Positions 1 through 64,000 of a stretch of DNA of 64,000 bases are shown piece after piece (positions within the stretch are counted from its first letter, which is position 1; every line of letters starts with the position of its first letter). The position numbers and the translations under genes were made by a program. The DNA is from a virus: IMG/VR virus record IMGVR_UViG_3300032308_001297, positions 98,365-162,364 of that record; one strand, written 5' to 3'. Under the pieces are notes generated by a model. The model had not been told where the DNA came from. It worked only from the letters and a program-made list of their open reading frames with translations, and ran no database searches.

Positions 1-19
1 CTTTTGATAAATCTCTCAT
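1..19 (-). CDS. Start of a truncated gene (6 codons)
   Basis: An ATG at 19 on the minus strand follows an AGAGGAAATT ribosome binding site, 65 bases after the stop of the fibre gene at 85. The reading frame is open to the window edge (Met-Arg-Asp-Leu-Ser-Lys). It is probably the next gene of the leftward tail-fibre operon. Product unknown. Confidence 0.4.
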
Positions 20-84
20 AATTTCCTCTTATTGCTATTGTGCTATTTCCATAACTGTGATATTTTGAATGCTAAGGGTTGACA

Positions 85-729
85 TTATACGGCAATTTCC
101 TTTGCTATAAACGTTGAGGTCATTGTACCACCTAAGAAATTATCCGAATAGCTGATTGATCTGTTGAAATGATAAGTTGTGCTAACGTCTTGACCAAACT
201 GTATTCTATAAATTATGGATGATGTGGTAGCTGGACTATGTAAAAGTTCCATACTACATGTATTAAACTGGTTAGTATCACCATTAACAGCGTATCCAAA
301 GTGACCACGAGAACGATTGCTATTAGCATCACCAATTGGTGTCACATCGCTCCATGAGGATCCACCATTGGTGCTAAATTGAAACTTATAACGAACTGTA
401 CCTGTGTTTTGAGCACCAGTAATACAAGCTGTTAGTAATATTCTACTACTGCTTAAAGTTGGTGTTATTGTTACTCGAAACGCACTATCAAACTCATTCC
501 AACTATTTCCACTAACCGCAATACTTGTAGTGCTTGTCTTAGCTGTTTGAACAACCTGTAAAATAGAACCAGCAGGCATAGATCCTGTTGTAATACCCCT
601 CGAAGAAGTAGATAATGTGTTTGAACCAGAAATAGCGCCAGTAACACCTAAAGTTCCGCTAAAAGAAGCATTAGAAGAAAACGCTGAAGCTCCAGTAATA
701 GTTCCAGAACCGTTAATTGTAATTGGCAT
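85..729 (-). CDS. Short tail-fibre-like structural protein
   Basis: 214 aa. Residues 1-50 are low-complexity Gly/Ser/Thr/Ala repeats typical of phage fibre shafts. From the segment GSILQVVQT onward the protein resembles the beta-sandwich C-terminal domain common in short fibres of cyanophage-like myoviruses (SSSRILL, then FSTNGGSSW, then aromatic beta strands to the end). It is the last complete gene of the leftward structural operon and lies 10 bases after the 965-aa fibre gene. A receptor-contact role is inferred from domain type and position. Confidence 0.65.
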   Translation of the reverse strand: MPITINGSGTITGASAFSSNASFSGTLGVTGAISGSNTLSTSSRGITTGSMPAGSILQVVQTAKTSTTSIAVSGNSWNEFDSAFRVTITPTLSSSRILLTACITGAQNTGTVRYKFQFSTNGGSSWSDVTPIGDANSNRSRGHFGYAVNGDTNQFNTCSMELLHSPATTSSIIYRIQFGQDVSTTYHFNRSISYSDNFLGGTMTSTFIAKEIAV

Positions 730-739
730 ACGAAACTCC

Positions 740-3637
740 TTAAACGATAGTCCAAGTTGAACCAGAAGGAACTGTAACAGTTACACCACTATCTATTGTT
801 ACTGGACCAACAGTCAAAGCATTATAATTGTTTGACACTGTATAATTAGAACTTATGTTTACTGTCATTTCTATGAAAGGACTAGAAGACATTTTAATAG
901 GCGAATTCACAAAACCATTCAAAGCAACATTAGCACTAAATGTGTGATTATTAGTCCAAGTATATTGAGCAGCTGTATTAGTTCCGACAATTGTTGACCA
1001 ATAAACAGCTGAACCGTTAGATGTTAGTGCTTGACCGTTTGACCCGAAACCACCATTAGCAGAAACACCAGCACCAGAAGAAATGACAACATTGGCGTTA
1101 TATGTATGCACTCCTGTGATGGTATAAGCGCCAGCAGTATTTACATAAGAGGCTGCAGCAACACCACCAAGATTGGTAGAATTATTTGAAGTTAATGCGC
1201 TATTAACATTCAGATTACCTTCAGTTTTACTATAAGCAGTTGTGGCATTATTAACGTTTAGGCTACCTTCAGTTTTACCATAAGCGCCAGTAGAATTACC
1301 AACTAAAGTTGAGCCAGCAAAAATACCACTAGTGTTAATAACTGCCCAGTTAGTTGAGGTATTACCAAGAGCGATAGAATTGGCTTGGAAATTAGATAAT
1401 TTAAAAGAACTGTTTGAAGTATCAATATAAACGTTGGCATCTGGCTCAGGAAGATAGCTATCAAAAACTTTCCAATATCCGTCTGATGCATCTCTAAAGA
1501 AACCAGCATGACGATACGTTCCATCATTATATCCAGCTGCTAAACCAATATCAGGATTAACATCGCTTTTACCTCTTGCTGTTCCGCCTGAAATATATGA
1601 AGCAGTATTCGTATTAGCAACAACGAAATGAGTGCCATTTGCAGATATAATATTTTGATAATCACCATTATAAGAACTGGGGTTTACATTAGTTACAGAT
1701 ACGTCCCAACCAGCTGAATAGTTATTATTGGCTGTGAATATTATCTGAGTTCCATTACCAGATATATTAGTTATATTCGCAGATACGCCTTGATTAAGAA
1801 ATAACATATTATCTGTAAAAGTAATATTATTTCCTTGTAATACAGTAGAAGTTCCTGATACTGTCAGATTACCAGTCAAAGTAAGATTTACGAAAGTAAC
1901 ATTGTTAGATGATGTCACATTCTGATCCATACGATATGGAAGTCTAGCTTCTGCAAGAGTTCCAGTATTGATATTGGATGCATTAGAAGCAAATATTACA
2001 GCATTAGAATAAGCGTTTCCAGCTTTAGCGTCAGTATAACTTACAGCATTAGAATAAGCATTGGCTGCTTTATTAGTAGCATCTGTAGATGCATCAGAAA
2101 CAGCATTAGAATAAGCATTAGCAGCTTTATTGTCTGCGTAAGTTTGAAGAGTTGTTACGTTGCCTTGTAATTGAGCATTAGAAACAACATTAGCAGCAGC
2201 CACCGTACCAACGAAAGAAGTATTATTGGCAGTAAGTTTAGCAACGTTAGCTGATAGTCCAACAGAAGTCTGATAATTTGCTAGATTAGAACTTAACTGA
2301 GCATTAGAAACAACATTGGCTGCTGGTAGAGAACCAATAAACAACGCTGAATTTGATGTTGCGTTAATAGTTTGTGAGAATGTAATGGTATTGGTAAATG
2401 TTTGGGTATTGGTCCAAGTATATCGTGCAGATGTATTAATTGTTGCTACAATATTTCCACCAATAGCAACACCACCAACATAGATAGAAGAAGAATTAAT
2501 GAAAACGTTTACGCTGGAATTACCAAGAGAAATTACAGAACTGTTTACTGCAGCGCCAGAAGTTGTTGAACCCCAATAATGATTATTAGTCCAAGTATAA
2601 GTGTCTGCAGTGTTAACAGCTGAAGTAGATGGAACATATATTCCATAAACGTCAATGACAGAATTTAAAACAGGAGGAACAACAAAGACAATATCTACAC
2701 CATTGATGATAGAAACATCATCAGAGCTCATTCTTACGCCATTAAGATATACATTCAAACGTTCTGGATTATATGGAAGAGTTGTAGAAAAAGTGTCAGT
2801 GGCACCATCGCCAATAAAAGATTCTATTACGAAATTAGCTTCTGGATTTAGATTCTTAACACCAAAAACGTCAATATTTGTTCCATTTGCAGGAGCAACA
2901 GCGAATACGATATTAGCTCCTGAAGCTGTATTTACTTCTGTTCCTGTTGCTCTAACACCGTTTAAATAAACGTTTAGTGCATTGGAAGTATATCCATTAG
3001 CAACAACAAACGAAGTATTTGAACCATTACCTATATAAGATTGTTTTACATAAACGCCGTCTGAAGCGTCTAATTCATACCCAATAAAATCAATATTAAC
3101 TCCGTTAGCAGGAGCAACAGCAAATACTACGTTGGAACCCGAAGAAGTATTAGCTTCGCCGCCAGTCATTCTTATGCCATTGACATATACATTCAAATAA
3201 TCGGCATCATAACCGCCAGTAATAGCATAAGACGTTCTTACACCATTTCCTGTCGCTGATCTTATAATATGAGGAATATTAATTTCTGTTGAAGTAGAAG
3301 CCCAATAAACAGCCGAACCATTTGATGTGAGGAATAGTCCAGAATTGCCATAAGATCCACCAGCTGACACGCCACCATTAAGAACCACGTTCCCGAAAAA
3401 TGTAGCTGTATTATGTGTAGTGGTATTTCCGATAAGGTTTGCGCCATGTATTACAGCGTTGCTTTGGACGTGCAAAACATCTAAATTGGAACCAAGCACG
3501 AAAACATTGGCACCATCAGAACTAAAAAGTTTTCTATCAGTGAGATTGATTGCTAGCTCAGCAATGGAGAGCGTTGATGTGTTAGGGTATTTCCCAGCGA
3601 CAGATGAACGTCGCAGTTTGAAAACAGTATTTGCCAT
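740..3637 (-). CDS. Large tail fibre protein with three tandem modules
   Basis: 965 aa. The N-terminus (KLRRSSVAGKYP...AELAINLTDRKLF) is a common attachment domain in T4-like phage fibres. Residues about 125-330 hold three roughly 65-residue tandem modules with the core LNVYVNG(I/V)R and (I/V)VFAVAPANG. After that come Asn/Ser/Thr-rich shaft segments with repeated YTWTN motifs, and a domain near residues 620-740 (DIGLAAGYNDG, FRDASDGYWKVF) that is related to one in the 575-aa fibre gene at 4225. The start codon follows a GGGAGAGCC ribosome binding site. No cysteines seen, as is usual for trimeric fibres. Confidence 0.75.
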   Translation of the reverse strand: MANTVFKLRRSSVAGKYPNTSTLSIAELAINLTDRKLFSSDGANVFVLGSNLDVLHVQSNAVIHGANLIGNTTTHNTATFFGNVVLNGGVSAGGSYGNSGLFLTSNGSAVYWASTSTEINIPHIIRSATGNGVRTSYAITGGYDADYLNVYVNGIRMTGGEANTSSGSNVVFAVAPANGVNIDFIGYELDASDGVYVKQSYIGNGSNTSFVVANGYTSNALNVYLNGVRATGTEVNTASGANIVFAVAPANGTNIDVFGVKNLNPEANFVIESFIGDGATDTFSTTLPYNPERLNVYLNGVRMSSDDVSIINGVDIVFVVPPVLNSVIDVYGIYVPSTSAVNTADTYTWTNNHYWGSTTSGAAVNSSVISLGNSSVNVFINSSSIYVGGVAIGGNIVATINTSARYTWTNTQTFTNTITFSQTINATSNSALFIGSLPAANVVSNAQLSSNLANYQTSVGLSANVAKLTANNTSFVGTVAAANVVSNAQLQGNVTTLQTYADNKAANAYSNAVSDASTDATNKAANAYSNAVSYTDAKAGNAYSNAVIFASNASNINTGTLAEARLPYRMDQNVTSSNNVTFVNLTLTGNLTVSGTSTVLQGNNITFTDNMLFLNQGVSANITNISGNGTQIIFTANNNYSAGWDVSVTNVNPSSYNGDYQNIISANGTHFVVANTNTASYISGGTARGKSDVNPDIGLAAGYNDGTYRHAGFFRDASDGYWKVFDSYLPEPDANVYIDTSNSSFKLSNFQANSIALGNTSTNWAVINTSGIFAGSTLVGNSTGAYGKTEGSLNVNNATTAYSKTEGNLNVNSALTSNNSTNLGGVAAASYVNTAGAYTITGVHTYNANVVISSGAGVSANGGFGSNGQALTSNGSAVYWSTIVGTNTAAQYTWTNNHTFSANVALNGFVNSPIKMSSSPFIEMTVNISSNYTVSNNYNALTVGPVTIDSGVTVTVPSGSTWTIV

Positions 3638-3651
3638 ATGGCTCTCCCAAA

Positions 3652-3667
3652 CTCAGTATATACTGAG
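3652..3667. repeat. Perfect 16-bp palindrome between fibre genes
   Basis: CTCAGTATATACTGAG lies in the 31-base gap between the coiled-coil gene and the 965-aa fibre gene, just upstream of the fibre ribosome binding site. It can form a 7-bp hairpin in the leftward transcript, or be a site for a dimeric protein. There is no T-run, so it is not a standard terminator. Confidence 0.5.
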
Positions 3668-3668
3668 A

Positions 3669-4196
3669 TTAAAATTCGTCAACCGATTTAGGGGATTCCT
3701 TAATCTTAGGTTTGCCCTTTTTTAATTCTTCATTCTCTTTGAATAATATATTTAGTTCTTCTGTTTGCCTTTTATATTCTTCTTTTAATTGTTTTAATTC
3801 TGAAATAAGATTGGCTCTCTCTTCGTTACAAGAATCCCACTCATTTCTTTTGTCCATTATCTTTTTATTCAAATTATCATATTCATTCTTTTTATTAGAA
3901 AGCATCTGTTCAAGGTTTTTAATAGTGTTCTCAAGTTTTTTCTTTTCAAGAGTAACAGCTTCGACGCCATTAGCAGCTTGCTGCATCATTTCGTTTTGAA
4001 TATCGACTTGTTTCTGAGATTCCTCGTACTTACCAGAAAAATCGTTAACCGAATGAACCAAACCTTCTATTTTTATTTCATATTCTAAGTTTTTTCTAAT
4101 ATGATCCAGAAGCAATTTTTCTTGTTTCTGGATATATTTTTGTAAATAATTAACAGCTTCTTCTAATTTTTTAACTTGACTATCATCAATTTCCAT
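3669..4196 (-). CDS. Coiled-coil protein in the tail fibre operon
   Basis: 175 aa, almost entirely heptad-like and rich in Lys/Glu/Leu/Asn (for example KKKLENTIKNLEQML and ELKQLKEEYKRQTEEL), so a long coiled coil from about residue 5 to 155. The tail is Lys/Pro-rich. It sits between two fibre genes. It could be a structural rod or an assembly partner for the fibres. I do not recognise a family. Confidence 0.55.
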   Translation of the reverse strand: MEIDDSQVKKLEEAVNYLQKYIQKQEKLLLDHIRKNLEYEIKIEGLVHSVNDFSGKYEESQKQVDIQNEMMQQAANGVEAVTLEKKKLENTIKNLEQMLSNKKNEYDNLNKKIMDKRNEWDSCNEERANLISELKQLKEEYKRQTEELNILFKENEELKKGKPKIKESPKSVDEF

Positions 4197-4224
4197 AGTA
4201 TAATTCCTTTGTCAACGATTAATA

Positions 4225-5952
4225 TTAGAAAGAACCACCATCTAGTACGTCATAGACCAATGCTGTTCCGTTAGACTGTAGAACATATCCACTGGTGCCA
4301 AGAGTTAGTTGGTTATATCCGTTTGTTGAATTACCAACAAGTAATGCATTATTTGTAGTTGTCTTATAACCAGTACCACCTTCTGTTCCTGCAAGAGCAG
4401 TAGATAGAGTTAGAGTATTAGCAACGATACTTACAGAGAAAGTTGCATTAGCTGTTAGATTTGCAGCTGTTGAATTAATGGATAGCCCACCGGATTTTAT
4501 ATAAGTGTGTAGAACTGCTAGAGTAAACCCGTTAGCAGCTGTGTTAACGTGGTTATTTCCTGCTAGTTCTTGCTCAGAACCTGTAAATAGCTTATACTCT
4601 CCATCGGTAAAATCTCTGAATAGACCAGTATGTCTTGCTTTGGCGCCATCAAAATAATTAGCAGCAAAACCAATATCCACAAGATCGCTGGTGTAGTTAT
4701 TACCAGCAAGATAGATCATAGGATCAGAAATAATGACTGACTGAACGTTAGTTGTTACTAGGTTACCAGTAACGAAAATATCTCCGCCAATATATACAGA
4801 ACTATCGAAATGACCTTCTACGCCATGCACGTTACCGGCATGCATTTCATTCCATCTAAGCGTGTTGTTACCAACGTTATATGTTAGATTAGCAGAAGGA
4901 ATAATGTTTGTGTTAACTGCAGCGACAATTGAAAGAACGTCTGAGAACGAATCGCCAATTACAACGTTACCAGTTGTTGATAATTTACCAGTTACAACAT
5001 TAGCAAAAGTTACGTTATCCGTTGTTCCAACTGGCTGACCGATGCTAACTCCTGTGGAGTTAACTGTAACACCAGTACCAGCGTCAACCCAAACTCCTGA
5101 AGAGTTAGAAATAAGACCGCCATCTAGACCAGCCTTAACAGCAACTGTTGTTGCGTTTACTTCAATACCGTTACCAGCACCAACATCGATAGTAATATCA
5201 CCAGTGTTTCCGCCACCATTTAGACCGTCGCCAGCAGTGATAGAAGAAATATCACCAACGTCGTTGTCCCAGTAAATACTAGAACCGTTAGATCTAAGAA
5301 CCTGATTAGCTGAACCAAGAGAACCGTTAGCAGAGAATCCGACACCTGAGCCAACAGTTACTTGAGTTGTATTAGCTCTAAAGTAAGATCCAACAGCTAA
5401 GATATCGGCGTTAACAATACCGCTAGTATAAACACCACCATTATTGGCGATAACCCATCCACCAACACTAAGAACAGAAGCGTTGACTGTATTGGTTGCA
5501 AAAACATTAGCAACGTTTAGAGTATTTGCAACAGAAAGATTGTTTGAAACTTTATCGAAAGTAAATCCAGCCGAAGCATTAGCAACGCCAGAATCATTAA
5601 ACTGAACTTGGGTGTTAGAACCAGAAGTACCAGTTCCCCAATAAATTGCAGTTCCATTAGTAACAAGAACCTGACCATTCGACCCTGCGGAACCGTTAGC
5701 TGTGATCGAAGTAATAACAGCGTTGGCTACGATAACTTTATCAATACCACCAGTAGCATTAGCTACTAGAGCATGACTATTAGTCAGGGTTCCTGGGTAT
5801 TGAGCGCCTCCAATACGAAGAACGCCAGAACCATCAGGAAGGCCAATGTGAAGAGTGTTTGAGGCTTGTGTAAAAGCTAATTCGCCGTTAGACAGACCTG
5901 AAACAACAGCATTAGCTACCGATCTCTTGATTTGAATTTTATTATTAGCCAT
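4225..5952 (-). CDS. Tail fibre / virion structural protein
   Basis: 575 aa. The N-terminus (IQIKRSVANAVVSGLSNGELAFTQ) is the attachment domain found in cyanophage-like tail fibres. The middle is beta-repeat sequence rich in Asn, Val and Thr with repeats of the form NGSxGSxxQVLxxNGxxIYW. Residues about 395-460 (DPMIYLAGNN, DIGFAANYFDGAKARHTGLFRDFTDGEYKLF) form a domain shared with the 965-aa fibre. The protein ends in LDGGSF, a motif also ending the 92-aa neighbour. A late promoter box lies 28 bp upstream. Confidence 0.75.
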   Translation of the reverse strand: MANNKIQIKRSVANAVVSGLSNGELAFTQASNTLHIGLPDGSGVLRIGGAQYPGTLTNSHALVANATGGIDKVIVANAVITSITANGSAGSNGQVLVTNGTAIYWGTGTSGSNTQVQFNDSGVANASAGFTFDKVSNNLSVANTLNVANVFATNTVNASVLSVGGWVIANNGGVYTSGIVNADILAVGSYFRANTTQVTVGSGVGFSANGSLGSANQVLRSNGSSIYWDNDVGDISSITAGDGLNGGGNTGDITIDVGAGNGIEVNATTVAVKAGLDGGLISNSSGVWVDAGTGVTVNSTGVSIGQPVGTTDNVTFANVVTGKLSTTGNVVIGDSFSDVLSIVAAVNTNIIPSANLTYNVGNNTLRWNEMHAGNVHGVEGHFDSSVYIGGDIFVTGNLVTTNVQSVIISDPMIYLAGNNYTSDLVDIGFAANYFDGAKARHTGLFRDFTDGEYKLFTGSEQELAGNNHVNTAANGFTLAVLHTYIKSGGLSINSTAANLTANATFSVSIVANTLTLSTALAGTEGGTGYKTTTNNALLVGNSTNGYNQLTLGTSGYVLQSNGTALVYDVLDGGSF

Positions 5953-5979
5953 TAATGATGGTCCTTTGTTATTTTTATC

Positions 5980-5987
5980 TATTTATT
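5980..5987 (-). promoter_or_regulatory. T4-like late promoter box
   Basis: AATAAATA on the minus strand, 28 bp before the start of the 575-aa fibre gene. It matches the [TA]ATAAATA boxes found before several other late genes in this window. Confidence 0.45.
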
Positions 5988-5989
5988 AT

Positions 5990-6268
5990 TTAAAAAGTTC
6001 CACCGTCTAGATCGCCTATAACGTCTGCCATTTCAAGAGGTTTTACAAAATATTTATCAGTAACTAAATCATAAACTAGGGTCGAACCGTCGTTTCTTTG
6101 TGATAAATCTATATCTGTTAATTCATCTATAGCAACGTTTCCCGAAGTCGAAAGACTAGGCGTGTTTTTAAGAGTTACTGGAGTTTTAGTGTCTAATACT
6201 CCAGCAGTCCCGTTTGCAGAGACCTGAACATTTCTTTTTCTGCCTACGACTACGTTTATTGTACTCAT
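5990..6268 (-). CDS. Small structural-operon protein ending in LDGGTF
   Basis: 92 aa, not assigned to a named family. It starts STINVVVGRKRNVQVS and ends DVIGDLDGGTF, close to the LDGGSF tail of the 575-aa fibre gene just downstream. The shared tail suggests a common interaction peptide. One base separates it from the 108-aa gene upstream, so they are translated together. Probably a virion or fibre-assembly protein. Confidence 0.55.
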   Translation of the reverse strand: MSTINVVVGRKRNVQVSANGTAGVLDTKTPVTLKNTPSLSTSGNVAIDELTDIDLSQRNDGSTLVYDLVTDKYFVKPLEMADVIGDLDGGTF

Positions 6269-6269
6269 T

Positions 6270-6596
6270 TTATCTTGTTGCGTTTGGTGTTACCGTTATA
6301 ATACCCTCTACCACTCTAGAAATAACTCCGCTCTGGGCGACTTCAACATCGTAAACATATCTTCCTGCCACAAGATTTGCAGTCTGGACAGCAGTAAGAG
6401 AAAGAGTTATAGTCCCAGTAGAAACATTAATAGCTGTAGAAAAGGTAGTTGAGTTTGATGAAGTATACCACTTCCTCATTTGAGAATTTGCTGTATATCC
6501 GTTAAGGTTCATAACATCGCCATTGTCGTCTGTTAACGATAAATCGGCGGAAAAGGTCGCTCCTTGATCTATGACTAAATTAGCTTTTGTTGCCAT
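6270..6596 (-). CDS. Conserved cyanophage-like virion protein, beta-sandwich
   Basis: 108 aa. The pattern (LVIDQGATFSADLSLTDDNG, GYTANSQMRKWYTS, LSLTA...AGRYVYDVE, GIITVTP) is that of a small conserved structural protein of T4-like cyanophages, similar in layout to BppU-type N-terminal baseplate domains. It overlaps the upstream gene by one base. Likely a baseplate or fibre-attachment protein. Confidence 0.6.
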   Translation of the reverse strand: MATKANLVIDQGATFSADLSLTDDNGDVMNLNGYTANSQMRKWYTSSNSTTFSTAINVSTGTITLSLTAVQTANLVAGRYVYDVEVAQSGVISRVVEGIITVTPNATR

Positions 6597-7186
6597 TATG
6601 CTGTGAACCTTGTGAAAGTAACAGATAAAGGAGTAACGGATGTACTAATATACAATCTCACAGAACCAGCACTAATATTAGCATTGAATGTTGCAAATGT
6701 AGTATTAGAACCAAGAATTCCGTATTCTGTATTATAAGTGCTTGAACCGTCTTGAGATAATAAAAATTTAGTGGCCAATACTTTGGTATTAGCAGAATCA
6801 TTGACTGCAATTAAATATTCTGCAGCGCTGCATTCGGAAACAGAAAAGGTGTCTAAAAGAGTTGATCCTGAAGAAGAAACAGAAACAGATGTTCTAGATC
6901 CTGGAGTTTCAACCCACGCTCCGTTAGCGTTTAGGTAATATTTTCCAGCGCTCTGTAATGTGGAATTTGCTGCTGTGATGGCAACATTAACAGAAGAATT
7001 ACCTATAGAAATTACATTAGCAGAAAACGTACCGCCTAGAACAGCATTGCCAGAAGTAACGTTATTATTTCCAGTACCATCAGAGGTTAATACAGCCCCA
7101 GAAGTGTGATACGCTAATTCGTTTACTCTGTTAATGAAATATTCCCAAGTATTCGTATTAGCTGTATTTGCTATTGTAATTGTCAT
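6596..7186 (-). CDS. Virion structural protein
   Basis: 196 aa. The N-terminus (NTANTNTWEYFINRVNELAYHTSGAVLTSDG) and the C-terminal beta domain (ATKFLLSQDGSSTYNTEYGILGSNTTFATFNA, then VRLYISTS) are typical of a conserved structural protein encoded next to DUF4815 genes in cyanophage-like myoviruses. The middle contains fibre-like repeats. Precise role unknown. Confidence 0.6.
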   Translation of the reverse strand: MTITIANTANTNTWEYFINRVNELAYHTSGAVLTSDGTGNNNVTSGNAVLGGTFSANVISIGNSSVNVAITAANSTLQSAGKYYLNANGAWVETPGSRTSVSVSSSGSTLLDTFSVSECSAAEYLIAVNDSANTKVLATKFLLSQDGSSTYNTEYGILGSNTTFATFNANISAGSVRLYISTSVTPLSVTFTRFTA

Positions 7187-7189
7187 TTA

Positions 7190-7390
7190 TTACTTTCCGT
7201 TTTCTACTAGCTGTAATAATAGAGACTTTACTTCATCTATACTCGATTCAATCTTTTTAATTCTTTCTTCATGAGTGGAAAGATTTCTTAAAGTTTCTCT
7301 TTGACGTTTATATGCTGTCAACCCAGCATTATCGACGTTCAATAAAGCCGCTTTATTATTTGGTTGTCGAATATACTCTTTAGTTTCCAT
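7190..7390 (-). CDS. Small coiled-coil structural-operon protein
   Basis: 66 aa. The N-terminal segment YIRQPNNKAALLNVDNAGLTAYK is a recurrent signature of small proteins in T4-like tail operons. Residues 35-63 form an amphipathic helix (ERIKKIESSIDEVKSLLLQLVE). It is one base from the 2003-aa gene upstream. Function unknown. Confidence 0.6.
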   Translation of the reverse strand: METKEYIRQPNNKAALLNVDNAGLTAYKRQRETLRNLSTHEERIKKIESSIDEVKSLLLQLVENGK

Positions 7391-7391
7391 T

Positions 7392-10300
7392 TTACACCAT
7401 TAAGGCTATGCCACGAAGATCGTCGATCTTAGGTACAAACACTCCGCTTGTACTTAGTAGAACAATCTTGATAGCAAAAGTTTTGTAATCTTGGTATCTA
7501 GCGCCAGATTCGCTGTTATATTCAATGATTCCGAAATTAGAAGCATTGGCGAAAGCTCTATGAACAACTGGTCCAGTAATAGTATGAACTTCACCAGCGC
7601 CAGTTCTTGATTCAGTGATATTTACATTAGCACCACCAGGAGTGTTTGCAACAGCAATTGCCGAAGAATTAGCAAACGAAACGTAATAATAACTATTAGC
7701 CGTCAGACCACCAATAGCTGTGTTTGAGGCTGGTACAGCGTAATAAACTTTATTACCAACGCTGAATATAGAATTAGCTGCTTCGATAGCAATAGTTTCG
7801 GAAGTGTTACTTACACCAGTTGTATTGGCGGTTACATTATATGAACTGTAACCTACAGATGATGGAAGAGTGTAAACAAATTCCTTGAAATCATAACGAT
7901 CGATTGGGCTACAATACAGTTCAGAACTATCGTTATTAAGTTTAGTCCAATCTTTGTCAACTAATGTTTCAGGATCGGAAGCGGATAGGAACTTAGCGTA
8001 AACTTCAACATCAGTGTTATATGGGCGATATGCAGATAGATAAATCTTCATATCTTCTGAGTCTTGACCATCAGCAAGAACGATTGGTTGACTGATATAT
8101 CGGCATAGTGCATTACCGTTTCCAGTGTCTTCGCCGAAGCTACTGAAATTAATTGTGTTATTAATAACTTTAGCTCCCTTTCTCGAAATATCAATAGCAG
8201 GAGAAACGTATTTCTGAACACAAGTTAATTGGTTTTTAATAGTTAGAGATTTAGTATTTCCACCAAGAATTCCAGGTTCGTTAGAACGACTGTAAATCTT
8301 TCTCTCGTAATCTAACATTTCTCTTTCGATATCAAATTCTAATTCGCTGTATGTTGTATCAATTATGCCCGAATTCGAAGAACCTACGAATTCAGTAGTA
8401 ATAGCAGTGCCAAGAGGAGTAATTGTCGAGAATCTTGGAACTATAGCATGATATGCATAATCATCGATACTCACAACATTCGCAGTAGCAATTAGAGTGT
8501 TTAAGTTAGCAGCAGCTTCCGCTGTATTACCAGCAGTTCTAAATCTAAAGAAACCAATTTTTTGCGCTGGTGAGAAATTACCAGTTGAACTGTCAAGAAT
8601 CAATTGATTATTTGCAAGATCGATAGACTGCAGAGAACCATGAATAGTGGCTGGAGAGTTAATAATTGCATTTGAAGATGCATTAATAACATAAACTTCG
8701 TCTCCACTAGCCGACGAAGGAGTGACCAGAGAATTTGCTAGTGCTATACTATTATAGGTAATGAATTCGTCGTTTTCATTATCGAAATATGCCTGACCTG
8801 TACCAACAGTAAAGTTAGCAACATATAGGTTAAACTTGACGTCTTCTCTTGGTAGAGCAGTCCAAGTTCTGGCGTTTGACGAACGGAAAGATTCTCCAGT
8901 GTATGGGTTTGAACCAATTTGCGAACCAGTAATTGTATCAAAATCGCCCATTTCAGCGACCCACATATTATAATCTGGAGTGCTTGATTCGGGTTCAACC
9001 CAGAATGCATATTCTGTGTTTCCTGCAAGATAAATTGGATCGTTGAAAACAATTGTTGTTGCAGCGTTTGCAATATCAGAAATACTGACATTGTTTGCGT
9101 CAACACGACCCCATCCGAAAATCTTATTGTTGTCTGGGAGTCCTGCGTTCATTCCACAAATGATTGCTCTTATACCAGTGTTTGCGTCTTTAGATTTGAA
9201 GAACAAATCAATCTTAGTTGCGAACACACCGCTTTCTTGTTGTGGAGATTCGACTTTGAACGATTGGGCGATAGGGTCGCGGAAGTATGTAGTCGTATAA
9301 TTATAACTGTAACATGTTCTTACATCAGGGGTGATTGTAGTAATTGTTGCTTCCTGAGAAGTAGTTGTAATGTTACTTGCGACATAAGTTCCAACAGCTT
9401 TAGAGAGAGCAGCATCATCGCCGTAAACCAAACTATCGGCGTCCATGATCATGAATCTTCTTTCACCAACACGGAACTGTCCTTGTGGAATATTGAATAC
9501 ACCAAAAACGTTTCCGAATTGATCAGAGAAAATTGGATCTCCAAAATTTCCAGTTCTATTTACAGCAGTATCTGGGCGTCCAGTTCTAGCGGCTGCTGAA
9601 ACAATAGCAGAAGCAGTAGCGCCAAGAGAAGTATTTAATGATCCTGGAGCACAGTAGGCGCTAACTGGAGTTTCATCAAAATAAGCATACATTCTTGAAG
9701 ATGGCTTAACACCCGTAGCAATAAATGCGATAGTTTTAGATTTAATATATGGTTGAACAGCAATATCAGTCAAGAACCTTCCTAGTTCTACTGTATTAGT
9801 CATTGGAACATACCAATGAGTTGTTACAAGCTGTTGCCAATAAGTCCAAAGACCACTATAAACGTTACCTGATTGCGCATAAACCTGCCATGGTCCATAA
9901 TGAGAACCCCAAATATTACCAGCTTCGCCCAATTCAATGAATGGTTGCATTAGGTCTAGCACAGCATCAGCGTTTGGAATGGATGTTTCGTCTTTATTCA
10001 TATCATAGTTTGGATAAAGATTTAGCGTTCCGTTCCAAGTCCAAATGTCTTGGTTGTTGTTTCTATATTTTGTAGCGTATGGCTGGAAAATATATTGCTC
10101 GTGACTATAAGGACGAGTAACAAGTTTACCAGTTAATGTTACACCAGTGCTTGTGGTGTTATTAAACGCTAGATCTATATCTTTTGTAGTGAAGGTTGGA
10201 CGACCATGACCTTGACGAATATCAATACACCATCTATAACCTTCATCGCTTGCTTCTGCAAAAAGATGGGAGGTCATAGGATCAGCAAAAATACCGTTCT

Positions 10301-13300
10301 TGAAACGATTTAATCCAGATGCATCAGGAACCTGAATGCTCTGAGTTTTCTGTTCTAATTGATTAAGAGTTGTGTAATATTCAAGCCTTTTAATTCTTTG
10401 ATCTAGCTGACCAATATCTTTCATTGTATAAACTCTATTAGAAAATAGAGATGTTCTTACAGCAAGATCTTTACGTCTATAAGTTTCAAGTTCTCTAGCA
10501 TTTAGAGTTGGGAATGGTGCAACATTAGCTGCAGCGATAACCATGGAATCAACGTCAGGGTTTGGCGCTTTTGGATCTTCAGTAGGAACGCCTTGAATAA
10601 CGCCAAGCTGTCCTTGTTGACTGATTGTAACGAGATCCATACGACCTAAGAAGTATTCAATATCAGCCTGGAAGTTTGAATCTGGTTCTGAAAGATATGA
10701 GAAAGTTCCGGAAACAAACGTATTTGTTATTGATGGGTTAACAGTCGCACCAGCCATAGTAGTTGAACTATTGGCAGTGTTAGCTTTATATGCACGGAAA
10801 TCTACAGAGTCTCTTAGATCGTAAGTAATATTTCCAGTTGTATATGTTGGTATTTCAGCCCAAGAAATTGTTGTATTAGTAACAGCTGAATTTATGGTTG
10901 GATACGAATCAACGGAGAAAAACCCAACGCCATTGTTCAAGTTAGCTGTAAAATGATCAACTTCAACTGTTAAATATGGAATTGAAGAAAGATAACCTCT
11001 ATATTCAGGTCTTAATGCTAATGTTCCGTGATCGTAGTAGTCGTCTTTTTGCCCAGAACCGAAAACGAAAAATCTAGTTATATTTTCAGCTGTTGTGTTT
11101 GAGTATGAAGAATTCGATGAACCCCAAACATTTCTTAACTTCAACAAATCAGGAAGACCAAGATTCCATGGCCCATTAAAACCGCCAGAATTGTTTGCTA
11201 AATTTAATTTAACATATCTATTTTTCTTTACGTCTTTCCTAGCCTGTGTAGCTTGGCTTCTTCTCATTTTATATTGAACAGACATAGCTGTTGACGTGGT
11301 GGTTAATGGCAGAGAAGAATTGGCAGAACCAGTGCTAATATCAAAAGTAGTAGAGCTAGTAATGTTTACATAACGACTGCCTGGATACGTAGCGTCAAGC
11401 GGAACTTCATAACCAACTGGATAGAACTTAGCAACGTTAGCAGAAGCGTTAGTGAACGCACAGTTTGCATCCATAAACATGACAGTGCTGTTTGTGGAAA
11501 CAATACGACGATAGTCCACAGTTCCACCAGAATTAAAAATCTTAACATATTCGCCATTAGCAAAATAAGTTGTTAAATTTGTTCCAGTTAATCTGTTATT
11601 TGAAGTGCTTACACCAAAAGAACCACCAACATTTACAGTAGCAGCGTTTGCTCTAAAAGTAACAATGAATTCGTTTTCTAAAGTGTCGCCTAACTGAAAT
11701 GGATAAGAACCACTATACCCTAGAGTATCAGAACCGCCAGTATAAGAAGAATTTGATGTTACGGATAGAATGCCTAAATTTGAAAGGTTAGAAGTAGATG
11801 TTGCTCTGAAATAAAACTCAGTAGCATTTACAGAACCATTAGAACTACGTAGAGTTCTTAATGCTTTCTTACCAAACGGGAACACAAGGTTTGTTCTGCC
11901 GCTCTGGTTAAGAATTGCAGTAGTAGAAGAATTAGCAATATCGGCTCTGAATTCACCATAAGTGTTAACTGCAGAATTAGCAACGATAGCTTTAGCGTCG
12001 TTTAGGAAACTTTTGCCGCTATTCATTGTAATATCAGTCAAGTAAACACGATAAGTTGTTCCTGGTAGACCTGGATCTCCTTCGTCATGAACAATCTGTT
12101 TTACTTTGGCTGTACCAATTTTACTACCATTTACTGTATAATCAGCAACACCAACAGAGATAGTTGATTGTTGAGTGTCGTATAGATCAACAGTAATAAA
12201 GTTGGAGAAATCAAGAGCTCCCATGACTTCGTTAGCGTATACGAAGTTGCCATAATTTGTGGTAATTACCTGAGAATTGGCTTCTCTAGTTGTAATAGCT
12301 TTGTTTGTATCGATTTTAAGAGAAGAAAGGAAATCTACTCTCTTACCGTGCACATAACCTGTACCAGAAGAAACTTCGTAAGAAAAGGCGTCAGTGTTTG
12401 AAGTGTTAGATGGATATGTTGCTTCGACTTGGAATGGCTTAATTACATAGTCGCCAGACTCTTCATAAGTTCTTTTATCAATATGATCGCCTAATTTTGA
12501 GTACGGATCATCTTGTCTGTTTAATACAATCTCATTAGTGATATTCGAGAATTCGAATACAATAAAGAAAGATTCGTTGTTAGCAATACTTGTTCTTAAA
12601 CGAGAAGTTAAAGATGGAACCAATTTCAAACGATGAGCGCCAGGAGCGTTTTCGTTTGAATAACCTAGAGCGTTATCTAGTAGGCTTTCGTCTTCGGTTT
12701 CAGTAACAATTGACTCGGTTGTTTCAAACCCAACAACATAATTCGCGACATTTGTATTATAATGATTAACTACGATTGTCTGACCATCAACTTTCTGGAA
12801 GAAACCTTTCTGGAAACACCATCCCTCTTCGATAGTTAATCCATAACCTTTACCGATGGCGTTGATTGTTGCATTAGTTGATATTACGTAAATAGAGTTA
12901 ATTAAATTATTAGAATTTATAGCCCCTAGTTTAGACTGATTTTGATTGTAGATTCTAATAAGTTCGCCATTAGCAAATGTAGTATTACCATTAACTCCTG
13001 TGTTTAGATATTTCACATGGAAGTGGTTAGTATCTGGATAATTTACCTCTAGACCTGCAGTTGTAACGAGAGCAACTGCACGAACATTTGAAGTTTGACC
13101 AACTAATAGACATTGGTTGTTTACGGCTGCGAATACACCATTAGCGTTAGCTGTGAAATTATCAACAACTCGAACGAAATCGAAACTTTTAATTGTGGTT
13201 GGAGAGCAACCGCTAATAACGCTACCATCGGTGAGAATTTTTGTACCAAATTTATCAATTTGGTTCTGGAGCATAGTCTGAAGCTGGGTTAATTCTCTAG

Positions 13301-13403
13301 CCTGAACTGCAACTGTTGGGCGAAATAAAATTCTATAGAATTTTTTGTTTTCGTCGAAATCATCAAAATAAGGGGATGTATTAAAATCAGTTTCTAAAGG
13401 CAT
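7392..13403 (-). CDS. Very large DUF4815-type baseplate/tail-fibre protein
   Basis: 2003 aa, the longest gene in the window. The N-terminus carries the DUF4815 signature: DFDENKKFYRILFRPTVAVQ, ARELTQLQTMLQNQIDKFG, then TDGSVISGC. These proteins are found in T4-like cyanophages and their relatives, where they are virion proteins encoded beside gp8. The middle includes repeated Ser/Asn/Thr beta segments and a helical hinge around residues 985-1060 (ARELETYRRKDLAVRTSLF, DQRIKRLEYYTTLNQLEQ). The C-terminal half contains jelly-roll-like segments. Probably a peripheral baseplate component or a fibre anchor; the exact T4 counterpart is not clear. Confidence 0.75.
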   Translation of the reverse strand: MPLETDFNTSPYFDDFDENKKFYRILFRPTVAVQARELTQLQTMLQNQIDKFGTKILTDGSVISGCSPTTIKSFDFVRVVDNFTANANGVFAAVNNQCLLVGQTSNVRAVALVTTAGLEVNYPDTNHFHVKYLNTGVNGNTTFANGELIRIYNQNQSKLGAINSNNLINSIYVISTNATINAIGKGYGLTIEEGWCFQKGFFQKVDGQTIVVNHYNTNVANYVVGFETTESIVTETEDESLLDNALGYSNENAPGAHRLKLVPSLTSRLRTSIANNESFFIVFEFSNITNEIVLNRQDDPYSKLGDHIDKRTYEESGDYVIKPFQVEATYPSNTSNTDAFSYEVSSGTGYVHGKRVDFLSSLKIDTNKAITTREANSQVITTNYGNFVYANEVMGALDFSNFITVDLYDTQQSTISVGVADYTVNGSKIGTAKVKQIVHDEGDPGLPGTTYRVYLTDITMNSGKSFLNDAKAIVANSAVNTYGEFRADIANSSTTAILNQSGRTNLVFPFGKKALRTLRSSNGSVNATEFYFRATSTSNLSNLGILSVTSNSSYTGGSDTLGYSGSYPFQLGDTLENEFIVTFRANAATVNVGGSFGVSTSNNRLTGTNLTTYFANGEYVKIFNSGGTVDYRRIVSTNSTVMFMDANCAFTNASANVAKFYPVGYEVPLDATYPGSRYVNITSSTTFDISTGSANSSLPLTTTSTAMSVQYKMRRSQATQARKDVKKNRYVKLNLANNSGGFNGPWNLGLPDLLKLRNVWGSSNSSYSNTTAENITRFFVFGSGQKDDYYDHGTLALRPEYRGYLSSIPYLTVEVDHFTANLNNGVGFFSVDSYPTINSAVTNTTISWAEIPTYTTGNITYDLRDSVDFRAYKANTANSSTTMAGATVNPSITNTFVSGTFSYLSEPDSNFQADIEYFLGRMDLVTISQQGQLGVIQGVPTEDPKAPNPDVDSMVIAAANVAPFPTLNARELETYRRKDLAVRTSLFSNRVYTMKDIGQLDQRIKRLEYYTTLNQLEQKTQSIQVPDASGLNRFKNGIFADPMTSHLFAEASDEGYRWCIDIRQGHGRPTFTTKDIDLAFNNTTSTGVTLTGKLVTRPYSHEQYIFQPYATKYRNNNQDIWTWNGTLNLYPNYDMNKDETSIPNADAVLDLMQPFIELGEAGNIWGSHYGPWQVYAQSGNVYSGLWTYWQQLVTTHWYVPMTNTVELGRFLTDIAVQPYIKSKTIAFIATGVKPSSRMYAYFDETPVSAYCAPGSLNTSLGATASAIVSAAARTGRPDTAVNRTGNFGDPIFSDQFGNVFGVFNIPQGQFRVGERRFMIMDADSLVYGDDAALSKAVGTYVASNITTTSQEATITTITPDVRTCYSYNYTTTYFRDPIAQSFKVESPQQESGVFATKIDLFFKSKDANTGIRAIICGMNAGLPDNNKIFGWGRVDANNVSISDIANAATTIVFNDPIYLAGNTEYAFWVEPESSTPDYNMWVAEMGDFDTITGSQIGSNPYTGESFRSSNARTWTALPREDVKFNLYVANFTVGTGQAYFDNENDEFITYNSIALANSLVTPSSASGDEVYVINASSNAIINSPATIHGSLQSIDLANNQLILDSSTGNFSPAQKIGFFRFRTAGNTAEAAANLNTLIATANVVSIDDYAYHAIVPRFSTITPLGTAITTEFVGSSNSGIIDTTYSELEFDIEREMLDYERKIYSRSNEPGILGGNTKSLTIKNQLTCVQKYVSPAIDISRKGAKVINNTINFSSFGEDTGNGNALCRYISQPIVLADGQDSEDMKIYLSAYRPYNTDVEVYAKFLSASDPETLVDKDWTKLNNDSSELYCSPIDRYDFKEFVYTLPSSVGYSSYNVTANTTGVSNTSETIAIEAANSIFSVGNKVYYAVPASNTAIGGLTANSYYYVSFANSSAIAVANTPGGANVNITESRTGAGEVHTITGPVVHRAFANASNFGIIEYNSESGARYQDYKTFAIKIVLLSTSGVFVPKIDDLRGIALMV

Positions 13404-13420
13404 ATTTTGCTAACCCTATC

Positions 13421-14977
13421 TTATAACTTGATTACCAGTCTAAAAGTTTCCGACTGTGTGTTTGATCTTACTGTATTATTTATGTTCTGGATATACATTG
13501 TATAGATGTCTTGAGAGAAGATATCGCCTCTATCTTGTAAAGCAAAAGAAGTTACGACAGCGCCATTGGAGTTTTTAATATATTCTCCATCAACAAAATA
13601 TTTGTCTCCAACAAAATGTGCAACAGAGCCGTTTGACCAAACTATTGTGGCTCTAGCGTTACTAGTAGCGCCGATAATAACATCAGTATTAGTAAATGTA
13701 TAAGCTGGGGAACATGTTGCTATTCCAATCTGACTGAAGGTATTTGAACTATATCTTGAACCCTTAGATTGATTGTTTGCAATCAATGCGTATGGATTCT
13801 TAACTAGACCAATTTTATTATATGTGACATTTGAAGATATAGCGTTTGATTCAGTGTTTGAAAATGTAAAGGAAATCGATAATCCCTGCATATCCAATTC
13901 AATCGCAGGATCTTTACCATGACCTCCTGGTGGAGGAACGATAGGATAAACAGTAGCCCCCGAACCATATGATGAATTACTAACAACAACTGCATTAGCC
14001 CATGTAATAGAGGATCCTCTATCTAAACAAACCACAGAAGCGATAGAATTAGTTACAGCGTTAACGACTGTATAAGCTGTTGGGTTATTACCGCTAGCAG
14101 AATCACTGGTGAATAAAATTCTTGGAGAAATTTTATACAAAGAAGCGCCAGCAGTAATAGCAGCAGTGTTAGCTGCTGAATCTAAAGAAACTGTTCTTAC
14201 TGGTCCAGAAACTGTATAGTCTGTAATATTGAAAATTTGATATGAATTATTACTTGAACTGTAAATATAAATGCTGTTATTTACATAATGGCCTGGAATC
14301 GAAGAAGCATTAGCTTCAATAACCAAAGCTGTAGTATTTGTTACGCCCTGGATTGTGCCGTTATGATATGTTTCATACCCAGATCCACCAGTATTAACAA
14401 CAACAGTTTCAATTCCAGAATATGTTAAAGAAGAAGACTGAATAGTAGTGTTAGGGTAAATTGGACAATAATTAATAGTAGAAAATCTATCAAAATCTTC
14501 TGTTGAAACAGAAGCTACATATCTCCATTTATAACCATCTTCGGTAGTCTGGAAAGTTGTTGATTGAGTTGGAGTTCCTATGGATGCTGGATTTTTTATA
14601 GAAGCAGCGCCATTTGCATTGTCAATGCATTTGTAAAAATGATATGTTCCACCAATAGCTGTTGGAGGAGCGACTACATAAAACACACTATTAGACAAGT
14701 CTTTGGTGTTATCGTATCTATCATAAACTGTATTAGAATTCCAAACATACTTTTTTACTATAGGTGCGAAATTATTTGCTAATAATTTTTTACCAAATAA
14801 CATTTGCCAATCATTTATGAAATATTTTTCATAATCGTTATTTTCTATAGATGGTGTATCTCCTGGCCATGGTTCAGCGCCAGCTGCGAATGCATAATAA
14901 TGAGAAGTATTAGTTGAAACATTATCAACAATCTCGTCGTAAATAGCTTTTTTGAAAGACGGCGTTAGTTTTCCCAT
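13421..14977 (-). CDS. 8: Baseplate wedge subunit gp8-like
   Basis: 518 aa. Residues 1-130 follow the gp8 pattern of cyanophage-like myoviruses: FKKAIYDEIVDNVS, SHYYAFAAGAEPWPGD, DWQMLFGKKLL, VWNSNTVYDRYDNTKDLSN and FYKCIDN, then GYKWRYVASV. T4 gp8 is 334 aa, so this copy carries extra C-terminal beta domains, as cyanophage versions do. It overlaps the gene upstream by one base within the wedge operon gp25-gp6-gp7-gp10-gp8. Role: wedge protein linking gp7/gp10 in the baseplate (family knowledge). Confidence 0.7.
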   Translation of the reverse strand: MGKLTPSFKKAIYDEIVDNVSTNTSHYYAFAAGAEPWPGDTPSIENNDYEKYFINDWQMLFGKKLLANNFAPIVKKYVWNSNTVYDRYDNTKDLSNSVFYVVAPPTAIGGTYHFYKCIDNANGAASIKNPASIGTPTQSTTFQTTEDGYKWRYVASVSTEDFDRFSTINYCPIYPNTTIQSSSLTYSGIETVVVNTGGSGYETYHNGTIQGVTNTTALVIEANASSIPGHYVNNSIYIYSSSNNSYQIFNITDYTVSGPVRTVSLDSAANTAAITAGASLYKISPRILFTSDSASGNNPTAYTVVNAVTNSIASVVCLDRGSSITWANAVVVSNSSYGSGATVYPIVPPPGGHGKDPAIELDMQGLSISFTFSNTESNAISSNVTYNKIGLVKNPYALIANNQSKGSRYSSNTFSQIGIATCSPAYTFTNTDVIIGATSNARATIVWSNGSVAHFVGDKYFVDGEYIKNSNGAVVTSFALQDRGDIFSQDIYTMYIQNINNTVRSNTQSETFRLVIKL

Positions 14978-16743
14978 TATTTGACATCCATTAAATATGA
15001 ACCATAAAGATTTGTGCCATCTGAAATGAACATTACAATATCTCTGGCGCCAGCAGTCGTAGTAAGTTCAGGTGCAACACCAGCAGTCCATTTAAATACA
15101 GAGTTCCAACTAATAGTTCTACTTCCAGGACTATCTTGAATCACGTGAAGAATATAATTTCCTATTTTTAGATTAGTTGGTGCAGCCATAGTTCTGTTAC
15201 CACCAAGAGTAACTGTTGCTACCTGACCCAATGCAGTGTTCCAATTAATAGTTGAACCGTCTGTTAAAGTCTGCGAAAGAACATTAGCTGCTGCAACACT
15301 TACCGTTCCGCCAAAATTAGTATTGGCGTTGAAATTGGCAACACCGTTACAATTAACTACGCCAGTGAAAGCAGAATTACCAGTAACATTCAAATTACCG
15401 CCAACGTTTGCCGTGCTAGATAAAGTGGCAGAGCCAGTAACAGAAATAGTGTTAGCAAAAGAAACATTTGATGTAATTGATGGTATAGTAACATTTGCAT
15501 TAAAAGATACAGTATTATTAAATTGAAAAATACCATAAACATTAACAGTAGCAGTATTGGTTATTGTTACGTTTGCTGCGAAAGAAGAAACATTTGATAC
15601 ATATGTTGGACCAAGAATATACAGATTAGTATTTGTAATTACGTTTGCGAAAAAGCTCGTGTTTCCAGTAAAAGTGGCTGCATTACTCCACGAGTAAAAT
15701 GCGCTCGTATTTACACCTGGAACGGTCGACCAATACACAGTCGATCCATTAGAAGTTAATAGCTGTCCAGCTGAACCTGTGGATCCATTGGCTTCTAGGA
15801 ATTTTGTATTAGGGATCACAAACCCAGAAGAGTTAATAACAAAACTATTAACAGAAATAGTATTGGCTTGAATTTCTTTATTAAAGATATGAGTATTGGA
15901 CCATATGAAATAGCCAGCTGTATTAACAGAGGCAACGCCAGGAGAAGACCAGTAAACTCTTGAACTACCGTCAGAAGTCAAATATTGACCAGCTGTACCG
16001 AGAGAACCATTGGCTTCAACAGGAAGAGCGTCGCCGAAAGAAAGCTGTGTGCTATTTACAACAAGTTTTCCACCAACTTGAACGACAGCTGCATTTACTG
16101 TTCCTGTGAAAACACCAGTGCTGTTTGCTACAGTACTGGTTCCAACAGTGTGAGAAGAAGAGTTTATAACTCCGGTATGATAGATACCAGTAGAATTAGC
16201 AATGAGATCAGAACCAACAGTATGCGCTGCAGAATTGACCGTTCCTGTATGGTACAAGCCAGTGCTATTCCCAATAAGGTTAGTGCCGACAGTATGAGAG
16301 GCTGCATTAATTACTCCTGTGTGATATACTCCTGTAGCATTACCAACAAGGTTAGATCCAACAGTGAAAGAAGCGGCGTTAGCAGAACCATTAACAGTAA
16401 GGACAGTAGAATTTACAAATAGGTAATTAGCGACGTTTGCAGTACCACCAACATTCAAGTTAGCCGAAGCGTTAACAAGGGTTGAATTAACGATTAAGCT
16501 ATTTGCTAAGTTTAAGAGGCTATTGTTGGCTGTAAATCTGACAGTAGAATTACCGAAATAGAAACCAACTGCATTAGATACAGAAGAATTTACAGTTGAA
16601 TTACCAACTGTGATCATACCAGAAGCTATGTAAGTGGTATAAATTTCTGTAAAATTATTATTGATTTTGATCATACCGTTTCGAACGGTATCACCAGTTC
16701 CATCGTTTGGCGCTGAACCTACGTTAACAACCTGTTGAGCCAA
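14977..16743 (-). CDS. gp10/gp9-type baseplate protein with fibre-like repeats
   Basis: 588 aa. The first 35 residues (VVNVGSAPNDGTGDTVRNGM, IKINNNFTEIY) match the N-terminal attachment motif of T4 gp10 and gp9 (NIGNVVDDGTGDYLRKGGIK in T4 gp10). The rest is Asn/Ser/Thr/Val-rich beta repeat with about four tandem copies of a 25-residue unit (HTVG..LI.NSTG.YHTG..N) encoded near 16130-16390. The C-terminal 90 residues form a separate domain (GGNRTMAAPTNLKIGNYILH). Likely a wedge pin or short fibre protein. Confidence 0.65.
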   Translation of the reverse strand: MAQQVVNVGSAPNDGTGDTVRNGMIKINNNFTEIYTTYIASGMITVGNSTVNSSVSNAVGFYFGNSTVRFTANNSLLNLANSLIVNSTLVNASANLNVGGTANVANYLFVNSTVLTVNGSANAASFTVGSNLVGNATGVYHTGVINAASHTVGTNLIGNSTGLYHTGTVNSAAHTVGSDLIANSTGIYHTGVINSSSHTVGTSTVANSTGVFTGTVNAAVVQVGGKLVVNSTQLSFGDALPVEANGSLGTAGQYLTSDGSSRVYWSSPGVASVNTAGYFIWSNTHIFNKEIQANTISVNSFVINSSGFVIPNTKFLEANGSTGSAGQLLTSNGSTVYWSTVPGVNTSAFYSWSNAATFTGNTSFFANVITNTNLYILGPTYVSNVSSFAANVTITNTATVNVYGIFQFNNTVSFNANVTIPSITSNVSFANTISVTGSATLSSTANVGGNLNVTGNSAFTGVVNCNGVANFNANTNFGGTVSVAAANVLSQTLTDGSTINWNTALGQVATVTLGGNRTMAAPTNLKIGNYILHVIQDSPGSRTISWNSVFKWTAGVAPELTTTAGARDIVMFISDGTNLYGSYLMDVK

Positions 16744-16757
16744 TTTCTATCCCCTTA

Positions 16758-19535
16758 TTATGAAATTCTGTCTGTAGTGGTCGAAGAATCACAACGTAAT
16801 ATCGCACTCGAACACAAAAATTGATAACCAATTATGAGCGTGTCAGCCTGAGATGGTTCTTCTAGAATACCTAAAAGTTCTTCTTCTAGATTAATTAGTA
16901 GAAATTTACCAAATAATTCCGATCCAGAAGAATGAAAAGTTTCGTATAAAATATTCTTATATTTATCTAATGTTCTGGCGACTTGAATTTCGTAAGAATA
17001 ATCTTGATAATAATAACTGTCTTGGATATATTTATTTGAGTTTAAAAACCCTTGAGTGTTTATCCAATATCCTCTACCTCTACCAGATCCTCTTAGATTA
17101 ACTCTGCCTGTAATTTCTGCAGAAACATTAAAAGGAGCCAATGTAGCTTCTAAAAACGCTCCAGAACCATTAACTGTTTGGATAGATATTTTAGGAATAA
17201 CATCATAACCAGCGCCAGTTTCAGTTAAAGTTGTAGATATAATAGAACCGTTAGCGTCAGTGGTGATATAACCTTGAGAAGTCACAGAAGGGAAACCGCC
17301 CGAAAATATCAATTTTTCATTGTTAGCGTAACCCTGACCTGTTTGTAAAATACTAATAGTATTAGAAACCGCACCATAGAGGTAAGCCTTTACGTATTCT
17401 CCTTGAACGTAACCTTTACCAGAAGAAAACAATTTTACTTGTGCAACAACGCCAGCGCCGCCAGTATAGTTAGCGTCAATACTTGCATTCTCGCCGTATG
17501 TTTCACCTGCAGGGTTAGCCATTAAAGATTCGTAAGTTGCAAACTGCGAAGGAAGAATAGTTGGCATAACTCTATAGTTCGCAGAAGGTGTAGAATTTAA
17601 AGTTGGTTTTCCATACAAAAACATACTAGTAGAGTTAACAACTTGTCTTACAACTATTAGCTGTTTAGAGCTAGAAAGCGAACTATTGGCCTGAACCTGG
17701 ATAACACTATTACCGCTGAAGATAGTAGTAAATGCAGTATTGACACCAGTTATATAAGGTAAAAATGTAGCTTCAAATGCAGCACCAGAACCAGCAGAAT
17801 TACCGCCAGTAGAATTAGAAACAGTAATATTTGAAGTTGGTGCAGAGAAATTTGCTCCATAGTTTGATAGAATTATAGAAGTAATACCACCTGTAGCATT
17901 TGTAGTGACATTTGCTACGGCGTTTGTTCCAGTAGGATTGACAACAGTAACATAATCCGTGTTACTATAACCTGACATAGTTCCAGCAGCACCAATAGAG
18001 AAAACTCGAGTGTTTGTAGAACTATAAGAAACATTGCCTCTCATAGTGTTCGAAGCAAGAGTTGATCTTACGAATGTATTAGCTCTCTGTACGTAACTGT
18101 TACCAATACGAATGCTTGCAAGAGAAGAAATTTTACCAAAAACACTATTTGTGAAAGTTAAACACCCATTAGTAGTATTAACTGTATAAGAGAGTATTGA
18201 TGTATTTGTATTACCGTAAGCAGAACCATAAGCCACATTAGTAATCAATACAGTAGGAGTTGCGTTAACAAAAGCAGAACCATTATTAGATATAGTAAAA
18301 TAAAGAGCCCCACCAGTTGTATTTGTTACCATAGTTACTGTGGCATTAACTCCTCCTGGTTGATCGCTAACAAATACGATAACATCGTTATTGTTATAAC
18401 CTAATGGAGTTCCAGTGTATGAAATGGCGTTCAAACTTATGTTAGAGCCAATGGCGGAAACTATATTAGCTCCTGGATTATTAGGGAATCCATAAGAAGT
18501 AGCGTTAATAACTTTGTTAACATCAACCATATTACAAATAAGATCGGTGTTATAAGTTATGGTCTGAGGAGAAATAACAGAACCAATTTCAAAAGAAGCG
18601 CCTTGACCATAATTATCACGGAGACCTCTATATGTAAATGTAGAAGCGTTTGCAGTGTAACCCCAACCACCATCTAAAATATCAAAATAGATAGATCCAT
18701 AGCCAATAGCAATTTCACTGGCTTTAATTAAACCTTCAACGCCCTCTGAAATTCTTTGACCTGTTTCTAAATCATTTGATGCGATTTTAAATATCGATCC
18801 AATTTTAAAACCTTGACCGCCAGAGAAAACCTCAATGTTATCTAAAGAACCTAAATTGCGTGGAGCGGCGACAGTAGCCGAAGTATTAGCTTCTTGACCT
18901 TTTAAAACGATTGGTTCATCGATAGTAAATTCACCACCATATGGTCTTACATTAGTGATATAAAGAATACTAGAATTTTTACCGGAAAAATTTTCTCTTA
19001 CATAATTTTCCACTACAGCGGTTGTGCCTGATGTAATGCCTATGATAGTTTTTCCAACATAATCAGAAAGAACCAGAGAATCAGAAAGTTCTAGATATCT
19101 TGGTTCAACCCAAATACCATCTGAAGCTCTAAGAATATCTTTACCTGGAAGATAAATTTCAACGTCTTCTCCATAAACAAGTTTGAACAAAAGACGATAA
19201 CATTGAATTGTACCTTTTGAGCGGTAAACGTCAAGAATATGTTTTAGAAGGAATCTTTTACTTGTAATAGTTTTGAATGGGATACCATAAAGATATTTTT
19301 GTTGAAAGTGAGAAAGAAATTTAGTAAGAGTTTCGTCAATATCTCTGTAGCTTAAAAGTTCTCTCGTTTCTGCAATAGGTCCACCATCAGGAGTTTGATG
19401 TTCAATACTCTCTGTTTCCATCCATTCATAATATGCTTTTAAGAATAGGATAAAATTCTCGCCCTCTTCTTGATAGAAACGAGGTAATTGAGATTCAATA
19501 AAATTTGATATAAATTTTTCTTGTGAAAAATCCAT
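16758..19535 (-). CDS. 7: Baseplate wedge initiator gp7-like
   Basis: 925 aa, comparable with T4 gp7 (1032 aa). N-terminal helical region residues 1-150: FISNFIESQLPRFYQEEG, FLKAYYEWMET, LLKHILDVYRSKGTIQCYRLLFKLVYGEDVEIY. It is followed by many Gly/Asn-rich beta modules of the type seen in cyanophage gp7, then a helical C-terminal part (YQDYSYEIQVARTLDKYKNIL). It lies directly after gp6 in the same order as in T4 and overlaps its stop by one base. The assignment rests mainly on order plus the N-terminal pattern. Confidence 0.65.
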   Translation of the reverse strand: MDFSQEKFISNFIESQLPRFYQEEGENFILFLKAYYEWMETESIEHQTPDGGPIAETRELLSYRDIDETLTKFLSHFQQKYLYGIPFKTITSKRFLLKHILDVYRSKGTIQCYRLLFKLVYGEDVEIYLPGKDILRASDGIWVEPRYLELSDSLVLSDYVGKTIIGITSGTTAVVENYVRENFSGKNSSILYITNVRPYGGEFTIDEPIVLKGQEANTSATVAAPRNLGSLDNIEVFSGGQGFKIGSIFKIASNDLETGQRISEGVEGLIKASEIAIGYGSIYFDILDGGWGYTANASTFTYRGLRDNYGQGASFEIGSVISPQTITYNTDLICNMVDVNKVINATSYGFPNNPGANIVSAIGSNISLNAISYTGTPLGYNNNDVIVFVSDQPGGVNATVTMVTNTTGGALYFTISNNGSAFVNATPTVLITNVAYGSAYGNTNTSILSYTVNTTNGCLTFTNSVFGKISSLASIRIGNSYVQRANTFVRSTLASNTMRGNVSYSSTNTRVFSIGAAGTMSGYSNTDYVTVVNPTGTNAVANVTTNATGGITSIILSNYGANFSAPTSNITVSNSTGGNSAGSGAAFEATFLPYITGVNTAFTTIFSGNSVIQVQANSSLSSSKQLIVVRQVVNSTSMFLYGKPTLNSTPSANYRVMPTILPSQFATYESLMANPAGETYGENASIDANYTGGAGVVAQVKLFSSGKGYVQGEYVKAYLYGAVSNTISILQTGQGYANNEKLIFSGGFPSVTSQGYITTDANGSIISTTLTETGAGYDVIPKISIQTVNGSGAFLEATLAPFNVSAEITGRVNLRGSGRGRGYWINTQGFLNSNKYIQDSYYYQDYSYEIQVARTLDKYKNILYETFHSSGSELFGKFLLINLEEELLGILEEPSQADTLIIGYQFLCSSAILRCDSSTTTDRIS

Positions 19536-21397
19536 TAGTTTCTTTTCTCTTCTACATTAATCGTAACATCATTTGGATCAATCACAATAATATTTTTAGG
19601 GCCAGCGAAAATATCTCTATCAGCTGTTTTAGCATAAACAGAAACATGGCTATTATAATCAGCTATATTAATATTCACAAATATGACTTTGCCGGAAGTG
19701 TAATCTACTGTTCCAATAGTGTCTATTTTAGTAACTTGGTTACCAACTAAAGAATAAACATCGATATTGCCGTTTGAATCGTCTTCGAAATAACTAAATG
19801 GATAAGCGACACCATCAGTGTGATTATATGTGAATAAAGAAGAAATTATAGAAGCATGCACGTAATGTGTATTGTAGTTTGAACCATGAAAATCAATATG
19901 ACTTTGCGAGTATACTGGTTGATTTTCCAGATAAATTCTATTATTAAAGTATAAAGTTTCTGTGTAAGTTCTATTCACCAGAGGTGATATTCTTTTAATA
20001 ATACGGAAATCGGTTTGGTTACTTACTATACCTGGATCGCTATCGTCAATATGAGCGACCAAACGACTATAACGTAAATCTTCCGCAAACAAACCCAAAT
20101 GGTCACTGTTATAATTATCAATAGCAGTTAAAACAACATTTTTAAGTTCTGAAACTGTTTTATCTGTTAAATATTGATCGTATTGGACTTTTGAATCCAA
20201 ACGAACATAAAGGTAATCGGGATCAGCAGTTTCAACTCTATTAGGTAAAGCGATATAATCTTGTAAATATCTTATGATACTCTCTTTAACATAATTAGGA
20301 GCGATATCACCAGCCGAAGGTTTCAAACAAATAATAACTCTACCGTATTTCTTTTCTGGTAGTGTTTCGCCGCCGAACACAGCAACGTCAGAAATTTCCC
20401 CTTGGAAATTAGATCTAACAAGAGAAGCATAATCGTCAGAAGAAACCGCTCTTTGCTGTGTAGCAAAATATCTAGGCGCATTGAAACGGATAGAATCCAA
20501 GTTTTCTGAATTTGCTCCACCAGCAGAGTTAGCTGAAACCGTTACCGGAGCAGAAACGATTGTTCCGCCGTTTGATGGTCCAATATCGTCGGATAAAGTT
20601 AATTCAGAAATACCATTTCCATCTGAACCATTGGTTACAATGTATTTCACCAAAACAGTTGAAGCGTTTAATGGTTTTCTTCCGAAATTACCATCTCCGA
20701 ATAATATTTCATACTGACCATTTTGGGTTGCTTGTAGAAAGTAAACATTAGAAGTGGAATCTAAACCAAATAGTGTTGGCTTTCTAGAAAATAAAGTATT
20801 AGAAGCCCCAAAATTTTCTACAACATTAACGTCTATGGTGTCAATATCAACTTTAGGATCCGAAATAACAAATCTCTGATTTTCAATATCATAATTTACT
20901 AGGTAGGATTCACTAGCATATGTTCCTTCTTTTACTTGAAGGTTAGCTACTTGGAAAGTGTCGTTTGTTGAAGCATATGATTGCGTATCAGTTGTAACGA
21001 ACTGATATGTTCCATTCGAATTTGTACCGAAAAGTCTAGTTCCTCTAGGAACTGAAAGAACACCAGTAGTCGTAGAAATACCTGTAGTTTCGAATACAAT
21101 ATTAACGTTTGCTACTGCACCACTATATGATATTGGAACGTAGTTAAGTTCTTTGGCGTGAGAGATAACTGAATCTAGCTTCTGTGCTGAGTCCAAGAAC
21201 ATCTCGGAAGCAATCATGTTCAAATAAAATGCATTCAAATATGAATTGTATGATAGAACGTCAAGAAGGACATTCATATTTGAACCTTCATAATTATAGT
21301 CTTTCAGTGCAGACTGAGACTTTAAGAAGGTTTTAAGGTTTTCTTTTAGCGTATCAAAATCAAGAGAGCTAAGATTTAGTGAACTATTTGCGGCCAT
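19535..21397 (-). CDS. 6: Baseplate wedge subunit gp6
   Basis: 620 aa versus about 660 in T4. The N-terminus is diagnostic: LDFDTLKENLKTFLKSQ, YEGSNMNVLLDVLSYNSYLN, AFYLNMIASEMFLDSA. Later segments (FNAPRYFATQQRAVSSDDYASLV, FGGETLPEKKYGRVII) fit the gp6/gpJ family core. gp6 dimers form the inner ring of the contractile baseplate. The gene is directly after gp25 with no gap. Confidence 0.88.
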   Translation of the reverse strand: MAANSSLNLSSLDFDTLKENLKTFLKSQSALKDYNYEGSNMNVLLDVLSYNSYLNAFYLNMIASEMFLDSAQKLDSVISHAKELNYVPISYSGAVANVNIVFETTGISTTTGVLSVPRGTRLFGTNSNGTYQFVTTDTQSYASTNDTFQVANLQVKEGTYASESYLVNYDIENQRFVISDPKVDIDTIDVNVVENFGASNTLFSRKPTLFGLDSTSNVYFLQATQNGQYEILFGDGNFGRKPLNASTVLVKYIVTNGSDGNGISELTLSDDIGPSNGGTIVSAPVTVSANSAGGANSENLDSIRFNAPRYFATQQRAVSSDDYASLVRSNFQGEISDVAVFGGETLPEKKYGRVIICLKPSAGDIAPNYVKESIIRYLQDYIALPNRVETADPDYLYVRLDSKVQYDQYLTDKTVSELKNVVLTAIDNYNSDHLGLFAEDLRYSRLVAHIDDSDPGIVSNQTDFRIIKRISPLVNRTYTETLYFNNRIYLENQPVYSQSHIDFHGSNYNTHYVHASIISSLFTYNHTDGVAYPFSYFEDDSNGNIDVYSLVGNQVTKIDTIGTVDYTSGKVIFVNINIADYNSHVSVYAKTADRDIFAGPKNIIVIDPNDVTINVEEKRN

Positions 21398-21823
21398 TTA
21401 TCGGACTCTTTTTAAGACTAGATTAAGAGTAATCGGTTCTATGTTATTTATTACTCTATAGATAATAGTGATCTCTACAGAAGTTTCATCGAAAGTTTCT
21501 GGGAATAATACCTGTTCAACTTGAGCTCTTGGTTCGTGGTTTTCTATAGTGCTTCTGACATAAAGTTCGATTTCAGATGCATAATCTCTATAATTAGGTT
21601 CAAATAACATGGCTGTGATATCAGAACCAATAGTTGGTTGGAACAATCTTTCTCCTAATTCAGTTAAGATCAAGTTTTTTAAAGATTGAGTTATTGATTT
21701 CTCATTTATAATTTTAGTAAGCTCGTTGCCAAAAGGAGTTTGTGCAAAACTATTAGGAATATCTGAATAATATTCTGTTTTCTTTGATGAACTTGTTAAA
21801 GTTTCTGCTCTTGTTACTGCCAT
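21398..21823 (-). CDS. 25: Baseplate wedge subunit gp25 (gpW/gp25 family)
   Basis: 141 aa, near T4 gp25 (132 aa). The family core is visible: YSDIPNSFAQTPFGNELTKI, ESITQSLKNLILTELGERLF-like segment with GERLFQPTIGSDITAMLFE, then RSTIENHEPRA. gp25 binds gp6 and helps start sheath polymerisation. It is located between the spike gene and gp6. Confidence 0.88.
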   Translation of the reverse strand: MAVTRAETLTSSSKKTEYYSDIPNSFAQTPFGNELTKIINEKSITQSLKNLILTELGERLFQPTIGSDITAMLFEPNYRDYASEIELYVRSTIENHEPRAQVEQVLFPETFDETSVEITIIYRVINNIEPITLNLVLKRVR

Positions 21824-21834
21824 TTATCCTACTC

Positions 21835-22833
21835 TTACGTAAAAGTTACTGGTGGCGATGGTAAGCCGCCATTTTGTACCTTAGTGGTTGCGCCCTTAGT
21901 TCTAACGTCACCAGTTGCAGTAATATCAACTTTTCCACTACCTGCATCAATAGTAATACCGCTTGAAGAAATTTCTATCTTATTGCTACCAACTTTTAAA
22001 GTAATTTTTGTATCTGCTGTAATTGTTATTTCTTGTGCTGTAATATTAGCTGAACTACTAGCAGTTATCATAACCTTTGCTTGAGAATTTACACTATAAT
22101 CTTGTTGTGATTTAACGCTATATTTTGCACCAGAATTAGCAGTCATGTCTTTATCAGACTGCATAAGCATAGTATCTTGAGAAAACGCCTGGAATGCTTG
22201 TTTCGACTCAAGTTTAAGTTTTTGTTTGGCGAAAGCGTCCCAGTTTTTATCGAAATAGAAAGCAGCATCGTCATTGTTGAGCATAATATGTTTGCCCTCG
22301 TGACCAGTCACCGTATCGCCTTCTACCTTTGTATATTTTTTACCTTTAATAGTTGTTCTATAATCGCCATTAATACCAAGTTCGTGAGTTCCAGAAGAAC
22401 CACCAGCAATAACTTTGGCCGATCCATCTTTGACTAGTTCAATTTTTTTACCACCCATTCCAAACAAACCGTCCTGAGCAGTAACAAAAGAAGCGTCTCC
22501 TCCTGCTTCGATTCTACAAGTAGATTCAGTGTTAAAATCGTAATGACCATCAGCATGAACCGACATTCCAGCACCAGCATAAAAATGTTTATTACCTGGA
22601 CTTACTTCGAAATGTCCTTCTTTAACATCGTCGTCTGCTTCTGTGACTTTATAACCACCAGAAGGTTTCAATTCTTGACTGAAAGTTTTCTTTCCTTCTT
22701 CGGCGTTTCTATAAACCCATTTATGACCACCACATTCGTCCCATTCTCCATGGACGTGACCATATTTTGGTTTGGTTTTTTGATTACAAACCTTAGTTTT
22801 TGGAACTTTTTTATTATAATCTTTATGAGCCAT
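21835..22833 (-). CDS. Central spike, gp5 C-terminal beta-helix-like protein
   Basis: 332 aa from the ATG at 22833. Residues about 100-330 are short alternating beta strands rich in V/I/T/G/D/K with about 8-residue periodicity (KVIAGGSSGTHELGINGDYRT, SSSANITAQEITITADTKIT, SSSGITIDAGSGKVDITATG), the pattern of the trimeric beta-helix at the end of T4 gp5 and of VgrG spikes. There is no OB-fold or lysozyme domain here; the OB domain is the separate gene at 24424. Ends with GGLPSPPVTFT. It overlaps the upstream gene by 11 bases. Predicted needle of the puncturing device. Confidence 0.75.
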   Translation of the reverse strand: MAHKDYNKKVPKTKVCNQKTKPKYGHVHGEWDECGGHKWVYRNAEEGKKTFSQELKPSGGYKVTEADDDVKEGHFEVSPGNKHFYAGAGMSVHADGHYDFNTESTCRIEAGGDASFVTAQDGLFGMGGKKIELVKDGSAKVIAGGSSGTHELGINGDYRTTIKGKKYTKVEGDTVTGHEGKHIMLNNDDAAFYFDKNWDAFAKQKLKLESKQAFQAFSQDTMLMQSDKDMTANSGAKYSVKSQQDYSVNSQAKVMITASSSANITAQEITITADTKITLKVGSNKIEISSSGITIDAGSGKVDITATGDVRTKGATTKVQNGGLPSPPVTFT

Positions 22834-24424
22834 TTGTAGTCTCTTCAATTCCTAGTAATGTTAATAGTTCTTGCATGTCTGAGATTTCGTTATTCGATAA
22901 TCCACTATTGCTTGCATCATTCCATGCTCCGGATCCGCCAATTGTTGCATCTGGAAATCCAGATCCAGCGCCTCCGCCTCCACCACCAGAATTGCCTCCA
23001 AGAAATCCAAAACCTCCCATCAATCCACCAAGCATTCCACCAATATCTCCACCACCTAAAATACCACCAAGAGAACCAAATCCTCCCATACCACCGATCT
23101 GAGCAAGACTACTTAAACTTCCAAAAGCTCCACCACCAAGAGCAGACATACCCATATTTAATATTTGACCACTCATTCCCATTTGTTTCTGAAAATCTTG
23201 AATTACGTTTGATACGCTACCAACTACTGTTCCGTTTTTAGAACCAATTTGTTCTTGTTGAAACATTTGAATAAGCTGCATCAATAATCCAATAAGCATA
23301 CCCATCATTGCAGCCATATTTCCGCTGCCTCCACCAGAACCTACATTATTACCAATCATAAGATTACCTTGATATACTTCTATTTGTTTAATCCATTTAT
23401 CAAGAACATCGTTTAGGTAACGTGGGAATAATGGTTCAGCGCCTTGAGCCATAGTGTATTGTGTTGGATCAACATAAAAATATTTGTCTAGATCGGCAGC
23501 AATACCACGCTCGACTTCAGAATAAATTTCTTCAGAAGCAGAAGTAAAAACATAAGTACCAAGTTCTCTTCTAACATAAACTATTTTTGTAGCATCGTTT
23601 GGATCAACCCATTGATCATAACCTGGATATGGTTCTGCAGAAACTCCATAATATTGTTTAACGTAAAAGTCTGGAACTTCTTCTTTAGTTACCAAATTTG
23701 TTGGAACAATATCACCATAATAAGTCTCATCATATGATGAAACAGGAATGTTCAATGGCCCATAATAAATGGCTACTTTTAATAAAGTGGCAATAGCTTT
23801 TGTAACAATTGGTTGATACCAACTATCAAGTTGTGCCAATCCGCCATTTGGCAATGTAATAAGAACGAACATTTTTATTACTCGTTCGAAACCAAATTTT
23901 CTAACAAGGATAGCAAGAGCTCCAACAAAACCATCCGTAAGAACAATGTTCATACCTGATGGAGTTCCAGTTATTGTAAACGGCGTAGTTCCATTTCCTC
24001 CAGATCCACCACCAAGTCCAGCGCCCATGCTCAAAATGCCCATAATCATAGACATTTGTTGATAGAGTTCTGGTAATTGTTGGGCCTTTCTTCCTGGATC
24101 TACTTCTTGAATAGTTTTTGGTAGTTTTTTGCCACCCTTTTTAGCAGATGCAGTTGTTGGCTTATCGCCACTGGGCGCAACTTTTTTTCTTACGTCTTCC
24201 AGTTCTTTTGATTTGCTTTTTTCAACACCAGGAGATTCTGGATATTTTGGATCTTCAGTTTTTGGTTTATCTTGACCAAGAAACTGATTGAATAGAATAG
24301 TTTTTGCTTGTTCAAAAAAATCTTCTTCGTTTGTGCTAGTGAAACCTGGAGTGTCTGGACCAGCTGCTTTGGCTTCAATTTTTCCACCAGTTTTTTGATC
24401 TTTTTGTTTAATCTTGTTAGCCAT
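22823..24424 (-). CDS. Hub-region protein of unknown family, Gly-rich C-terminus
   Basis: 533 aa, not recognised. Residues 1-115 are charged (Lys/Glu/Pro). Residues about 120-360 look globular with hydrophobic helices (FVGALAILVRKFGFERVIKMFVLI, IVTKAIATLLKVAIYYG). Residues about 370-395 are Met/Leu-rich (MAAMMGMLIGLLMQLIQMF). Residues about 420-505 are strongly Gly/Met-rich (GGILGGGDIGGMLGGLMGG). It lies between the gp5 OB-fold gene and the spike gene, exactly where the lysozyme domain would lie in a T4-type gp5. It could be a structural adaptor or a membrane-active tail-tip protein; this is inference. Confidence 0.55.
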   Translation of the reverse strand: MANKIKQKDQKTGGKIEAKAAGPDTPGFTSTNEEDFFEQAKTILFNQFLGQDKPKTEDPKYPESPGVEKSKSKELEDVRKKVAPSGDKPTTASAKKGGKKLPKTIQEVDPGRKAQQLPELYQQMSMIMGILSMGAGLGGGSGGNGTTPFTITGTPSGMNIVLTDGFVGALAILVRKFGFERVIKMFVLITLPNGGLAQLDSWYQPIVTKAIATLLKVAIYYGPLNIPVSSYDETYYGDIVPTNLVTKEEVPDFYVKQYYGVSAEPYPGYDQWVDPNDATKIVYVRRELGTYVFTSASEEIYSEVERGIAADLDKYFYVDPTQYTMAQGAEPLFPRYLNDVLDKWIKQIEVYQGNLMIGNNVGSGGGSGNMAAMMGMLIGLLMQLIQMFQQEQIGSKNGTVVGSVSNVIQDFQKQMGMSGQILNMGMSALGGGAFGSLSSLAQIGGMGGFGSLGGILGGGDIGGMLGGLMGGFGFLGGNSGGGGGGAGSGFPDATIGGSGAWNDASNSGLSNNEISDMQELLTLLGIEETTNGS

Positions 24425-24717
24425 TATTCGTCCAACTCTCCACGTGCAATAGATCCCAATACAATAGGATATAATTCTTCATGATCGTGTTCAAGATAAC
24501 CAACAATCACTCTTGAACCAACTTTTAAACCAGAAGGCGTTGGACCAATTTTATGAGTTGCTGCATGAGTTACTGGCTGCATCAATATAGCCCAAGGAAG
24601 ATCGTCGTCTTTCACTTGTTGCGTGTCATCTTGACGACCATGTAATCTTATTTTCACACGTCCTGATTTAGTTGGGTCTTTTTTGTATTCAACAACATAA
24701 CCTGTTCTTAATTTCAC
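24424..24717 (-). CDS. 5: gp5 OB-fold domain as a separate small protein
   Basis: 97 aa. The sequence RTGYVVEYKKDPTKSGRVKI, RLHGRQDDTQQVKDDDLPWA, GPTPSGLKVGSRVIVGYLEH and YPIVLGSI is the N-terminal OB-fold of T4 gp5, the part that sits on the gp27 trimer. T4 gp5 is 575 aa and continues into lysozyme and beta-helix domains. This protein stops right after the OB-fold. It overlaps gp27 by four bases (ATGA) and the 533-aa gene by one base, so the hub proteins are translationally coupled. Confidence 0.8.
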   Translation of the reverse strand: MKLRTGYVVEYKKDPTKSGRVKIRLHGRQDDTQQVKDDDLPWAILMQPVTHAATHKIGPTPSGLKVGSRVIVGYLEHDHEELYPIVLGSIARGELDE

Positions 24718-25961
24718 GGTTGACCTCCACCACTCTGATCAAACGCACCACCTTTAATAACTCTAAGAATCATTGTTGCTCTTGGAGTTTGTCCTAGTGG
24801 TTTGATCTTTGTTCTAATAGCAACTACACAAACTTGACCATTAAATTGTTTTTCTTTTCCTGTACCATCAGCTGTTCTTGCAGGAATATCTAGTTTTATC
24901 ATAGAACCTAATTTAATTTTTGGATTGAAATAAGTTTCTAACTCAGCAGAATTTTGAGACAAATATGAAAGAAAATTTGCTCTGCTATCTCTAGCATCAG
25001 CTGTTTTATGTTTTTCTTTGTCGTTTGCTTTATCAAAAGTTGTATAATGATGAACAGCGTTAGCGTGTTGTGCCTGACCTGAATATTCTGGTTGTCCTGG
25101 CAATTTAAATTGCTGTGGTTGTTCGGGGTCTGGCGAAGAAGGTTTATGTGTTGTTAAATTAAAAGTCTTTTGAGCCGATTTGGTTAAAACACGACTTGGT
25201 GTGAAAAAAGAATCAGAAGCTCTAAACCAAATAATAGAATTTTGTTTTTCTTGATCGCCACCTTTCGAAGCGTCAAGAGTAGTAGTCTGTTTTAAAGTAA
25301 CTACTGATTCCTCTTTAAATAATTTCTCGAATGTAGAAAACACATATTTCTGTTGATCGCCAGTTTCTTGAAAAAGAACGTAACAGGAAGATTTATCCTC
25401 TTGAGAAACATGTAAAGTATTTAAATGTTTTATTGCATCCAAAGGATGTTTATTATTGAGAATAACTCTTCTCTTACCATCGGTTTTACTTTTTTTGTCA
25501 ATCTGAAGTTTGGTTTTGAACCCCTTTTTAACAACGTCTTCTACGATATTATCAGTCGTGTCATTATAACTTTTTTGCATAAAATTACCTTGAGCGTTTA
25601 ATAACTCAGGCGAAACTGCACGAATATCATAATGCTTGTGTTTTAGATTACCAGCATTATGCATAGATCGATCATTGAGGTTTTTGTTTTGATACATTTT
25701 CAATTTAAATTTTTTCTGACCGCCACTGAAACCAGAATCAGCCCCAGTTAGAGAAATTTCAACATCTTTGTCAAAAGATCCTTGGATATTGTTTTGACCA
25801 AGAGCGTCTTTATAATCAAGCACTCTTATTTCGGCCATGGGTCCATATGGGTTTAAAATATCTTCGTAGATATTAAAACCAATGTAAGTGGCTTCTTTTG
25901 AATTGGTGAGATCTAAATCCCCAATTTTAAGAGAAGAAATTTTAATATCACCAACTGGCAT
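24714..25961 (-). CDS. 27: Baseplate hub protein gp27-like
   Basis: 415 aa versus 391 in T4. The opening (DIKISSLKIGDLDLTNSKEA, YIGFNIYEDILNPYGPMAEI, RVLDYKDAL) is the gp27/gpD-type fold start. The end (LGSMIKLDIPARTADG..QFNGQVCVVAIRTKI, ATMILRVIKG) is the second barrel. gp27 trimers form the torus that holds gp5 on the tail tube. The partner OB-fold protein is encoded immediately downstream with a four-base overlap. Confidence 0.8.
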   Translation of the reverse strand: MPVGDIKISSLKIGDLDLTNSKEATYIGFNIYEDILNPYGPMAEIRVLDYKDALGQNNIQGSFDKDVEISLTGADSGFSGGQKKFKLKMYQNKNLNDRSMHNAGNLKHKHYDIRAVSPELLNAQGNFMQKSYNDTTDNIVEDVVKKGFKTKLQIDKKSKTDGKRRVILNNKHPLDAIKHLNTLHVSQEDKSSCYVLFQETGDQQKYVFSTFEKLFKEESVVTLKQTTTLDASKGGDQEKQNSIIWFRASDSFFTPSRVLTKSAQKTFNLTTHKPSSPDPEQPQQFKLPGQPEYSGQAQHANAVHHYTTFDKANDKEKHKTADARDSRANFLSYLSQNSAELETYFNPKIKLGSMIKLDIPARTADGTGKEKQFNGQVCVVAIRTKIKPLGQTPRATMILRVIKGGAFDQSGGGQP

Positions 25962-25962
25962 A

Positions 25963-26940
25963 TTAGAAAGGTTCCTTCATAAGATTAATTAAATTATCAA
26001 CAGCAATATCAGAAAGATTTTTTTCCATAACTCTGATAGTTTTATTGTATTCGTTTTTCTCATTTTCAACATCAAAATAAGTAACACCTTCCCAGTAAAT
26101 TTCTTCATCTGCTGGAATATTATTAGATACAACTAATACAGCATCATTAGTGGACTCGTTTTCCACAATAGAGATAGCTACGTTTACTTGGCTTTCTGTT
26201 CCATAAATATAACTATTTCCAGTGACAACAATACCAGAAGTATTATTGGTTTCGTATTGCCCTCTCATGTGTCGTAGAAACACGAAATTCAAATTTGTGT
26301 TTGTTGTTAACGAAGTATTAACATAAACATTAATAGTATTTGTCATGACAAATTGACCATTACCGCTGTTCATATTATCAAACACAATTTCTACTATCTC
26401 ATTATTAACAAAAGAGCTTAATTGATAAGAATTAGCAGAAACAGAATATCTAACTATTTTATTAGTCTCTTTATTCCAATCATTTTCTTTTCTTTTATAT
26501 CCATAAACAGAAGAACCTTGATAAATTGGTTCCCAATAATATTGTTGTGCAACTGTTAATGAATTGTATTCTGCTGATTTTATATTTTCGTTTTTATTCA
26601 CTTCCCAGTTGTTTCTATAATATTTAATTTTTTGTTGAGAATCAGGAATAGAATCATATTTTTTTGTTATAAAATCTGTAAACTGTTGATTGTTAAGATA
26701 CCATTCATAGTAAGGATCTGTAATTCTATTAGAAAGATAAACAATCCAACTTCTATATTGATCATCATAATACCTAAAAGAAAATTGATCTGCTCTTTCA
26801 CCAGAAGTAATTTCATATGGATAAAATACGTATGGGTTTTCTGAAACTCTATCTAATAGAGTTACCCTTTTAGTTATATCAACAACTTCATTGTTGCTAT
26901 AAGTTATTTTTGGAAACTTTTCGAAATATCTTTCTGGCAT
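25963..26940 (-). CDS. 53: Baseplate wedge subunit gp53
   Basis: 325 aa, longer than T4 gp53 (196 aa). The conserved N-terminal half includes YFEKFPKITYSN, VVDITKRVTLLDRV, YVFYPYEITSGERADQFSFR, YYDDQYRSWIVYLSNRITDP and YYEWYL, typical of gp53. The middle contains an insert with beta strands, and the C-terminal helix reads FDVENEKNEYNKTIRVMEKN. gp53 clamps wedges to the hub. It is located between gp48 and gp27. Confidence 0.82.
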   Translation of the reverse strand: MPERYFEKFPKITYSNNEVVDITKRVTLLDRVSENPYVFYPYEITSGERADQFSFRYYDDQYRSWIVYLSNRITDPYYEWYLNNQQFTDFITKKYDSIPDSQQKIKYYRNNWEVNKNENIKSAEYNSLTVAQQYYWEPIYQGSSVYGYKRKENDWNKETNKIVRYSVSANSYQLSSFVNNEIVEIVFDNMNSGNGQFVMTNTINVYVNTSLTTNTNLNFVFLRHMRGQYETNNTSGIVVTGNSYIYGTESQVNVAISIVENESTNDAVLVVSNNIPADEEIYWEGVTYFDVENEKNEYNKTIRVMEKNLSDIAVDNLINLMKEPF

Positions 26941-27603
26941 TTATTGTCCCGTCTGCAGATCTTCGCGAGTCCATAATTGGACTTCTTTTAATCTTAGTAC
27001 TAAACCTACTACCACTGGAGCTCCGCTTTTATAAAACGATGGCCCACCAGCGGCTGTGTAATCAATAGTAACATTAATAACAGCACATGGTTTTAATTTA
27101 AACAAATAATCGCCTGGATGAAACGAAACTTGACAAATCTTAGGATACTTATAAGCCAAACCACCCAACCCTAAACTTGGTGCAGAACTAGCTTTGAATT
27201 CGTTTATTATACGCTTTAGCGTGTCTGATTCTTCTCTATTAGCAGCTGTCAAAGACCATTGAAGGTCGTGTTCTTTATATGCTGGTCTTTTATAGGTCAT
27301 AAATTGCAAAGGACTTAAGAATGAAGTTCCGCCACCAATTGCTCCACCTATTTGAGCCAACTGTGGAACTATCGAAGAAGCGTCTACTTCGCTCCATATT
27401 TGTGTGTTAACGTCATTAATTCTTCTCGGTAAAGGTAGTTTATAACCGCCACCAAAACTGAAATTATAACCCCCAAACCCTGCAGAATAGTCTGAAAATG
27501 AAATACTGGTATAATACTCTCTTCCGTTTTGTAACAGATCCGAAGGAAATTGACCTCCTGACCTTTGTTTCTGAGGAGGAGTAGGAAAGGTAAAATTTGC
27601 CAT
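26941..27603 (-). CDS. 48: Baseplate tail tube cap gp48-like
   Basis: 220 aa (T4 gp48 is 364 aa). The C-terminal half has the tube-like fold signature shared by gp48/gp54/gp19: FMTYKRPAYKEHDLQWSLTA, REESDTLKRIINEFK, YPKICQVSFHPGDYLFKLKP, CAVINVTIDYTAAGGPSFYK and APVVVGLVLRLKEVQLWTRED. It is first in the leftward baseplate operon, 33 bp after a late promoter box. Role: tube-assembly platform on the hub. Confidence 0.75.
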   Translation of the reverse strand: MANFTFPTPPQKQRSGGQFPSDLLQNGREYYTSISFSDYSAGFGGYNFSFGGGYKLPLPRRINDVNTQIWSEVDASSIVPQLAQIGGAIGGGTSFLSPLQFMTYKRPAYKEHDLQWSLTAANREESDTLKRIINEFKASSAPSLGLGGLAYKYPKICQVSFHPGDYLFKLKPCAVINVTIDYTAAGGPSFYKSGAPVVVGLVLRLKEVQLWTREDLQTGQ

Positions 27604-27615
27604 TTGGTCCCTTTA

Positions 27616-27643
27616 GATAAATAAGTTTTTATATCTATTTATT
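27616..27643. promoter_or_regulatory. Divergent late promoter pair between gp48 and gp4
   Basis: The 53-base gap between the divergent genes holds GATAAATA on the plus strand (27616-27623, 34 bp before gp4) and AATAAATA on the minus strand (27636-27643, 33 bp before gp48). Both fit the T4-type late box, so this point probably launches late transcription of both tail operons. Confidence 0.6.
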
Positions 27644-27656
27644 AGAAAAATATCAA

Positions 27657-28103
27657 ATGGCTTTACGACAAGGATTTTTTAAACCTTCTAATCCAATTAA
27701 ATACAAAGGCGACCCGACAAAGATCGAGTACCGTTCTGGGTGGGAATTGAAATTGATGTCTAGGTTAGATAGGGATCCTAATGTAATTTGGTGGCAGAGC
27801 GAAGAAACCATCATACCATATAGATCACCCATTGACAATCGCATTCACCGTTATTTTGTGGATTTTACGGTTAAATCAAAAGACATAAACGGCGGGACCA
27901 AAACTAGGTTAATTGAAGTGAAACCAGCTGCACAATGTCGACCACCAGCTATTATGGAGGGTCGAAAAACAAAACGATATATAAATGAGGTAATGCGTTG
28001 GGGCATAAACTCTGCCAAATGGAAGGCTGCTCGTGAATACTGTAAAGACAGAGGATACGAGTTTATTATTATGACCGAAAAAGAACTAGGAATCAAATTT
28101 TAA
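27657..28103 (+). CDS. 4: Head completion protein gp4
   Basis: 148 aa, matching T4 gp4 (150 aa). The sequence YKGDPTKIEYRSGWELKLMS, RLDRDPNVIWWQSEETIIPY, YFVDFTVKSKDINGGTKTRL and IEVKPAAQ looks like a TnsA-type nuclease core with an E..W..E..D..VK arrangement (GWE, VDF, EVKP), as known for gp4. It acts after packaging to complete the head before tail joining. It overlaps the next gene by one base. Confidence 0.88.
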   Translation: MALRQGFFKPSNPIKYKGDPTKIEYRSGWELKLMSRLDRDPNVIWWQSEETIIPYRSPIDNRIHRYFVDFTVKSKDINGGTKTRLIEVKPAAQCRPPAIMEGRKTKRYINEVMRWGINSAKWKAAREYCKDRGYEFIIMTEKELGIKF

Positions 28104-28666
28104 TGTCAAATAGATTTACTAAACTTCTGAGAGCCACCGCTAGAGATTTGTCCTCTAAGTCCTCAGAATCTTCACAATGGTATAACGACACTGTTCAAAA
28201 TATGGGCAAACGAGACCCAAATAAGATTTTTGAAAAAAGTTCCAGCCCTCAAATCGGGGCATTGATGTTATTTTTATACGATCCAAAATACAAAAACACC
28301 CTTCCGTTTTATGACGCCCATCCATTAGTTTTTCCTGTAGAAATGTATCACGATGGTTTTTTAGGGATCAACCTTCATTACCTACCACCTTTGGCCAGAG
28401 TTAATATGATGAAGGGGCTAGTGGATATTAACGACAACGATAAATACATACAAAATAAAAAATTGGTTCTTACATATAGTTTATTGAAATACTATTCTAA
28501 CCAATTAAGAGGCGTTGATAATTGTATAAAAAGATACCTTTTAAGTCACGTTAGAAGTTCTTTTTATCAAGTGGATCCGCAAGATTGGGAAAAGGCTGCA
28601 TTATTGCCTCTACAGAGATGGAATGTTAACCCAAATAGGCGATATGCAGGTTCGCCTCCATATTAG
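28103..28666 (+). CDS. Conserved T4-like protein, candidate gp2
   Basis: 187 aa. Conserved-looking core: LMLFLYDPKYKNTLPFYDAH, PLVFPVEMYHDGFLGINLHY, LPPLARVNMMKGL and IKRYLLSHVRSSFYQVDPQDWE. I recognise this as a recurrent T4-superfamily protein but cannot fix its name from sequence. Its place beside gp4 recalls T4 gene 2 (DNA end protector), which lies beside gene 4 in T4; that is inference. It lacks signal or membrane segments. Confidence 0.6.
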   Translation: MSNRFTKLLRATARDLSSKSSESSQWYNDTVQNMGKRDPNKIFEKSSSPQIGALMLFLYDPKYKNTLPFYDAHPLVFPVEMYHDGFLGINLHYLPPLARVNMMKGLVDINDNDKYIQNKKLVLTYSLLKYYSNQLRGVDNCIKRYLLSHVRSSFYQVDPQDWEKAALLPLQRWNVNPNRRYAGSPPY

Positions 28667-28674
28667 GATCAGAA

Positions 28675-29364
28675 ATGCCATTTAATATACAAGGTTTCAA
28701 AGAGAATCTTAATTCTTACGGTTATTTGGATAATAACAGCTTTGAAGTTATTGTTCAAACTCCACCAATCTTACAGAACGCTGTATTAAATAATCAGGGC
28801 ACCCCTACTGACACTTACAGAATTGCAAAAAACCTAAAATTGAGAGCCGATCAAGTTAGAGCTCCTGGAATCAACTTGATGACATCTCAACAGCAACGTT
28901 ATGGTATTGGTTCTGTTCAGAATATGCCAATTAATGCGCAATTTCAAGACGTTCGTATTTCGTTTCTAGTAGATCATTTTAGCGAAATTTGGCAATATTG
29001 GTATAATTGGACAAACCTTATTTTTGGGTTCAATGGATTAGCTTCTGCTAACGGACCAGTAGTAAATTCATTACCAAGTTACCAAGCAGAATATAAAGAA
29101 AACTATTCAACTATTATACAAATATACATATACGATCATTTTGGTAATAATATCCAAAAAATAAACCTTTACGAAGCCTTCCCTACAGCGATAGCAGACA
29201 TGCCTTTGGCTTGGGGAGATGGCAATTTAATGAAATTGAATGTGACTATTTCATATACTAGCTATGCTATTGTTGGTAGCTCCGTGCAACCACAACCAGC
29301 CCCACAACCACAAAGACCATTTAGATCAATAAGAAATTCAACAACAATAAGACCTGGCGTTTAA
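28675..29364 (+). CDS. 54: Baseplate tail tube initiator gp54-like
   Basis: 229 aa (T4 gp54 is 320). Features of the tail-tube fold: FKENLNSYGYLDNNSFEVIV, LRADQVRAPGINLMTSQQQR, YGIGSVQNMPINAQFQDVRI, SFLVDHFSEIWQYWYNWTNL, and near the end YEAFPTAIADMPLAWGDGNL followed by LNVTISYTSYAI. Residues 205-229 are a Pro/Gln/Arg tail. gp54 sits on gp48 and starts tube and sheath assembly. Confidence 0.78.
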   Translation: MPFNIQGFKENLNSYGYLDNNSFEVIVQTPPILQNAVLNNQGTPTDTYRIAKNLKLRADQVRAPGINLMTSQQQRYGIGSVQNMPINAQFQDVRISFLVDHFSEIWQYWYNWTNLIFGFNGLASANGPVVNSLPSYQAEYKENYSTIIQIYIYDHFGNNIQKINLYEAFPTAIADMPLAWGDGNLMKLNVTISYTSYAIVGSSVQPQPAPQPQRPFRSIRNSTTIRPGV

Positions 29365-29380
29365 ATAATGGAGATATAAT

Positions 29381-30094
29381 ATGTCAGAATTGCCAAAACT
29401 TGACCACCCTATTCATAACATTTCAATACCTTCTTTAAAGAAGAATTATAAATTCAGACCATTTCTGGTTAAGGAAGAGAAACTTCTTTTGATGGCCAAG
29501 GAAAGTGGAATCGAAACCGACATTTTGGCGGCTATTAAACAGATAGTTAATAATTGTTCATTAGATCCAAAACTTGATATAAACAAATTATCAATATTCG
29601 ATCTTGAATATATTTTCTTACGTCTTAGAGCTTTTTCTGTAGATAATAAAATTAAAGTTTCTTATAAAGACAACGAAGATGAAAAGGTTTACGAATTCGA
29701 AATTGATCTTGATAAAGTGGAAGTAATTTTTCCAGAAAAAGCAGAAAACACAATCAAAATTACTTCTAAGTCTGGACTTTCTCTCAAATATCCATCTGCT
29801 TCTTTATACGAAGATAAAGAGTTTTTGAGTTTAGATAAAGATTATTTGTTCCAGCTTATTATCCGTTGTATCGATAATATTTTCTACGAGGATCAGGTCT
29901 ATCCTGCAAAGGATTACAAAAAGGCTGATTTAGAAGAGTTTCTAGAGAATTTGGATATCAAAACATTTCAGAAAATTCAAGAGTTTTTAATTAACTCTCC
30001 AAAAATGAATTATACGATCAAATACAAAAACTCGTTGGAGCACGATCGAGAAATCGTTCTGTCATCGTTAAATGATTTTTTTACGTGGCGCTGA
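29381..30094 (+). CDS. 26: Baseplate hub assembly protein gp26-like (tape-measure chaperone type)
   Basis: 237 aa (T4 gp26 is 208). The start PKLDHPIHNISIPS, KKNYKFRPFLVKEEKLLLMA, AIKQIVNNC is the hallmark of the T4 gp26 baseplate hub family. Other segments: LDINKLSIFDLEYIFLRLRA and RCIDNIFYEDQVYPAKD. It begins after a GGAGATATAAT ribosome binding site. Its last codons run through seven T residues (30076-30082) shortly before the stop; reading one base back continues into a second open frame. That resembles the G/GT frameshift of lambdoid tail chaperones, and the gene indeed precedes a large hub/tape-region protein. Confidence 0.8.
   Translation: MSELPKLDHPIHNISIPSLKKNYKFRPFLVKEEKLLLMAKESGIETDILAAIKQIVNNCSLDPKLDINKLSIFDLEYIFLRLRAFSVDNKIKVSYKDNEDEKVYEFEIDLDKVEVIFPEKAENTIKITSKSGLSLKYPSASLYEDKEFLSLDKDYLFQLIIRCIDNIFYEDQVYPAKDYKKADLEEFLENLDIKTFQKIQEFLINSPKMNYTIKYKNSLEHDREIVLSSLNDFFTWR
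30076..30082 (+). promoter_or_regulatory. Candidate -1 ribosomal frameshift heptamer
   Basis: T-TTT-TTT in the gp26 frame (gaT TTT TTT ACG), four codons before the gp26 stop at 30092-30094. A -1 slip continues as TAC GTG GCG CTG and stays open to 30264. The heptamer is a legal X-XXY-YYZ slippery site. A programmed event is inferred, not shown. Confidence 0.6.
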
Positions 30095-30264
30095 GTCACA
30101 ACTCACTAGCGAATTATTATAAAACCATATTCTCGCTGGCTCAGCACCATAAATATTCTATTACGGAGTTAGAAAACCTTATTCCGTTTGAAAGAGATAT
30201 CTATGTTGAACTGTTGATGGAATACTTAAAAGAACTAGAAGACGCCAAACAGAGAAGCAAGTAA
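30082..30264 (+). CDS. gp51-like C-terminal extension read by -1 frameshift
   Basis: A 60-codon frame with no ATG at its beginning encodes YVALSHNSLANYYKTIFSLA, QHHKYSITELENLIPFERDI and YVELLMEYLKELEDAKQRSK. The YK.IFSLAQHH...ELENLIPFERDIYVELL pattern looks like the C-terminal extension of tail assembly chaperones and like the gp51-type partner that follows gp26. It ends with TAA immediately before the ATG of the next gene. A GTG at 30085 could be an independent start but lacks a good ribosome binding site. Confidence 0.6.
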   Translation, partial: YVALSHNSLANYYKTIFSLAQHHKYSITELENLIPFERDIYVELLMEYLKELEDAKQRSK

Positions 30265-32376
30265 ATGGAATCAGCAGAATTAAAACTGGTAACAAGAAAC
30301 ATTTCAAACGAATTTGGTGGTGTTGTTGGTAATATCAGAAAAACAGCCAATGACAACCAGAAAATGTTTAGTTCTATCCTCAAAGATCTTGGACGCCATT
30401 TTGACGCTCAAAGCGCTGGAATGGAAGCTGTATCTGATTCTGTAGAAAATTCTTCTAATAAAGTTGCATCAAAAATAGATGCCACAAACAATTTACTCCA
30501 AGATCAATTAAGTCTCTTTTCTAATCTTAACGCAGAAATGAGAAATTTAAATGGATCTGTGAGATCATTAAACAATAACATTACTAATAACAATCAATCT
30601 CTGTTGACTGGTATGCTTGGTGGACTGAAAGGTCTACAAAACGCAATTATAGCCACTGCAATGAGCGCTGCTCCTAGTATGCTAGGTCTAGCTGGAGGAA
30701 TTGGTGGTGGACTAATATCTGATTTAATGGGAGATGGAAAAGGCGGCGGGGTAGGTCAAAAAATCAGTAACCCTGTTATGGCGAAAGATATCTACTCTTA
30801 TTTGACGCAAAAAGGAGTAGACCACGAGCACGCTGTTGGTATCCTAGCAAATATCCAAAACGAGTCTCAATTTAATTCTGGTGCTATTGGCGATAACGGA
30901 ACTTCTGGAGGGTTGTTCCAACATCATAACGAACGATTTACTGCTATGAGAAAAGCTGCTGGACCAGACTGGCAGAAAAATTGGAAAGGTCAAGTTGATT
31001 ACGCTTTATCCGAAGGAGATATGCAATCATATTTGAAACGTCCAGTTCGTAGTGGTCAAGAAGCTGCTAGAGCATTTGTTTACGATTTCGAAAGACCAAA
31101 AGATAAAGAAGGCGAAGCAAACAAAAGAGCGGCAAACGTAGGCAATGTAGAAAAATTAGTTGCTGGTGGTGTTCAATCTCATTCGTCCACCCCATCAACC
31201 TCAACGCCATCTTCTGGTTCGACAACCACACCTGCTGCTACACCAGTTCAAAAACCAACTGCAACTGAAGTTGGACATGCTGGTGGGGAACATTCCGGCC
31301 ACGAACACGAAGGTATTATTACTGGAAAACACAATCAAGCAGAACAAATTTCCTCTGGTTCGGCCAAAGAATTTTTACAATCAAGAGGTGGATCTCAATC
31401 TGGCGCTGTTGGCGTTAATGCCGAAAAACTTGATAGTAATTTTGCCGAAAAAATGGCCAAAGCTATTCAAGCTGCCGAACAAGCAACAGGCTCAAGAGTT
31501 ACTATTACCGAAGGTTACAGAGATCCGCACGTTCAAGCACAATATTACTCTGATTATATTGGAAAACCTATTACATATGATGGTCAAACATATCAACCAA
31601 ACCCAGCAAAATTGGGTAGATTAGCTGCTCCTCCAGGTAGATCAAAACACGGAAAGGGTATGGCTGTTGATATTGGCGAAGGTCCAGCAAGAGAATGGTT
31701 AATTCAAAATGCTCCGAAATTTGGTATTGAGAGTCTTTTTGCTAAAATCGGTAAAGACAAACCTCACTTCCAAATGCCTGGAGAAGGAGAAGGAGAAGGT
31801 CAAACTTCTGGTGCTACTCCGTATAGCGAAGGCGCACAAGTTACTCCAGGCTCAGGTTCTGCAAGCGGCGATAGACTTTCGCAAATAAATCAAATCATGC
31901 AAAATCTTGGTGGTGGTGTTCCGGGAACAGAACAATCTAGCGGTGGAATTCCTGATTTAGGGATGGGTATACCAGCGCATGGTGGGTTAGGAATTGTTGG
32001 TATAAATGCACTTGTTAAAGGCATGGAATCAAATTTGATGCAACAAATGTCTGGTTCAGTTCCTGAAGCTCCACCTGCTCCTCCAGTAGCTTCTATGGTT
32101 CCAAATCCTACTACAGCAATGTCAACTCAATCTATTGAACAATCTCAAATTGAGTCAAATATAGACGATCATACTTATAAACAGAACCTTAAAGCGTTCA
32201 CAGAACAAACTAAGAAGCAAACAACTGAAATCGCTGCTAGCGAAGCATCAAGTGGTACACCAGTTAGTTACGATTATAATAACGCCAGCGATATCGGTTG
32301 GCCAGATTGGGCTGGAATGATCGGTGGTAATCACTGGGCTGAACTTAAAAAGATAAGATTAAATATGTGGGGATAA
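30265..32376 (+). CDS. Tail hub/tape-region protein with tail lysozyme and M15 peptidase domains
   Basis: 703 aa. Residues 1-110 are helical and amphipathic; 110-155 are hydrophobic and Gly-rich. Residues about 170-300 form a phage tail lysozyme domain (YLTQKGVDHEHAVGILANIQ, NESQFNSGAIGDNGTSGGLF) with Glu200 as likely catalytic acid. Residues 300-350 are a Ser/Thr/Pro/His linker. Residues about 390-505 form an M15/VanY-type peptidase domain: SKHGKGMAVD and KPHFQ give zinc ligands His462, Asp469 and His501. The rest is Gly/Pro-rich. It follows the gp26/gp51 chaperone pair, the slot of gp29 or the tape measure. Likely degrades peptidoglycan during DNA entry; a tape-measure role is uncertain since long helices are short. 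Confidence 0.78.
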   Translation: MESAELKLVTRNISNEFGGVVGNIRKTANDNQKMFSSILKDLGRHFDAQSAGMEAVSDSVENSSNKVASKIDATNNLLQDQLSLFSNLNAEMRNLNGSVRSLNNNITNNNQSLLTGMLGGLKGLQNAIIATAMSAAPSMLGLAGGIGGGLISDLMGDGKGGGVGQKISNPVMAKDIYSYLTQKGVDHEHAVGILANIQNESQFNSGAIGDNGTSGGLFQHHNERFTAMRKAAGPDWQKNWKGQVDYALSEGDMQSYLKRPVRSGQEAARAFVYDFERPKDKEGEANKRAANVGNVEKLVAGGVQSHSSTPSTSTPSSGSTTTPAATPVQKPTATEVGHAGGEHSGHEHEGIITGKHNQAEQISSGSAKEFLQSRGGSQSGAVGVNAEKLDSNFAEKMAKAIQAAEQATGSRVTITEGYRDPHVQAQYYSDYIGKPITYDGQTYQPNPAKLGRLAAPPGRSKHGKGMAVDIGEGPAREWLIQNAPKFGIESLFAKIGKDKPHFQMPGEGEGEGQTSGATPYSEGAQVTPGSGSASGDRLSQINQIMQNLGGGVPGTEQSSGGIPDLGMGIPAHGGLGIVGINALVKGMESNLMQQMSGSVPEAPPAPPVASMVPNPTTAMSTQSIEQSQIESNIDDHTYKQNLKAFTEQTKKQTTEIAASEASSGTPVSYDYNNASDIGWPDWAGMIGGNHWAELKKIRLNMWG

Positions 32377-32380
32377 TAAA

Positions 32381-32402
32381 AAAGGGAGCCGAAGCTCCCT
32401 TT
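32381..32402. terminator. Bidirectional rho-independent terminator
   Basis: Perfect 9-bp stem AAAGGGAGC / GCTCCCTTT with loop CGAA, with an A-run on the left and a T-rich stretch on the right. It lies between the convergent hub gene (ends 32376) and gp32 (ends 32406), so it can end both transcripts. Confidence 0.85.
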
Positions 32403-32405
32403 CTT

Positions 32406-33296
32406 TTACTTTGCTAGATTCTTAAAGAATTCCAATGACTCGTCATCGTCTTCATCACCAGAATACTTTGGTGCATGCGAAGCCTTAAACGTTGGAGCAG
32501 AATCCTCTTCAATCTCAACTTCCTCTGCACGTGCACGCTTGGCAGGAGCAGAATCTTCAGCAAGAACCTTTGCTAAACGAGCAGCAAGTTCTTCATAAGT
32601 CTTGAAGTTAGATGGAGCAAGGAATTCCTGAAGAGAATGCTCTGACTTCCAGATCTTCTCTAATTCCTTATCATCAGAAGATAGTGGCTCTGGAGAACCA
32701 AACTCTGATTTATCATAGTTACGATAACCTTCAAGATTACGGATCTTTAGCTTGAATGGAGCACCAGCCCAAAGATCAAACGGATTCACAGCTTCCTCAT
32801 CGGCGAATTGTGGTTCCATTGCTTCCTTCAGCTTATCAAAGATCTTCTTACCATACTTGAATAGGAAAACCTTGCCTTCATTAGCAGGATTGCTTGGATC
32901 ACTAATGACCTGGATATTTGAAATAAAATGAAGACGACGCTTCTGCTTGCGAACGATATCCTTGTTCGCTTCGATACCAGAGTTCCACAGCTTAGAATTA
33001 TACTCTGAAACAGGATCCTGCTTACCTATAGTCGTTAGGGAATTTTCGATGTACCATCCACCTGGTCCTTGGAAGCCATGATCAAACATTCGAACGAATG
33101 GAACATCCTCATCTGGAGGGCTAGGAAGAAAACGAATAACGGCATAACCATTACCTGCTTTGTCTACTGTGGCTGTCCAGAAACGATCGTCAGCGCCGCC
33201 CTTGGATTCTCCACCATTTAACTTATTTAGTTCGCTTGTGAGGGTTTCGAGGGACTTCTTACCAGAAGCTGCTTTGAGGGACTTAAAATCTACCAT
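32406..33296 (-). CDS. 32: Single-stranded DNA-binding protein gp32, zinc-free variant
   Basis: 296 aa (T4: 301). N-terminal basic region (KKSLETLTSELNKLN) for cooperative binding, an OB-fold core (FWTATVDKAGNGYAVIRFLP, FDHGFQGPGGWYIENSL, EYNSKLWNSG), and an acidic C-terminal tail (DEDDDESLEFF) that recruits partners. T4-type gp32 has a zinc site made of one His and three Cys in the core. Here the region reads KQDPVSEYNSKLWNSG and the whole protein contains no cysteine, so the site cannot form. gp59, the helicase loader, is encoded nearby. Expression: overlapping early and late promoters upstream. Confidence 0.9.
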   Translation of the reverse strand: MVDFKSLKAASGKKSLETLTSELNKLNGGESKGGADDRFWTATVDKAGNGYAVIRFLPSPPDEDVPFVRMFDHGFQGPGGWYIENSLTTIGKQDPVSEYNSKLWNSGIEANKDIVRKQKRRLHFISNIQVISDPSNPANEGKVFLFKYGKKIFDKLKEAMEPQFADEEAVNPFDLWAGAPFKLKIRNLEGYRNYDKSEFGSPEPLSSDDKELEKIWKSEHSLQEFLAPSNFKTYEELAARLAKVLAEDSAPAKRARAEEVEIEEDSAPTFKASHAPKYSGDEDDDESLEFFKNLAK

Positions 33297-33354
33297 GTAT
33301 ATTCTCCGTATTACGATGTATGACAGTTATATGGGCAACGTATAACGCCCACAT

Positions 33355-33388
33355 TATTTATATTACCGTAGAAACCTTTATTTGTCAA
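33355..33388 (-). promoter_or_regulatory. Overlapping early and late promoters of gp32
   Basis: On the minus strand TTGACA (33388-33383), a 17-base spacer and TAATAT (33365-33360) make a sigma70-like promoter. The late box TATAAATA (33362-33355) overlaps its -10. This would keep gp32 expressed in both phases. Confidence 0.65.
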
Positions 33389-33418
33389 GTTCTTTTTTGT
33401 TTTTTAACCAGTAATGAA

Positions 33419-33440
33419 AATAGGGACCGAAGTCCCTATT
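33419..33440 (-). terminator. Rho-independent terminator
   Basis: 9-bp stem AATAGGGAC / GTCCCTATT with loop CGAA on the plus strand (TTCG on the minus), followed on the minus strand by TTTTC. It lies two bases after the stop of the 55-aa gene at 33443 and insulates gp32. Confidence 0.75.
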
Positions 33441-33442
33441 GT

Positions 33443-33610
33443 TTATTTGACAGAGATTGGTTTTTCTGTATCTTTGTGAATTACTTTATCTCCAAGGATC
33501 TTATAATTAGCGTGATCCATCCAAAGAACCCAAATTAACTGAGAAGCAATATCAGGCTTATTTGATTTGATAATTAATTCCATCGATTCAAGTAGTTCTT
33601 CCTTTGTCAT
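33443..33610 (-). CDS. Small conserved-looking protein, 55 aa
   Basis: Starts at an ATG after AGGAGAAAAAA. It encodes TKEELLESMELIIKSNKPDI, ASQLIWVLWMDHANYKILGD and a basic end. It is framed by a late promoter box upstream and a terminator downstream, so it is a single-gene late unit. Function unknown. Confidence 0.6.
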   Translation of the reverse strand: MTKEELLESMELIIKSNKPDIASQLIWVLWMDHANYKILGDKVIHKDTEKPISVK

Positions 33611-33670
33611 CTTTTTTTCTCCTATAAGATGTTTTTAATATCCCACAAGAAAATCATAATATTGCGATAT

Positions 33671-33678
33671 TATTTATA
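33671..33678 (-). promoter_or_regulatory. Late promoter box TATAAATA
   Basis: Exact T4 late consensus on the minus strand, 61 bp before the 55-aa gene and directly after the gp59 stop. Confidence 0.55.
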
Positions 33679-34245
33679 CTACTCATTATTAATAACATCA
33701 ATCATTATCTGCATCATTTTGTCTTTATCATATTTCACAAAAGGAGTATATTTTACCACTTTCATTCGAACTTCGTCCCAAATTGGGTCGTATTCTAATT
33801 TGGAGTCCCAGTTCTGTAATATACCATGACTATTAACAAAAATACAAAGAGTCTCTAAACTTATTTCTCCTGCCAAATATAACCTAAGAGCAGCTGGATG
33901 TTGACCCTCTAACTTTGGCTCATCGAATATTTTCCAAAATTCTCTTTTAAAATTATAAGTCAGAGACTGTTGACGTTTTTTCCAGGCGCTGAAAATTCTA
34001 TCTGCTTCTTCTGAATACGCTAGATCTCTTATCCAAAGTTTTGGGTTTTCAGAAAGATTGGCAACCAGAAAATCATGGTAATCAGGTCTTTTAGCAAGTT
34101 TCTCAAAAAATATTTTATCTTTTCTATTCTGAAAGGAAGACTGTTTTAATCCAGTCTTCCCGTTATACTTTATGTAATCGTATGTTGGTTTGGTGAAGTG
34201 ATTTTTGATAGCGACATAATCTTTATACGCTTCGAAGGCTGACAT
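33679..34245 (-). CDS. 59: Replicative helicase loader gp59
   Basis: 188 aa (T4 gp59: 217). Family pattern: FEAYKDYVAIKNHFTKPTYD, YIKYNGK, FQNRKDKIFFEKLAKRPDYH, DFLVANLSENPKLWIRDL, and FDEPKLEGQHPAALRLYLAG with ISLETLCIF. gp59 loads the gp41 helicase on gp32-coated DNA. As in T4, it lies in the gp32-gp59-gp33 cluster. Its first 76 bases overlap the 3' end of the metalloprotease-like gene. Confidence 0.82.
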   Translation of the reverse strand: MSAFEAYKDYVAIKNHFTKPTYDYIKYNGKTGLKQSSFQNRKDKIFFEKLAKRPDYHDFLVANLSENPKLWIRDLAYSEEADRIFSAWKKRQQSLTYNFKREFWKIFDEPKLEGQHPAALRLYLAGEISLETLCIFVNSHGILQNWDSKLEYDPIWDEVRMKVVKYTPFVKYDKDKMMQIMIDVINNE

Positions 34246-34715
34246 TTTATTTCTGGCTCGCCGTCTCTTAAATAAGTTAAAAATTTAAAATAAAGTCCTT
34301 TTTCTCGACCATATGCCTCGATCTCCCAAGGCTGTTCCCAATAATCCATTTCTTCGTGGAGGTATCTCTCTCCTTGCCATTTAACCATTCTGGTTGGCTT
34401 CCAGATATCTTTCATCTCACCTTTGGCGTATTGTTTGAGATGAACCATTTCGTGAGCCAATGCTAATAAAGTCTCTTTTTTACTGATCGATCTGTCAATC
34501 CCAATAACGAATTCTCTTCTATGATGATTATCATCAGTCCAGTCACAATAAGCGTAATCGCCTTCGTATGACTCCATTTTTTCAAACTGGATAGTCAACT
34601 TTATATTATTGAAAAGTTTGCCCCCACCAATTAGATATTTTCCGTAAAAATTTGCCGCCTTTTTTGACATCTGTATAGATATATGCGAGGGTTTACCAAT
34701 TGTTTTAATGTGCAT
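34170..34715 (-). CDS. Putative zinc metalloprotease-like protein (HExxH)
   Basis: 181 aa from the ATG at 34715, chosen for its strong GGAGG site at five bases. A longer frame upstream has no such site and would run into gp33. Motif HEMVHLKQYAKGE gives an HExxH zinc site, with YWEQPWEIEAYGRE downstream offering a third ligand, as in SprT/gluzincin-like proteins. The upstream half is beta-rich (KLTIQFEKM, REFVIGIDRS). Possibly a protease or a structural relative. The long C-terminal overlap with gp59 is unusual. Confidence 0.6.
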   Translation of the reverse strand: MHIKTIGKPSHISIQMSKKAANFYGKYLIGGGKLFNNIKLTIQFEKMESYEGDYAYCDWTDDNHHRREFVIGIDRSISKKETLLALAHEMVHLKQYAKGEMKDIWKPTRMVKWQGERYLHEEMDYWEQPWEIEAYGREKGLYFKFLTYLRDGEPEIKCQPSKRIKIMSLSKITSPNQHTIT

Positions 34716-34743
34716 AGTAGCCTCCAACAATGGGTTAACTCTG

Positions 34744-34751
34744 TATTTATA
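34744..34751 (-). promoter_or_regulatory. Late promoter box TATAAATA
   Basis: Exact late box on the minus strand inside the end of gp33, 29 bp before the metalloprotease-like gene start at 34715. Confidence 0.55.
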
Positions 34752-34965
34752 TTGGAAGTCTTGCTCCACGCTTAAGAATATTGAGATTTTCAGCTTCGGC
34801 TTGGATTTTAGATTTCATGGCCGGATCTTTTTTTATCCAATAGGCTGCAGTCTCTATTTCCAAGCCGTTTTTTTCACACCAAAAAACCACCGCATCTATA
34901 TACTCTATATTTTTATCTTTACAGAGTTTTTCAACTTCTTCTACGAAGCCTGAATTTTTGAGCAT
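34747..34965 (-). CDS. 33: Late transcription co-activator gp33-like
   Basis: 72 aa, shorter than T4 gp33 (112). The segment YIDAVVFWCEKNGLEIETAA, YWIKKDPAMKSKIQAEAENL followed by NILKR is the conserved part of cyanophage-type gp33. gp33 binds the host RNA polymerase flap and links it to the sliding clamp at late promoters. The gp32-gp59-gp33 order supports the call, as do the TATAAATA boxes in the window. Confidence 0.72.
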   Translation of the reverse strand: MLKNSGFVEEVEKLCKDKNIEYIDAVVFWCEKNGLEIETAAYWIKKDPAMKSKIQAEAENLNILKRGARLPI

Positions 34966-35126
34966 TGTTTTTCATATTCCTTCAATTCTGTGATTCTACG
35001 AATAAGGTATTCTTCAACATGATTATCATTTAATCTTCGAGCTTCAAACCTGTTTAATTCTTGTTGTAACGACCACAATATAGTACTTGCATGAGAATAA
35101 GAATAATACTCTTTTGTTTTTTGCAT
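34941..35126 (-). CDS. Small protein, 61 aa, overlapping gp33
   Basis: Encodes KTKEYYSYSHASTILWSLQQ, ELNRFEARRLNDNHVEEYLI and RRITELKEYEKQCSKIQAS; largely helical and charged. Overlaps the gp33 start by 25 bases, so the two are probably translationally coupled. No family recognised. Confidence 0.5.
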   Translation of the reverse strand: MQKTKEYYSYSHASTILWSLQQELNRFEARRLNDNHVEEYLIRRITELKEYEKQCSKIQAS

Positions 35127-35130
35127 CTGA

Positions 35131-35535
35131 TTAATCCTTAATTGTGATTGTCGTAGGTTCGCCTTTCGTCATAGTGTAAAGAATAGAGGCATTATCTGGG
35201 TGCAAACGAACGCAACCATGAGAAGCAGGACGCCCCAGATTACCTGTATGAGGAGTAGCGTGGATAGCAAATCCACCAGAAAAGAAAATAGAGTGTGGCA
35301 TCGGCGCATTGTCATACTTCTTTGAATAGTGCATTAGATGATAAAAATAAGGATGGAAAGTTCCTGTTGGGGTGTAATAACCCTTTCTAGCAGTAGATAC
35401 TGGCCACTGCTCAATCAACTCTCCATCTTGGTAAACAGACATAGACTGATGACGTTTAGAAACAACAACATGATAATCTGCAAACGCTGAAGTTGAAATG
35501 AAAACTGCAGCGAGAACAATCAACAATCTTTTCAT
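35131..35535 (-). CDS. Secreted L,D-transpeptidase (YkuD family)
   Basis: 134 aa from the ATG at 35535 (AGGA at six bases); the upstream extension is not needed. Residues 1-19 are a signal peptide (MKRLLIVLAAVFISTSAFA). Residues 20-134 form a compact YkuD domain with the active-site block IHATPHTGNLGRPASHGCVR: His92, Ser105-His106-Gly107-Cys108 with Cys108 as nucleophile, then Arg110. Such enzymes make 3-3 or Braun lipoprotein-type cross-links in the periplasm. In a phage it could alter or strengthen the host wall, or block superinfection; this is inference. Confidence 0.85.
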   Translation of the reverse strand: MKRLLIVLAAVFISTSAFADYHVVVSKRHQSMSVYQDGELIEQWPVSTARKGYYTPTGTFHPYFYHLMHYSKKYDNAPMPHSIFFSGGFAIHATPHTGNLGRPASHGCVRLHPDNASILYTMTKGEPTTITIKD

Positions 35536-35543
35536 AATATATC

Positions 35544-35654
35544 CTAGTGGTTGTGGTTCTGTTTCTTCCAGATCCAAGAAGTTAAGCGTAATAGATTTTG
35601 GTGAATTGCATTAACGAAAGAACTATTCCAGAACCAGTGATTGTGTCTTGACAT
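35544..35654 (-). CDS. Very small His/Trp-rich ORF, 36 aa
   Basis: ATG at 35654 follows GGAGAACTAA. Encodes SRHNHWFWNSSFVNAIHQNL and a His/Lys/Trp-rich end (IWKKQNHNH). It ends nine bases before the transpeptidase start and directly follows tRNA-Arg. Function unknown. Confidence 0.4.
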   Translation of the reverse strand: MSRHNHWFWNSSFVNAIHQNLLRLTSWIWKKQNHNH

Positions 35655-35673
35655 TTAGTTCTCCTTAGAATGG

Positions 35674-35747
35674 CGATCCCGGCACGATTCGAACGTGCGA
35701 CCTACTGATTAGAAGTCAGTTGCTCTATCCTGCTGAGCTACGGAACC
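35674..35747 (-). tRNA. tRNA-Arg (UCU anticodon)
   Basis: Full cloverleaf in 74 bases: acceptor GGTTCCG with CGGGATC, D-arm GCTCAG...GAGC, anticodon arm ACTGA-CTTCTAA-TCAGT with anticodon TCT, T-arm GCACG-TTCGAAT-CGTGC. CCA is not encoded. It reads AGA, which an AT-rich phage uses often. It sits 35 bases after the tmRNA hairpin, so both RNAs may be cut from one transcript. Confidence 0.93.
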
Positions 35748-35781
35748 ATTATCAGTATTATACTTCATTACGTATGAAAAG

Positions 35782-35813
35782 GCAAGTTGTTTCTGTTTCT
35801 AGGGACAACTTGC
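35782..35813 (-). terminator. Hairpin at the 3' end of the tmRNA coding piece
   Basis: 9-bp stem GCAAGTTGT / ACAACTTGC on the minus strand, then CTTTTC. It can be a terminator, a processing signal or the last helix of the coding RNA. Confidence 0.5.
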
Positions 35814-35826
35814 AAACCCCAATGGA

Positions 35827-35874
35827 TCATGCTGCTAGAGCAAATGTTCCAAATGATGCATCGTTATCGTTGGC
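35827..35874 (-). other. tmRNA proteolysis tag reading frame
   Basis: Fifteen codons GCC AAC GAT AAC GAT GCA TCA ... CTA GCA GCA followed by TGA give ANDNDASFGTFALAA, counting the resume alanine. The AxLAA end is the classical degradation signal seen by ClpXP. Confidence 0.88.
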
Positions 35875-35999
35875 ATCTAACGTTTGTCTTTGGTCTCCTT
35901 AAACCTTTACCACACCAGTCGATCCTATTTCTGGCCCCCAAAAAACACCGTAATGTGCTTTGGTGGACCAGTCGGGTACTGCCCCCGAGTCCTGAATGA

Positions 36000-36206
36000 T
36001 TATTTCGTTTCTCTCAACGACCTCGACAATATATTTATCTTTTTCCAACTCAACTGTCCTTCAGTGGAATAACCAATATAGACTTCGCCTGTTTCCATAT
36101 CAGTAAGTTTCCACTTTTCAGGACATTTAGTTTTGACTGTTAAAATTTTAGATTGTTCTAATTCTAATACTTCTTCTCCAGAAAGTAAAGTTCTTTTTTT
36201 CATCAT
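36000..36206 (-). CDS. Small protein, 68 aa
   Basis: Encodes KKRTLLSGEEVLELEQSKIL, TVKTKCPEKWKLTDMETGEV and YIGYSTEGQLSWKKINIL; a small beta-rich fold is likely. Starts two bases after the oxygenase stop and ends at the tmRNA acceptor piece. Unknown function. Confidence 0.5.
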   Translation of the reverse strand: MMKKRTLLSGEEVLELEQSKILTVKTKCPEKWKLTDMETGEVYIGYSTEGQLSWKKINILSRSLRETK

Positions 36207-36208
36207 TT

Positions 36209-36805
36209 CTAAACCATTGTGCTGAAATTAAACCATCCAGTTAATATATATTTTTCTTGAGTTGGAGAAGGAATACCTCTATGTGTGAATGTCCAATCAG
36301 TTGGCCAAATTATAGTTAAGCCCTTTTCTGGTTTTATTTTCAATTTCTGATAGAAGAACTCTGTTTCTCCAGCATCAGTAACATCATTAAGATATGTAGT
36401 AAATACTAAATGCCTGGAAACTTCAGGTTGTAAACCGTTTTTCCTTTCTGTATGCCACATAAAATATCCACCAGCCGGAGCATAATATTGCACGTTTGGG
36501 ATTTGATGGATATTCCATGGTCCAGTGTCTTCACAATATGTATATTTTTCTTTATATAGATCTAAACATTTTTTTAGTTCAATAAGATATCTGTTACATA
36601 AAACATCATCGCCAATAAAAGGACAATCTATGCTGTCTTTCTTAGATTGATCGACTATCAATTCGCCTTGTTTGGTGCTATTAAATCCGCCTTGATGTTT
36701 TTTATCCGAATTTTTAAAAAACTCGATAACATCATCGCAAATTTTTGTTTCAATATACCAACCGCCAATGAAATTATCAAGACTATTTACGAGATGTTGT
36801 TTCAT
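36209..36805 (-). CDS. 2OG-Fe(II) oxygenase-like protein (prolyl hydroxylase type)
   Basis: 198 aa. Double-stranded beta-helix pattern: QYYAPAGGYFMWHTERKNG supplies HxE in place of the usual HxD; RHLVFTTYLNDVTDAGETEF is the central strand; FTHRGIPSPTQEKYILTGWF gives the distal His and a basic 2OG-binding residue. Similar proteins in phages are annotated as prolyl 4-hydroxylase-like. Substrate unknown. One of seven such genes in this window. Confidence 0.78.
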   Translation of the reverse strand: MKQHLVNSLDNFIGGWYIETKICDDVIEFFKNSDKKHQGGFNSTKQGELIVDQSKKDSIDCPFIGDDVLCNRYLIELKKCLDLYKEKYTYCEDTGPWNIHQIPNVQYYAPAGGYFMWHTERKNGLQPEVSRHLVFTTYLNDVTDAGETEFFYQKLKIKPEKGLTIIWPTDWTFTHRGIPSPTQEKYILTGWFNFSTMV

Positions 36806-36877
36806 TGAACTTGATTCTCAAACTCTTCCATTTGCGGAGCGGCAACACCACGATGATCTACTGAGCCATTGTGTTTA

Positions 36878-36988
36878 TTAATTACACGGATTTCTCGTAT
36901 TGTCTCTGGCGATACATTCGGCGTATTTAATAGTACTACAACCAACAACGCTAAGACTAAGAAACACCAATAGCATTAATTTCTTCAT
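36878..36988 (-). CDS. Small lipoprotein, spanin-like (36 aa)
   Basis: Encodes MKKLMLLVFLSLSVVGCSTI, KYAECIARDNTRNPCN. The N-terminus is a lipoprotein signal with lipobox VVGC, so lipid-modified at Cys17. Size and type fit an outer-membrane spanin (Rz1-like), but no overlapping Rz gene is evident. Start overlaps the upstream stop (ATGA). Confidence 0.6.
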   Translation of the reverse strand: MKKLMLLVFLSLSVVGCSTIKYAECIARDNTRNPCN

Positions 36989-37245
36989 TTTAAGATCTCC
37001 GTTAATGTATCTAAATCGCCTACATATTGGCCGTTCTTATAAGCCATAGGACGATTTTCGTCTAAACCAGCATGACGAATAAATGCTAACATGATTGAAT
37101 ATGCAGCAAAAAATTTTGGTTCTATACCAGTTTTATTTTTTATCAACGTCATTATTTCGTCAGTTTCTTGGTTATAAACTGCGCCAATAACCGACCATCT
37201 ATCAGCCGTTTTATTCACCCTTTGAGTTCTCCAAATTTGGTTCAT
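36985..37245 (-). CDS. Small protein, 86 aa, unknown
   Basis: From the ATG at 37245 (AGGCAGAAAATC upstream); a longer frame to 37284 exists but overlaps the previous gene more. Encodes NQIWRTQRVNKTADRWSVIG, AVYNQETDEIMTLIKNKTGI, FFAAYSIMLAFIRHAGLDEN, YVGDLDTLTEILK. Its stop overlaps the lipoprotein start. Unknown. Confidence 0.5.
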   Translation of the reverse strand: MNQIWRTQRVNKTADRWSVIGAVYNQETDEIMTLIKNKTGIEPKFFAAYSIMLAFIRHAGLDENRPMAYKNGQYVGDLDTLTEILK

Positions 37246-37453
37246 GATTTTCTGCCTGAACACCATCCATCGAGAACCACTCATCTGATCCTTGACGTTG
37301 ATACTGGATATCCTGCATAGGAACCATTACCATTTCTTTTGTCTGAGGATGAACCATCATCTTCTGAAATACTACAATTCGCATATCAACGATTGGTTCT
37401 TTTGTCTTTAATCCACCAGTAGAAACTGAATTACCATCTGCACCTAAAATCAT
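37211..37453 (-). CDS. Small protein, 80 aa, unknown
   Basis: Met/Gln-rich (ILGADGNSVSTGGLKTKEPI, VVFQKMMVHPQTKEMVMVPM, DIQYQRQGSDEWFSM). Overlaps the preceding gene by four bases (ATGA) and the following one by about 35. No family recognised; the overlaps argue for coupled translation. Confidence 0.5.
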   Translation of the reverse strand: MILGADGNSVSTGGLKTKEPIVDMRIVVFQKMMVHPQTKEMVMVPMQDIQYQRQGSDEWFSMDGVQAENHEPNLENSKGE

Positions 37454-37815
37454 ACCTTTTGTCCTCTCACTTTATCAAGTAATTTAGAAAGAAATTCAAT
37501 AGCAGAATCGTTAAATGTAACATTATGAATAACGCTTGTTACGCAGTATTTTTCAGCTGTAAGAGCGTTACCATCTTTTGGTTTATTATATTCAACAGTA
37601 ACTGCACGACGATCATTAGAGATGAGAACTTCTTGAGTTTTACCTGTAGTGGTTTCTCCAGCGTACACTGTTGCAAGATGGTTATCATCAATATACTTCA
37701 TAAACTCTTTATTCGGATAGCACTTATATTCTGGCTTTGCTTCTTGTGCAATAGCAATAGATAATCCAAGCATTATACCAACAAGGATACCATATATGTA
37801 TAAACCTTTAGTCAT
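37450..37815 (-). CDS. Secreted small protein with signal peptide, 121 aa
   Basis: Residues 1-23 form a signal peptide (GLYIYGILVGIMLGLSIAIA, then QEAKPEYK). The mature part has two cysteines (YKCYP and KYCVTSV) that may pair, and beta-rich segments (HLATVYAGETTTGKTQEVLI, SNDRRAVTVEYNKP). Ribosome binding site AGGAGAAAAT. Possibly a periplasmic protein acting on the envelope; unknown family. Confidence 0.55.
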   Translation of the reverse strand: MTKGLYIYGILVGIMLGLSIAIAQEAKPEYKCYPNKEFMKYIDDNHLATVYAGETTTGKTQEVLISNDRRAVTVEYNKPKDGNALTAEKYCVTSVIHNVTFNDSAIEFLSKLLDKVRGQKV

Positions 37816-37823
37816 ATTTTCTC

Positions 37824-38057
37824 CTATTCTACATCAATCACAGCATTTACACTGAGGCATGTATGTTTCCATTTATTATTTTTATAATCAAAATGAAATA
37901 TATGAGGTAATTCAATTCCTCCAGCATCTCTACAAGTTTCGTCAGAAGATTTGTTTACCTTTAAATGGTCATACATAGGAATAAACAGACCTATTGACAA
38001 AAGTAATATTCCATTCAAAAATATTATCATTAATAATGGATCTATAGATCTCATCAC
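37824..38057 (-). CDS. Small membrane protein, 77 aa
   Basis: A transmembrane helix at about residues 7-28 (PLLMIIFLNGILLLSIGLFI), then a soluble part with two cysteines (DETCRDAGG and KHTCLS). Layout fits a single-pass protein with an outside domain. Overlaps the 374-aa gene by four bases. Unknown. Confidence 0.5.
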   Translation of the reverse strand: MMRSIDPLLMIIFLNGILLLSIGLFIPMYDHLKVNKSSDETCRDAGGIELPHIFHFDYKNNKWKHTCLSVNAVIDVE

Positions 38058-39178
38058 ATTACCCTCAACAATATGGTGTTCTCGTTAATACGAGACTGTA
38101 GCGTCGCATTGTGTTTGAGTTCTTGATCAATCTTTCGCAGAATGATTTTTCCAGCAGATTGTACCTTTTTAACGATCTCTTCCGGTTTCCGACCAGTTCG
38201 CAGGGTAAAGGACGATGCTTCATCGAATTTAACGATCGAAGCCCCCTTAACATCAAGACCTCCTCGGTCAAGCGCCCGAAATACTGAGAGAGTCTTATAC
38301 TTAGTATTGAACGTCCAAAGTTCTTGCGCACCAATGATTTTCTCAGGGTTGAGTGACGCAATTTTGAACGTATTATCTTCTTTCTGATACTTGAACGATT
38401 TAAGTTTCTTCTCAACTGACTGGACTCTCGGTTTACGTGGGCTACGAGTTTTTTTCGTAACATTCGCATATTTTGACGCATCGTCACACATCGTGTTATA
38501 GAACTCGATGAGTTTCTTAATCTCATTCTTCTTAAACGATTTATAACCTTCTTTGAGTTGCGGATCTTCACCATCATACGCCTCAATCAACTCATCTAAT
38601 ACTGGTGCTAATTTTGCGATAATGGAAGAAGCATACGTTGCAGGAATATTGTTCGACTGCAGCCAAGTATATAAAGAAAATTCTTCGTTCTTATAGATAT
38701 AATCGTCAATCAACCCTTCAATCTCGCCTAAAATATCATGCGTCTTTTCACGCATTCTGTCTTGGATAGAAACTATCGGTTTACCGATTTCCGTATTTAC
38801 TAAGTCTGGCTTAGTCTTTTTAAACATATTTATAATTTTATTGTTAACAAATTCCATCGTATTCTCTGATGGTTTGTATCCACGAGAGATCATACGACAC
38901 AACCAAGCAGCTGTTAAAGGAATATCATTATCAGAAATGCTAGATAATTTCTTCACCAAATCTGGTTTACCAGTATTCTTAAAATAATCTTTAAGATATT
39001 CTCTAGCTTCTGAAACATTGGACATGTAATTATACCAATTAAGACATGTCGCTAAATGAACGCCATCAACAATAATTGGCTCGTCGCCAAGATGTTTACG
39101 ATTAACCAAATATTGTTCCGAACGAGTAGTTCTAACGACTTTTGGTTTACGTTTAACAAGTGCAGGGCGACGAGCCAT
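38054..39178 (-). CDS. Conserved phage hypothetical protein, 374 aa
   Basis: ATG at 39178 follows GGAGGATAAT. N-terminus basic (RRPALVKRKPKVVRTTRSEQ). The rest is mostly helical: YNYMSNVSEAREYLKDYFKN, RMREKTHDILGEIEGLIDDY, LQSNNIPATYASSIIAKLAP, then a beta-containing C-terminal domain (FKIASLNPEKIIGAQELWTF, KYKTLSVFRALDRGG). It resembles proteins of T4-like phages without known function; a DNA-associated role is possible from the basic end. A strong early promoter is located upstream. Confidence 0.55.
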   Translation of the reverse strand: MARRPALVKRKPKVVRTTRSEQYLVNRKHLGDEPIIVDGVHLATCLNWYNYMSNVSEAREYLKDYFKNTGKPDLVKKLSSISDNDIPLTAAWLCRMISRGYKPSENTMEFVNNKIINMFKKTKPDLVNTEIGKPIVSIQDRMREKTHDILGEIEGLIDDYIYKNEEFSLYTWLQSNNIPATYASSIIAKLAPVLDELIEAYDGEDPQLKEGYKSFKKNEIKKLIEFYNTMCDDASKYANVTKKTRSPRKPRVQSVEKKLKSFKYQKEDNTFKIASLNPEKIIGAQELWTFNTKYKTLSVFRALDRGGLDVKGASIVKFDEASSFTLRTGRKPEEIVKKVQSAGKIILRKIDQELKHNATLQSRINENTILLRVM

Positions 39179-39200
39179 ATTATCCTCCAAGTTATATTGT

Positions 39201-39229
39201 ATTATAACTTAGTTTTTACAAAAAGTCAA
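39201..39229 (-). promoter_or_regulatory. Early sigma70-like promoter
   Basis: Minus strand TTGACT (39229-39224), 17-base spacer starting TTTTT, TATAAT (39206-39201), 23 bp before the 374-aa gene. Confidence 0.75.
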
Positions 39230-40194
39230 GCAGCTTCTGCCATCTCGACAGCTAGTTCAAGAGCCTTTGTCTTTAGACCCTTATTGTAACCATACCAAGC
39301 AGATTGGATACGAGAGTCTGCAGAACGACCGATAACGTGATCAGTCATGAAAGTAACAGCGTTAAATGGCTGCCACCAGCTACCCTGAGCGAATTCCGAA
39401 CCAGGTTGAGTGTCGATAATGCTGAGGGCGATATCGGCATTCTTAGAGCGTTTACCTTCTTCAGGACTCTTAGAGTTAAGAGGGAAGATACGCTCGAAGT
39501 ATTCAACAATAGATTCAGTCTTAGCCTTCTTAGAACCAAGGAACTGAGCCATCTCCTTATACTTCTGCAACTTGTCAGTAGCAATACCAAGCATATCCTT
39601 CACATCAGAGGCAACGAATTGCTTACGATGCGAAATCTTAACCATACGCTCTACCTTCGAGTTGAGAGACAGAGTAAGAGTATTATTACAGACCACTCGA
39701 ATAGGAGTAAACCGTACGTCTGTAGAAAATCCATACTTATGGAAGTTAGAAAAGAGAAGATAAGAGTCAATTTTATCCCCCTTAAACAATTCAAAAGACT
39801 CTTTAACCTTGGCTAGACCCCAAACGATCTGACCATCTTTCAGCGAACCAGCAGTATGCATCTCCATATCGCCAGCCATAACGAATTCGTTGAAGAAGTC
39901 AAATGCTTCTGCATTCTGCACAGGATTCCAGTCGTCAGAAACAACATCAAGTAGTTTCTTATCCTTTGAACGAATAAGAGCAGATTGTTTAGTTTCAACA
40001 ACACTATCTGGATCATTTTCGTCGAGGATAGCAAAAGTAGGATATTTCTGCACTGTCCAATTAAGACCAGCAGCCTCGAGCATCTGCTCCGGAGTTAGAT
40101 CCGCTGGAACCTTAATACCAAGACCATGCCAAGGAACATCCCCAGCATAAGCCATCTGAGCAACACCATCAATCTCTTCAATCATATGAGCCAT
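39226..40194 (-). CDS. DUF932 family phage/plasmid-like protein
   Basis: 322 aa, full length. Pattern of the family: AYAGDVPWHGLGIKVPADLT, QNAEAFDFFNEFVMAGDMEM, HTAGSLKDGQIVWGLAKVKE, FTPIRVVCNNTLTLSL, and VTFMTDHVIGRSADSRIQSA followed by WYG. DUF932 proteins are common in phages and plasmids; function unknown, possibly in DNA metabolism. It has its own early promoter. Confidence 0.82.
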   Translation of the reverse strand: MAHMIEEIDGVAQMAYAGDVPWHGLGIKVPADLTPEQMLEAAGLNWTVQKYPTFAILDENDPDSVVETKQSALIRSKDKKLLDVVSDDWNPVQNAEAFDFFNEFVMAGDMEMHTAGSLKDGQIVWGLAKVKESFELFKGDKIDSYLLFSNFHKYGFSTDVRFTPIRVVCNNTLTLSLNSKVERMVKISHRKQFVASDVKDMLGIATDKLQKYKEMAQFLGSKKAKTESIVEYFERIFPLNSKSPEEGKRSKNADIALSIIDTQPGSEFAQGSWWQPFNAVTFMTDHVIGRSADSRIQSAWYGYNKGLKTKALELAVEMAEAA

Positions 40195-40230
40195 AACAAA
40201 GATCCTTCACTGTTTTCATCTTATAGTATT

Positions 40231-40259
40231 ATATTACCTCGATCTTTTAAAAAAGTCAA
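40231..40259 (-). promoter_or_regulatory. Early sigma70-like promoter
   Basis: Minus strand TTGACT (40259-40254), 17-base spacer TTTTTTAAAAGATCGAGG-like, TAATAT (40236-40231), 37 bp before the DUF932 gene. Confidence 0.7.
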
Positions 40260-40267
40260 ACTCTTTT

Positions 40268-40492
40268 TTAGATCGCAGAGGAGATAATAATAGCCTTATC
40301 AATAGTATATTTGTGTTGGAACCTAAAACCTTCTAACCACTCTTTTTGTCTATAGAGCTCTTTTTGCACTTTTTTCTCGTCTTCCTGGTCCACAGAAAGA
40401 TAATCATAAGGACAGTCTTCAACAGATCCGCCATTATTGTAATGTAGTTTACCTTCTTCAAAGAACTGATTGGTGTATTGCCAGTCGTTCAT
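40268..40492 (-). CDS. Small protein with RMF/CrpP-like pattern, 74 aa
   Basis: Encodes WQYTNQFFEEGKLHYNNGGS, VEDCPYDYL, KELYRQKEWLEGFRFQHKYT. The CPY...R..WL.GF arrangement recalls ribosome-modulation-factor/CrpP-fold small phage proteins; weak call. One base from the next gene upstream. Confidence 0.45.
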   Translation of the reverse strand: MNDWQYTNQFFEEGKLHYNNGGSVEDCPYDYLSVDQEDEKKVQKELYRQKEWLEGFRFQHKYTIDKAIIISSAI

Positions 40493-40493
40493 A

Positions 40494-40712
40494 TTATTCC
40501 TCTTCTTTTACTTCAGGTTTAACTTTTACAGATTTACGATCAACATTTTTAAAATTTTCTGGATGTTTTAGGATTTCTGCTAGAAAAAGAACAGCCTCTT
40601 TAATCTCTTCAGAGTTATAATCTGCAGCTATCTTTTCTTCACGAAGCCATGCACTCAAAAGACAATACGCCTCATTGGCTGCATAATAACTAATTTTATT
40701 ATCAATAAACAT
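40494..40712 (-). CDS. Small protein, 72 aa, unknown
   Basis: Helical (SYYAANEAYCLLSAWLREEK, IKEAVLFLAEILKHPENF) with a Lys/Val/Glu tail. In a tight leftward operon of small genes. No family recognised. Confidence 0.5.
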   Translation of the reverse strand: MFIDNKISYYAANEAYCLLSAWLREEKIAADYNSEEIKEAVLFLAEILKHPENFKNVDRKSVKVKPEVKEEE

Positions 40713-40723
40713 ATCTTAATCCC

Positions 40724-41044
40724 TTAATCTTTAAAAGAAAAATAAGAATCTATTACAGTACAAAGTTGTGGTTCAAGAGCGTCATAATGCTCTCTATCCA
40801 TAATACCACAAAGAATATCTTGATAATCTTCTGGATCTAGGAATTGTTTACACATTTCTAGATAATCAAATCGTGTTTTAGGTTCCTCAACAGGAATACC
40901 ATTGATATTAGGTCCAGTATATCTTTTTATCTCTTCTGCAACATGAGTAGCGATTACGAGTTTAGCCTTGTCCACGTAATCTTTCATTGCTTCGAGTTCT
41001 AATTGTTTCTTAGACTTAGGAAAAGGAATAACTTCTGCACTCAT
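40724..41044 (-). CDS. Small conserved-looking phage protein, 106 aa
   Basis: Begins SAEVIPFPKSKKQLELEAMK; helical acidic remainder (FDYLEMCKQFLDPEDYQDIL, LCTVIDSYFSF). The IPFP start is common in phage early proteins of cyanophage-like viruses. Function unknown. Confidence 0.5.
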   Translation of the reverse strand: MSAEVIPFPKSKKQLELEAMKDYVDKAKLVIATHVAEEIKRYTGPNINGIPVEEPKTRFDYLEMCKQFLDPEDYQDILCGIMDREHYDALEPQLCTVIDSYFSFKD

Positions 41045-41048
41045 GGTT

Positions 41049-41204
41049 TTATCTTTCCTGGCACTTTACGCCAAATTTGGCATCGGCTCCCATGACTTTA
41101 CCATGAAGAGTTCCAATATGACACGCCTTCGGTTCAATCTCTACTTGATGCTCCTGACAAACTCCGCTGACGCACATAAAGACAATTGCTGTTATCAATT
41201 TCAT
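41049..41204 (-). CDS. Small Cys-rich, possibly secreted protein, about 51 aa
   Basis: ATG at 41204 after AGGAGATATATAA. Encodes KLITAIVFMCVSGVCQEHQV, EIEPKACHIGTLHGKVMGAD and AKFGVKCQER. A short hydrophobic N-terminus and four cysteines suggest a secreted or lipid-linked peptide, though the lipobox is not clear. It overlaps or abuts the genes on either side. Confidence 0.5.
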   Translation of the reverse strand: MKLITAIVFMCVSGVCQEHQVEIEPKACHIGTLHGKVMGADAKFGVKCQER

Positions 41205-41732
41205 TTATATATCTCCTATTACACGGAACTTGTAAGCAATACTTATTCTCATAGACTTACAATGAACCGTAGGTTCGAGAGGACAATGCGGCATTTTAGA
41301 ATTGAAAAGAACTGCCGAATTGCTCTTTGGAAAGATATTTTCGATAATCTTTCCACCTGTTTGCATAAGAATAAGATGACCACCATATTCTGGTTTCCAA
41401 TTCTTATGATGATAATACACTAATGTGTAATATTCACCTTCAGTTTCTTCTAATACGTCAACATGAGGGATACCACATTGACCGTGCGTATTACCGTTGG
41501 CGTATATTTTTATGGTTTCAATTTTTTTATTGAGAAATTTTTCTATCTTTGTTTTAAACAAATTTTCTATTAACAAAGAAGTTGATAGATTTTTGTCCCA
41601 ATGATAGATAGGCTCTTGAACTTCAGGTATTGAAGAGCCTACCAATTCCCAGCTATACATTTTAAATTCTTTGTCGAGAATATTTCTTTCTTCTTGCGTA
41701 AGAAATTCTTCATCGACAAAAATATCACGCAT
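41205..41732 (-). CDS. 2OG-Fe(II) oxygenase-like protein
   Basis: 175 aa. HxD in GIPHVDVLEETEGEYYTLVY, then GGHLIL strand, FPKSNSAVLFNSKMPHCPLE with the distal His and CKSMRISIAYKF with the 2OG-binding Arg. This fits a compact prolyl-hydroxylase-like oxygenase. Adjacent to a second oxygenase gene with a one-base overlap, so likely made together. Substrate unknown. Confidence 0.75.
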   Translation of the reverse strand: MRDIFVDEEFLTQEERNILDKEFKMYSWELVGSSIPEVQEPIYHWDKNLSTSLLIENLFKTKIEKFLNKKIETIKIYANGNTHGQCGIPHVDVLEETEGEYYTLVYYHHKNWKPEYGGHLILMQTGGKIIENIFPKSNSAVLFNSKMPHCPLEPTVHCKSMRISIAYKFRVIGDI

Positions 41733-42340
41733 TATACTTGAAACTTAAATGTTCCTGTAATGCTTGTTCTATAAGTTTCATTCTTAAAACAAGGTCTCAC
41801 AGCATGTTGCAATTCACACGGAAAAAGAATGAAATTATTATTCCAATCTTCATTGACAGAAATTACGTATTCTTTCATTTTTCCTAACACGTCTGTATAA
41901 TATAGGGAAAAATTAGAATTTTTTTCTTCTGTTGGCTTGATGAAAGAAGGAGTAACCTTCAGACCAACATCAATCCATACAATAAACGAAAAAATACCAT
42001 CATGCTTATGAGGAAGGTTACATTCATGACGATCCAAAAAATTCACCATAAGAGTATCTAATACCAATGGAGCGCCATTAGTAAGATAATTAATCTCGCT
42101 TTCATAACCAAATGTATTTAAATAAGCTGAAACGTAAGGTAGGAGTAGTTTTTCTGCATGATGTTTTGATTTATAAAGATCGTAATCTTTAGAAATTATT
42201 CTTCTACCAGAAGATCTTAACTCTTCTTTAACGTCTTCTAGCTCAAGAATTTCATTCTTGATAGGAGCCAAGTCTCCATCAGAAAATTCTGACTGAATGA
42301 ATCCATAATTAGGAAACGTATTAACGACATACTCTTGCAT
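41732..42340 (-). CDS. 2OG-Fe(II) oxygenase-like protein (putative phage 2OG family)
   Basis: 202 aa. Key block: NLPHKHDGIFSFIVWIDVGL with HxH-D, then NNFILFPCELQHAVRPCFKN with the distal His, and ETYRTSITGTFKF with an Arg. A long N-terminal helical part precedes it. The pattern is that of phage proteins often named putative 2OG-Fe(II) oxygenase. Directly upstream of another oxygenase. Confidence 0.75.
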   Translation of the reverse strand: MQEYVVNTFPNYGFIQSEFSDGDLAPIKNEILELEDVKEELRSSGRRIISKDYDLYKSKHHAEKLLLPYVSAYLNTFGYESEINYLTNGAPLVLDTLMVNFLDRHECNLPHKHDGIFSFIVWIDVGLKVTPSFIKPTEEKNSNFSLYYTDVLGKMKEYVISVNEDWNNNFILFPCELQHAVRPCFKNETYRTSITGTFKFQV

Positions 42341-42341
42341 T

Positions 42342-42527
42342 TCATTTTACCTCATTTTTAATTTCTACAAAATACTTTTTCAATTCAGGAGAAGCGTTAG
42401 ATAAAGTAGACCCACAAACTCCTATTCTGATTAACTGAGATAATTCAGTTATTTCATCTATAGATATCGTATCATCTGGTTTAAATTCAAACAAAGTTGT
42501 TTGATCAAATTTTGGTTTCTTTTTCAA
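42342..42527 (-). CDS. Small protein, 61 aa, unknown
   Basis: Encodes KKKPKFDQTTLFEFKPDDTI, SIDEITELSQLIRIGVCGST, ASPELKKYFVEIKNEVK. Ribosome binding site AAAGGTGAAC. Sits between the tRNA-Thr and an oxygenase gene with a one-base gap. No family recognised. Confidence 0.5.
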   Translation of the reverse strand: MKKKPKFDQTTLFEFKPDDTISIDEITELSQLIRIGVCGSTLSNASPELKKYFVEIKNEVK

Positions 42528-42542
42528 AGTTCACCTTTTTAG

Positions 42543-42618
42543 TGGTGCTGGCGGAGAGAGTCGAACTCCCGACCTACTGATTACTAATCAGTTGCTCTAC
42601 CAACTGAGCTACGCCAGC
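42543..42618 (-). tRNA. tRNA-Thr with AGU anticodon, CCA encoded
   Basis: 76 bases. Acceptor GCTGGCG pairs with CGCCAGC, discriminator A and encoded CCA. D-arm GCTCAGTTGGTAGAGC, anticodon arm ACTGA-TTAGTAA-TCAGT with anticodon AGT, T-arm CGGGAG-TTCGACT-CTC. A34 in threonine tRNA is rare in bacteria and would need deamination to inosine or direct pairing with ACU. The 5' end overlaps the stop end of the neighbouring gene by 10 bases. Confidence 0.9.
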
Positions 42619-43199
42619 TTATATTCAGTATCTTCACTCTTCACAGTAATATCAATTCTACTAAAAAACATAGTAAAAGTCAATCTTGAAGTTTCTTCTT
42701 CTCCGAAACCACACATAGCTGAATGTTTGAGTTTAGATTTATATAATACTAATCTATTATATTTGTTTTCTACATATTCTATTTTATCATCCTCTAGATA
42801 TATCATTGTACCGCTATTAATCGGAGGATCTTCATTAAGATAAACAACTCCAGCGTATATACATTTTGGGTCTTTATGAATCCAACCATTTTCGAATATA
42901 CACGTTTTATCTAATCTATGGAAAAAGAAAGTTCCTTCCCAATTATAATTATAAGAAAATTTATCGTAAGCATCGATGAAACAAGAATTAATTACATCAT
43001 TTATTAACAAATCTGCTTTTTCACCGTGATCTTTAGAAATTTTATGGAGAGGAAATGTTCTTTTTCCTCTCCAATAAGTTTTTCTTTCGTCGGTAAATCG
43101 ATGTGTATTATTTTCTCCGTATCTTTGTAAGTTTGCCCATTTTACAATTTCTTCTGGATACCGGAAAATGTCATCAATTACGTGAACGTCTTTTAACAT
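42609..43199 (-). CDS. 2OG oxygenase-like protein, DUF6445 type
   Basis: 196 aa. HxD in FENGWIHKDPKCIYAGVVYL, then NEDPPINSGTMIYLE, NRLVLYKSKLKHSAMCGFGE with distal His and SRLTFTMFF with Arg. Related in pattern to the partial gene at 63487. Its last codons lie inside the tRNA-Thr gene. Substrate unknown. Confidence 0.7.
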   Translation of the reverse strand: MLKDVHVIDDIFRYPEEIVKWANLQRYGENNTHRFTDERKTYWRGKRTFPLHKISKDHGEKADLLINDVINSCFIDAYDKFSYNYNWEGTFFFHRLDKTCIFENGWIHKDPKCIYAGVVYLNEDPPINSGTMIYLEDDKIEYVENKYNRLVLYKSKLKHSAMCGFGEEETSRLTFTMFFSRIDITVKSEDTEYKLA

Positions 43200-43608
43200 C
43201 TATCAACCTTACTACATCTTCTAGATTATATTCGAATGTTTCAATTTTTATATCGTATTTATCTGGGATTTCAAATATATTATTAGTGTCTTCATACCTA
43301 CTTTTTTTAATAGTATCCATCCAAATTATTATATCCGCATTAAAATAATCTCTATATGAATTTCTAGGACAAATAAAATCACAAACAACTATTATATTAA
43401 TTTCGTCGCATTTATCTGCACATTCAGTCATTCTAATTAATTGTCTAGATCTTCCAACCTCGCTGAAATCCCAATCGTTGTATTGTTCTCTCATATGATC
43501 GCCATTATAATAAACAACTGGCAAATTACTATCGTCTAATAAATCAAATAATTTATTACTAAAAACAGTCTTTCCGCTTCCTGGAAGACCAGTTACTAGT
43601 ATTTTCAT
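43174..43608 (-). CDS. Small P-loop kinase, adenylylsulfate-kinase-like
   Basis: 144 aa. Walker A GLPGSGKT at residues 7-14. Then VVYYNGDHMREQYNDWDFSE and VGRSRQLIRM, which resemble the substrate loop of APS kinases (DGD..R....D..FS...R). VVCDFICPRNSYRD looks like their central strand. It overlaps the oxygenase gene by 26 bases. It might phosphorylate a nucleotide or small metabolite; APS itself is not proven. Confidence 0.72.
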   Translation of the reverse strand: MKILVTGLPGSGKTVFSNKLFDLLDDSNLPVVYYNGDHMREQYNDWDFSEVGRSRQLIRMTECADKCDEINIIVVCDFICPRNSYRDYFNADIIIWMDTIKKSRYEDTNNIFEIPDKYDIKIETFEYNLEDVVRLIDVKRRSRN

Positions 43609-45210
43609 TTAATCCTGACCATCGTAAACATTTTCTTTTAGATAATCATACATAGTAGGACAATCTTTAACGATTTCTTTCCACTCAGCTTTTTTCTTAT
43701 CAAGATTATCGGCTGCATTCTTGAACCTTTCTTGCCATTCTTCTAAAGAAAGATCATTATATGCGCAAATAGCATCTATGTCAGTTGGAAAATAATTCAT
43801 ACCAGAAGCAATATATGGTATTCCACTCATTCCACCAAATCCAAAATTCTCCATCTTGGCGTCTGCAGCCCTTGTGAAGGCGCTATCAATAGATCTATCG
43901 ACAATTTTCATTTCTTCGCCGAAATTTCTACTACCAATATCTCTCCAATAAGGAGTATCGTCTCGATGAGACAAAGCGTAATGTAAAGCCACGAAATCCG
44001 CAAAATCTTTGAAGTATTTTCTACATGCAAAATTATAAACGTCTATGTCCCACTGACTAACATATCCTTCGGGATCTCTGTTAAGAGTGCGAACCATTCT
44101 CATGACAAACTCATGAACGCTTAACAAACCATTACTTTCTAACGGCTCAATAAATCCAGCAGACAATCCAATTGCTGCTACGTTTTTAACCCAAATACGT
44201 TCATGAATACCAACACGTGATTTGATGTTCTTGAATTTGATCCCTTGATTATGGAAATCCATCTCATCATCAAAGTGGCCAGTACCACGTAGATACTCTT
44301 TAAATTCTTCTAGTGCATCTTCATCGCTAATATATTTGTCGGAATAAACATATCCAGTCCCTATGCGACTCCACAAAGGAATTGTCCAAACCCATCCATT
44401 ATTGATGGCGTGACAGTTTGTATATGTAATCATTTCTCTACGTTTGTCGACATAAGGAATCTGAGCAGCCCAAGCAGAATTATTAGGAAGAATATGACTT
44501 AAAGAAATAAACGGTTCTTTTAAAGCTCCAGCCATGAGAATGGATCTAAAACCTGTGCAATCGATGAATAGATCTGCTGTAACCCTTTCGCCATTATCTA
44601 ACTGAAGAAAATTAATACCATTTTCGTCATCATAATCAACCATTTTTACTTCTGCTAATATATTCTTCACTCCTCGAGGGATAGAATATTCTGTTCTCAA
44701 CCAATTAGCAAATTTGATTGCATTAAAATGGTAGGCAGTATCTGTTCTGAATTTATAAGAAGGTAGAACACTATCTACTGAAATTTTATTTTCATTCACG
44801 AGTGCCATGATAGGGCACAAACAATCAGCATAATCGCTAGTTGGAGTTTCTGGGTATAAAAACTTTTTAAAATACCAATCATTCAGCTTTGCAACATTGC
44901 CGTCTGTGTTAACTGATCCAAACGGATAATGAAAAGCGCCAGCGCCTTTTTTATAAAAATCTTGAAATCTAATAGAAAGTTTGTAGGTTGCATCTGTAAT
45001 CTTCATGAAATCTTTATCTTTGATCTCAAGAAGTTTTAGCCAAGCATTGATATGCCCTAATGTGCTTTCTCCAACACCAACTGTTGGAATATTCGGTGAT
45101 TCGATTAATGTAATTTTTTTGTTTGGAAATACTTTAATTAACGTAGCAGCAGTCATCCATCCAGCTGATCCACCACCAACAATCACAATTTCATTAATTT
45201 TCTTGCTCAT
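43609..45210 (-). CDS. Flavin-dependent tryptophan halogenase-like protein
   Basis: 533 aa from ATG 45210 (GGGGTG upstream). FAD motif GGGSAGW at 12-18, VGVGES at 44-49, candidate catalytic Lys77 in DATYKLSIRF (position of the PrnA lysine), family motif WxWxIP in NNGWVWTIPLW, and IGLSAGFIEPLESNGLLSVH with the conserved Glu-Ser. Length is in the PrnA/RebH range (about 520-540). All key residues are present, so it is probably active. It needs reduced flavin from the host, since no reductase is seen nearby. Substrate could be tryptophan, an indole product or a peptide. Confidence 0.9.
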   Translation of the reverse strand: MSKKINEIVIVGGGSAGWMTAATLIKVFPNKKITLIESPNIPTVGVGESTLGHINAWLKLLEIKDKDFMKITDATYKLSIRFQDFYKKGAGAFHYPFGSVNTDGNVAKLNDWYFKKFLYPETPTSDYADCLCPIMALVNENKISVDSVLPSYKFRTDTAYHFNAIKFANWLRTEYSIPRGVKNILAEVKMVDYDDENGINFLQLDNGERVTADLFIDCTGFRSILMAGALKEPFISLSHILPNNSAWAAQIPYVDKRREMITYTNCHAINNGWVWTIPLWSRIGTGYVYSDKYISDEDALEEFKEYLRGTGHFDDEMDFHNQGIKFKNIKSRVGIHERIWVKNVAAIGLSAGFIEPLESNGLLSVHEFVMRMVRTLNRDPEGYVSQWDIDVYNFACRKYFKDFADFVALHYALSHRDDTPYWRDIGSRNFGEEMKIVDRSIDSAFTRAADAKMENFGFGGMSGIPYIASGMNYFPTDIDAICAYNDLSLEEWQERFKNAADNLDKKKAEWKEIVKDCPTMYDYLKENVYDGQD

Positions 45211-45241
45211 TTTACACCCCAAAATACATTAAGAACGATTA

Positions 45242-45979
45242 TTATTTACCACTGAAAGGACAACTTCTTTTTTCATTTCTTTTTATTAAACCTTTAACTT
45301 TCCTCCACCCAAAAAAACTATAAGAGGGAGCGTGAACTTTTTTACCGTATTCTCCTTTGGTAAGGAGATGAACTTTATGTTTTAGTTTCTTTTCGCTTAA
45401 AGGTATAATATGAACCATAGGGTTTCCCATATTAATAATAAACTGATCTTGTTTCCTTGGAATCATAATGAAGAAATTACCAGAGGCGGCAAGATTAAAA
45501 TTTACTACTCCTGGTAGAACTTTGATATCATAATCGCCCAAACACCACTCAGCGCCAACAAACAAAAAATTTATATTTTCGTTGCATTCGAATAACCAAG
45601 GAGAACATATTTTCAAATTAAAATATTTTGAAAAAGCATTACCATATTGTTCAGTGTCATGAGAAACTGGATCTGGTGGTCCTGAAAAGAAACATTGAAA
45701 CTTATCATTTTCCGTCTTGATGCCCATGTCACACCAAGATTCCATTACTACACCTTTTTTATAAAACTCTAAAAATCCATAACAAGATCTTATGTTTCTA
45801 TATCTAACTGATGCATTATCAAAATCTAACTCAACAGGGTTTTCAGGAACATAAATGTTATGAAACCAATCTGGGATTGTCTTCGAAGCACTAACTATAG
45901 GCGTGTATTTATAAACATTTGGATCACAAGTAAAGCAATCCAAATTTAATTCTGGTGTTCTATGAAAAAAACTGAACAT
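45242..45979 (-). CDS. Halogenase-linked protein, DUF6065-like
   Basis: 245 aa. Pattern: FFHRTPELNLDCFTCDPNVY, ASKTIPDWFHNIYVPENPVE, RSCYGFLEFYKKGVVMESWC, NFNLAASGNFFIMIPRKQDQ. I recall similar proteins next to phage halogenase genes but the family name is a weak recollection. Seven Cys residues, several near aromatic residues, could bind metal. It overlaps the upstream 265-aa gene by one base and precedes the halogenase by 31 bases, so the three form one operon. Confidence 0.55.
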   Translation of the reverse strand: MFSFFHRTPELNLDCFTCDPNVYKYTPIVSASKTIPDWFHNIYVPENPVELDFDNASVRYRNIRSCYGFLEFYKKGVVMESWCDMGIKTENDKFQCFFSGPPDPVSHDTEQYGNAFSKYFNLKICSPWLFECNENINFLFVGAEWCLGDYDIKVLPGVVNFNLAASGNFFIMIPRKQDQFIINMGNPMVHIIPLSEKKLKHKVHLLTKGEYGKKVHAPSYSFFGWRKVKGLIKRNEKRSCPFSGK

Positions 45980-46776
45980 TAATAAGCACTTAATCTCACT
46001 GTTGATTTTGCATCTTTTCCTAGAGACAAATCAGCTGGTTTATGATTTCTTAACATTTTAAATTTATTAATACCTAATTGCAGGTATGGTTCCATTTCCC
46101 AACGTTGATTCTGTCCATCATACTGATACATATATCTAGGGTCTTTCTGAGAACACTCAAAATCTAAACCTTTGTCGCCTCTGTTAAATTTAGAAAAATA
46201 ACCATAACAGAGTTTGGCTGGACATTTGAATGCGCATCCAGTTGTCAGGAACAGTCTCAATCTATCAAGAACTTCTTTGTCTAAAGAAGCCAAGAGCTCT
46301 AAATTCACATTAAAAGCAGATGGTAAAGGAACAACTGTGTCATATAATTCAAGAGATTTTTGTAAAGTGTAAACATCAGAGATTTCTTTAATTACTGATG
46401 CTTCTAATTTATAGAGCGGAAAGTCTCTACGAATCCATTTTGCTAGATTATTTTTTACGATAATAATAGAATTACCTTCACGATGATATTTTTCCAGAAA
46501 AGGAATTGCTTCTTTATATAGATCTTCGGTAACTAAAGAAGAAGTGAGGGGTATTCTGAAACCAATATTACGATCATACATCCACTGTAGATCGTTTTCT
46601 GTTAATTCTGGAGTTAGGTATGGTCTTCCGCCATATATTCTGCATTTTTCTTCGGCAAATCCAAATATTGAATCCAACTTCTCAAATTCAACATCTGAGA
46701 ATCCCATTTTCAAAAAATCTTCAATTGATTGAGAGGGTAATTTAGCTCTGGCCGAAACTGTTAATGTATAATTCAT
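45979..46776 (-). CDS. Halogenase-operon protein, possible U32-like TIM barrel
   Basis: 265 aa. Alternating strands and helices (IGFRIPLTSSLVTEDLYKEA, NSIIIVKNNLAKWIRRDF, YDTVVPLPSAFNVNLELLAS, RLRLFLTTGCAFKCPAKLCY) suggest a TIM barrel. The C-terminal cluster CAFKCPAKLC could bind an Fe-S centre, loosely like U32/UbiU proteins. This is inference. Preceded by a late promoter box, so the halogenase group may be late. Confidence 0.5.
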   Translation of the reverse strand: MNYTLTVSARAKLPSQSIEDFLKMGFSDVEFEKLDSIFGFAEEKCRIYGGRPYLTPELTENDLQWMYDRNIGFRIPLTSSLVTEDLYKEAIPFLEKYHREGNSIIIVKNNLAKWIRRDFPLYKLEASVIKEISDVYTLQKSLELYDTVVPLPSAFNVNLELLASLDKEVLDRLRLFLTTGCAFKCPAKLCYGYFSKFNRGDKGLDFECSQKDPRYMYQYDGQNQRWEMEPYLQLGINKFKMLRNHKPADLSLGKDAKSTVRLSAY

Positions 46777-46800
46777 TCACTGCCTCCATTTAATATGATA

Positions 46801-46808
46801 TATTTATT
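46801..46808 (-). promoter_or_regulatory. T4-like late promoter box
   Basis: AATAAATA on the minus strand, 25 bp before the 265-aa gene. It would drive the halogenase operon late. Confidence 0.45.
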
Positions 46809-46980
46809 CTTCGAGGCGAGTATATGTAAGATACGAACTCAAAGCACCACAAAGCGCCATCAGGGCGCAAATGAAATTTATTGTATTATTTTCTAAAACA
46901 AACATAAAGAATGCATTCGTCAATACGAAGAACACATTAATCTTAAACATGAAATGATGGAACTTAGGATTGTCTAACAT
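46804..46980 (-). CDS. Small membrane protein, 58 aa
   Basis: ATG at 46980 after AGAGGAAAAA. Two hydrophobic segments: INVFFVLTNAFFMFVL and INFICALMALCGALSSYL, with a charged end (YTRLEE). Looks like a two-helix membrane protein; holin-like activity is possible but unsupported. It overlaps the next gene by seven bases. Confidence 0.5.
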   Translation of the reverse strand: MLDNPKFHHFMFKINVFFVLTNAFFMFVLENNTINFICALMALCGALSSYLTYTRLEE

Positions 46981-47177
46981 TTTTTCCTCTTAATCTTGGC
47001 AAATTTAATATAATCGCCAAGCATAGCATTAGCAACACGTCGTCGATTGCTATCAAGCATATTAGACATATGAATAAGAACAGTTTCTAATATTTCTAGA
47101 CGATCAGTATGTTTAAGAGTATCATTCGCATAACACTCTTGAACTAAATTTCTTATTGTTTCATCAATTGGCGCCAT
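46974..47177 (-). CDS. Small protein, 67 aa, unknown
   Basis: Encodes DETIRNLVQECYANDTLKHT, DRLEILETVLIHMSNMLDSN and a basic C-terminus (YIKFAKIKRKKC). Helical. Part of a leftward operon of small genes. Unknown. Confidence 0.5.
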   Translation of the reverse strand: MAPIDETIRNLVQECYANDTLKHTDRLEILETVLIHMSNMLDSNRRRVANAMLGDYIKFAKIKRKKC

Positions 47178-47184
47178 CTCAACC

Positions 47185-47388
47185 TCAATGACAATCGTCT
47201 AACATTGTTTCTCTTCTGTTTTCGACACGCCAGCCACGTTCCCATTCTTTCCAAGCGTATGAGTCTTTTTCATATGGATTTCTTGATCCACTAATATAGG
47301 CATATTGCCCTTCTTCGTAATAAGAAAACAGATCTTCGATATTTTGTTCTTCTTTCATTTCTAAATCTTTATCTGACATAACGCTCAT
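47185..47388 (-). CDS. Small RMF/CrpP-fold-like protein, about 67 aa
   Basis: Start placed at the ATG at 47388 (or 47379), after GTGGGATTAAA. The end AYISGSRNPYEKDSYAWKEW followed by ERGWR matches the G..NPY.....A..W..GW pattern of ribosome-modulation-factor/CrpP-like proteins common in phages. Acidic N-terminal part. It could touch ribosomes; inference. Confidence 0.55.
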   Translation of the reverse strand: MSVMSDKDLEMKEEQNIEDLFSYYEEGQYAYISGSRNPYEKDSYAWKEWERGWRVENRRETMLDDCH

Positions 47389-47389
47389 T

Positions 47390-47995
47390 TTAATCCCACA
47401 ATCCTCGATAATACTTACCGAACAATCTAAATCCGTTATTGATTTTATTATCATACTCTATAATACCATTTCTGTCAATCCAATAATCCGGATTCTTTTG
47501 TTTCATTTCATATAAAGCGCTGTCATCTTCCTCTCTACCAGAAACAATAATCCATTCTATATCGGATTCGCCATGAACAAACTTATCTTCCCAGGAATCA
47601 TCAAGTTCTTGCTCAAAGGCCCAAATCATTTCATTAAGAACCCATTCCCACTTGTAATGAATCCAGTTATCATCATCTCCACCATGACGCATATGCAAAG
47701 GAAGATCCTCATCATCAACCAATTGTGAACCGTGAATGTTGTCTTTTAGCTGCTTGAGCATAGGAAGGATGATATGTGCGAGAGTTGTATTCATATTCCA
47801 AGTATCATATTCGTCAATACGAACTTTGATATTGCGTTTAGTTTTGCTGTATAACCATTCACAAACAGTATTAACCCAAGTCTTGGAAAGCCATTCACCA
47901 ATATTGTGATGTGTATCTTCACTAACGAATGGAATTAGTTCGGCAATTTGATATGGTCCCCACCATTTTTTATACGGTCCAATGTAAACTTTCAT
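47390..47995 (-). CDS. Conserved phage hypothetical protein, 201 aa
   Basis: ATG at 47995 after GGAG. Encodes KVYIGPYKKWWGPYQIAELI, PFVSEDTHHNIGEWLSKTWV, DEYDTWNMNTTLAHIILPML, WIHYKWEWVLNEMIWAFEQE. Proteins with this WGPYQIA...TW.M..TLA.II.P.L pattern are widespread in large phages, role unknown. The many Trp and Asp residues are typical. Confidence 0.65.
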   Translation of the reverse strand: MKVYIGPYKKWWGPYQIAELIPFVSEDTHHNIGEWLSKTWVNTVCEWLYSKTKRNIKVRIDEYDTWNMNTTLAHIILPMLKQLKDNIHGSQLVDDEDLPLHMRHGGDDDNWIHYKWEWVLNEMIWAFEQELDDSWEDKFVHGESDIEWIIVSGREEDDSALYEMKQKNPDYWIDRNGIIEYDNKINNGFRLFGKYYRGLWD

Positions 47996-48597
47996 AGGTA
48001 TTTTCTCCAATCATATTCAACATCACCATAATATGGGTCGTCTTTTTTACCAAAATCCATTATGAGATGGATTCGATTTTCTTCTGAATCATTCCTACCG
48101 GAATGAGGGATGTTATTATTAAATTCTATAACCTCGCCGACTTTCATATGAAGAGATTTATCAACAGTTGGAAATTTAAAAATAACGTTTTCGTTGGTTT
48201 TAATAGGAACATGTATTCGAATTGTTGATTCGTAATGATACATAAAATCTGTATGTTCTAATATAACGCTATGGGGTCTCATAATGGTTATCGATATTCT
48301 TTTACATTGTTTATTTTTATAATGTTGATCAAATATTTCTGTAATCTCTTCCAATTCGTTTTTAAAGAGATTAAGAAGTTCTTTGTTAATAATAAGATTT
48401 TGTAATATTATATTTTGTTTTTCTGGTAGAGCGAAAAGATAAACCATATTATAATATTGGATCTTGTCCATTATATTATATGGAGGACCAGGATCAAAAA
48501 ATAATTTGTTCCAATCATTTGGGGTTATAATTTCAGTTTTTTCAATTAGAGAAGTAGCATCAATATTCCCTAATAATTTAAAAGCATTTTTTCCCAC
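47992..48597 (-). CDS. Aspartyl/asparaginyl hydroxylase-like 2OG oxygenase
   Basis: 201 aa. HxD in VILEHTDFMYHYESTIRIHV; the KVGEVIEFNNNIPHSGRNDS block supplies the distal His, and EENRIHLIMDF the Arg. This is the pattern of the Asp/Asn beta-hydroxylase (cupin) branch. N-terminal part is helical. It overlaps the neighbour by four bases. Substrate unknown. Confidence 0.75.
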   Translation of the reverse strand: MGKNAFKLLGNIDATSLIEKTEIITPNDWNKLFFDPGPPYNIMDKIQYYNMVYLFALPEKQNIILQNLIINKELLNLFKNELEEITEIFDQHYKNKQCKRISITIMRPHSVILEHTDFMYHYESTIRIHVPIKTNENVIFKFPTVDKSLHMKVGEVIEFNNNIPHSGRNDSEENRIHLIMDFGKKDDPYYGDVEYDWRKYL

Positions 48598-48603
48598 AAA
48601 ATA

Positions 48604-49170
48604 TTACTTTCCTAGATTAACCATATCCAATAATTTTCTGATAGTTTCCTCGTTAATATGTTCATTATTCTCAGTAGTGAGTTCTAATCCTATTTGTTTG
48701 GCAAATTCTAAAACTTCATCTAATTGTAAATTTGGTTTGTTTTCCTGCCACGCTTTGAAGTCAACATTCCAGTAATATTCTTTACCATCGTCTGGTTTTG
48801 GAACTGGTGGAACGAGACTCATAGTTCCTTCGTCAAAAACCCAATCGCTCATTTTTGGATTTATTTTTTTATATTTTTCAATTATTTCATTTTTTTCTTG
48901 ATCGCTAATTCTAGTAATATGATGAACTTCATGCCAAGTTTCTTGGCCATATTGTTCTGAAAGTTCTGGACTATGTTCATAATCTAGATAATAATATTTT
49001 TCGTATGGATGCAATTCCGGAATTGGCGTTTTGACAAACTTAACAAATCCTGCAGGAGGATTAGTAGGATCAAAATCTATGATCATATCAATAAGATTTT
49101 GTTCTAGGATTGGATGAGTTTGTGGTCTGCCATCTTCGCCGATTTTAATGAATAATGATTGTTCTGTCAT
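48604..49170 (-). CDS. Tail-adhesin operon protein, possible assembly factor
   Basis: 188 aa. Encodes TEQSLFIKIGEDGRPQTHPI, LEQNLIDMIIDFDPTNPPAG, then a segment on the WNVDFKAWQENKP type, which resembles tail fibre assembly proteins (V.DG...W). It lies 13 bases after the glycine-rich adhesin gene, where a fibre chaperone would be expected. Inference from pattern and position. Confidence 0.5.
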   Translation of the reverse strand: MTEQSLFIKIGEDGRPQTHPILEQNLIDMIIDFDPTNPPAGFVKFVKTPIPELHPYEKYYYLDYEHSPELSEQYGQETWHEVHHITRISDQEKNEIIEKYKKINPKMSDWVFDEGTMSLVPPVPKPDDGKEYYWNVDFKAWQENKPNLQLDEVLEFAKQIGLELTTENNEHINEETIRKLLDMVNLGK

Positions 49171-49183
49171 TTATTAATTCCTT

Positions 49184-49867
49184 TTATGATGTTGACACAT
49201 ATACTGCGCCACTACCACCTGTTCCTCCATTATGGTAACCACCAGCACCACCACCACCAACAAGTATGCTGCATGTAGAGGCATAACTTGGTCCACTAAC
49301 AGCTTTCGTGAATGCGTTAGTTACTCTACCTCCACCACCGCCAGCACTACCTCCACCTCCAGAACAACCCCATGGAGTTCCGGCAGAACCACCTCCGCCT
49401 CCTCCTCCATTAATAACAGTTCCACCATAACCGCTACCAACACCACCGCCTGTTCCAGCATAAGCAGTTACGTCTATTCCACCGCCACGAATATAACTTT
49501 CTCCGCCAGCAGCGCCAGGAGCACCTCCACTTTGACCTCCACAACATGGGAAAAAGAAACCCATACCGCCCCAACAAACATTTGTATTGGATCCATTACC
49601 GCCATTACCTCCGCCACCACCACCTCTGACGTCAACATTAAAATATTGATAGGCAGGAACAACGAGGCTATATGCACCAGGACTAGTATAAGAATAACTG
49701 GCAGCAACTGGTTTCGAATAGGCACTGGTGATAGATATTTCACCAGAAGAAACACCTAGTAAATATCTAATATCTGAATTATTGAGTTCAGTATATGCAT
49801 TAGAATTATTGAATACAATTCCTGCTATGTCAGAAAACGCTATTTGGCCAGAGGATTGTAACGCCAT
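49184..49867 (-). CDS. Glycine-rich tail adhesin (gp38-like polyglycine type)
   Basis: 227 aa. Residues 1-55 (QSSGQIAFSDIAGIVFNNSN..GEISITSAYSKP) are a common attachment segment in phage fibres. Residues about 75-225 carry long Gly runs (GGGGGG blocks near 82-88, 153-160 and 168-180) separated by short variable aromatic or Cys segments (CWGGMGFFFPCCGG, PWGCSGGGG), a layout like the polyglycine type II sandwich of T4-like gp38 adhesins. Six cysteines are unusual for a fibre. Probably the receptor-binding tip. Variable loops between Gly runs would set host range. Confidence 0.68.
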   Translation of the reverse strand: MALQSSGQIAFSDIAGIVFNNSNAYTELNNSDIRYLLGVSSGEISITSAYSKPVAASYSYTSPGAYSLVVPAYQYFNVDVRGGGGGGNGGNGSNTNVCWGGMGFFFPCCGGQSGGAPGAAGGESYIRGGGIDVTAYAGTGGGVGSGYGGTVINGGGGGGGSAGTPWGCSGGGGSAGGGGGRVTNAFTKAVSGPSYASTCSILVGGGGAGGYHNGGTGGSGAVYVSTS

Positions 49868-50071
49868 TTAATTATCCTTATCGATGTTTTCTGCACCCCA
49901 TTTATTTAAAGGACATGTCGAATCCATGAGAAGAGTTTTCAATAGCATAACACAACCACACTCTTTACATTGAGTAGTAGCTTTATTATATTTCTCACAT
50001 TCAAAGCAAACCAACATACGTTTTTTAGCTATCGTTTTACGTTGCTGGAAGTTATCAGTAATATTAGACAT
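49868..50071 (-). CDS. Zinc-ribbon protein, DUF6171-like (67 aa)
   Basis: Encodes RMLVCFECEKYNKATTQCKE, CGCVMLLKTLLMDSTCPLNK, W. Cysteine pairs CxxC and CxxCxC plus CPL fit a small zinc ribbon found in many phages, often annotated DUF6171. Located between the adhesin and a late promoter box at 50112. It could be a virion or regulatory protein. Confidence 0.65.
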   Translation of the reverse strand: MSNITDNFQQRKTIAKKRMLVCFECEKYNKATTQCKECGCVMLLKTLLMDSTCPLNKWGAENIDKDN

Positions 50072-50110
50072 TTTACTATCTTTAGAGTCGGTAGAGACGG
50101 TGCATATCCA

Positions 50111-50386
50111 CTATTTATAAATCTCCTCGAGCACACGCTCCAGGAACCTCAGTGGTTCACTATCATATGCACCATAGATCGCATAAGACTTCAGTTTGAT
50201 ATGCATAAGATCTTCTGTTTGACGACGAGTATGGTCAGTATTGACAAGTTCAGTAAGATATAAATTGAGTTGATCAGCAATACCTTCAATTTCCTCGCGA
50301 GGGAAGGAATGAGTGAAGAGTTCCCACTGATCAGCTGAGAAGTCACAGGTAACTGTGCGAGCAGTTTTGATTGTGAGATTATTCAT
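50111..50386 (-). CDS. Small early protein, 91 aa
   Basis: Encodes NNLTIKTARTVTCDFSADQW, ELFTHSFPREEIEGIADQLN, DLMHIKLKSYAIYGAYDSEP. AAGGG upstream of ATG. Overlaps the upstream gene by four bases (ATGA). Unknown function. Confidence 0.55.
   Translation of the reverse strand: MNNLTIKTARTVTCDFSADQWELFTHSFPREEIEGIADQLNLYLTELVNTDHTRRQTEDLMHIKLKSYAIYGAYDSEPLRFLERVLEEIYK
50112..50119 (-). promoter_or_regulatory. Late promoter box TATAAATA
   Basis: Exact late consensus on the minus strand, 41 bp before the zinc-ribbon and adhesin genes. It overlaps the stop codon of the early gene upstream. Confidence 0.6.
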
Positions 50387-50589
50387 AGTAGATACCCTTT
50401 ATTTTCGAACTCAAGACCACGAGATTTAAATTCTCTCATGCATTCTCGAAACTCTGCCTGACATGCCTCACGTTCAGCTGTCTCTTGAGACCAATTGCCT
50501 TCGGCAGCATTATAATAAGAGACTGAACGAGCAAGTCGATGCACTTCTTCTATAAGAGCTTCGTCAGTAAGTGTAGTGTAGTTTTTCAT
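50383..50589 (-). CDS. Small early protein, 68 aa
   Basis: ATG at 50589 after GGAGCC; overlaps the previous stop (ATGA). Encodes KNYTTLTDEALIEEVHRLAR, SVSYYNAAEGNWSQETAERE, ACQAEFRECMREFKSRGLEF. Helical. Unknown function. Confidence 0.5.
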   Translation of the reverse strand: MKNYTTLTDEALIEEVHRLARSVSYYNAAEGNWSQETAEREACQAEFRECMREFKSRGLEFENKGYLL

Positions 50590-50816
50590 ACCATAGGCTC
50601 CGGCGATTTCCAAGTTTCACAAATACCATACTTGTCAAAATATTTCATAGGATTATTCTCAATACCACTGAGAATAGTCTTAGCCATAGTCTCATCATAT
50701 GTAGCAGCTACAATATATCCTGTAGTCCTATTATAGACTAACCATGTAAACTCACCAGCAAGAGCTCTTGTAGTATATGGTTCGGTGTTCTTACATTTAA
50801 TTGGTGTTGGTTTCAT
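50586..50816 (-). CDS. Small early protein, 76 aa
   Basis: ATG at 50816, chosen because the promoter at 50848-50876 would exclude any earlier start. Encodes KPTPIKCKNTEPYTTRALAG, EFTWLVYNRTTGYIVAATYD, MKYFDKYGICETW. Looks like a small beta domain. Unknown. Confidence 0.5.
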   Translation of the reverse strand: MKPTPIKCKNTEPYTTRALAGEFTWLVYNRTTGYIVAATYDETMAKTILSGIENNPMKYFDKYGICETWKSPEPMV

Positions 50817-50847
50817 ATCAATGATCCGTATTAAACCCTTCGTATCC

Positions 50848-50876
50848 ATCATACCACCAAAATTTCGCACAGTCAA
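50848..50876 (-). promoter_or_regulatory. Early sigma70-like promoter
   Basis: Minus strand TTGACT (50876-50871), 17-base spacer ending GG, TATGAT (50853-50848), 32 bp before the 76-aa gene. Confidence 0.65.
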
Positions 50877-50953
50877 GTAATAACTTCTCCGTGCAAAGAC
50901 CGTTCCTCTGACCAATCATCATGGCCTTATAAAGAGTATACATTGAACAATGA

Positions 50954-51190
50954 TTAGTCATTATCACCTTCTATATGTGGATGGCCAGGAACCGAATCAC
51001 TATCATCGTCTTCTGGCTCTAATTCCTCTATTAACTTTTTACAACGTCTCTTCCAATCATCACGCTGCCACTGAGCCTTCTCATACGAGAGCTCGTGATA
51101 ATCGTTAGCTATAAAGTATACTAAATTTTTGTACTTTTGTAAACGATTAAGTTCAACTTTAAGATCTTCAATTGAGCTTACGCTTTCCAT
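50954..51190 (-). CDS. Small helical early protein, 78 aa
   Basis: ATG at 51190 after AAGGAG at six bases. Encodes ESVSSIEDLKVELNRLQKYK, NLVYFIANDYHELSYEKAQW, QRDDWKRRCKKLIEELEPED and an acidic end. Coiled coil likely. Overlaps the preceding small gene. Unknown. Confidence 0.5.
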   Translation of the reverse strand: MESVSSIEDLKVELNRLQKYKNLVYFIANDYHELSYEKAQWQRDDWKRRCKKLIEELEPEDDDSDSVPGHPHIEGDND

Positions 51191-51327
51191 CCCCATCTCC
51201 TTATCCATATTGGCCCGAAGTGATATGAAATGTATGGGTCTCCAGAGTTGAACCTTGGTGTTCTACCGATCTCCCAGAATTTAGGGTTCCACAACCAATA
51301 GATCTCTGTCTTGCGATTTAGTAACAT
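51178..51327 (-). CDS. Small Trp/Arg-rich protein, 49 aa
   Basis: ATG at 51327 after AGGAGG; overlaps the upstream stop as TAATG. Encodes LLNRKTEIYWLWNPKFWEIG, RTPRFNSGDPYISYHFGPIW and IRRWGWKA. Six Trp in 49 residues. It may be a small structural or inhibitor protein. Unknown family. Confidence 0.5.
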   Translation of the reverse strand: MLLNRKTEIYWLWNPKFWEIGRTPRFNSGDPYISYHFGPIWIRRWGWKA

Positions 51328-51452
51328 TATTCATCCTCCTGAAATGGTATTGGTCTTAGAATGGACATTGCTTTATTCTCGATCTCAACAAGAGCTCTTC
51401 GATACTTAAACCCATCGTCCTCTAACTTTGCAATATAAGTATACCCATTGAA
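51327..51452 (-). pseudogene. 5'-truncated duplicate of the gene at 62276
   Basis: A frame with no start codon encodes YIAKLEDDGFKYRRALVEIE, NKAMSILRPIPFQEDE. The intact protein at 62276 has YIAKLEDDGFKYRKALVEIL, MKAQDTLRPIPFQEEDDE at its C-terminus. The DNA is also similar. Upstream, the frame degenerates into the A/T-run region at 51460. A relic of duplication or recombination. Confidence 0.7.
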
Positions 51453-51533
51453 CTTTCTCCAGTGAAAAAAATTTTTGCGGATTTTTTTTTAAACACGGGA
51501 ATGAAAACGTTTTTGGGTTTCTGGGTTTTGGTG

Positions 51534-51575
51534 GTTGTGCGGAGATGATGTTTAGTTTCGGGTCCCCCGCACAAC
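51534..51575. repeat. Inverted repeat, 9-bp perfect stem
   Basis: GTTGTGCGG at 51534-51542 and CCGCACAAC at 51567-51575. GC-rich stem in an AT-rich genome; it could end leftward transcription or be part of an ncRNA. Confidence 0.5.
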
Positions 51576-51606
51576 ATTCATGCTCTCTCTACAAGGGGGG
51601 GGGGGG

Positions 51607-51635
51607 TTGACTTTAATCTCCCCCTATAGTATACT
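51607..51635 (+). promoter_or_regulatory. Rightward sigma70-like promoter, antisense to early genes
   Basis: TTGACT (51607-51612), 17-base spacer, TATACT (51630-51635), immediately after a G12 run. Downstream genes are all on the other strand, so it would make an antisense RNA, unless chance in AT-rich DNA. Confidence 0.5.
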
Positions 51636-51637
51636 GA

Positions 51638-51724
51638 TCAATCCTCGATCATACCATAAATCGCAGTCAACCCCAGAGCCACCGGAGCTCCGAAGAGCAC
51701 TACAAACATTACCAAATCACTCAT
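51638..51724 (-). CDS. Tiny membrane protein, 28 aa
   Basis: ATG at 51724 after AGGAGATCCGTCG. Encodes SDLVMFVVLFGAPVALGLTA and IYGMIED: one transmembrane helix. Start overlaps the upstream stop. Short transmembrane peptides are common in early phage regions. Unknown. Confidence 0.5.
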   Translation of the reverse strand: MSDLVMFVVLFGAPVALGLTAIYGMIED

Positions 51725-51870
51725 CGACGGATCTCCTTCTCCATAATATATGTCCATTTACCATCAGCCCATTTTTTGGACTTTGTGATTTTATACCCGA
51801 GATCGTGCATCTCTTCGATACGCTTTGCAACGTAACGGAACGAGCCAGAGAAAATAACCTGATGTGTCAT
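51721..51870 (-). CDS. Small early protein, 49 aa
   Basis: Encodes THQVIFSGSFRYVAKRIEEM, HDLGYKITKSKKWADGKWTY and IMEKEIRR. A beta-alpha-beta layout with a basic middle; could bind nucleic acid. Overlaps the next gene by four bases. Unknown. Confidence 0.5.
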   Translation of the reverse strand: MTHQVIFSGSFRYVAKRIEEMHDLGYKITKSKKWADGKWTYIMEKEIRR

Positions 51871-51871
51871 A

Positions 51872-51967
51872 TCAAAACTCCCAGATTGCGAGACCGAGCC
51901 AGATCAGCCAAACATCGTCCTTTATAAGACGACAATCGAATTTCGCGAATTCTTCCATCAGTGTCAT
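51872..51967 (-). CDS. Tiny protein, 31 aa
   Basis: ATG at 51967 after GGAGGACTGAT. Encodes TLMEEFAKFDCRLIKDDVWL and IWLGLAIWEF. Coding is supported by the ribosome binding site and one-base spacing to both neighbours. Unknown. Confidence 0.45.
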   Translation of the reverse strand: MTLMEEFAKFDCRLIKDDVWLIWLGLAIWEF

Positions 51968-51968
51968 A

Positions 51969-52187
51969 TCAGTCCTCCACAATCTTTCCGGCATCATTAG
52001 TAGGAGCAGCCCCAAGAGCAATCTCACGAATCTCAGTCCAAGCACTGTTTCCAGTATACAGAGCATCAGCAGCCCACTGGAGTCTCCAGGCGTACTCAGC
52101 TTCCTGTGCCTGAGAGAGATATTGATAGATTCCGAGGAGCTCTGATCCTTCGTAGCTGGTGGCATGGAATACAGCGTATACGTTCAT
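51969..52187 (-). CDS. Small early protein, 72 aa
   Basis: ATG at 52187 after GAGGAGAAAACGA. Encodes NVYAVFHATSYEGSELLGIY, QYLSQAQEAEYAWRLQWAAD, SAWTEIREIALGA. A small alpha/beta fold seems likely. First gene of a set of four tightly packed early genes. Unknown function. Confidence 0.55.
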   Translation of the reverse strand: MNVYAVFHATSYEGSELLGIYQYLSQAQEAEYAWRLQWAADALYTGNSAWTEIREIALGAAPTNDAGKIVED

Positions 52188-52216
52188 TCGTTTTCTCCTC
52201 ATCATCAACTATTACT

Positions 52217-52244
52217 AGTATACCTGAATCTAGAAAAAAGAAAA
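52217..52244 (-). promoter_or_regulatory. Early promoter, weak -35
   Basis: Minus strand TTTTCT (52244-52239), 16-base spacer ending AGG, TATACT (52222-52217), 30 bp before the 72-aa gene. Confidence 0.5.
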
Positions 52245-52263
52245 CACTTATTTTTAAAAAAAT

Positions 52264-52324
52264 GCTCGTTTACTATCAGAACCAGGAGCTCCGCAGAAAC
52301 AACGATCCGTAATAGTAAACGAGC
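52264..52324. repeat. 13-bp perfect inverted repeat of the ATAGTAAACGAGC family
   Basis: GCTCGTTTACTAT (52264-52276) and ATAGTAAACGAGC (52312-52324) with a 35-base loop, between divergent promoters. Further copies of the core lie at 53030, 53402, 53481, 54449, 54468 and 54500. Likely operator, iteron or RNA structure. Confidence 0.7.
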
Positions 52325-52330
52325 CCAATA

Positions 52331-52359
52331 TTGATTTTTTTCGAAATATAGGGTAGAAT
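52331..52359 (+). promoter_or_regulatory. Rightward sigma70-like promoter
   Basis: TTGATT (52331-52336), 17-base spacer TTTTTCGAAATATAGGG, TAGAAT (52354-52359). It closely matches the leftward early promoters but faces the 3' end of a leftward gene. No rightward gene is evident; the transcript would be antisense. Confidence 0.6.
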
Positions 52360-52428
52360 GGGAAGATGATCGACCATCCACCCATTCAACTCAGAGCCAC
52401 TGGATCAAGGGCCAGCACTCGGAGACTT

Positions 52429-52944
52429 TTAGACCAGTGCCTTTACCTGATCCATATTGAGGAATTTCGGAGCCTTAAAAGAGTCCAATTCTGCCTCGAG
52501 ATTAGGCACTGCATTCTCGTCGAAAGGCTCATCCGAAACACGAGGCTCGGCGTATTGTCCTTTGGCGTATTTGCGGCCGACAGCCTTAAGACGGGCAAGG
52601 TTTTTCGCACGAATATCGGCGAGCTCCTCGACTGTCTTATCCTTGACTGGCTTACGATCTTTAGTAAAGCTCATATCGTTTTTTGGCTTAATCAGCTTTG
52701 GAGCTTTCGGAGCTTTCGGTGCCTTGGGAGCACGGACAGTCTTAGTAGCACCAACACCATTAGCCAGACCGTTCTTTACTGCATGCGTATAATATGCCTT
52801 GGCACGCTTCAGATCACATGCCTTACCAGGAAGGCCAGAAGCAACATCAGCATCAACGATAAGCTGCAATACTTCGTCCATAGGGAGCGTAGCATTAGCG
52901 TTCATCACACCATAAACAAGACCAGAGCGAGTCATCTTAGTCAT
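52429..52944 (-). CDS. Lys/Pro/Ala-rich early protein, 171 aa
   Basis: ATG at 52944 after GGAGATGTGAAG. N-terminal helical part (TRSGLVYGVMNANATLPMDE, VLQLIVDADVASGLPGKACD), then a basic Pro-Lys-Ala linker (repeats of APKAPK at about residues 70-85), then a charged helical end (DKTVEELADIRAKNLARLKA). It may be a DNA- or RNA-binding protein given its basic linker. Family not recognised. Confidence 0.55.
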   Translation of the reverse strand: MTKMTRSGLVYGVMNANATLPMDEVLQLIVDADVASGLPGKACDLKRAKAYYTHAVKNGLANGVGATKTVRAPKAPKAPKAPKLIKPKNDMSFTKDRKPVKDKTVEELADIRAKNLARLKAVGRKYAKGQYAEPRVSDEPFDENAVPNLEAELDSFKAPKFLNMDQVKALV

Positions 52945-52989
52945 CTTCACATCTCCATCATATAAGGGGTCTCTTCCGACCGTATTACA

Positions 52990-53017
52990 AGTATACCACA
53001 TTCCGAGAAAAAAACAA
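52990..53017 (-). promoter_or_regulatory. Early promoter, weak -35
   Basis: Minus strand TTGTTT (53017-53012), 16-base spacer, TATACT (52995-52990), 46 bp before the 171-aa gene. Confidence 0.5.
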
Positions 53018-53029
53018 CAACTATCTTCA

Positions 53030-53061
53030 GTTTACTATTACTTTTTTTCGTTTACGTAAAC
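53030..53061. repeat. GTTTACTATTAC copy and palindrome GTTTACGTAAAC
   Basis: GTTTACTATTAC at 53030-53041 is a copy of the early-region repeat. GTTTACGTAAAC at 53050-53061 is a perfect 12-bp palindrome of the same half-site, suggesting a dimeric binding protein. Confidence 0.55.
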
Positions 53062-53213
53062 TAAGACTCCAGGACCGTATACTTAATGAATTTAGGATTC
53101 TCCTTGTAAAAATCAACATAGTACTTGACTGCAGTACGAGATACATTATAATAGATCTTAGGTAGGACATAACCTTTGAACCATATAACGAGATCGAATG
53201 TCTGTACGTTCAT
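53061..53213 (-). CDS. Small early protein, 50 aa
   Basis: ATG at 53213 after GAGGTGATACA; overlaps the upstream stop (ATGA). Encodes NVQTFDLVIWFKGYVLPKIY, YNVSRTAVKYYVDFYKENPK, FIKYTVLES. Aromatic-rich, perhaps membrane-peripheral. Unknown. Confidence 0.5.
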   Translation of the reverse strand: MNVQTFDLVIWFKGYVLPKIYYNVSRTAVKYYVDFYKENPKFIKYTVLES

Positions 53214-53311
53214 TGTATCACCTCAAGAATTTGGATCAGTACGATAAACACCATCAAACCAACAGCCATCAATCCAATACCAATAATGTTCTGGATATCT
53301 TGGGTTTTCAT
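53210..53311 (-). CDS. Tiny membrane protein, 33 aa
   Basis: Encodes KTQDIQNIIGIGLMAVGLMV and FIVLIQILEVIQ: one transmembrane helix. Coupled to the 50-aa gene by a four-base overlap. The ribosome binding site is weak (GGAGTCTACTG). Unknown. Confidence 0.5.
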   Translation of the reverse strand: MKTQDIQNIIGIGLMAVGLMVFIVLIQILEVIQ

Positions 53312-53343
53312 CAGTAGACTCCTTCTTTCAATCCTCATATATG

Positions 53344-53371
53344 ATTATACCCGGATCTAAGAAAAAGTCAA
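53344..53371 (-). promoter_or_regulatory. Early sigma70-like promoter
   Basis: Minus strand TTGACT (53371-53366), 16-base spacer ending CGGG, TATAAT (53349-53344), 33 bp before the 33-aa gene. Confidence 0.7.
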
Positions 53372-53401
53372 CACCCCGTAGATAAAAAAGATTCTAAACT
53401 A

Positions 53402-53493
53402 CGTTTACTATTACTGGGGGTATCCCTCCCGCCTTCCCTAATAGGATACCTGATCCTGAGAAAAAAGTCAATCCCCTATGATAGTAAACGAGC
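53402..53493. repeat. Second pair of ATAGTAAAC repeats around a promoter
   Basis: GTTTACTAT (53402-53410) and ATAGTAAACGAGC (53481-53493) flank a leftward promoter at 53443-53471. The arrangement parallels 52264-52324. No gene in 53312-53568. Confidence 0.6.
53443..53471 (-). promoter_or_regulatory. Second leftward early promoter
   Basis: Minus strand TTGACT (53471-53466), 17-base spacer starting TTTTT and ending AGG, TATCCT (53448-53443). In tandem with the promoter at 53344. Confidence 0.55.
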
Positions 53494-53516
53494 AAAAATA
53501 AATTATAATTTACTTG

Positions 53517-53545
53517 TTGCTTTTTTATTGATTTTACGGTAGTAT
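53517..53545 (+). promoter_or_regulatory. Rightward early promoter
   Basis: TTGCTT (53517-53522), 17-base spacer, TAGTAT (53540-53545), 24 bp before the 62-aa gene, whose ribosome binding site is AGGAGG. Confidence 0.65.
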
Positions 53546-53568
53546 TACTAAACTATAGGAGGCTAATA

Positions 53569-53757
53569 ATGGCAATCGCTCGTAAATATAAACTAGAATT
53601 TTCTTATAATAATAAAAAATTCGAAAAATTAGTAAAAAATGAGGACGAGGCTTATAATATTATTAGCGAATTAATTAATTCCGAATTAGGGGAAGAATTA
53701 AACGATTTAGAAGTATTATTCGACGGGAAAAACGATAGAATAATAATGGTGGAATAA
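53569..53757 (+). CDS. Small early protein, 62 aa
   Basis: Strong AGGAGG site. Encodes AIARKYKLEFSYNNKKFEKL, VKNEDEAYNIISELINSELG, ELNDLEVLFDGKNDRIIMVE. A small beta-alpha-beta protein, acidic overall. A single-gene rightward unit followed by repeat-rich DNA. Unknown. Confidence 0.6.
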   Translation: MAIARKYKLEFSYNNKKFEKLVKNEDEAYNIISELINSELGEELNDLEVLFDGKNDRIIMVE

Positions 53758-53976
53758 AGTAATTAACTAATAAAATACGTTAATTAATAGTAATTCACTG
53801 GAGCAAATAGTTAATTACTAATGCTTTGGTGGATTGCTGAGTTAATTATAAAGCGATAAACCCCACCACCGAATAACGCATCGATTTCTAAAACGGGATT
53901 TTTAATTCCACTAAAAAAATACGTTAATATCCCTAATTAACGCCCTCCGAAGGAAATCCGAAGGAAATCCTATTCC
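53758..53976. repeat. Gene-free region rich in TTAATTA elements
   Basis: 219 bases with several GTTAATTA/TTAATTAA motifs (53761, 53781, 53812, 53855, 53937), two copies of AAATACGTTAAT (53774 and 53927), and a tandem CCGAAGGAAAT repeat (53947-53968). No gene or clear terminator. Such AT-rich iterated DNA may be an origin or a regulatory site; inference. Confidence 0.5.
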
Positions 53977-54204
53977 CTATACGGAGTTTATACGCCCTAC
54001 GAATAATTCTAATTCCTTTAGAAAATCTATTAATTCTTCGGTTGTTAATTTAATAGGTTCAATATAGCCTTTATTATTAGAAGGCCAATCAAATCCTAAT
54101 TCTAGGGCTGGTTGCATTAATTCGTTTACTCGGTTTATTGTATTATTCCTAAGCATTAGTTCCATTTCGTTCAGTTTATTTTTGAGAAGGAATAGATCAG
54201 TCAT
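53977..54204 (-). CDS. Small early protein, 75 aa
   Basis: ATG at 54204 after AGGTGAATAAT. Encodes TDLFLLKNKLNEMELMLRNN, TINRVNELMQPALELGFDWP, IKLTTEELIDFLKELELFVG. Helical. One base after its neighbour. Unknown. Confidence 0.55.
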   Translation of the reverse strand: MTDLFLLKNKLNEMELMLRNNTINRVNELMQPALELGFDWPSNNKGYIEPIKLTTEELIDFLKELELFVGRINSV

Positions 54205-54205
54205 A

Positions 54206-54382
54206 TTATTCACCTTTCATATAATTAAGGTAGTGATTAATAAGAGCGAATAATTCATCATCATTTAGATTTTCAAATAGGTCATAGTCATCATATAATT
54301 CAGCCCAGTCATAACCGTCACGAGGACTATTAGCAGCGAAACCTTTAACAGTATTTAATAGAACCGAACGATAGGTAACCAT
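54206..54382 (-). CDS. Small early protein, 58 aa
   Basis: Encodes VTYRSVLLNTVKGFAANSPR, DGYDWAELYDDYDLFENLND and DELFALINHYLNYMKGE. Very acidic; could be a DNA mimic or a host-takeover peptide, unproven. Own early promoter upstream. Confidence 0.55.
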   Translation of the reverse strand: MVTYRSVLLNTVKGFAANSPRDGYDWAELYDDYDLFENLNDDELFALINHYLNYMKGE

Positions 54383-54410
54383 AGGATTTTCCCTTTCAGC
54401 TTATATTATT

Positions 54411-54438
54411 ATTCTACGTGTTTTTGAATAAAAATCAA
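54411..54438 (-). promoter_or_regulatory. Early sigma70-like promoter
   Basis: Minus strand TTGATT (54438-54433), 16-base spacer, TAGAAT (54416-54411), 29 bp before the 58-aa gene. Confidence 0.65.
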
Positions 54439-54448
54439 GCGAAATCTA

Positions 54449-54511
54449 ATAGTAAACTTAATTTTTTAATAGTAAACGAGAATATGGTGTAAAATCAGTC
54501 TCGTTTACCAT
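54449..54511. repeat. Cluster of three ATAGTAAAC-family repeats
   Basis: ATAGTAAAC (54449-54457), AATAGTAAACGAG (54468-54480) and the inverse CTCGTTTACCAT (54500-54511), between the divergent promoters at 54411 and 54533. No gene in 54383-54583. Confidence 0.65.
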
Positions 54512-54532
54512 CAAGTATTTTTGGGCTGGGTG

Positions 54533-54561
54533 TTTACTTTTTTACAAGAATGGGGTAAAGT
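54533..54561 (+). promoter_or_regulatory. Rightward early promoter
   Basis: TTTACT (54533-54538), 17-base spacer starting TTTTT and ending GGGG, TAAAGT (54556-54561), 23 bp before the 78-aa gene. Confidence 0.55.
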
Positions 54562-54583
54562 AAGTATATAAGTTGAAGGGGAA

Positions 54584-54820
54584 ATGAAAATGAAATATCC
54601 TAATTCCGCCGAGCTCTTGGTTCTTATTGCTAAAACTAAGTTTCGTCCGTTTGACAAATATGATTATATGGCTTTTAGCGGAGTTGAAAGTGATAATCCT
54701 TTAATAGCTGAATCTGAAGATTTAGAATATACAATAGTAATTGACGGCCATATAGTTAATATGCTTTATAGCGAAGACGAATATGGCGGTCAATTATATT
54801 CTCTAATTGAAGGATTATAA
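54584..54820 (+). CDS. Small early protein, 78 aa
   Basis: Starts after AAGGGGAA; a second ATG two codons in has better spacing. Encodes YPNSAELLVLIAKTKFRPFD, KYDYMAFSGVESDNPLIAES, DLEYTIVIDGHIVNMLYSED. Acidic alpha/beta fold. First gene of a rightward operon of five. Unknown. Confidence 0.55.
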   Translation: MKMKYPNSAELLVLIAKTKFRPFDKYDYMAFSGVESDNPLIAESEDLEYTIVIDGHIVNMLYSEDEYGGQLYSLIEGL

Positions 54821-54821
54821 T

Positions 54822-55082
54822 ATGAATATTACCGATAAAATTAATCTAACATGGGTTGATAAAATAGAACGACTCGCCGATAAACTAGAACGAGGCGATA
54901 AGGTTATTAGTAACTTTACTAATGACCAATTACATTACTTAATATACTGGAATTTCGGTTATTCCGGTATTACTACTTCGGATCTTACTATTGCTTGCGA
55001 GGATGAATTAAATTCTCGTGGTATTAGGTATAATGAGAAATTAGCCCAGTTAATCGTTGATAAAGCGGAGGAATTATACTAA
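54822..55082 (+). CDS. Small early protein, 86 aa
   Basis: ATG at 54822 after AAGGATTATAAT. Encodes NITDKINLTWVDKIERLADK, LERGDKVISNFTNDQLHYLI, IRYNEKLAQLIVDKAEELY. One base from the previous stop. Unknown. Confidence 0.55.
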   Translation: MNITDKINLTWVDKIERLADKLERGDKVISNFTNDQLHYLIYWNFGYSGITTSDLTIACEDELNSRGIRYNEKLAQLIVDKAEELY

Positions 55083-55312
55083 TGAATATCAATACTAATC
55101 TAACCCAATTAACTCGAAATGATATTGTTTACTTACTCGAAAAAAGCGGGTATAATGAGTCTAGTTCCGATATAGAAGAAGTAGAATTTATCGCCGTCAG
55201 TAATGGTAATGTTAGGTATAAAATGACCTATTACGATATTGACGGAAACCAAATGCAGGATAATGTATTCGTCTTTATTGATGATAAAGGCCAAATAGTC
55301 GCTGATTACTAA
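55082..55312 (+). CDS. Small early protein, 76 aa
   Basis: Overlaps the previous gene by one base (TAATG). Encodes NINTNLTQLTRNDIVYLLEK, DIEEVEFIAVSNGNVRYKMT, YYDIDGNQMQDNVFVFIDDK. Helix then a beta sheet. Unknown. Confidence 0.55.
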   Translation: MNINTNLTQLTRNDIVYLLEKSGYNESSSDIEEVEFIAVSNGNVRYKMTYYDIDGNQMQDNVFVFIDDKGQIVADY

Positions 55313-55325
55313 TAGGAGAATTGAT

Positions 55326-55622
55326 ATGAAATGGTCTATGGCTACTCGTAAAGATTCATTCCTTGCTTCATACCAAGGAGATTGCATTACTACCTATTCT
55401 CGCCTCGTTGAAGTGTTTGGTCCGCCTCACTATACTGAATCTGGTGATGGTAAAATTACCGCCGAATGGATTATCAAATTCTCAAACGGCCAAGTAGCTA
55501 CAATATATGACTACAAAATGGGCTCGACGCCCATGGAAGAATATGCTTGGCACGTCGGCGGAAAAGGACGCCAGGTAGTTAAGCTGGTCAATCAGTTGGT
55601 CGGCGTATTGGTAGCGGCGTAG
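55326..55622 (+). CDS. Conserved phage early protein, 98 aa, repeat-built C-terminus
   Basis: AGGAGAATTGAT upstream. Encodes TRKDSFLASYQGDCITTYSR, LVEVFGPPHYTESGDGKITA, EWIIKFSNGQVATIYDYKMG, STPMEEYAWHVGG. The F.P.......ITAEW...F..G.VATIYDYK...TP....WH.GG pattern recurs in many phages, function unknown. The last 16 codons (VVKLVNQLVGVLVAA) follow a four-residue period that comes from the 12-base GGTC repeat running through and past its end. Confidence 0.6.
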   Translation: MKWSMATRKDSFLASYQGDCITTYSRLVEVFGPPHYTESGDGKITAEWIIKFSNGQVATIYDYKMGSTPMEEYAWHVGGKGRQVVKLVNQLVGVLVAA

Positions 55623-56034
55623 GTCGCCTCGTAGGTCCTAAGGTAACAGGAGATAGGTCAAATGAGTGGTATTCGAATTATAGTTGGTGACTCTCAGGGA
55701 GTCTATATTCCAAAATCATTCGTCAATAATTGGTCAGAGGGTTGGTCGGCGATTGAACCCGACGATGTAAAAAATATTGAGGAAGGACCAGAAGCGGATT
55801 TTTATTGGGAGGCCTGGGATAATATATTAAGAGATGCTTTCCTAGTAGATCAGAATGGTAGGGAATGGCATCTATATCAGGACGGCGATCTATTCGCCTA
55901 TTGCGAGGAATTAATGACCGAAGAGGAAAAAGAAAACTTCTTTGGTTATTAAGTAGGTCGTTCAGATGTTGGTCATAGGGTTGGTCGAGGCGTAGGTCAG
56001 CGCCTTGGTCAGCCCACTGGTCGTTGTCTAGGTC
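55574..56034 (+). repeat. 12-bp-phased GGTC array
   Basis: GGT(C/A) begins at 55574, 55586, 55598, 55610, 55622 and 55634, exactly 12 bp apart; then 55656 and 55668; 55732 and 55744; 55944 and 55956; and 55971, 55983, 55995, 56007, 56019 and 56031, again 12 bp apart. The other eight bases of each unit differ. It spans the end of one gene, the gaps, and the start of another gene. Purpose unknown. Confidence 0.75.
55662..55952 (+). CDS. Small acidic early protein, 96 aa
   Basis: AGGAGATAGGTCAA upstream. Encodes SGIRIIVGDSQGVYIPKSFV, NNWSEGWSAIEPDDVKNIEE, WEAWDNILRDAFLVDQNGRE, WHLYQDGDLFAYCEELMTEE. Similar phage proteins exist (DGDLFAYC-type end), function unknown. The GGTC array brackets it and touches codons about 24-30. 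Confidence 0.6.
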   Translation: MSGIRIIVGDSQGVYIPKSFVNNWSEGWSAIEPDDVKNIEEGPEADFYWEAWDNILRDAFLVDQNGREWHLYQDGDLFAYCEELMTEEEKENFFGY

Positions 56035-56125
56035 AAAGAGTCAGTAGATGAATAAACGAGTCAACAATAAAAACTACTGCAGCGGCGTAAACTAAGCCAA
56101 TTGTAATTCCTAATACTCTACTCAT
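56033..56125 (-). CDS. Tiny membrane protein, 30 aa
   Basis: ATG at 56125 after GAGAGGATG, inside the end of the 75-aa gene. Encodes SRVLGITIGLVYAAAVVFIV and DSFIHLLTL: one transmembrane helix. Its end meets the last GGTC unit. Unknown. Confidence 0.45.
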   Translation of the reverse strand: MSRVLGITIGLVYAAAVVFIVDSFIHLLTL

Positions 56126-56345
56126 CATCCTCTCCAAAATATTTGTCCCACTCTGCTGTCGTAATTCCTGTCTTAATAAACTCTCGTTGGCCCTCGGATA
56201 GGTCAGGGAATGCCTCTTGTATTAATAACTTCCCGTGACTCCAGGCGAGATATCTACGCTCGAAATCTTCCTGCTCGTATTGGTTAATCAGTAGGGTGTG
56301 CCATTGGTCAGTCATTGGTGACTGTTTGGTTATTCTGGCTGGCAT
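56118..56345 (-). CDS. Small protein, 75 aa
   Basis: Encodes PARITKQSPMTDQWHTLLIN, QYEQEDFERRYLAWSHGKLL, DLSEGQREFIKTGITTAEWD. Starts by TAATG overlap with the oxygenase gene. Plus-strand GGT occurs at 11-bp steps (56295, 56306, 56317, 56328) inside its 5' end. Unknown family. Confidence 0.55.
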   Translation of the reverse strand: MPARITKQSPMTDQWHTLLINQYEQEDFERRYLAWSHGKLLIQEAFPDLSEGQREFIKTGITTAEWDKYFGEDDE

Positions 56346-56947
56346 TAAAACTCTTTCATTCTACCGTGAATGTCTGCGAGCTTGGCGTCGTTTAAGAATT
56401 GAAACACGACAGAATAGCGAGGCGTCGGGGCGATCGTAGAGATCGGCACTGGCTTATGCATCAGCTTCGAATCAAATAATACTAGTCTACCTGGATCTGC
56501 GGATACTGCTATCTCGCACTCTCCGTCGTTATTCATAAATAGCGTCTCTCCGTGCCAGTCTTTATCCCACGTACTATTAGAGTAATATAATAGCGTCTGT
56601 GATCCCATATCTCTGGGCTCTTGGGCGTCTACGTGCCAGAAATACTTTGATCCCTCGAGAATAGCATTCGCCCAGCAGCGATTTAATATCCTACTATTCA
56701 TCTTCGAGAGAACATATCGCATATTATCGTTATCGAAGAATTCCATATTCTCGACATCTTTTTCGTTGAATGTCGAAGATGGAGTAATATACGCTGAGTG
56801 CTCTTGAAGACTCGTAGAGCTCGCTCTGAATTGAAAATAAGACATACTAACAAATTTATGGAGATAATACAATTTCTGAGGATCAAAGATCCCATCAAAA
56901 ATATGTATCTTCTCACCTGTAGTTAATGTTAGTATCTTTTCTTTCAC
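56345..56947 (-). CDS. 2OG-Fe(II) oxygenase-like protein
   Basis: 200 aa. HxD in GSKYFWHVDAQEPRDMGSQT, GGETLF-like strand HGETLFMNN, VSADPGRLVLFDSKLMHKPV with the distal His, and PTPRYSVVFQF with the Arg. A full prolyl-hydroxylase-like core with an N-terminal helical part. The late box at 56975 would drive it. Substrate unknown. Confidence 0.75.
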   Translation of the reverse strand: MKEKILTLTTGEKIHIFDGIFDPQKLYYLHKFVSMSYFQFRASSTSLQEHSAYITPSSTFNEKDVENMEFFDNDNMRYVLSKMNSRILNRCWANAILEGSKYFWHVDAQEPRDMGSQTLLYYSNSTWDKDWHGETLFMNNDGECEIAVSADPGRLVLFDSKLMHKPVPISTIAPTPRYSVVFQFLNDAKLADIHGRMKEF

Positions 56948-56974
56948 AGGATCATCCTAATTGATTGGTAGTTA

Positions 56975-56982
56975 TATTTATT
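56975..56982 (-). promoter_or_regulatory. T4-like late promoter box
   Basis: AATAAATA (TAATAAATA) on the minus strand, 28 bp before the oxygenase gene and overlapping the end of the 96-aa gene. Confidence 0.5.
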
Positions 56983-57271
56983 ATTCGTGCACCTCAAATA
57001 TATGCCATACCAGTGTTGTCTTTCTTCCTTGTTGAATAGTCCCAACATAATCATAATGTTTCTTCTCATATTCTTTTAACTCGAACCCAGTCCCGAACAC
57101 GTGAAAGACATAATTACGTTTCTCTTTCTTAGGATTTACGATAGCCCAGATAACAGGAGTATCTCCCTGAACTTGAACATCTAGTATCTTTGCGTTTCGA
57201 GGCATTTCGATCTCAAAAACAGCATTATGATGCATTTCAGAACTGAGTGGATATTTATAAATCATTTTCAT
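56981..57271 (-). CDS. Small conserved phage protein, DUF7352-like (96 aa)
   Basis: Encodes KMIYKYPLSSEMHHNAVFEI, EMPRNAKILDVQVQGDTPVI, WAIVNPKKEKRNYVFHVFGT, GFELKEYEKKHYDYVGTIQQ, TLVWHIFEVHE. The YKY.L....IEMP..A.IL.V..Q.....IWA.V....R.F...GTG...VWH.FE pattern is a small phage domain (DUF7352 as I recall). Function unknown. One base overlap with the SWIM gene. Confidence 0.62.
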   Translation of the reverse strand: MKMIYKYPLSSEMHHNAVFEIEMPRNAKILDVQVQGDTPVIWAIVNPKKEKRNYVFHVFGTGFELKEYEKKHYDYVGTIQQGRKTTLVWHIFEVHE

Positions 57272-57651
57272 TATGCTGCCTCCATTACCTCTCTAACATG
57301 AGAGCAATTACGCCGATAACCATATCCCGTGCAGTTACAAGAAAGGCTACCGTTATCTGCTAATGCTACAGTGTATTGCTTACCGTTCTTGCCAGGGATA
57401 CAAACGTAGCTTGGCTCTCTGTTGCTAGGCTCAGAAGGAGCAGTCCAACCACAAAGTATAGCGTCCTTCTCCAAAATACGATAGGGAGCATCTGAATCTC
57501 CTGTTGTCATTACAAATTGATCACTAGATAACCAAGGGAACCGAGGAACGATATCCCCAGTATAATCGTTGTAAGGACTAATGAGGCAAGAAGGAGAGTA
57601 ACGATCACGTTTGTCATATAATATATTCCTAATTCTAACAGTAAGTCGCAT
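57271..57651 (-). CDS. SWIM-type zinc-finger protein, 126 aa
   Basis: The C-terminal 40 residues (YTVALADNGSLSCNCTGYGY, RRNCSHVREVMEAA) contain CxCx(n)CxH, the SWIM zinc motif used in DNA or protein binding. The N-terminal part is basic, then mixed (DQFVMTTGDSDAPYRILEKD, AILCGWTAPSEPS). Early promoter at 57675. Possible role in nucleic acid handling; no larger enzyme domain is attached. Confidence 0.65.
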   Translation of the reverse strand: MRLTVRIRNILYDKRDRYSPSCLISPYNDYTGDIVPRFPWLSSDQFVMTTGDSDAPYRILEKDAILCGWTAPSEPSNREPSYVCIPGKNGKQYTVALADNGSLSCNCTGYGYRRNCSHVREVMEAA

Positions 57652-57674
57652 TGTTGACTCCCAACGTTGAATAT

Positions 57675-57703
57675 ATTATACTACAAGTCGCCTAGGAAGT
57701 CAA
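57675..57703 (-). promoter_or_regulatory. Early sigma70-like promoter
   Basis: Minus strand TTGACT (57703-57698), 17-base spacer, TATAAT (57680-57675), 24 bp before the SWIM protein gene. It overlaps the very end of the HAD gene. Confidence 0.72.
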
Positions 57704-58141
57704 TCAGAAATCTCCTGGCTGCACCTGTAAACAACGAAGTCCAGCGGCACGCCACATCTTCACCACTCGATCTCTATCGTCAAATACTAATAGAGGATTA
57801 TATCCTAATTCATATATTTGTTCGAGCATTTCGAACTTAACGATATCATCGTCACGCCGATCGTCTTTCTTACGCATATATAAACCATCGTATGGCACTT
57901 TATATTCTTCGAGCCATTCGATTGTATCCTGACGACACATCTCGTCGCGAGCAGTGCAAAGAAGAATTTTAATACCAGCGGCAGAGGCCAGATGTAAAAT
58001 TTGAATTACTCCGCTGATCGGCTGATCCTTGTGGGCGTGAGCAAACCAATTCTTCCAGTCCTTATGACCGTTGGTTATGTAATGGATACGATGCTCTGTA
58101 TCTGCAATCGTTCCATCAATATCTACGAGATAACAATCCAT
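57704..58141 (-). CDS. HAD phosphatase, like the 3'-phosphatase half of T4 Pnk
   Basis: 145 aa. HAD motif I LVDIDGTIADTEHRIHYI (DxDGT), motif II LLCTARDE, a Lys in VKFEMLEQI, and motif IV LVFDDRDRVVKMW (DDR). This arrangement (DIDGTLA..HR, TAR, FDDR..VV.MWR) is that of the T4 polynucleotide kinase/phosphatase C-terminal domain. No kinase domain is attached. Possible role in RNA/DNA end repair. Overlaps the AAA+ gene by one base. Confidence 0.8.
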   Translation of the reverse strand: MDCYLVDIDGTIADTEHRIHYITNGHKDWKNWFAHAHKDQPISGVIQILHLASAAGIKILLCTARDEMCRQDTIEWLEEYKVPYDGLYMRKKDDRRDDDIVKFEMLEQIYELGYNPLLVFDDRDRVVKMWRAAGLRCLQVQPGDF

Positions 58142-58965
58142 TATTTACAACAAGTGATTTTAGTCACTTTCTCCCAGTTAGTGTTATTCGTCTTTCTGAT
58201 AGACGCAATCTTAAGAGCCATACGCAGCGACAGTTCACGGAGGCTCTCGCTATAAGCCTCGATAAATGTCAGGACATCCGCCTGTTCTTCGATATCGAGG
58301 AAATCTAGCAATCCCTGAGCAACTACCTGACGGATACGAACTAGATAATCACGACGAGACTTCATAGCCAGATCTAGATAGTGAGCACGAGAAACCATCG
58401 CCTGAAGATGCGGAGCCAGTTTATGGCCACGATCGATCATAGCGTCGAAATCGTAGTTAGAGATAAAGATAACCGTACCGTTGAACTCGAAAGAACGAGG
58501 AACCAATTCGCCAGTCTCTTCGTCGAGCAGACGACCTTCAGAAAGCCAAGAAACGACACGACGTTCGGTCGTATCGCATACAGCTTTAAGGAGATTGAGA
58601 CTGATATCGTCAAAGAAAATGGCATCGGCGTCGTCGAATACCAGAACCTGTCCCTCTTCGCGATAAGCGTAGAGTAGCTTTACAAGGCCAGTCGCACGGA
58701 CATAACCTTTCGTAATAGCGTAGTTATTACCCGATGGATCCCATTCTTCGAGTTTCTTCTCGACTGTATAAGATTTACCGAGTCCAGCAGGGCCAGAAAC
58801 GATAAGAGCACGAGAGTTACCAGCGATACAGCTGTCCGTCAATGCCTCGAGGATATCGAACCGTTCACTAATACGAGCCTCGATCTCATCTTCGGTCTCT
58901 GCGACAGCGGCGAGAGCAGCGATAGCTTCAACATTATCTTTACGGGCACGGATACCACGAGGCAT
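58141..58965 (-). CDS. AAA+ family ATPase, 274 aa
   Basis: ATG at 58965 after GAAGGAGATAGTC. Walker A SGPAGLGKSYTVEK, Walker B QVLVFDDADAIF, sensor-1-like TVIFISNYDFDAM, then Arg residues in SRAHYLDLAM. Overall a single AAA+ module with an N-terminal acidic helix (AETEDEIEARISERFDILEA) and C-terminal helical lid. Phage relatives are annotated as AAA ATPase without fixed role; could remodel host or DNA complexes. Confidence 0.82.
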   Translation of the reverse strand: MPRGIRARKDNVEAIAALAAVAETEDEIEARISERFDILEALTDSCIAGNSRALIVSGPAGLGKSYTVEKKLEEWDPSGNNYAITKGYVRATGLVKLLYAYREEGQVLVFDDADAIFFDDISLNLLKAVCDTTERRVVSWLSEGRLLDEETGELVPRSFEFNGTVIFISNYDFDAMIDRGHKLAPHLQAMVSRAHYLDLAMKSRRDYLVRIRQVVAQGLLDFLDIEEQADVLTFIEAYSESLRELSLRMALKIASIRKTNNTNWEKVTKITCCK

Positions 58966-58990
58966 GACTATCTCCTTCAAGTTATAGTAT

Positions 58991-59019
58991 ATTCTACCCT
59001 ATATCTGGAAAAAAGTCAA
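58991..59019 (-). promoter_or_regulatory. Early sigma70-like promoter
   Basis: Minus strand TTGACT (59019-59014), 17-base spacer TTTTTCCAGATATAGGG, TAGAAT (58996-58991), 26 bp before the AAA+ gene. Confidence 0.75.
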
Positions 59020-59336
59020 TCTTCTTCTTCATCTTCCGGTCTTTCGATGCCGTAGTAAGTATCAAGCCAGCCACGGACACGACTATCTTCTGCGAAATAG
59101 AAAACGTAGTCGCCATATTCGCGAACGAATTCTTTATTTACATACTCTCCGCCACCATAATATCGTAAAGAACCATTATTTCCTTTTTGCACAACTACTG
59201 TATCTTCGTCAACCCATACAAACCCACCTGCTCGAGGATCGAGACCGAGTTTATCTACGTATGTTTCGGTCAAATTAGTCTTAACGTAGTCGAATATTTT
59301 ATCATCTATCTCATAGAGAAACTCGAATGTAGACAT
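59016..59336 (-). CDS. Small acidic early protein, 106 aa
   Basis: Encodes STFEFLYEIDDKIFDYVKTN, LTETYVDKLGLDPRAGGFVW, VDEDTVVVQKGNNGSLRYYG, GGEYVNKEFVREYGDYVFYF and an acidic tail. One-base overlap with its upstream neighbour. Unknown. Confidence 0.58.
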   Translation of the reverse strand: MSTFEFLYEIDDKIFDYVKTNLTETYVDKLGLDPRAGGFVWVDEDTVVVQKGNNGSLRYYGGGEYVNKEFVREYGDYVFYFAEDSRVRGWLDTYYGIERPEDEEED

Positions 59337-59521
59337 CAGTCCTCCTCGTCTAGTTCTTCTTCGGAAGAAATAATACGAACACGATCAGCCCAAGCCAGAG
59401 CCTCGGCGACTCGTCCTAAAGCATCGTCATCGAAACCAGTACCTCCTTGTGTGAGATACTCGTTGATTAACTTAATGGCTTCGCTAGCATCGTTGGATGT
59501 AATCGCCCATTCCTCTTTCAT
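59336..59521 (-). CDS. Small early protein, 61 aa
   Basis: ATG at 59521 (TAATG overlap with the upstream gene; GAGGAAAAT upstream). Encodes KEEWAITSNDASEAIKLINE, YLTQGGTGFDDDALGRVAEA, LAWADRVRIISSEEELDEED. Unknown. Confidence 0.55.
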   Translation of the reverse strand: MKEEWAITSNDASEAIKLINEYLTQGGTGFDDDALGRVAEALAWADRVRIISSEEELDEED

Positions 59522-59796
59522 TAGATTTTCCTCAACAGAGAAGGAGATACTTTCCAATTAGATGCAGGGTTGGAAAGCGTTGATACTGTTTTTACTGATA
59601 TTGTTTTCTGATTAACTTTGTTAACAATACCAGTGATATTCTCGCCAGTGCGACTCTTAAAAGAAACCTTATCGCCCACTTGAAAAAACACAGCTGCACG
59701 TCTCTGTAATTCACGAAACCGAGCATTAATGGCGCTCTGGGCGTCGCGAAGATCTTCTAGATTATCGATAGCGAAAATAGCTTTATTGATAGACAT
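59521..59796 (-). CDS. Small KOW/SH3-like protein, 91 aa
   Basis: ATG at 59796. N-terminal helix (INKAIFAIDNLEDLRDAQSA, INARFRELQRRAA), then a small beta barrel VFFQVGDKVSFKSRTGENIT, GIVNKVNQKTISVKT, of the type seen in many phage early proteins. May bind nucleic acid. First gene after the promoter at 59825. Confidence 0.62.
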   Translation of the reverse strand: MSINKAIFAIDNLEDLRDAQSAINARFRELQRRAAVFFQVGDKVSFKSRTGENITGIVNKVNQKTISVKTVSTLSNPASNWKVSPSLLRKI

Positions 59797-59824
59797 CTCA
59801 CTTCTCCTCATCAACCATAGACAT

Positions 59825-59853
59825 AGTATAGCCCGATCTTTTAAAAAAATCAA
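59825..59853 (-). promoter_or_regulatory. Early sigma70-like promoter
   Basis: Minus strand TTGATT (59853-59848), 17-base spacer TTTTTAAAAGATCGGGC, TATACT (59830-59825), 29 bp before the 91-aa gene. Confidence 0.75.
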
Positions 59854-60494
59854 GCAGCTTTTTTCATTCTACGTATCTTTGCCATCATACGAGATCCGTG
59901 AGCGGGATAAGCAACTACGGATACAGTCTTATCCCAGCAAGCACGGCATTCGCCACATTTACCATCACGAGAATATGCTCCGCAGACCGTAGCAGTCGTT
60001 TCGTCCTCGGCGTAAGGAATAACTGTCGAACCATGATCCTCCGTATACTCGCCAGTTATAGAAGGCGAAGAATAACGAACAGAGGCATTCTCGAGAGATT
60101 TCATACGATCGAGGATAGCACGGATTTTAGGGATATTATATGATTTGGTGGGAAGCCAATGTTTGACATGAGGAGTTTTCTGCATGACGAGAAGGATTTT
60201 AAAGGCGAGAGCAGGATGATATACATCTCCGGAGTCGAACCAACGGAAATACTTTTGTTTCTTCAGCGCCTCCACCATTTCATCAACCCACTCGGCTCGC
60301 TTCCAATCCTCTCGGTTGGCGTCACGGACTCGCTTCGAGTTAGGCATATTATACATTCCGTCTTTGGCGTAGCAGCCAGCACAGACGGGAAGAGGCTGTT
60401 TAGAAACTGGATCGATTGATCCAGGGCAAGTATTTCCTGCCTGGAGACTCCAGGATTTAGAAGGCATTTTAGACGCTTTAGATAGGGCGACCAT
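59850..60494 (-). CDS. GP88-like (gene 88 family) phage protein
   Basis: 214 aa. Starts VALSKASKMPSKSWSLQAGN, TCPGSIDPVSKQPLPVCAGC, YAKDGMYNMPNSKRVRDANR, then RWFDSGDVYHPALAFKI and WLPTKSY. This is the pattern of the phage GP88 domain. Several cysteine pairs (VCAGCYA, CGECRACWD) suggest a metal or Fe-S cluster. Biochemical role is unknown. Confidence 0.75.
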   Translation of the reverse strand: MVALSKASKMPSKSWSLQAGNTCPGSIDPVSKQPLPVCAGCYAKDGMYNMPNSKRVRDANREDWKRAEWVDEMVEALKKQKYFRWFDSGDVYHPALAFKILLVMQKTPHVKHWLPTKSYNIPKIRAILDRMKSLENASVRYSSPSITGEYTEDHGSTVIPYAEDETTATVCGAYSRDGKCGECRACWDKTVSVVAYPAHGSRMMAKIRRMKKAA

Positions 60495-60520
60495 TTCAAT
60501 CTCTCCATCAAGTATAGATA

Positions 60521-60549
60521 ATTCTACCCTATCTTTTAAAAAAAGTCAA
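60521..60549 (-). promoter_or_regulatory. Early sigma70-like promoter
   Basis: Minus strand TTGACT (60549-60544), 17-base spacer TTTTTTAAAAGATAGGG, TAGAAT (60526-60521), 27 bp before the GP88-like gene. Confidence 0.78.
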
Positions 60550-60575
60550 CACCTTTCTTTACCGAATAAAATTAA

Positions 60576-61949
60576 TTAGATAACTAGGCTCTTGAAGGGG
60601 ATCTTTTTCTTAGATCCGCCCCAATCTATCTGATCTAATAGTTCGATCTCAATCTCGAATTGGTCTTTGCCGACCTGATCGTAAACGACGCCAGCCCACT
60701 GTTTCACTTCTTCCTCTGTTATAGAGTTAATACCACCGATTTGAATACGAATAGTATTTAAATCAGTCTGAATAAATCTATATTCTTTATACTTGGTTAT
60801 GAATGGGTGGTTCTTTACCTGAATTAGGAAAGGGAATATTGATCCATCTTTTCTACGAACCAAACTCTTAGCACGACCATGTAAATTTTTAATAGTTGGA
60901 CCTCTATGACCGCATGGACATTCTTCTAGTAATTCTCCGATATCTCCAATATCATATCTAATAAATGGAGTTGCTCTTGAAGACATTTTCGTTATTAGTA
61001 ATCTACCCAACTTAGAGGAATTATTAAAATTCAAATCTTCCTCTGGTATACACTCTACAATAACGTTAGAAGTTGATACGTGAAAATGACCTTTATGTTC
61101 ATTACATTCATAACCAATCATTGCAATTTCTTCCGAAGCATATGTTGATGTTGTTCTTACACCAATATCTTCGAAGTATTTTATAATATACTCTGGAGCA
61201 GCACCACCGATTGGAGACCAAACTGTTAATCCATCCTCTTTCATTTCTTCTGGAGTATAAATTTGAATAAGAGTTTCCATAATATATGGATTAGCAATCA
61301 AATGCCCGATTGCTTCCTTTTTCATTTCTTGTTTTAATGATTCCAAATCTGGATTATTATATGAAATTACTCTTCTAATACCAGTAGCCAGAAATCCTTT
61401 TCTGCCAATACCTTCGCTTTCTTGTGTAGAAAAACCTGGATATGGTATACCACTAGATGCGAATAATTGAGTTGTGTTATCTCTTAAATCGAAATTACCT
61501 ACAAAAAATCTACTGAAAGATCTAAAACCATTTAATCCTTCGTTAAGATCTGCATAATAGAATTTAATTGGAACTCCAGAAGAGCCAGAAGTATTATGTT
61601 CAAATATTTTATGCTGTTTTTCGTCTAGTAGACATCCCTCAGACTCTACTTGTTGTTTTAAATCTTTTCTTTCTAAGATTGGTATTTCTTTTAAATCTTC
61701 TAATGAATCCAGTTTATCTTTCTTGATTCTCTGGCGCCAAAATTCAGAATTCTTTTTGGCATGCTCGATCAAATGGTTCAATTGATTTAATTGCCACTTC
61801 TCTCTTGCAGTTTTTGATGCTGACTCTAATAGAGTTATTTCTATGATGTTATGGAAAAACTCATGATGTTCTGTAGCCAAAAAATTTACATTATTTTCTT
61901 TATTGAAACAATCGTCTTGAATTGGTATTTTAGAGAAATCAATCTTCAT
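60576..61949 (-). CDS. PaaK/CapK-like AMP-forming ligase
   Basis: 457 aa, family length about 430-450. ANL-superfamily features: LIEHAKKNSEFWRQRI and LKEIPILERKDLKQ at the front, the AMP-binding loop HNTSGSSGVPIKFYYA, the A5-like YASEEIAMIGYECNEHKGHF, A7/A8-like ATPFIRYDIGDIGELLEECP, then CGHRGPTIKNLHGRAKSLVR. This matches phenylacetate-CoA ligase and coenzyme F390 synthetase-like proteins. They activate a carboxylic acid with ATP. Catalytic C-terminal lysine could be in GGSKKKIPFK. Rare in phages; likely acquired. Substrate unknown; DNA-base, lipid or wall modification are options. Confidence 0.82.
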   Translation of the reverse strand: MKIDFSKIPIQDDCFNKENNVNFLATEHHEFFHNIIEITLLESASKTAREKWQLNQLNHLIEHAKKNSEFWRQRIKKDKLDSLEDLKEIPILERKDLKQQVESEGCLLDEKQHKIFEHNTSGSSGVPIKFYYADLNEGLNGFRSFSRFFVGNFDLRDNTTQLFASSGIPYPGFSTQESEGIGRKGFLATGIRRVISYNNPDLESLKQEMKKEAIGHLIANPYIMETLIQIYTPEEMKEDGLTVWSPIGGAAPEYIIKYFEDIGVRTTSTYASEEIAMIGYECNEHKGHFHVSTSNVIVECIPEEDLNFNNSSKLGRLLITKMSSRATPFIRYDIGDIGELLEECPCGHRGPTIKNLHGRAKSLVRRKDGSIFPFLIQVKNHPFITKYKEYRFIQTDLNTIRIQIGGINSITEEEVKQWAGVVYDQVGKDQFEIEIELLDQIDWGGSKKKIPFKSLVI

Positions 61950-61969
61950 AATATACTCCCTTTGTCTCT

Positions 61970-61997
61970 ATTATATATAGATCTTTTTAAAAATCAA
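61970..61997 (-). promoter_or_regulatory. Early promoter for the PaaK-like gene
   Basis: Minus strand TTGATT (61997-61992), 16-base spacer, TATAAT (61975-61970), 21 bp before the ligase gene. Back to back with a rightward promoter at 62001. Confidence 0.72.
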
Positions 61998-62000
61998 GTG

Positions 62001-62028
62001 TTGATTTTTTTCAAAGATACGGTATAAT
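62001..62028 (+). promoter_or_regulatory. Rightward early promoter
   Basis: TTGATT (62001-62006), 16-base spacer with T-run and ending CGG, TATAAT (62023-62028), 33 bp before the 65-aa gene. Confidence 0.75.
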
Positions 62029-62060
62029 CATTTTTGTGATGGTGAAGAAAGGAAAGATGC

Positions 62061-62258
62061 ATGGAGTTTCTAACGAAAGATTCTGATGTCGCTCTTGTAG
62101 AAATTAAAGAAAAACTTTATGGTCGTCTATCCATACTTAGACCATATATAAAAAATATGCAGATAGACGATTATGGTCCTCTTGATTTTACTGAAGCTGC
62201 AATTGCTAACGAGATAAAATTTCTCGAGGAATTATTAGATATAATCGAGAGGTCGTAA
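62061..62258 (+). CDS. Small early protein, 65 aa
   Basis: Encodes EFLTKDSDVALVEIKEKLYG, RLSILRPYIKNMQIDDYGPL, DFTEAAIANEIKFLEELLDI. Helical. The ribosome binding site is GAAAGGAAAG. First gene of the rightward operon. Unknown. Confidence 0.55.
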   Translation: MEFLTKDSDVALVEIKEKLYGRLSILRPYIKNMQIDDYGPLDFTEAAIANEIKFLEELLDIIERS

Positions 62259-62275
62259 TATAAGGTAGTGTAGAG

Positions 62276-62491
62276 ATGAACGATTTAGTAAAACGATTAA
62301 GAACTGCGCCAGTTGACAACAGACCAGCAACATTACTTAATGAGGCTGCTGATCGTATAGAGGCCCTCTACAAATACATTGCTAAGTTAGAGGATGATGG
62401 TTTCAAATACCGTAAGGCTCTTGTTGAGATACTAATGAAGGCACAGGACACTCTAAGGCCAATACCATTTCAGGAGGAAGATGATGAATAA
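62276..62491 (+). CDS. Small phage protein, 71 aa, with a truncated duplicate at 51327
   Basis: Encodes NDLVKRLRTAPVDNRPATLL, NEAADRIEALYKYIAKLEDD, GFKYRKALVEILMKAQDTLR and PIPFQEEDDE. The front (L.KRLR......ATLLNEAADRIE.L...I..LE) is a pattern of small phage coiled-coil proteins. The last 38 residues recur in a start-less frame at 51327-51452. Unknown function. Confidence 0.62.
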   Translation: MNDLVKRLRTAPVDNRPATLLNEAADRIEALYKYIAKLEDDGFKYRKALVEILMKAQDTLRPIPFQEEDDE

Positions 62492-62678
62492 ATTTACTCT
62501 ACAAATCGACTATGATATAATGGATGAAATCACTCGGCAAAATCTACAAGACGCTTATAGAATGTCTGAAGATGATGAAATGCGTAATGCTCTTGACCTT
62601 GTGATAAACTACTTTTCTAGCGAAGAACAATATGCGAAATGGGTTAAGGAAACAAAAGATGGCTTGGGTCAGAACTGA
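62484..62678 (+). CDS. Small early protein, 64 aa
   Basis: Start at the second ATG (62484), seven bases after AGGAGGAAG. Overlaps the previous gene by eight bases. Encodes NKFTLQIDYDIMDEITRQNL, QDAYRMSEDDEMRNALDLVI, NYFSSEEQYAKWVKETKDGL. Seems like a helical adaptor. Unknown. Confidence 0.55.
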   Translation: MNKFTLQIDYDIMDEITRQNLQDAYRMSEDDEMRNALDLVINYFSSEEQYAKWVKETKDGLGQN

Positions 62679-62979
62679 GAATGGCGGTATGTCAGATACT
62701 AGCCAGCAAATGTCTTGGCAGAGTATATTAGACTGGCAGGTAGAAATGTTCTTCTACTCCTGTTATCTCTATTATGTTCTGGACAATCCGAAATTATCAG
62801 ACGACAGTTTTGACAATATTGTCAATTTACTCGAGAAGTATTTCGATGAGTTACCAGAGCGTATCACACATGTGTGTGGCCCAGGACAGATTAAACCTAA
62901 TGCTCATCTATTCGCTCACGATCTCACCGAGGAAGAAAAAGAAAACGCCGTTAAATGGTTGAAAAATGAGTTGTTTTGA
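62659..62979 (+). CDS. Small protein with DNA-ligase-Ia-like helix pair, 106 aa
   Basis: Start taken at 62659 (AAGGAA upstream). Encodes QSILDWQVEMFFYSCYLYYV, LDNPKLSDDSFDNIVNLLEK and YFDELPERITHV. The YYVLDNP.LSD..FD.I...LE motif looks like the N-terminal Ia region of NAD+-dependent ligases, here as an isolated piece. There is no adenylation domain. Function unknown. Terminates 38 bases before the next start. Confidence 0.55.
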   Translation: MAWVRTENGGMSDTSQQMSWQSILDWQVEMFFYSCYLYYVLDNPKLSDDSFDNIVNLLEKYFDELPERITHVCGPGQIKPNAHLFAHDLTEEEKENAVKWLKNELF

Positions 62980-62986
62980 ATAAATA
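62979..62986 (+). promoter_or_regulatory. T4-like late promoter box
   Basis: AATAAATA, 31 bp before the 48-aa gene at 63017, at the stop of the previous gene. Confidence 0.5.
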
Positions 62987-63016
62987 TAACACTTCAACAA
63001 CACCAAGGAGGGTGTC

Positions 63017-63163
63017 ATGATTAGAGTTACATATACACTAAAGGCAAACGACGGTCTATTAGTCGACAAAACTCAGGTCTTTAATACGCTTTCCGAGTGT
63101 AAATCTTTCTTAGTTTATTTACATGCAAGTGGTAATTTAGTCGGCCGACCAATCCTTTCATAA
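63017..63163 (+). CDS. Small protein, 48 aa
   Basis: Strong AAGGAGGGTGTC ribosome binding site. Encodes IRVTYTLKANDGLLVDKTQV, FNTLSECKSFLVYLHASGNL and VGRPILS. Small beta-alpha-beta fold. Between two late boxes. Unknown. Confidence 0.55.
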   Translation: MIRVTYTLKANDGLLVDKTQVFNTLSECKSFLVYLHASGNLVGRPILS

Positions 63164-63169
63164 TAAATA
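63162..63169 (+). promoter_or_regulatory. T4-like late promoter box
   Basis: AATAAATA (TAATAAATA), 41 bp before the holin-like gene, overlapping the previous stop. Confidence 0.5.
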
Positions 63170-63209
63170 ATATCGCTCAATCGAGCAATTCTTTCGAAAG
63201 GAGATTATG

Positions 63210-63434
63210 ATGTCACTAAAGAATTTTTCAGCTAACTGGAAGACTACTGTTGTTGGTCTAATTCCATTGGTAGCTTATGGTCTAAAATATGCTGGTGTAT
63301 GGCCAGAGTCAATGCCTCTTCCACCATTGGACGAAGTATGGCCTTTCCTACTTTCAATCGTTGGTCTTGGCGTTGCTGCCAAGGACGGGAATGTTACTAA
63401 CGCTTCTCATCCGACAGATCCTACTACTATGTAA
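63210..63434 (+). CDS. Holin-like small membrane protein, 74 aa
   Basis: Start at the second ATG (63210), six bases after AGGAG; an ATG at 63207 is possible. Encodes SLKNFSANWKTTVVGLIPLV, AYGLKYAGVWPESMPLPPLD, EVWPFLLSIVGLGVAAKDGN. Two hydrophobic segments, the second followed by AAKDGNVT, a motif found in many small phage holin-like proteins. Timing fits lysis: late box upstream, terminator after. Confidence 0.65.
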   Translation: MSLKNFSANWKTTVVGLIPLVAYGLKYAGVWPESMPLPPLDEVWPFLLSIVGLGVAAKDGNVTNASHPTDPTTM

Positions 63435-63440
63435 GAATTT

Positions 63441-63463
63441 GGGGAGCTAAAGCTCCCCTTTTT
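63441..63463 (+). terminator. Rho-independent terminator
   Basis: 8-bp stem GGGGAGCT / AGCTCCCC with loop AA (63441-63458), followed by TTTTT. Ends the holin-like transcript. Confidence 0.85.
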
Positions 63464-63486
63464 CATTTTAAAATCTCGAGGCGATT

Positions 63487-64000
63487 ATGTTGCATTTCCC
63501 AGCTTTTTGTATTGATAATTTTTATAACAATCCGGATGCTATTAGAGAATATGCTCTATCTCTGGATTTCAATAACATTGGTCCATGTCAGGGAAGAAGA
63601 ACTGCACCATTACATGAAATAAACCAAGAATTTTCTGATGCGTTTGCTAAACAATTACTTTCTGTTTTTTATGATATGGGAAAAAACGATGTTAAATGGA
63701 TGATTAGATCTCATTTCCATTTACATAGAGTAACAGATAATTCTACTTTTGCTAAAAATACAGATGAAACTTGTCATGTTGCTCACAAATATAGAGATTT
63801 TGCTCCAACGTATGAAGCAGAAATACCTACTGCTGTTCATTTAGATGATAAATGTTTTTTCTCTGGAGTAGTGTATTTAAATCCTATCGCCGAGGCTCAT
63901 GCTGGCACAGCAATTTATAGAGTTGTAGAAAATACTAATCCTATTAGAATTGGAAATGGTGATATAGAAAAAGAAACTGTAGTAGAGTCTGCCAATTTTA
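63487..64000 (+). CDS. 2OG oxygenase-like protein, DUF6445 type, cut by the window end
   Basis: 171 codons before the edge. Encodes LHFPAFCIDNFYNNPDAIRE, YALSLDFNNIGPCQGRRTAP, FHLHRVTDNSTFAK, IPTAVHLDDKCFFSGVVYLN, AHAGTAIYRVVENT. HxD in VHLDDK plus the SGVVYLNP strand parallels the gene at 42609. The distal His and Arg lie beyond the window. ATG at 63487 follows a CGAGGCG site. Confidence 0.65.
   Translation, partial: MLHFPAFCIDNFYNNPDAIREYALSLDFNNIGPCQGRRTAPLHEINQEFSDAFAKQLLSVFYDMGKNDVKWMIRSHFHLHRVTDNSTFAKNTDETCHVAHKYRDFAPTYEAEIPTAVHLDDKCFFSGVVYLNPIAEAHAGTAIYRVVENTNPIRIGNGDIEKETVVESANF

Follow-up and report, generated by a model that had tools for sequence, protein, structure and literature searches.

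A permuted two-piece tmRNA gene beside a late-promoter motif in a T4-like phage, and small protein genes in the spacers of related viral tmRNAs

Permuted two-piece tmRNA genes have already been described in phages. tmRNA has been reported in 402 of 18,146 phages (133 unique structures, 53 of them two-piece, mostly marine or aquatic) (PMC9004378), and a 2025 database holds 79 unique phage tmRNA sequences (PMC11915505). The Methylophilales phage Melnitz EXVC044M carries a two-piece permuted ssrA (MZ577097, 45984-46436) upstream of gp33, gp59 and a gp32-like gene (PMC9004378). Pelagiphages HTVC008M and Mosig also have a permuted tmRNA (90.6 and 93.6 bits, respectively); in HTVC008M, taking the genome as circular, it lies about 2 kb ahead of gp59. 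Genes located in a precursor segment that is removed are known as well: group I intron tmRNAs contain homing endonuclease genes, and a permuted tmRNA contains a tRNA gene in its spacer (PMC11915505). For permuted spacers, the same work lists one tRNA gene and one repetitive element and does not mention protein genes (PMC11915505). A search of the open literature, with most subscription papers and all preprints outside its scope, found no report of spacer ORFs in permuted tmRNA.

The window, a stretch of 64,000 nucleotides from a 162,364-base virus record with T4-like genes, contains a further gene of this kind on its minus strand. ARAGORN calls a permuted tmRNA with the tag ANDNDASFGTFALAA. 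Rfam alpha_tmRNA (RF01849) matches at 36022-35781 with 101.5 bits (E 1.5e-26; cut-off 50 bits), and tmRNA_permuted (RF04321) matches with 97.8 bits (cut-off 47 bits). The segment is confirmed as a permuted, alphaproteobacterial-type two-piece tmRNA gene, in the order acceptor piece, spacer, coding piece (Table 1). The first-pass annotation had proposed such a gene, phage-encoded and with its own degradation tag, and each part of this proposal is borne out: the covariance score, set there as a possible refutation, lies far above threshold, helix 2 pairing between the two pieces is present, and the tag frame is complete. The gap of 23 bases that it described is exactly 23 nt (35960-35938). Its span of 35782-36000 located a real gene but left out about 22 nt at the 5′ end of the acceptor piece, as well as the promoter motif (36038-36032).

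The 7-bp acceptor stem forms between GGGCCAG (from 35937) and CTGGTCC, as first noted, and is followed by ACCA; position 3-70 is G-U. G3-U70 is the identity element for alanyl-tRNA synthetase. The two pieces also pair through GGTC and AAAC in the acceptor piece with GACC and GTTT in the coding piece. Relatives’ sequences diverge upstream of GGTC at 36022, in support of the acceptor piece as given in Table 1. The tag ends in the hydrophobic ALAA.

Table 1. Features of the tmRNA locus in the window and of related loci (window positions unless a locus is named)
Feature	Position	Strand	Evidence or remark
T4-type late promoter motif ATAAATA (GATAAATAT)	36032..36038	-	9 nt upstream of acceptor piece
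Acceptor RNA piece, 62 nt (helix 2 5′ strands, T-arm, acceptor 3′ strand CTGGTCC, encoded ACCA)	35961..36022	-	Rfam, pairing, covariation
Intervening segment, 23 nt, small hairpin, without ORF	35938..35960	-	sequence
Coding RNA piece (GGGCCAG acceptor 5′ strand, GGATCGAC D-loop analogue, helix 2, tag frame, 3′ pseudoknot)	35781..35937	-	ARAGORN, Rfam, covariation
Tag reading frame ANDNDASFGTFALAA-TGA, Ala resume codon GCC	35827..35874	-	ARAGORN, sequence
3′ pseudoknot	35782..35820	-	stems GGG/CCC and GCAAGTTGT (35813-35805)/ACAACTTGC (35790-35782)
tRNA-Arg(TCT)	35671..35747	-	same tmRNA-then-tRNA-Arg arrangement in L204
gp33-like late-transcription coactivator	34747..34965	-	conserved tmRNA neighbour, downstream; Pfam PF16805 E 1.5e-17
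gp59-like helicase loader	33679..34245	-	downstream; PHROG 269 E 7e-54
68-aa ORF	36000..36206	-	3′ end overlaps acceptor piece and contains tmRNA promoter motif
49-aa ORF, homolog of spacer gene family (FNSGDPYISYHFGPIWIRR)	51178-51327	-	13/19 identical residues, E 3e-8, single comparison
Spacer protein genes, many unrelated families	L211:11615-11859	-	also L262, L275, L305, L321, L421, L433
Spacer protein genes, many unrelated families	L238:1572-1739	+	
Candidate 54-aa ORF in tmRNA spacer of isolated phage (Melnitz)	L197:46077-46218 (MZ577097)		GGAG ribosome site; candidate peptide MFKWLSKTR...; overlaps annotated SsrA

Melnitz is like the window in its TATAAATA just upstream of ssrA, in a tag ending in ALAA and in the site of the gene. 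It differs in the tag itself (ANDNYVPVDYALAA as against ANDNDASFGTFALAA) and in its spacer, 142 nt versus 23 empty nt in the window, and additionally has TTGACA and a reported glutamine riboswitch. The tags and acceptor stems of HTVC008M and Mosig differ from those of the window. The alphaproteobacterial two-piece ssrA (RF01849, with Caulobacter as the reference) shares the architecture and the alpha_tmRNA match; the window’s gene differs from it in having a phage late-promoter motif, a clade found in viral contigs only and no SmpB gene in the record. ARAGORN also calls permuted tmRNAs that are unannotated in their records (L191, L192, L199, L193, L495, L496, L497). Phages with such unannotated tmRNAs are Ruegeria vB_RpoS-V10, Roseobacter DSS3P8, Rhodobacter RcXuper and RcSimone-Hastad, Xanthomonas X1, Stenotrophomonas DLP_6 and Acinetobacter BUCT628.

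The phage genome around the tmRNA is T4-like, and the gene occupies the gp33-gp59 site. The minus-strand order is 2OG-Fe(II) oxygenase, 68-aa ORF, tmRNA, tRNA-Arg, YkuD domain, gp33-like coactivator, 199-aa ORF, gp59-like helicase loader and gp32-like protein, and this gp33-gp59-gp32 synteny is common to Melnitz and many other viral tmRNA loci. The 68-aa ORF encodes a conserved small protein; its predicted structure (pLDDT 79) has no significant fold match in the PDB. A promoter-like element, TTGCCT-17-TATAAT, lies upstream of tRNA-Arg(TCT) at 35785-35757 (minus strand), its -35 hexamer overlapping the 3′ arm of the tmRNA pseudoknot. The same phage carries a tryptophan-halogenase family gene (43609-45222, minus strand); the gene with the YkuD L,D-transpeptidase domain lies at 35131-35577 (minus strand).

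Comparison within the clade points to selection on the RNA. The clade pattern matches 19 further viral contigs; these contigs, the window and L188 contain 15 distinct RNAs between them. None of the acceptor and T-stem pairs examined is lost in these 15, and two-sided changes occur at acceptor pairs 4-69, 5-68 and 6-67 and at T pairs T1 and T2. Because the extraction selected for G in acceptor positions 1-3 and 7 and for TCC on the 3′ side, it is acceptor pairs 4-6 that carry the information. In helix 2b, A-U gives way to G-C, again on both sides. Thirteen of the 14 helix-2 pairs form in all 15 RNAs and the last in 6, window included; 9 of the 15 have G-G at one pair of helix 2a. The second pseudoknot stem is wholly swapped for other complementary sequences across relatives, and a CCA-ended 7-bp acceptor stem with G3-U70 is found in 15/15. 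The compensatory changes in acceptor stem, T-stem, helix 2 and pseudoknot, together with the invariant G3-U70, indicate that the tmRNA is under selection. The RNA pieces of L122 and the window are near-identical up to the pseudoknot, and their spacers are unrelated (62 vs 23 nt), as expected if the spacer is discarded. The L122 tag is identical to the window’s, and clade tags vary around ANDNxxPFxxALAA. One clade member, L212 (7255-7317, plus strand), has an altered T-arm (GTGGATTTGCGACTCCAC; 63 instead of 62 nt) and may be a decayed or variant copy.

The promoter position is conserved as well. TATAAAT is the T4 late promoter core that has been applied to T4-like marine phages (PMC3037559, PMC9004378). 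In the window, the motif NATAAATA stands at the promoter position of the tmRNA (36038-36032) as a bare ATAAATA core preceded by G. All 21 clade members have an ATAAATA 9-11 nt upstream of the acceptor piece, despite differing DNA beyond it. The late motif is not enriched across the whole window (25 found vs 32 expected), so the case for the motif is one of position and conservation.

The wider set of viral tmRNAs gives the same picture. The first-pass annotation called tmRNA genes rare in phages, a view that is not supported: strict patterns each find them in at least 120 viral contigs, and at least 277 distinct viral permuted tmRNAs were extracted in which acceptor and T-stem pair fully and the tag is intact; 267 of them have enough upstream sequence. 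Some tag strings of this extraction begin with residues that do not belong to the true tag, so the strings were not taken as tags. The viral permuted tmRNAs L052, L056, L014 and L026 have tags that are unusually long or odd (AKKSTTFASILPVKVERVSLVQEALAASA, ANKRALGFADLTVGMSKLRLAA). ATAAATA peaks near -75 from CCA in 159 of the 267 (~60%), vs a background of 1.6-1.9%, and is almost lacking at this position on the opposite strand. It is present in 118 of 202 independent upstream contexts. Judged by these sequence counts, the late core is the general and commonest element of viral permuted tmRNA promoters, and in the window it fits a role late in infection.

Expression early in infection, with recycling of host proteins, is the main alternative and is considered unlikely here. 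An early promoter is reported upstream of Melnitz ssrA, and its authors proposed early expression (PMC9004378). A composite of TTGAC[AT] placed 15-18 nt (nearly always 17) before NATAAATA occurs in 98/267 viral tmRNAs, which points the same way and suggests that many promoters could serve both early and late phases. In the window, however, no -35 element was found at the tmRNA promoter position; across the viral set, no element is commoner than the late core, which 49/267 have without TTGAC[AT]. Recycling of host proteins is also at odds with what tmRNA does, as it marks stalled ribosomes and not selected host proteins.

The window tmRNA is probably a working phage ssrA gene, expressed late and serving ribosome rescue. 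We infer its working as follows. A single precursor transcript would start near 36026 at a gp33/gp55-type late promoter; read-through from upstream genes might also contribute. Host tRNA-processing enzymes would cut the precursor at the encoded CCA and at G1, the 23-nt spacer would be thrown away, and the acceptor stem and helix 2 would hold the pieces together. Alanyl-tRNA synthetase would charge the RNA via G3-U70. No SmpB gene was found in the 162-kb record, which may be incomplete; without one, the phage tmRNA would need host SmpB. With host SmpB and EF-Tu, it would enter ribosomes stalled on broken mRNA, add ANDNDASFGTFALAA to the stalled product and release the ribosome; LAA would mark the product for ClpXP-type proteases. 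The phage would probably gain free ribosomes late in infection, when mRNA fragments are plentiful. That the phage tmRNA replaces or supplements host trans-translation, as the first-pass annotation suggested, is plausible.

The missing SmpB gene would also suit a decoy role, in which the RNA would titrate SmpB and so block trans-translation in the host; the tRNA-like-only RNA of mycobacteriophage DS6A is the suggested precedent (PMC4131195, PMC11915505). This reading is improbable: a DS6A-type decoy has no tag frame, whereas the window’s frame is complete, and tag frame, stop codon, helix 2 and pseudoknot, none of which a decoy needs, are intact and conserved. tmRNA genes often serve as sites of integration (PMC9004378, PMC11915505), but that this one is a functionless remnant, left by integration or by passive capture from a host, is hardly credible given the long-term compensatory evolution, the same site in diverse T4-like phages, the phage promoter motif and the absence of the clade 20-mer from the genomes searched. 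Neither that 20-mer nor a 25-base clade pattern had a match in 84,980 bacterial and archaeal species genomes, a search by exact patterns that can miss diverged relatives; recent capture from a sequenced species is accordingly unlikely.

Many related tmRNAs have an ORF in the spacer, unlike the 23-nt, ORF-free spacer of the window; L211, L238 and L275 are examples. The tmRNA spacer of L211 contains a homolog of the window’s 68-aa ORF that continues into the coding piece, and in L238 another homolog occupies the spacer of a different tmRNA type. What sets these nested genes apart from the cases in PMC11915505 is that they are small protein genes in the permuted spacer, a combination of which that paper makes no mention. 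Among the matches listed, 130 of the 192 spacers that are 60 nt or longer contain an ATG ORF of at least 18 aa after a Shine-Dalgarno-like site (shuffles, mean 31). A stricter test required the ORF to lie within the spacer, with up to 15 nt beyond its end allowed. By this test, 39 of 84 non-redundant spacers of at least 120 nt, among the matches listed, contain a ribosome-site ORF of at least 35 aa, compared with a mean of 0.8 (max 3) in shuffles, 1.0 (max 6) in shuffles keeping the last six bases and 0 in the reverse complement. Spacer lengths in this sample were set by the searches, and some of the IMG/VR contigs may be cellular.

Codon-level evidence is consistent with protein coding. Spacer-ORF families with clearly divergent members have pN/pS of 0.1-0.33 in frame, and their other two frames are mostly without excess of silent change. 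The MCRHN... family and one pair, with pN/pS of 0.87 and 1.03, respectively, look non-coding and are not counted as support. The largest family has 52 members among the matches listed. In tblastn against isolate phages, one protein of this family (fam 0) and one of fam 1 (MNWDWHW) had no match. Most spacer-ORF contigs are from T4-like phages: at least one PHROG marker is found in 96 of the 130 loci, with a PDDEXK exonuclease on the upstream side in 67 and, on the downstream side, gp33 in 78 and gp59 in 66. In 49 of the 130, the spacer 5′ end is predicted to be at once ribosome site and arm of the stem extending the acceptor stem, an arrangement not seen in the largest family; TAAGGA and AAAGGAG are 5′ arms of this double kind. 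The stop codon of the nested gene often falls one base before the tmRNA cleavage site. Free-standing homologs of some nested genes occur near tmRNAs, and the window phage has two free-standing homologs of spacer genes (36000-36206 and 51178-51327).

The gap between the tmRNA halves is very probably a standing slot for small protein genes in a large group of aquatic T4-like phages; in the window phage this slot is empty. Since the ribosome-binding site often doubles as a stem arm, translation and tmRNA maturation may be mutually exclusive, or processing may release a ready-made mini-mRNA.

Because phage two-piece tmRNAs are already published (Melnitz; PMC9004378), the window tmRNA is a new member, one with an empty spacer; strictly, the novelty belongs to the gene class, in its promoter and its spacer genes. 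As far as could be found, both the general position of the late promoter and the presence of protein genes in the spacers of relatives are new. A late-promoter position kept in more than 100 independent contexts makes late ribosome upkeep, as against early host-protein recycling, directly testable. If the nested protein genes are expressed, one transcript would be both structural RNA precursor and messenger, and folding and translation would compete for the same bases.
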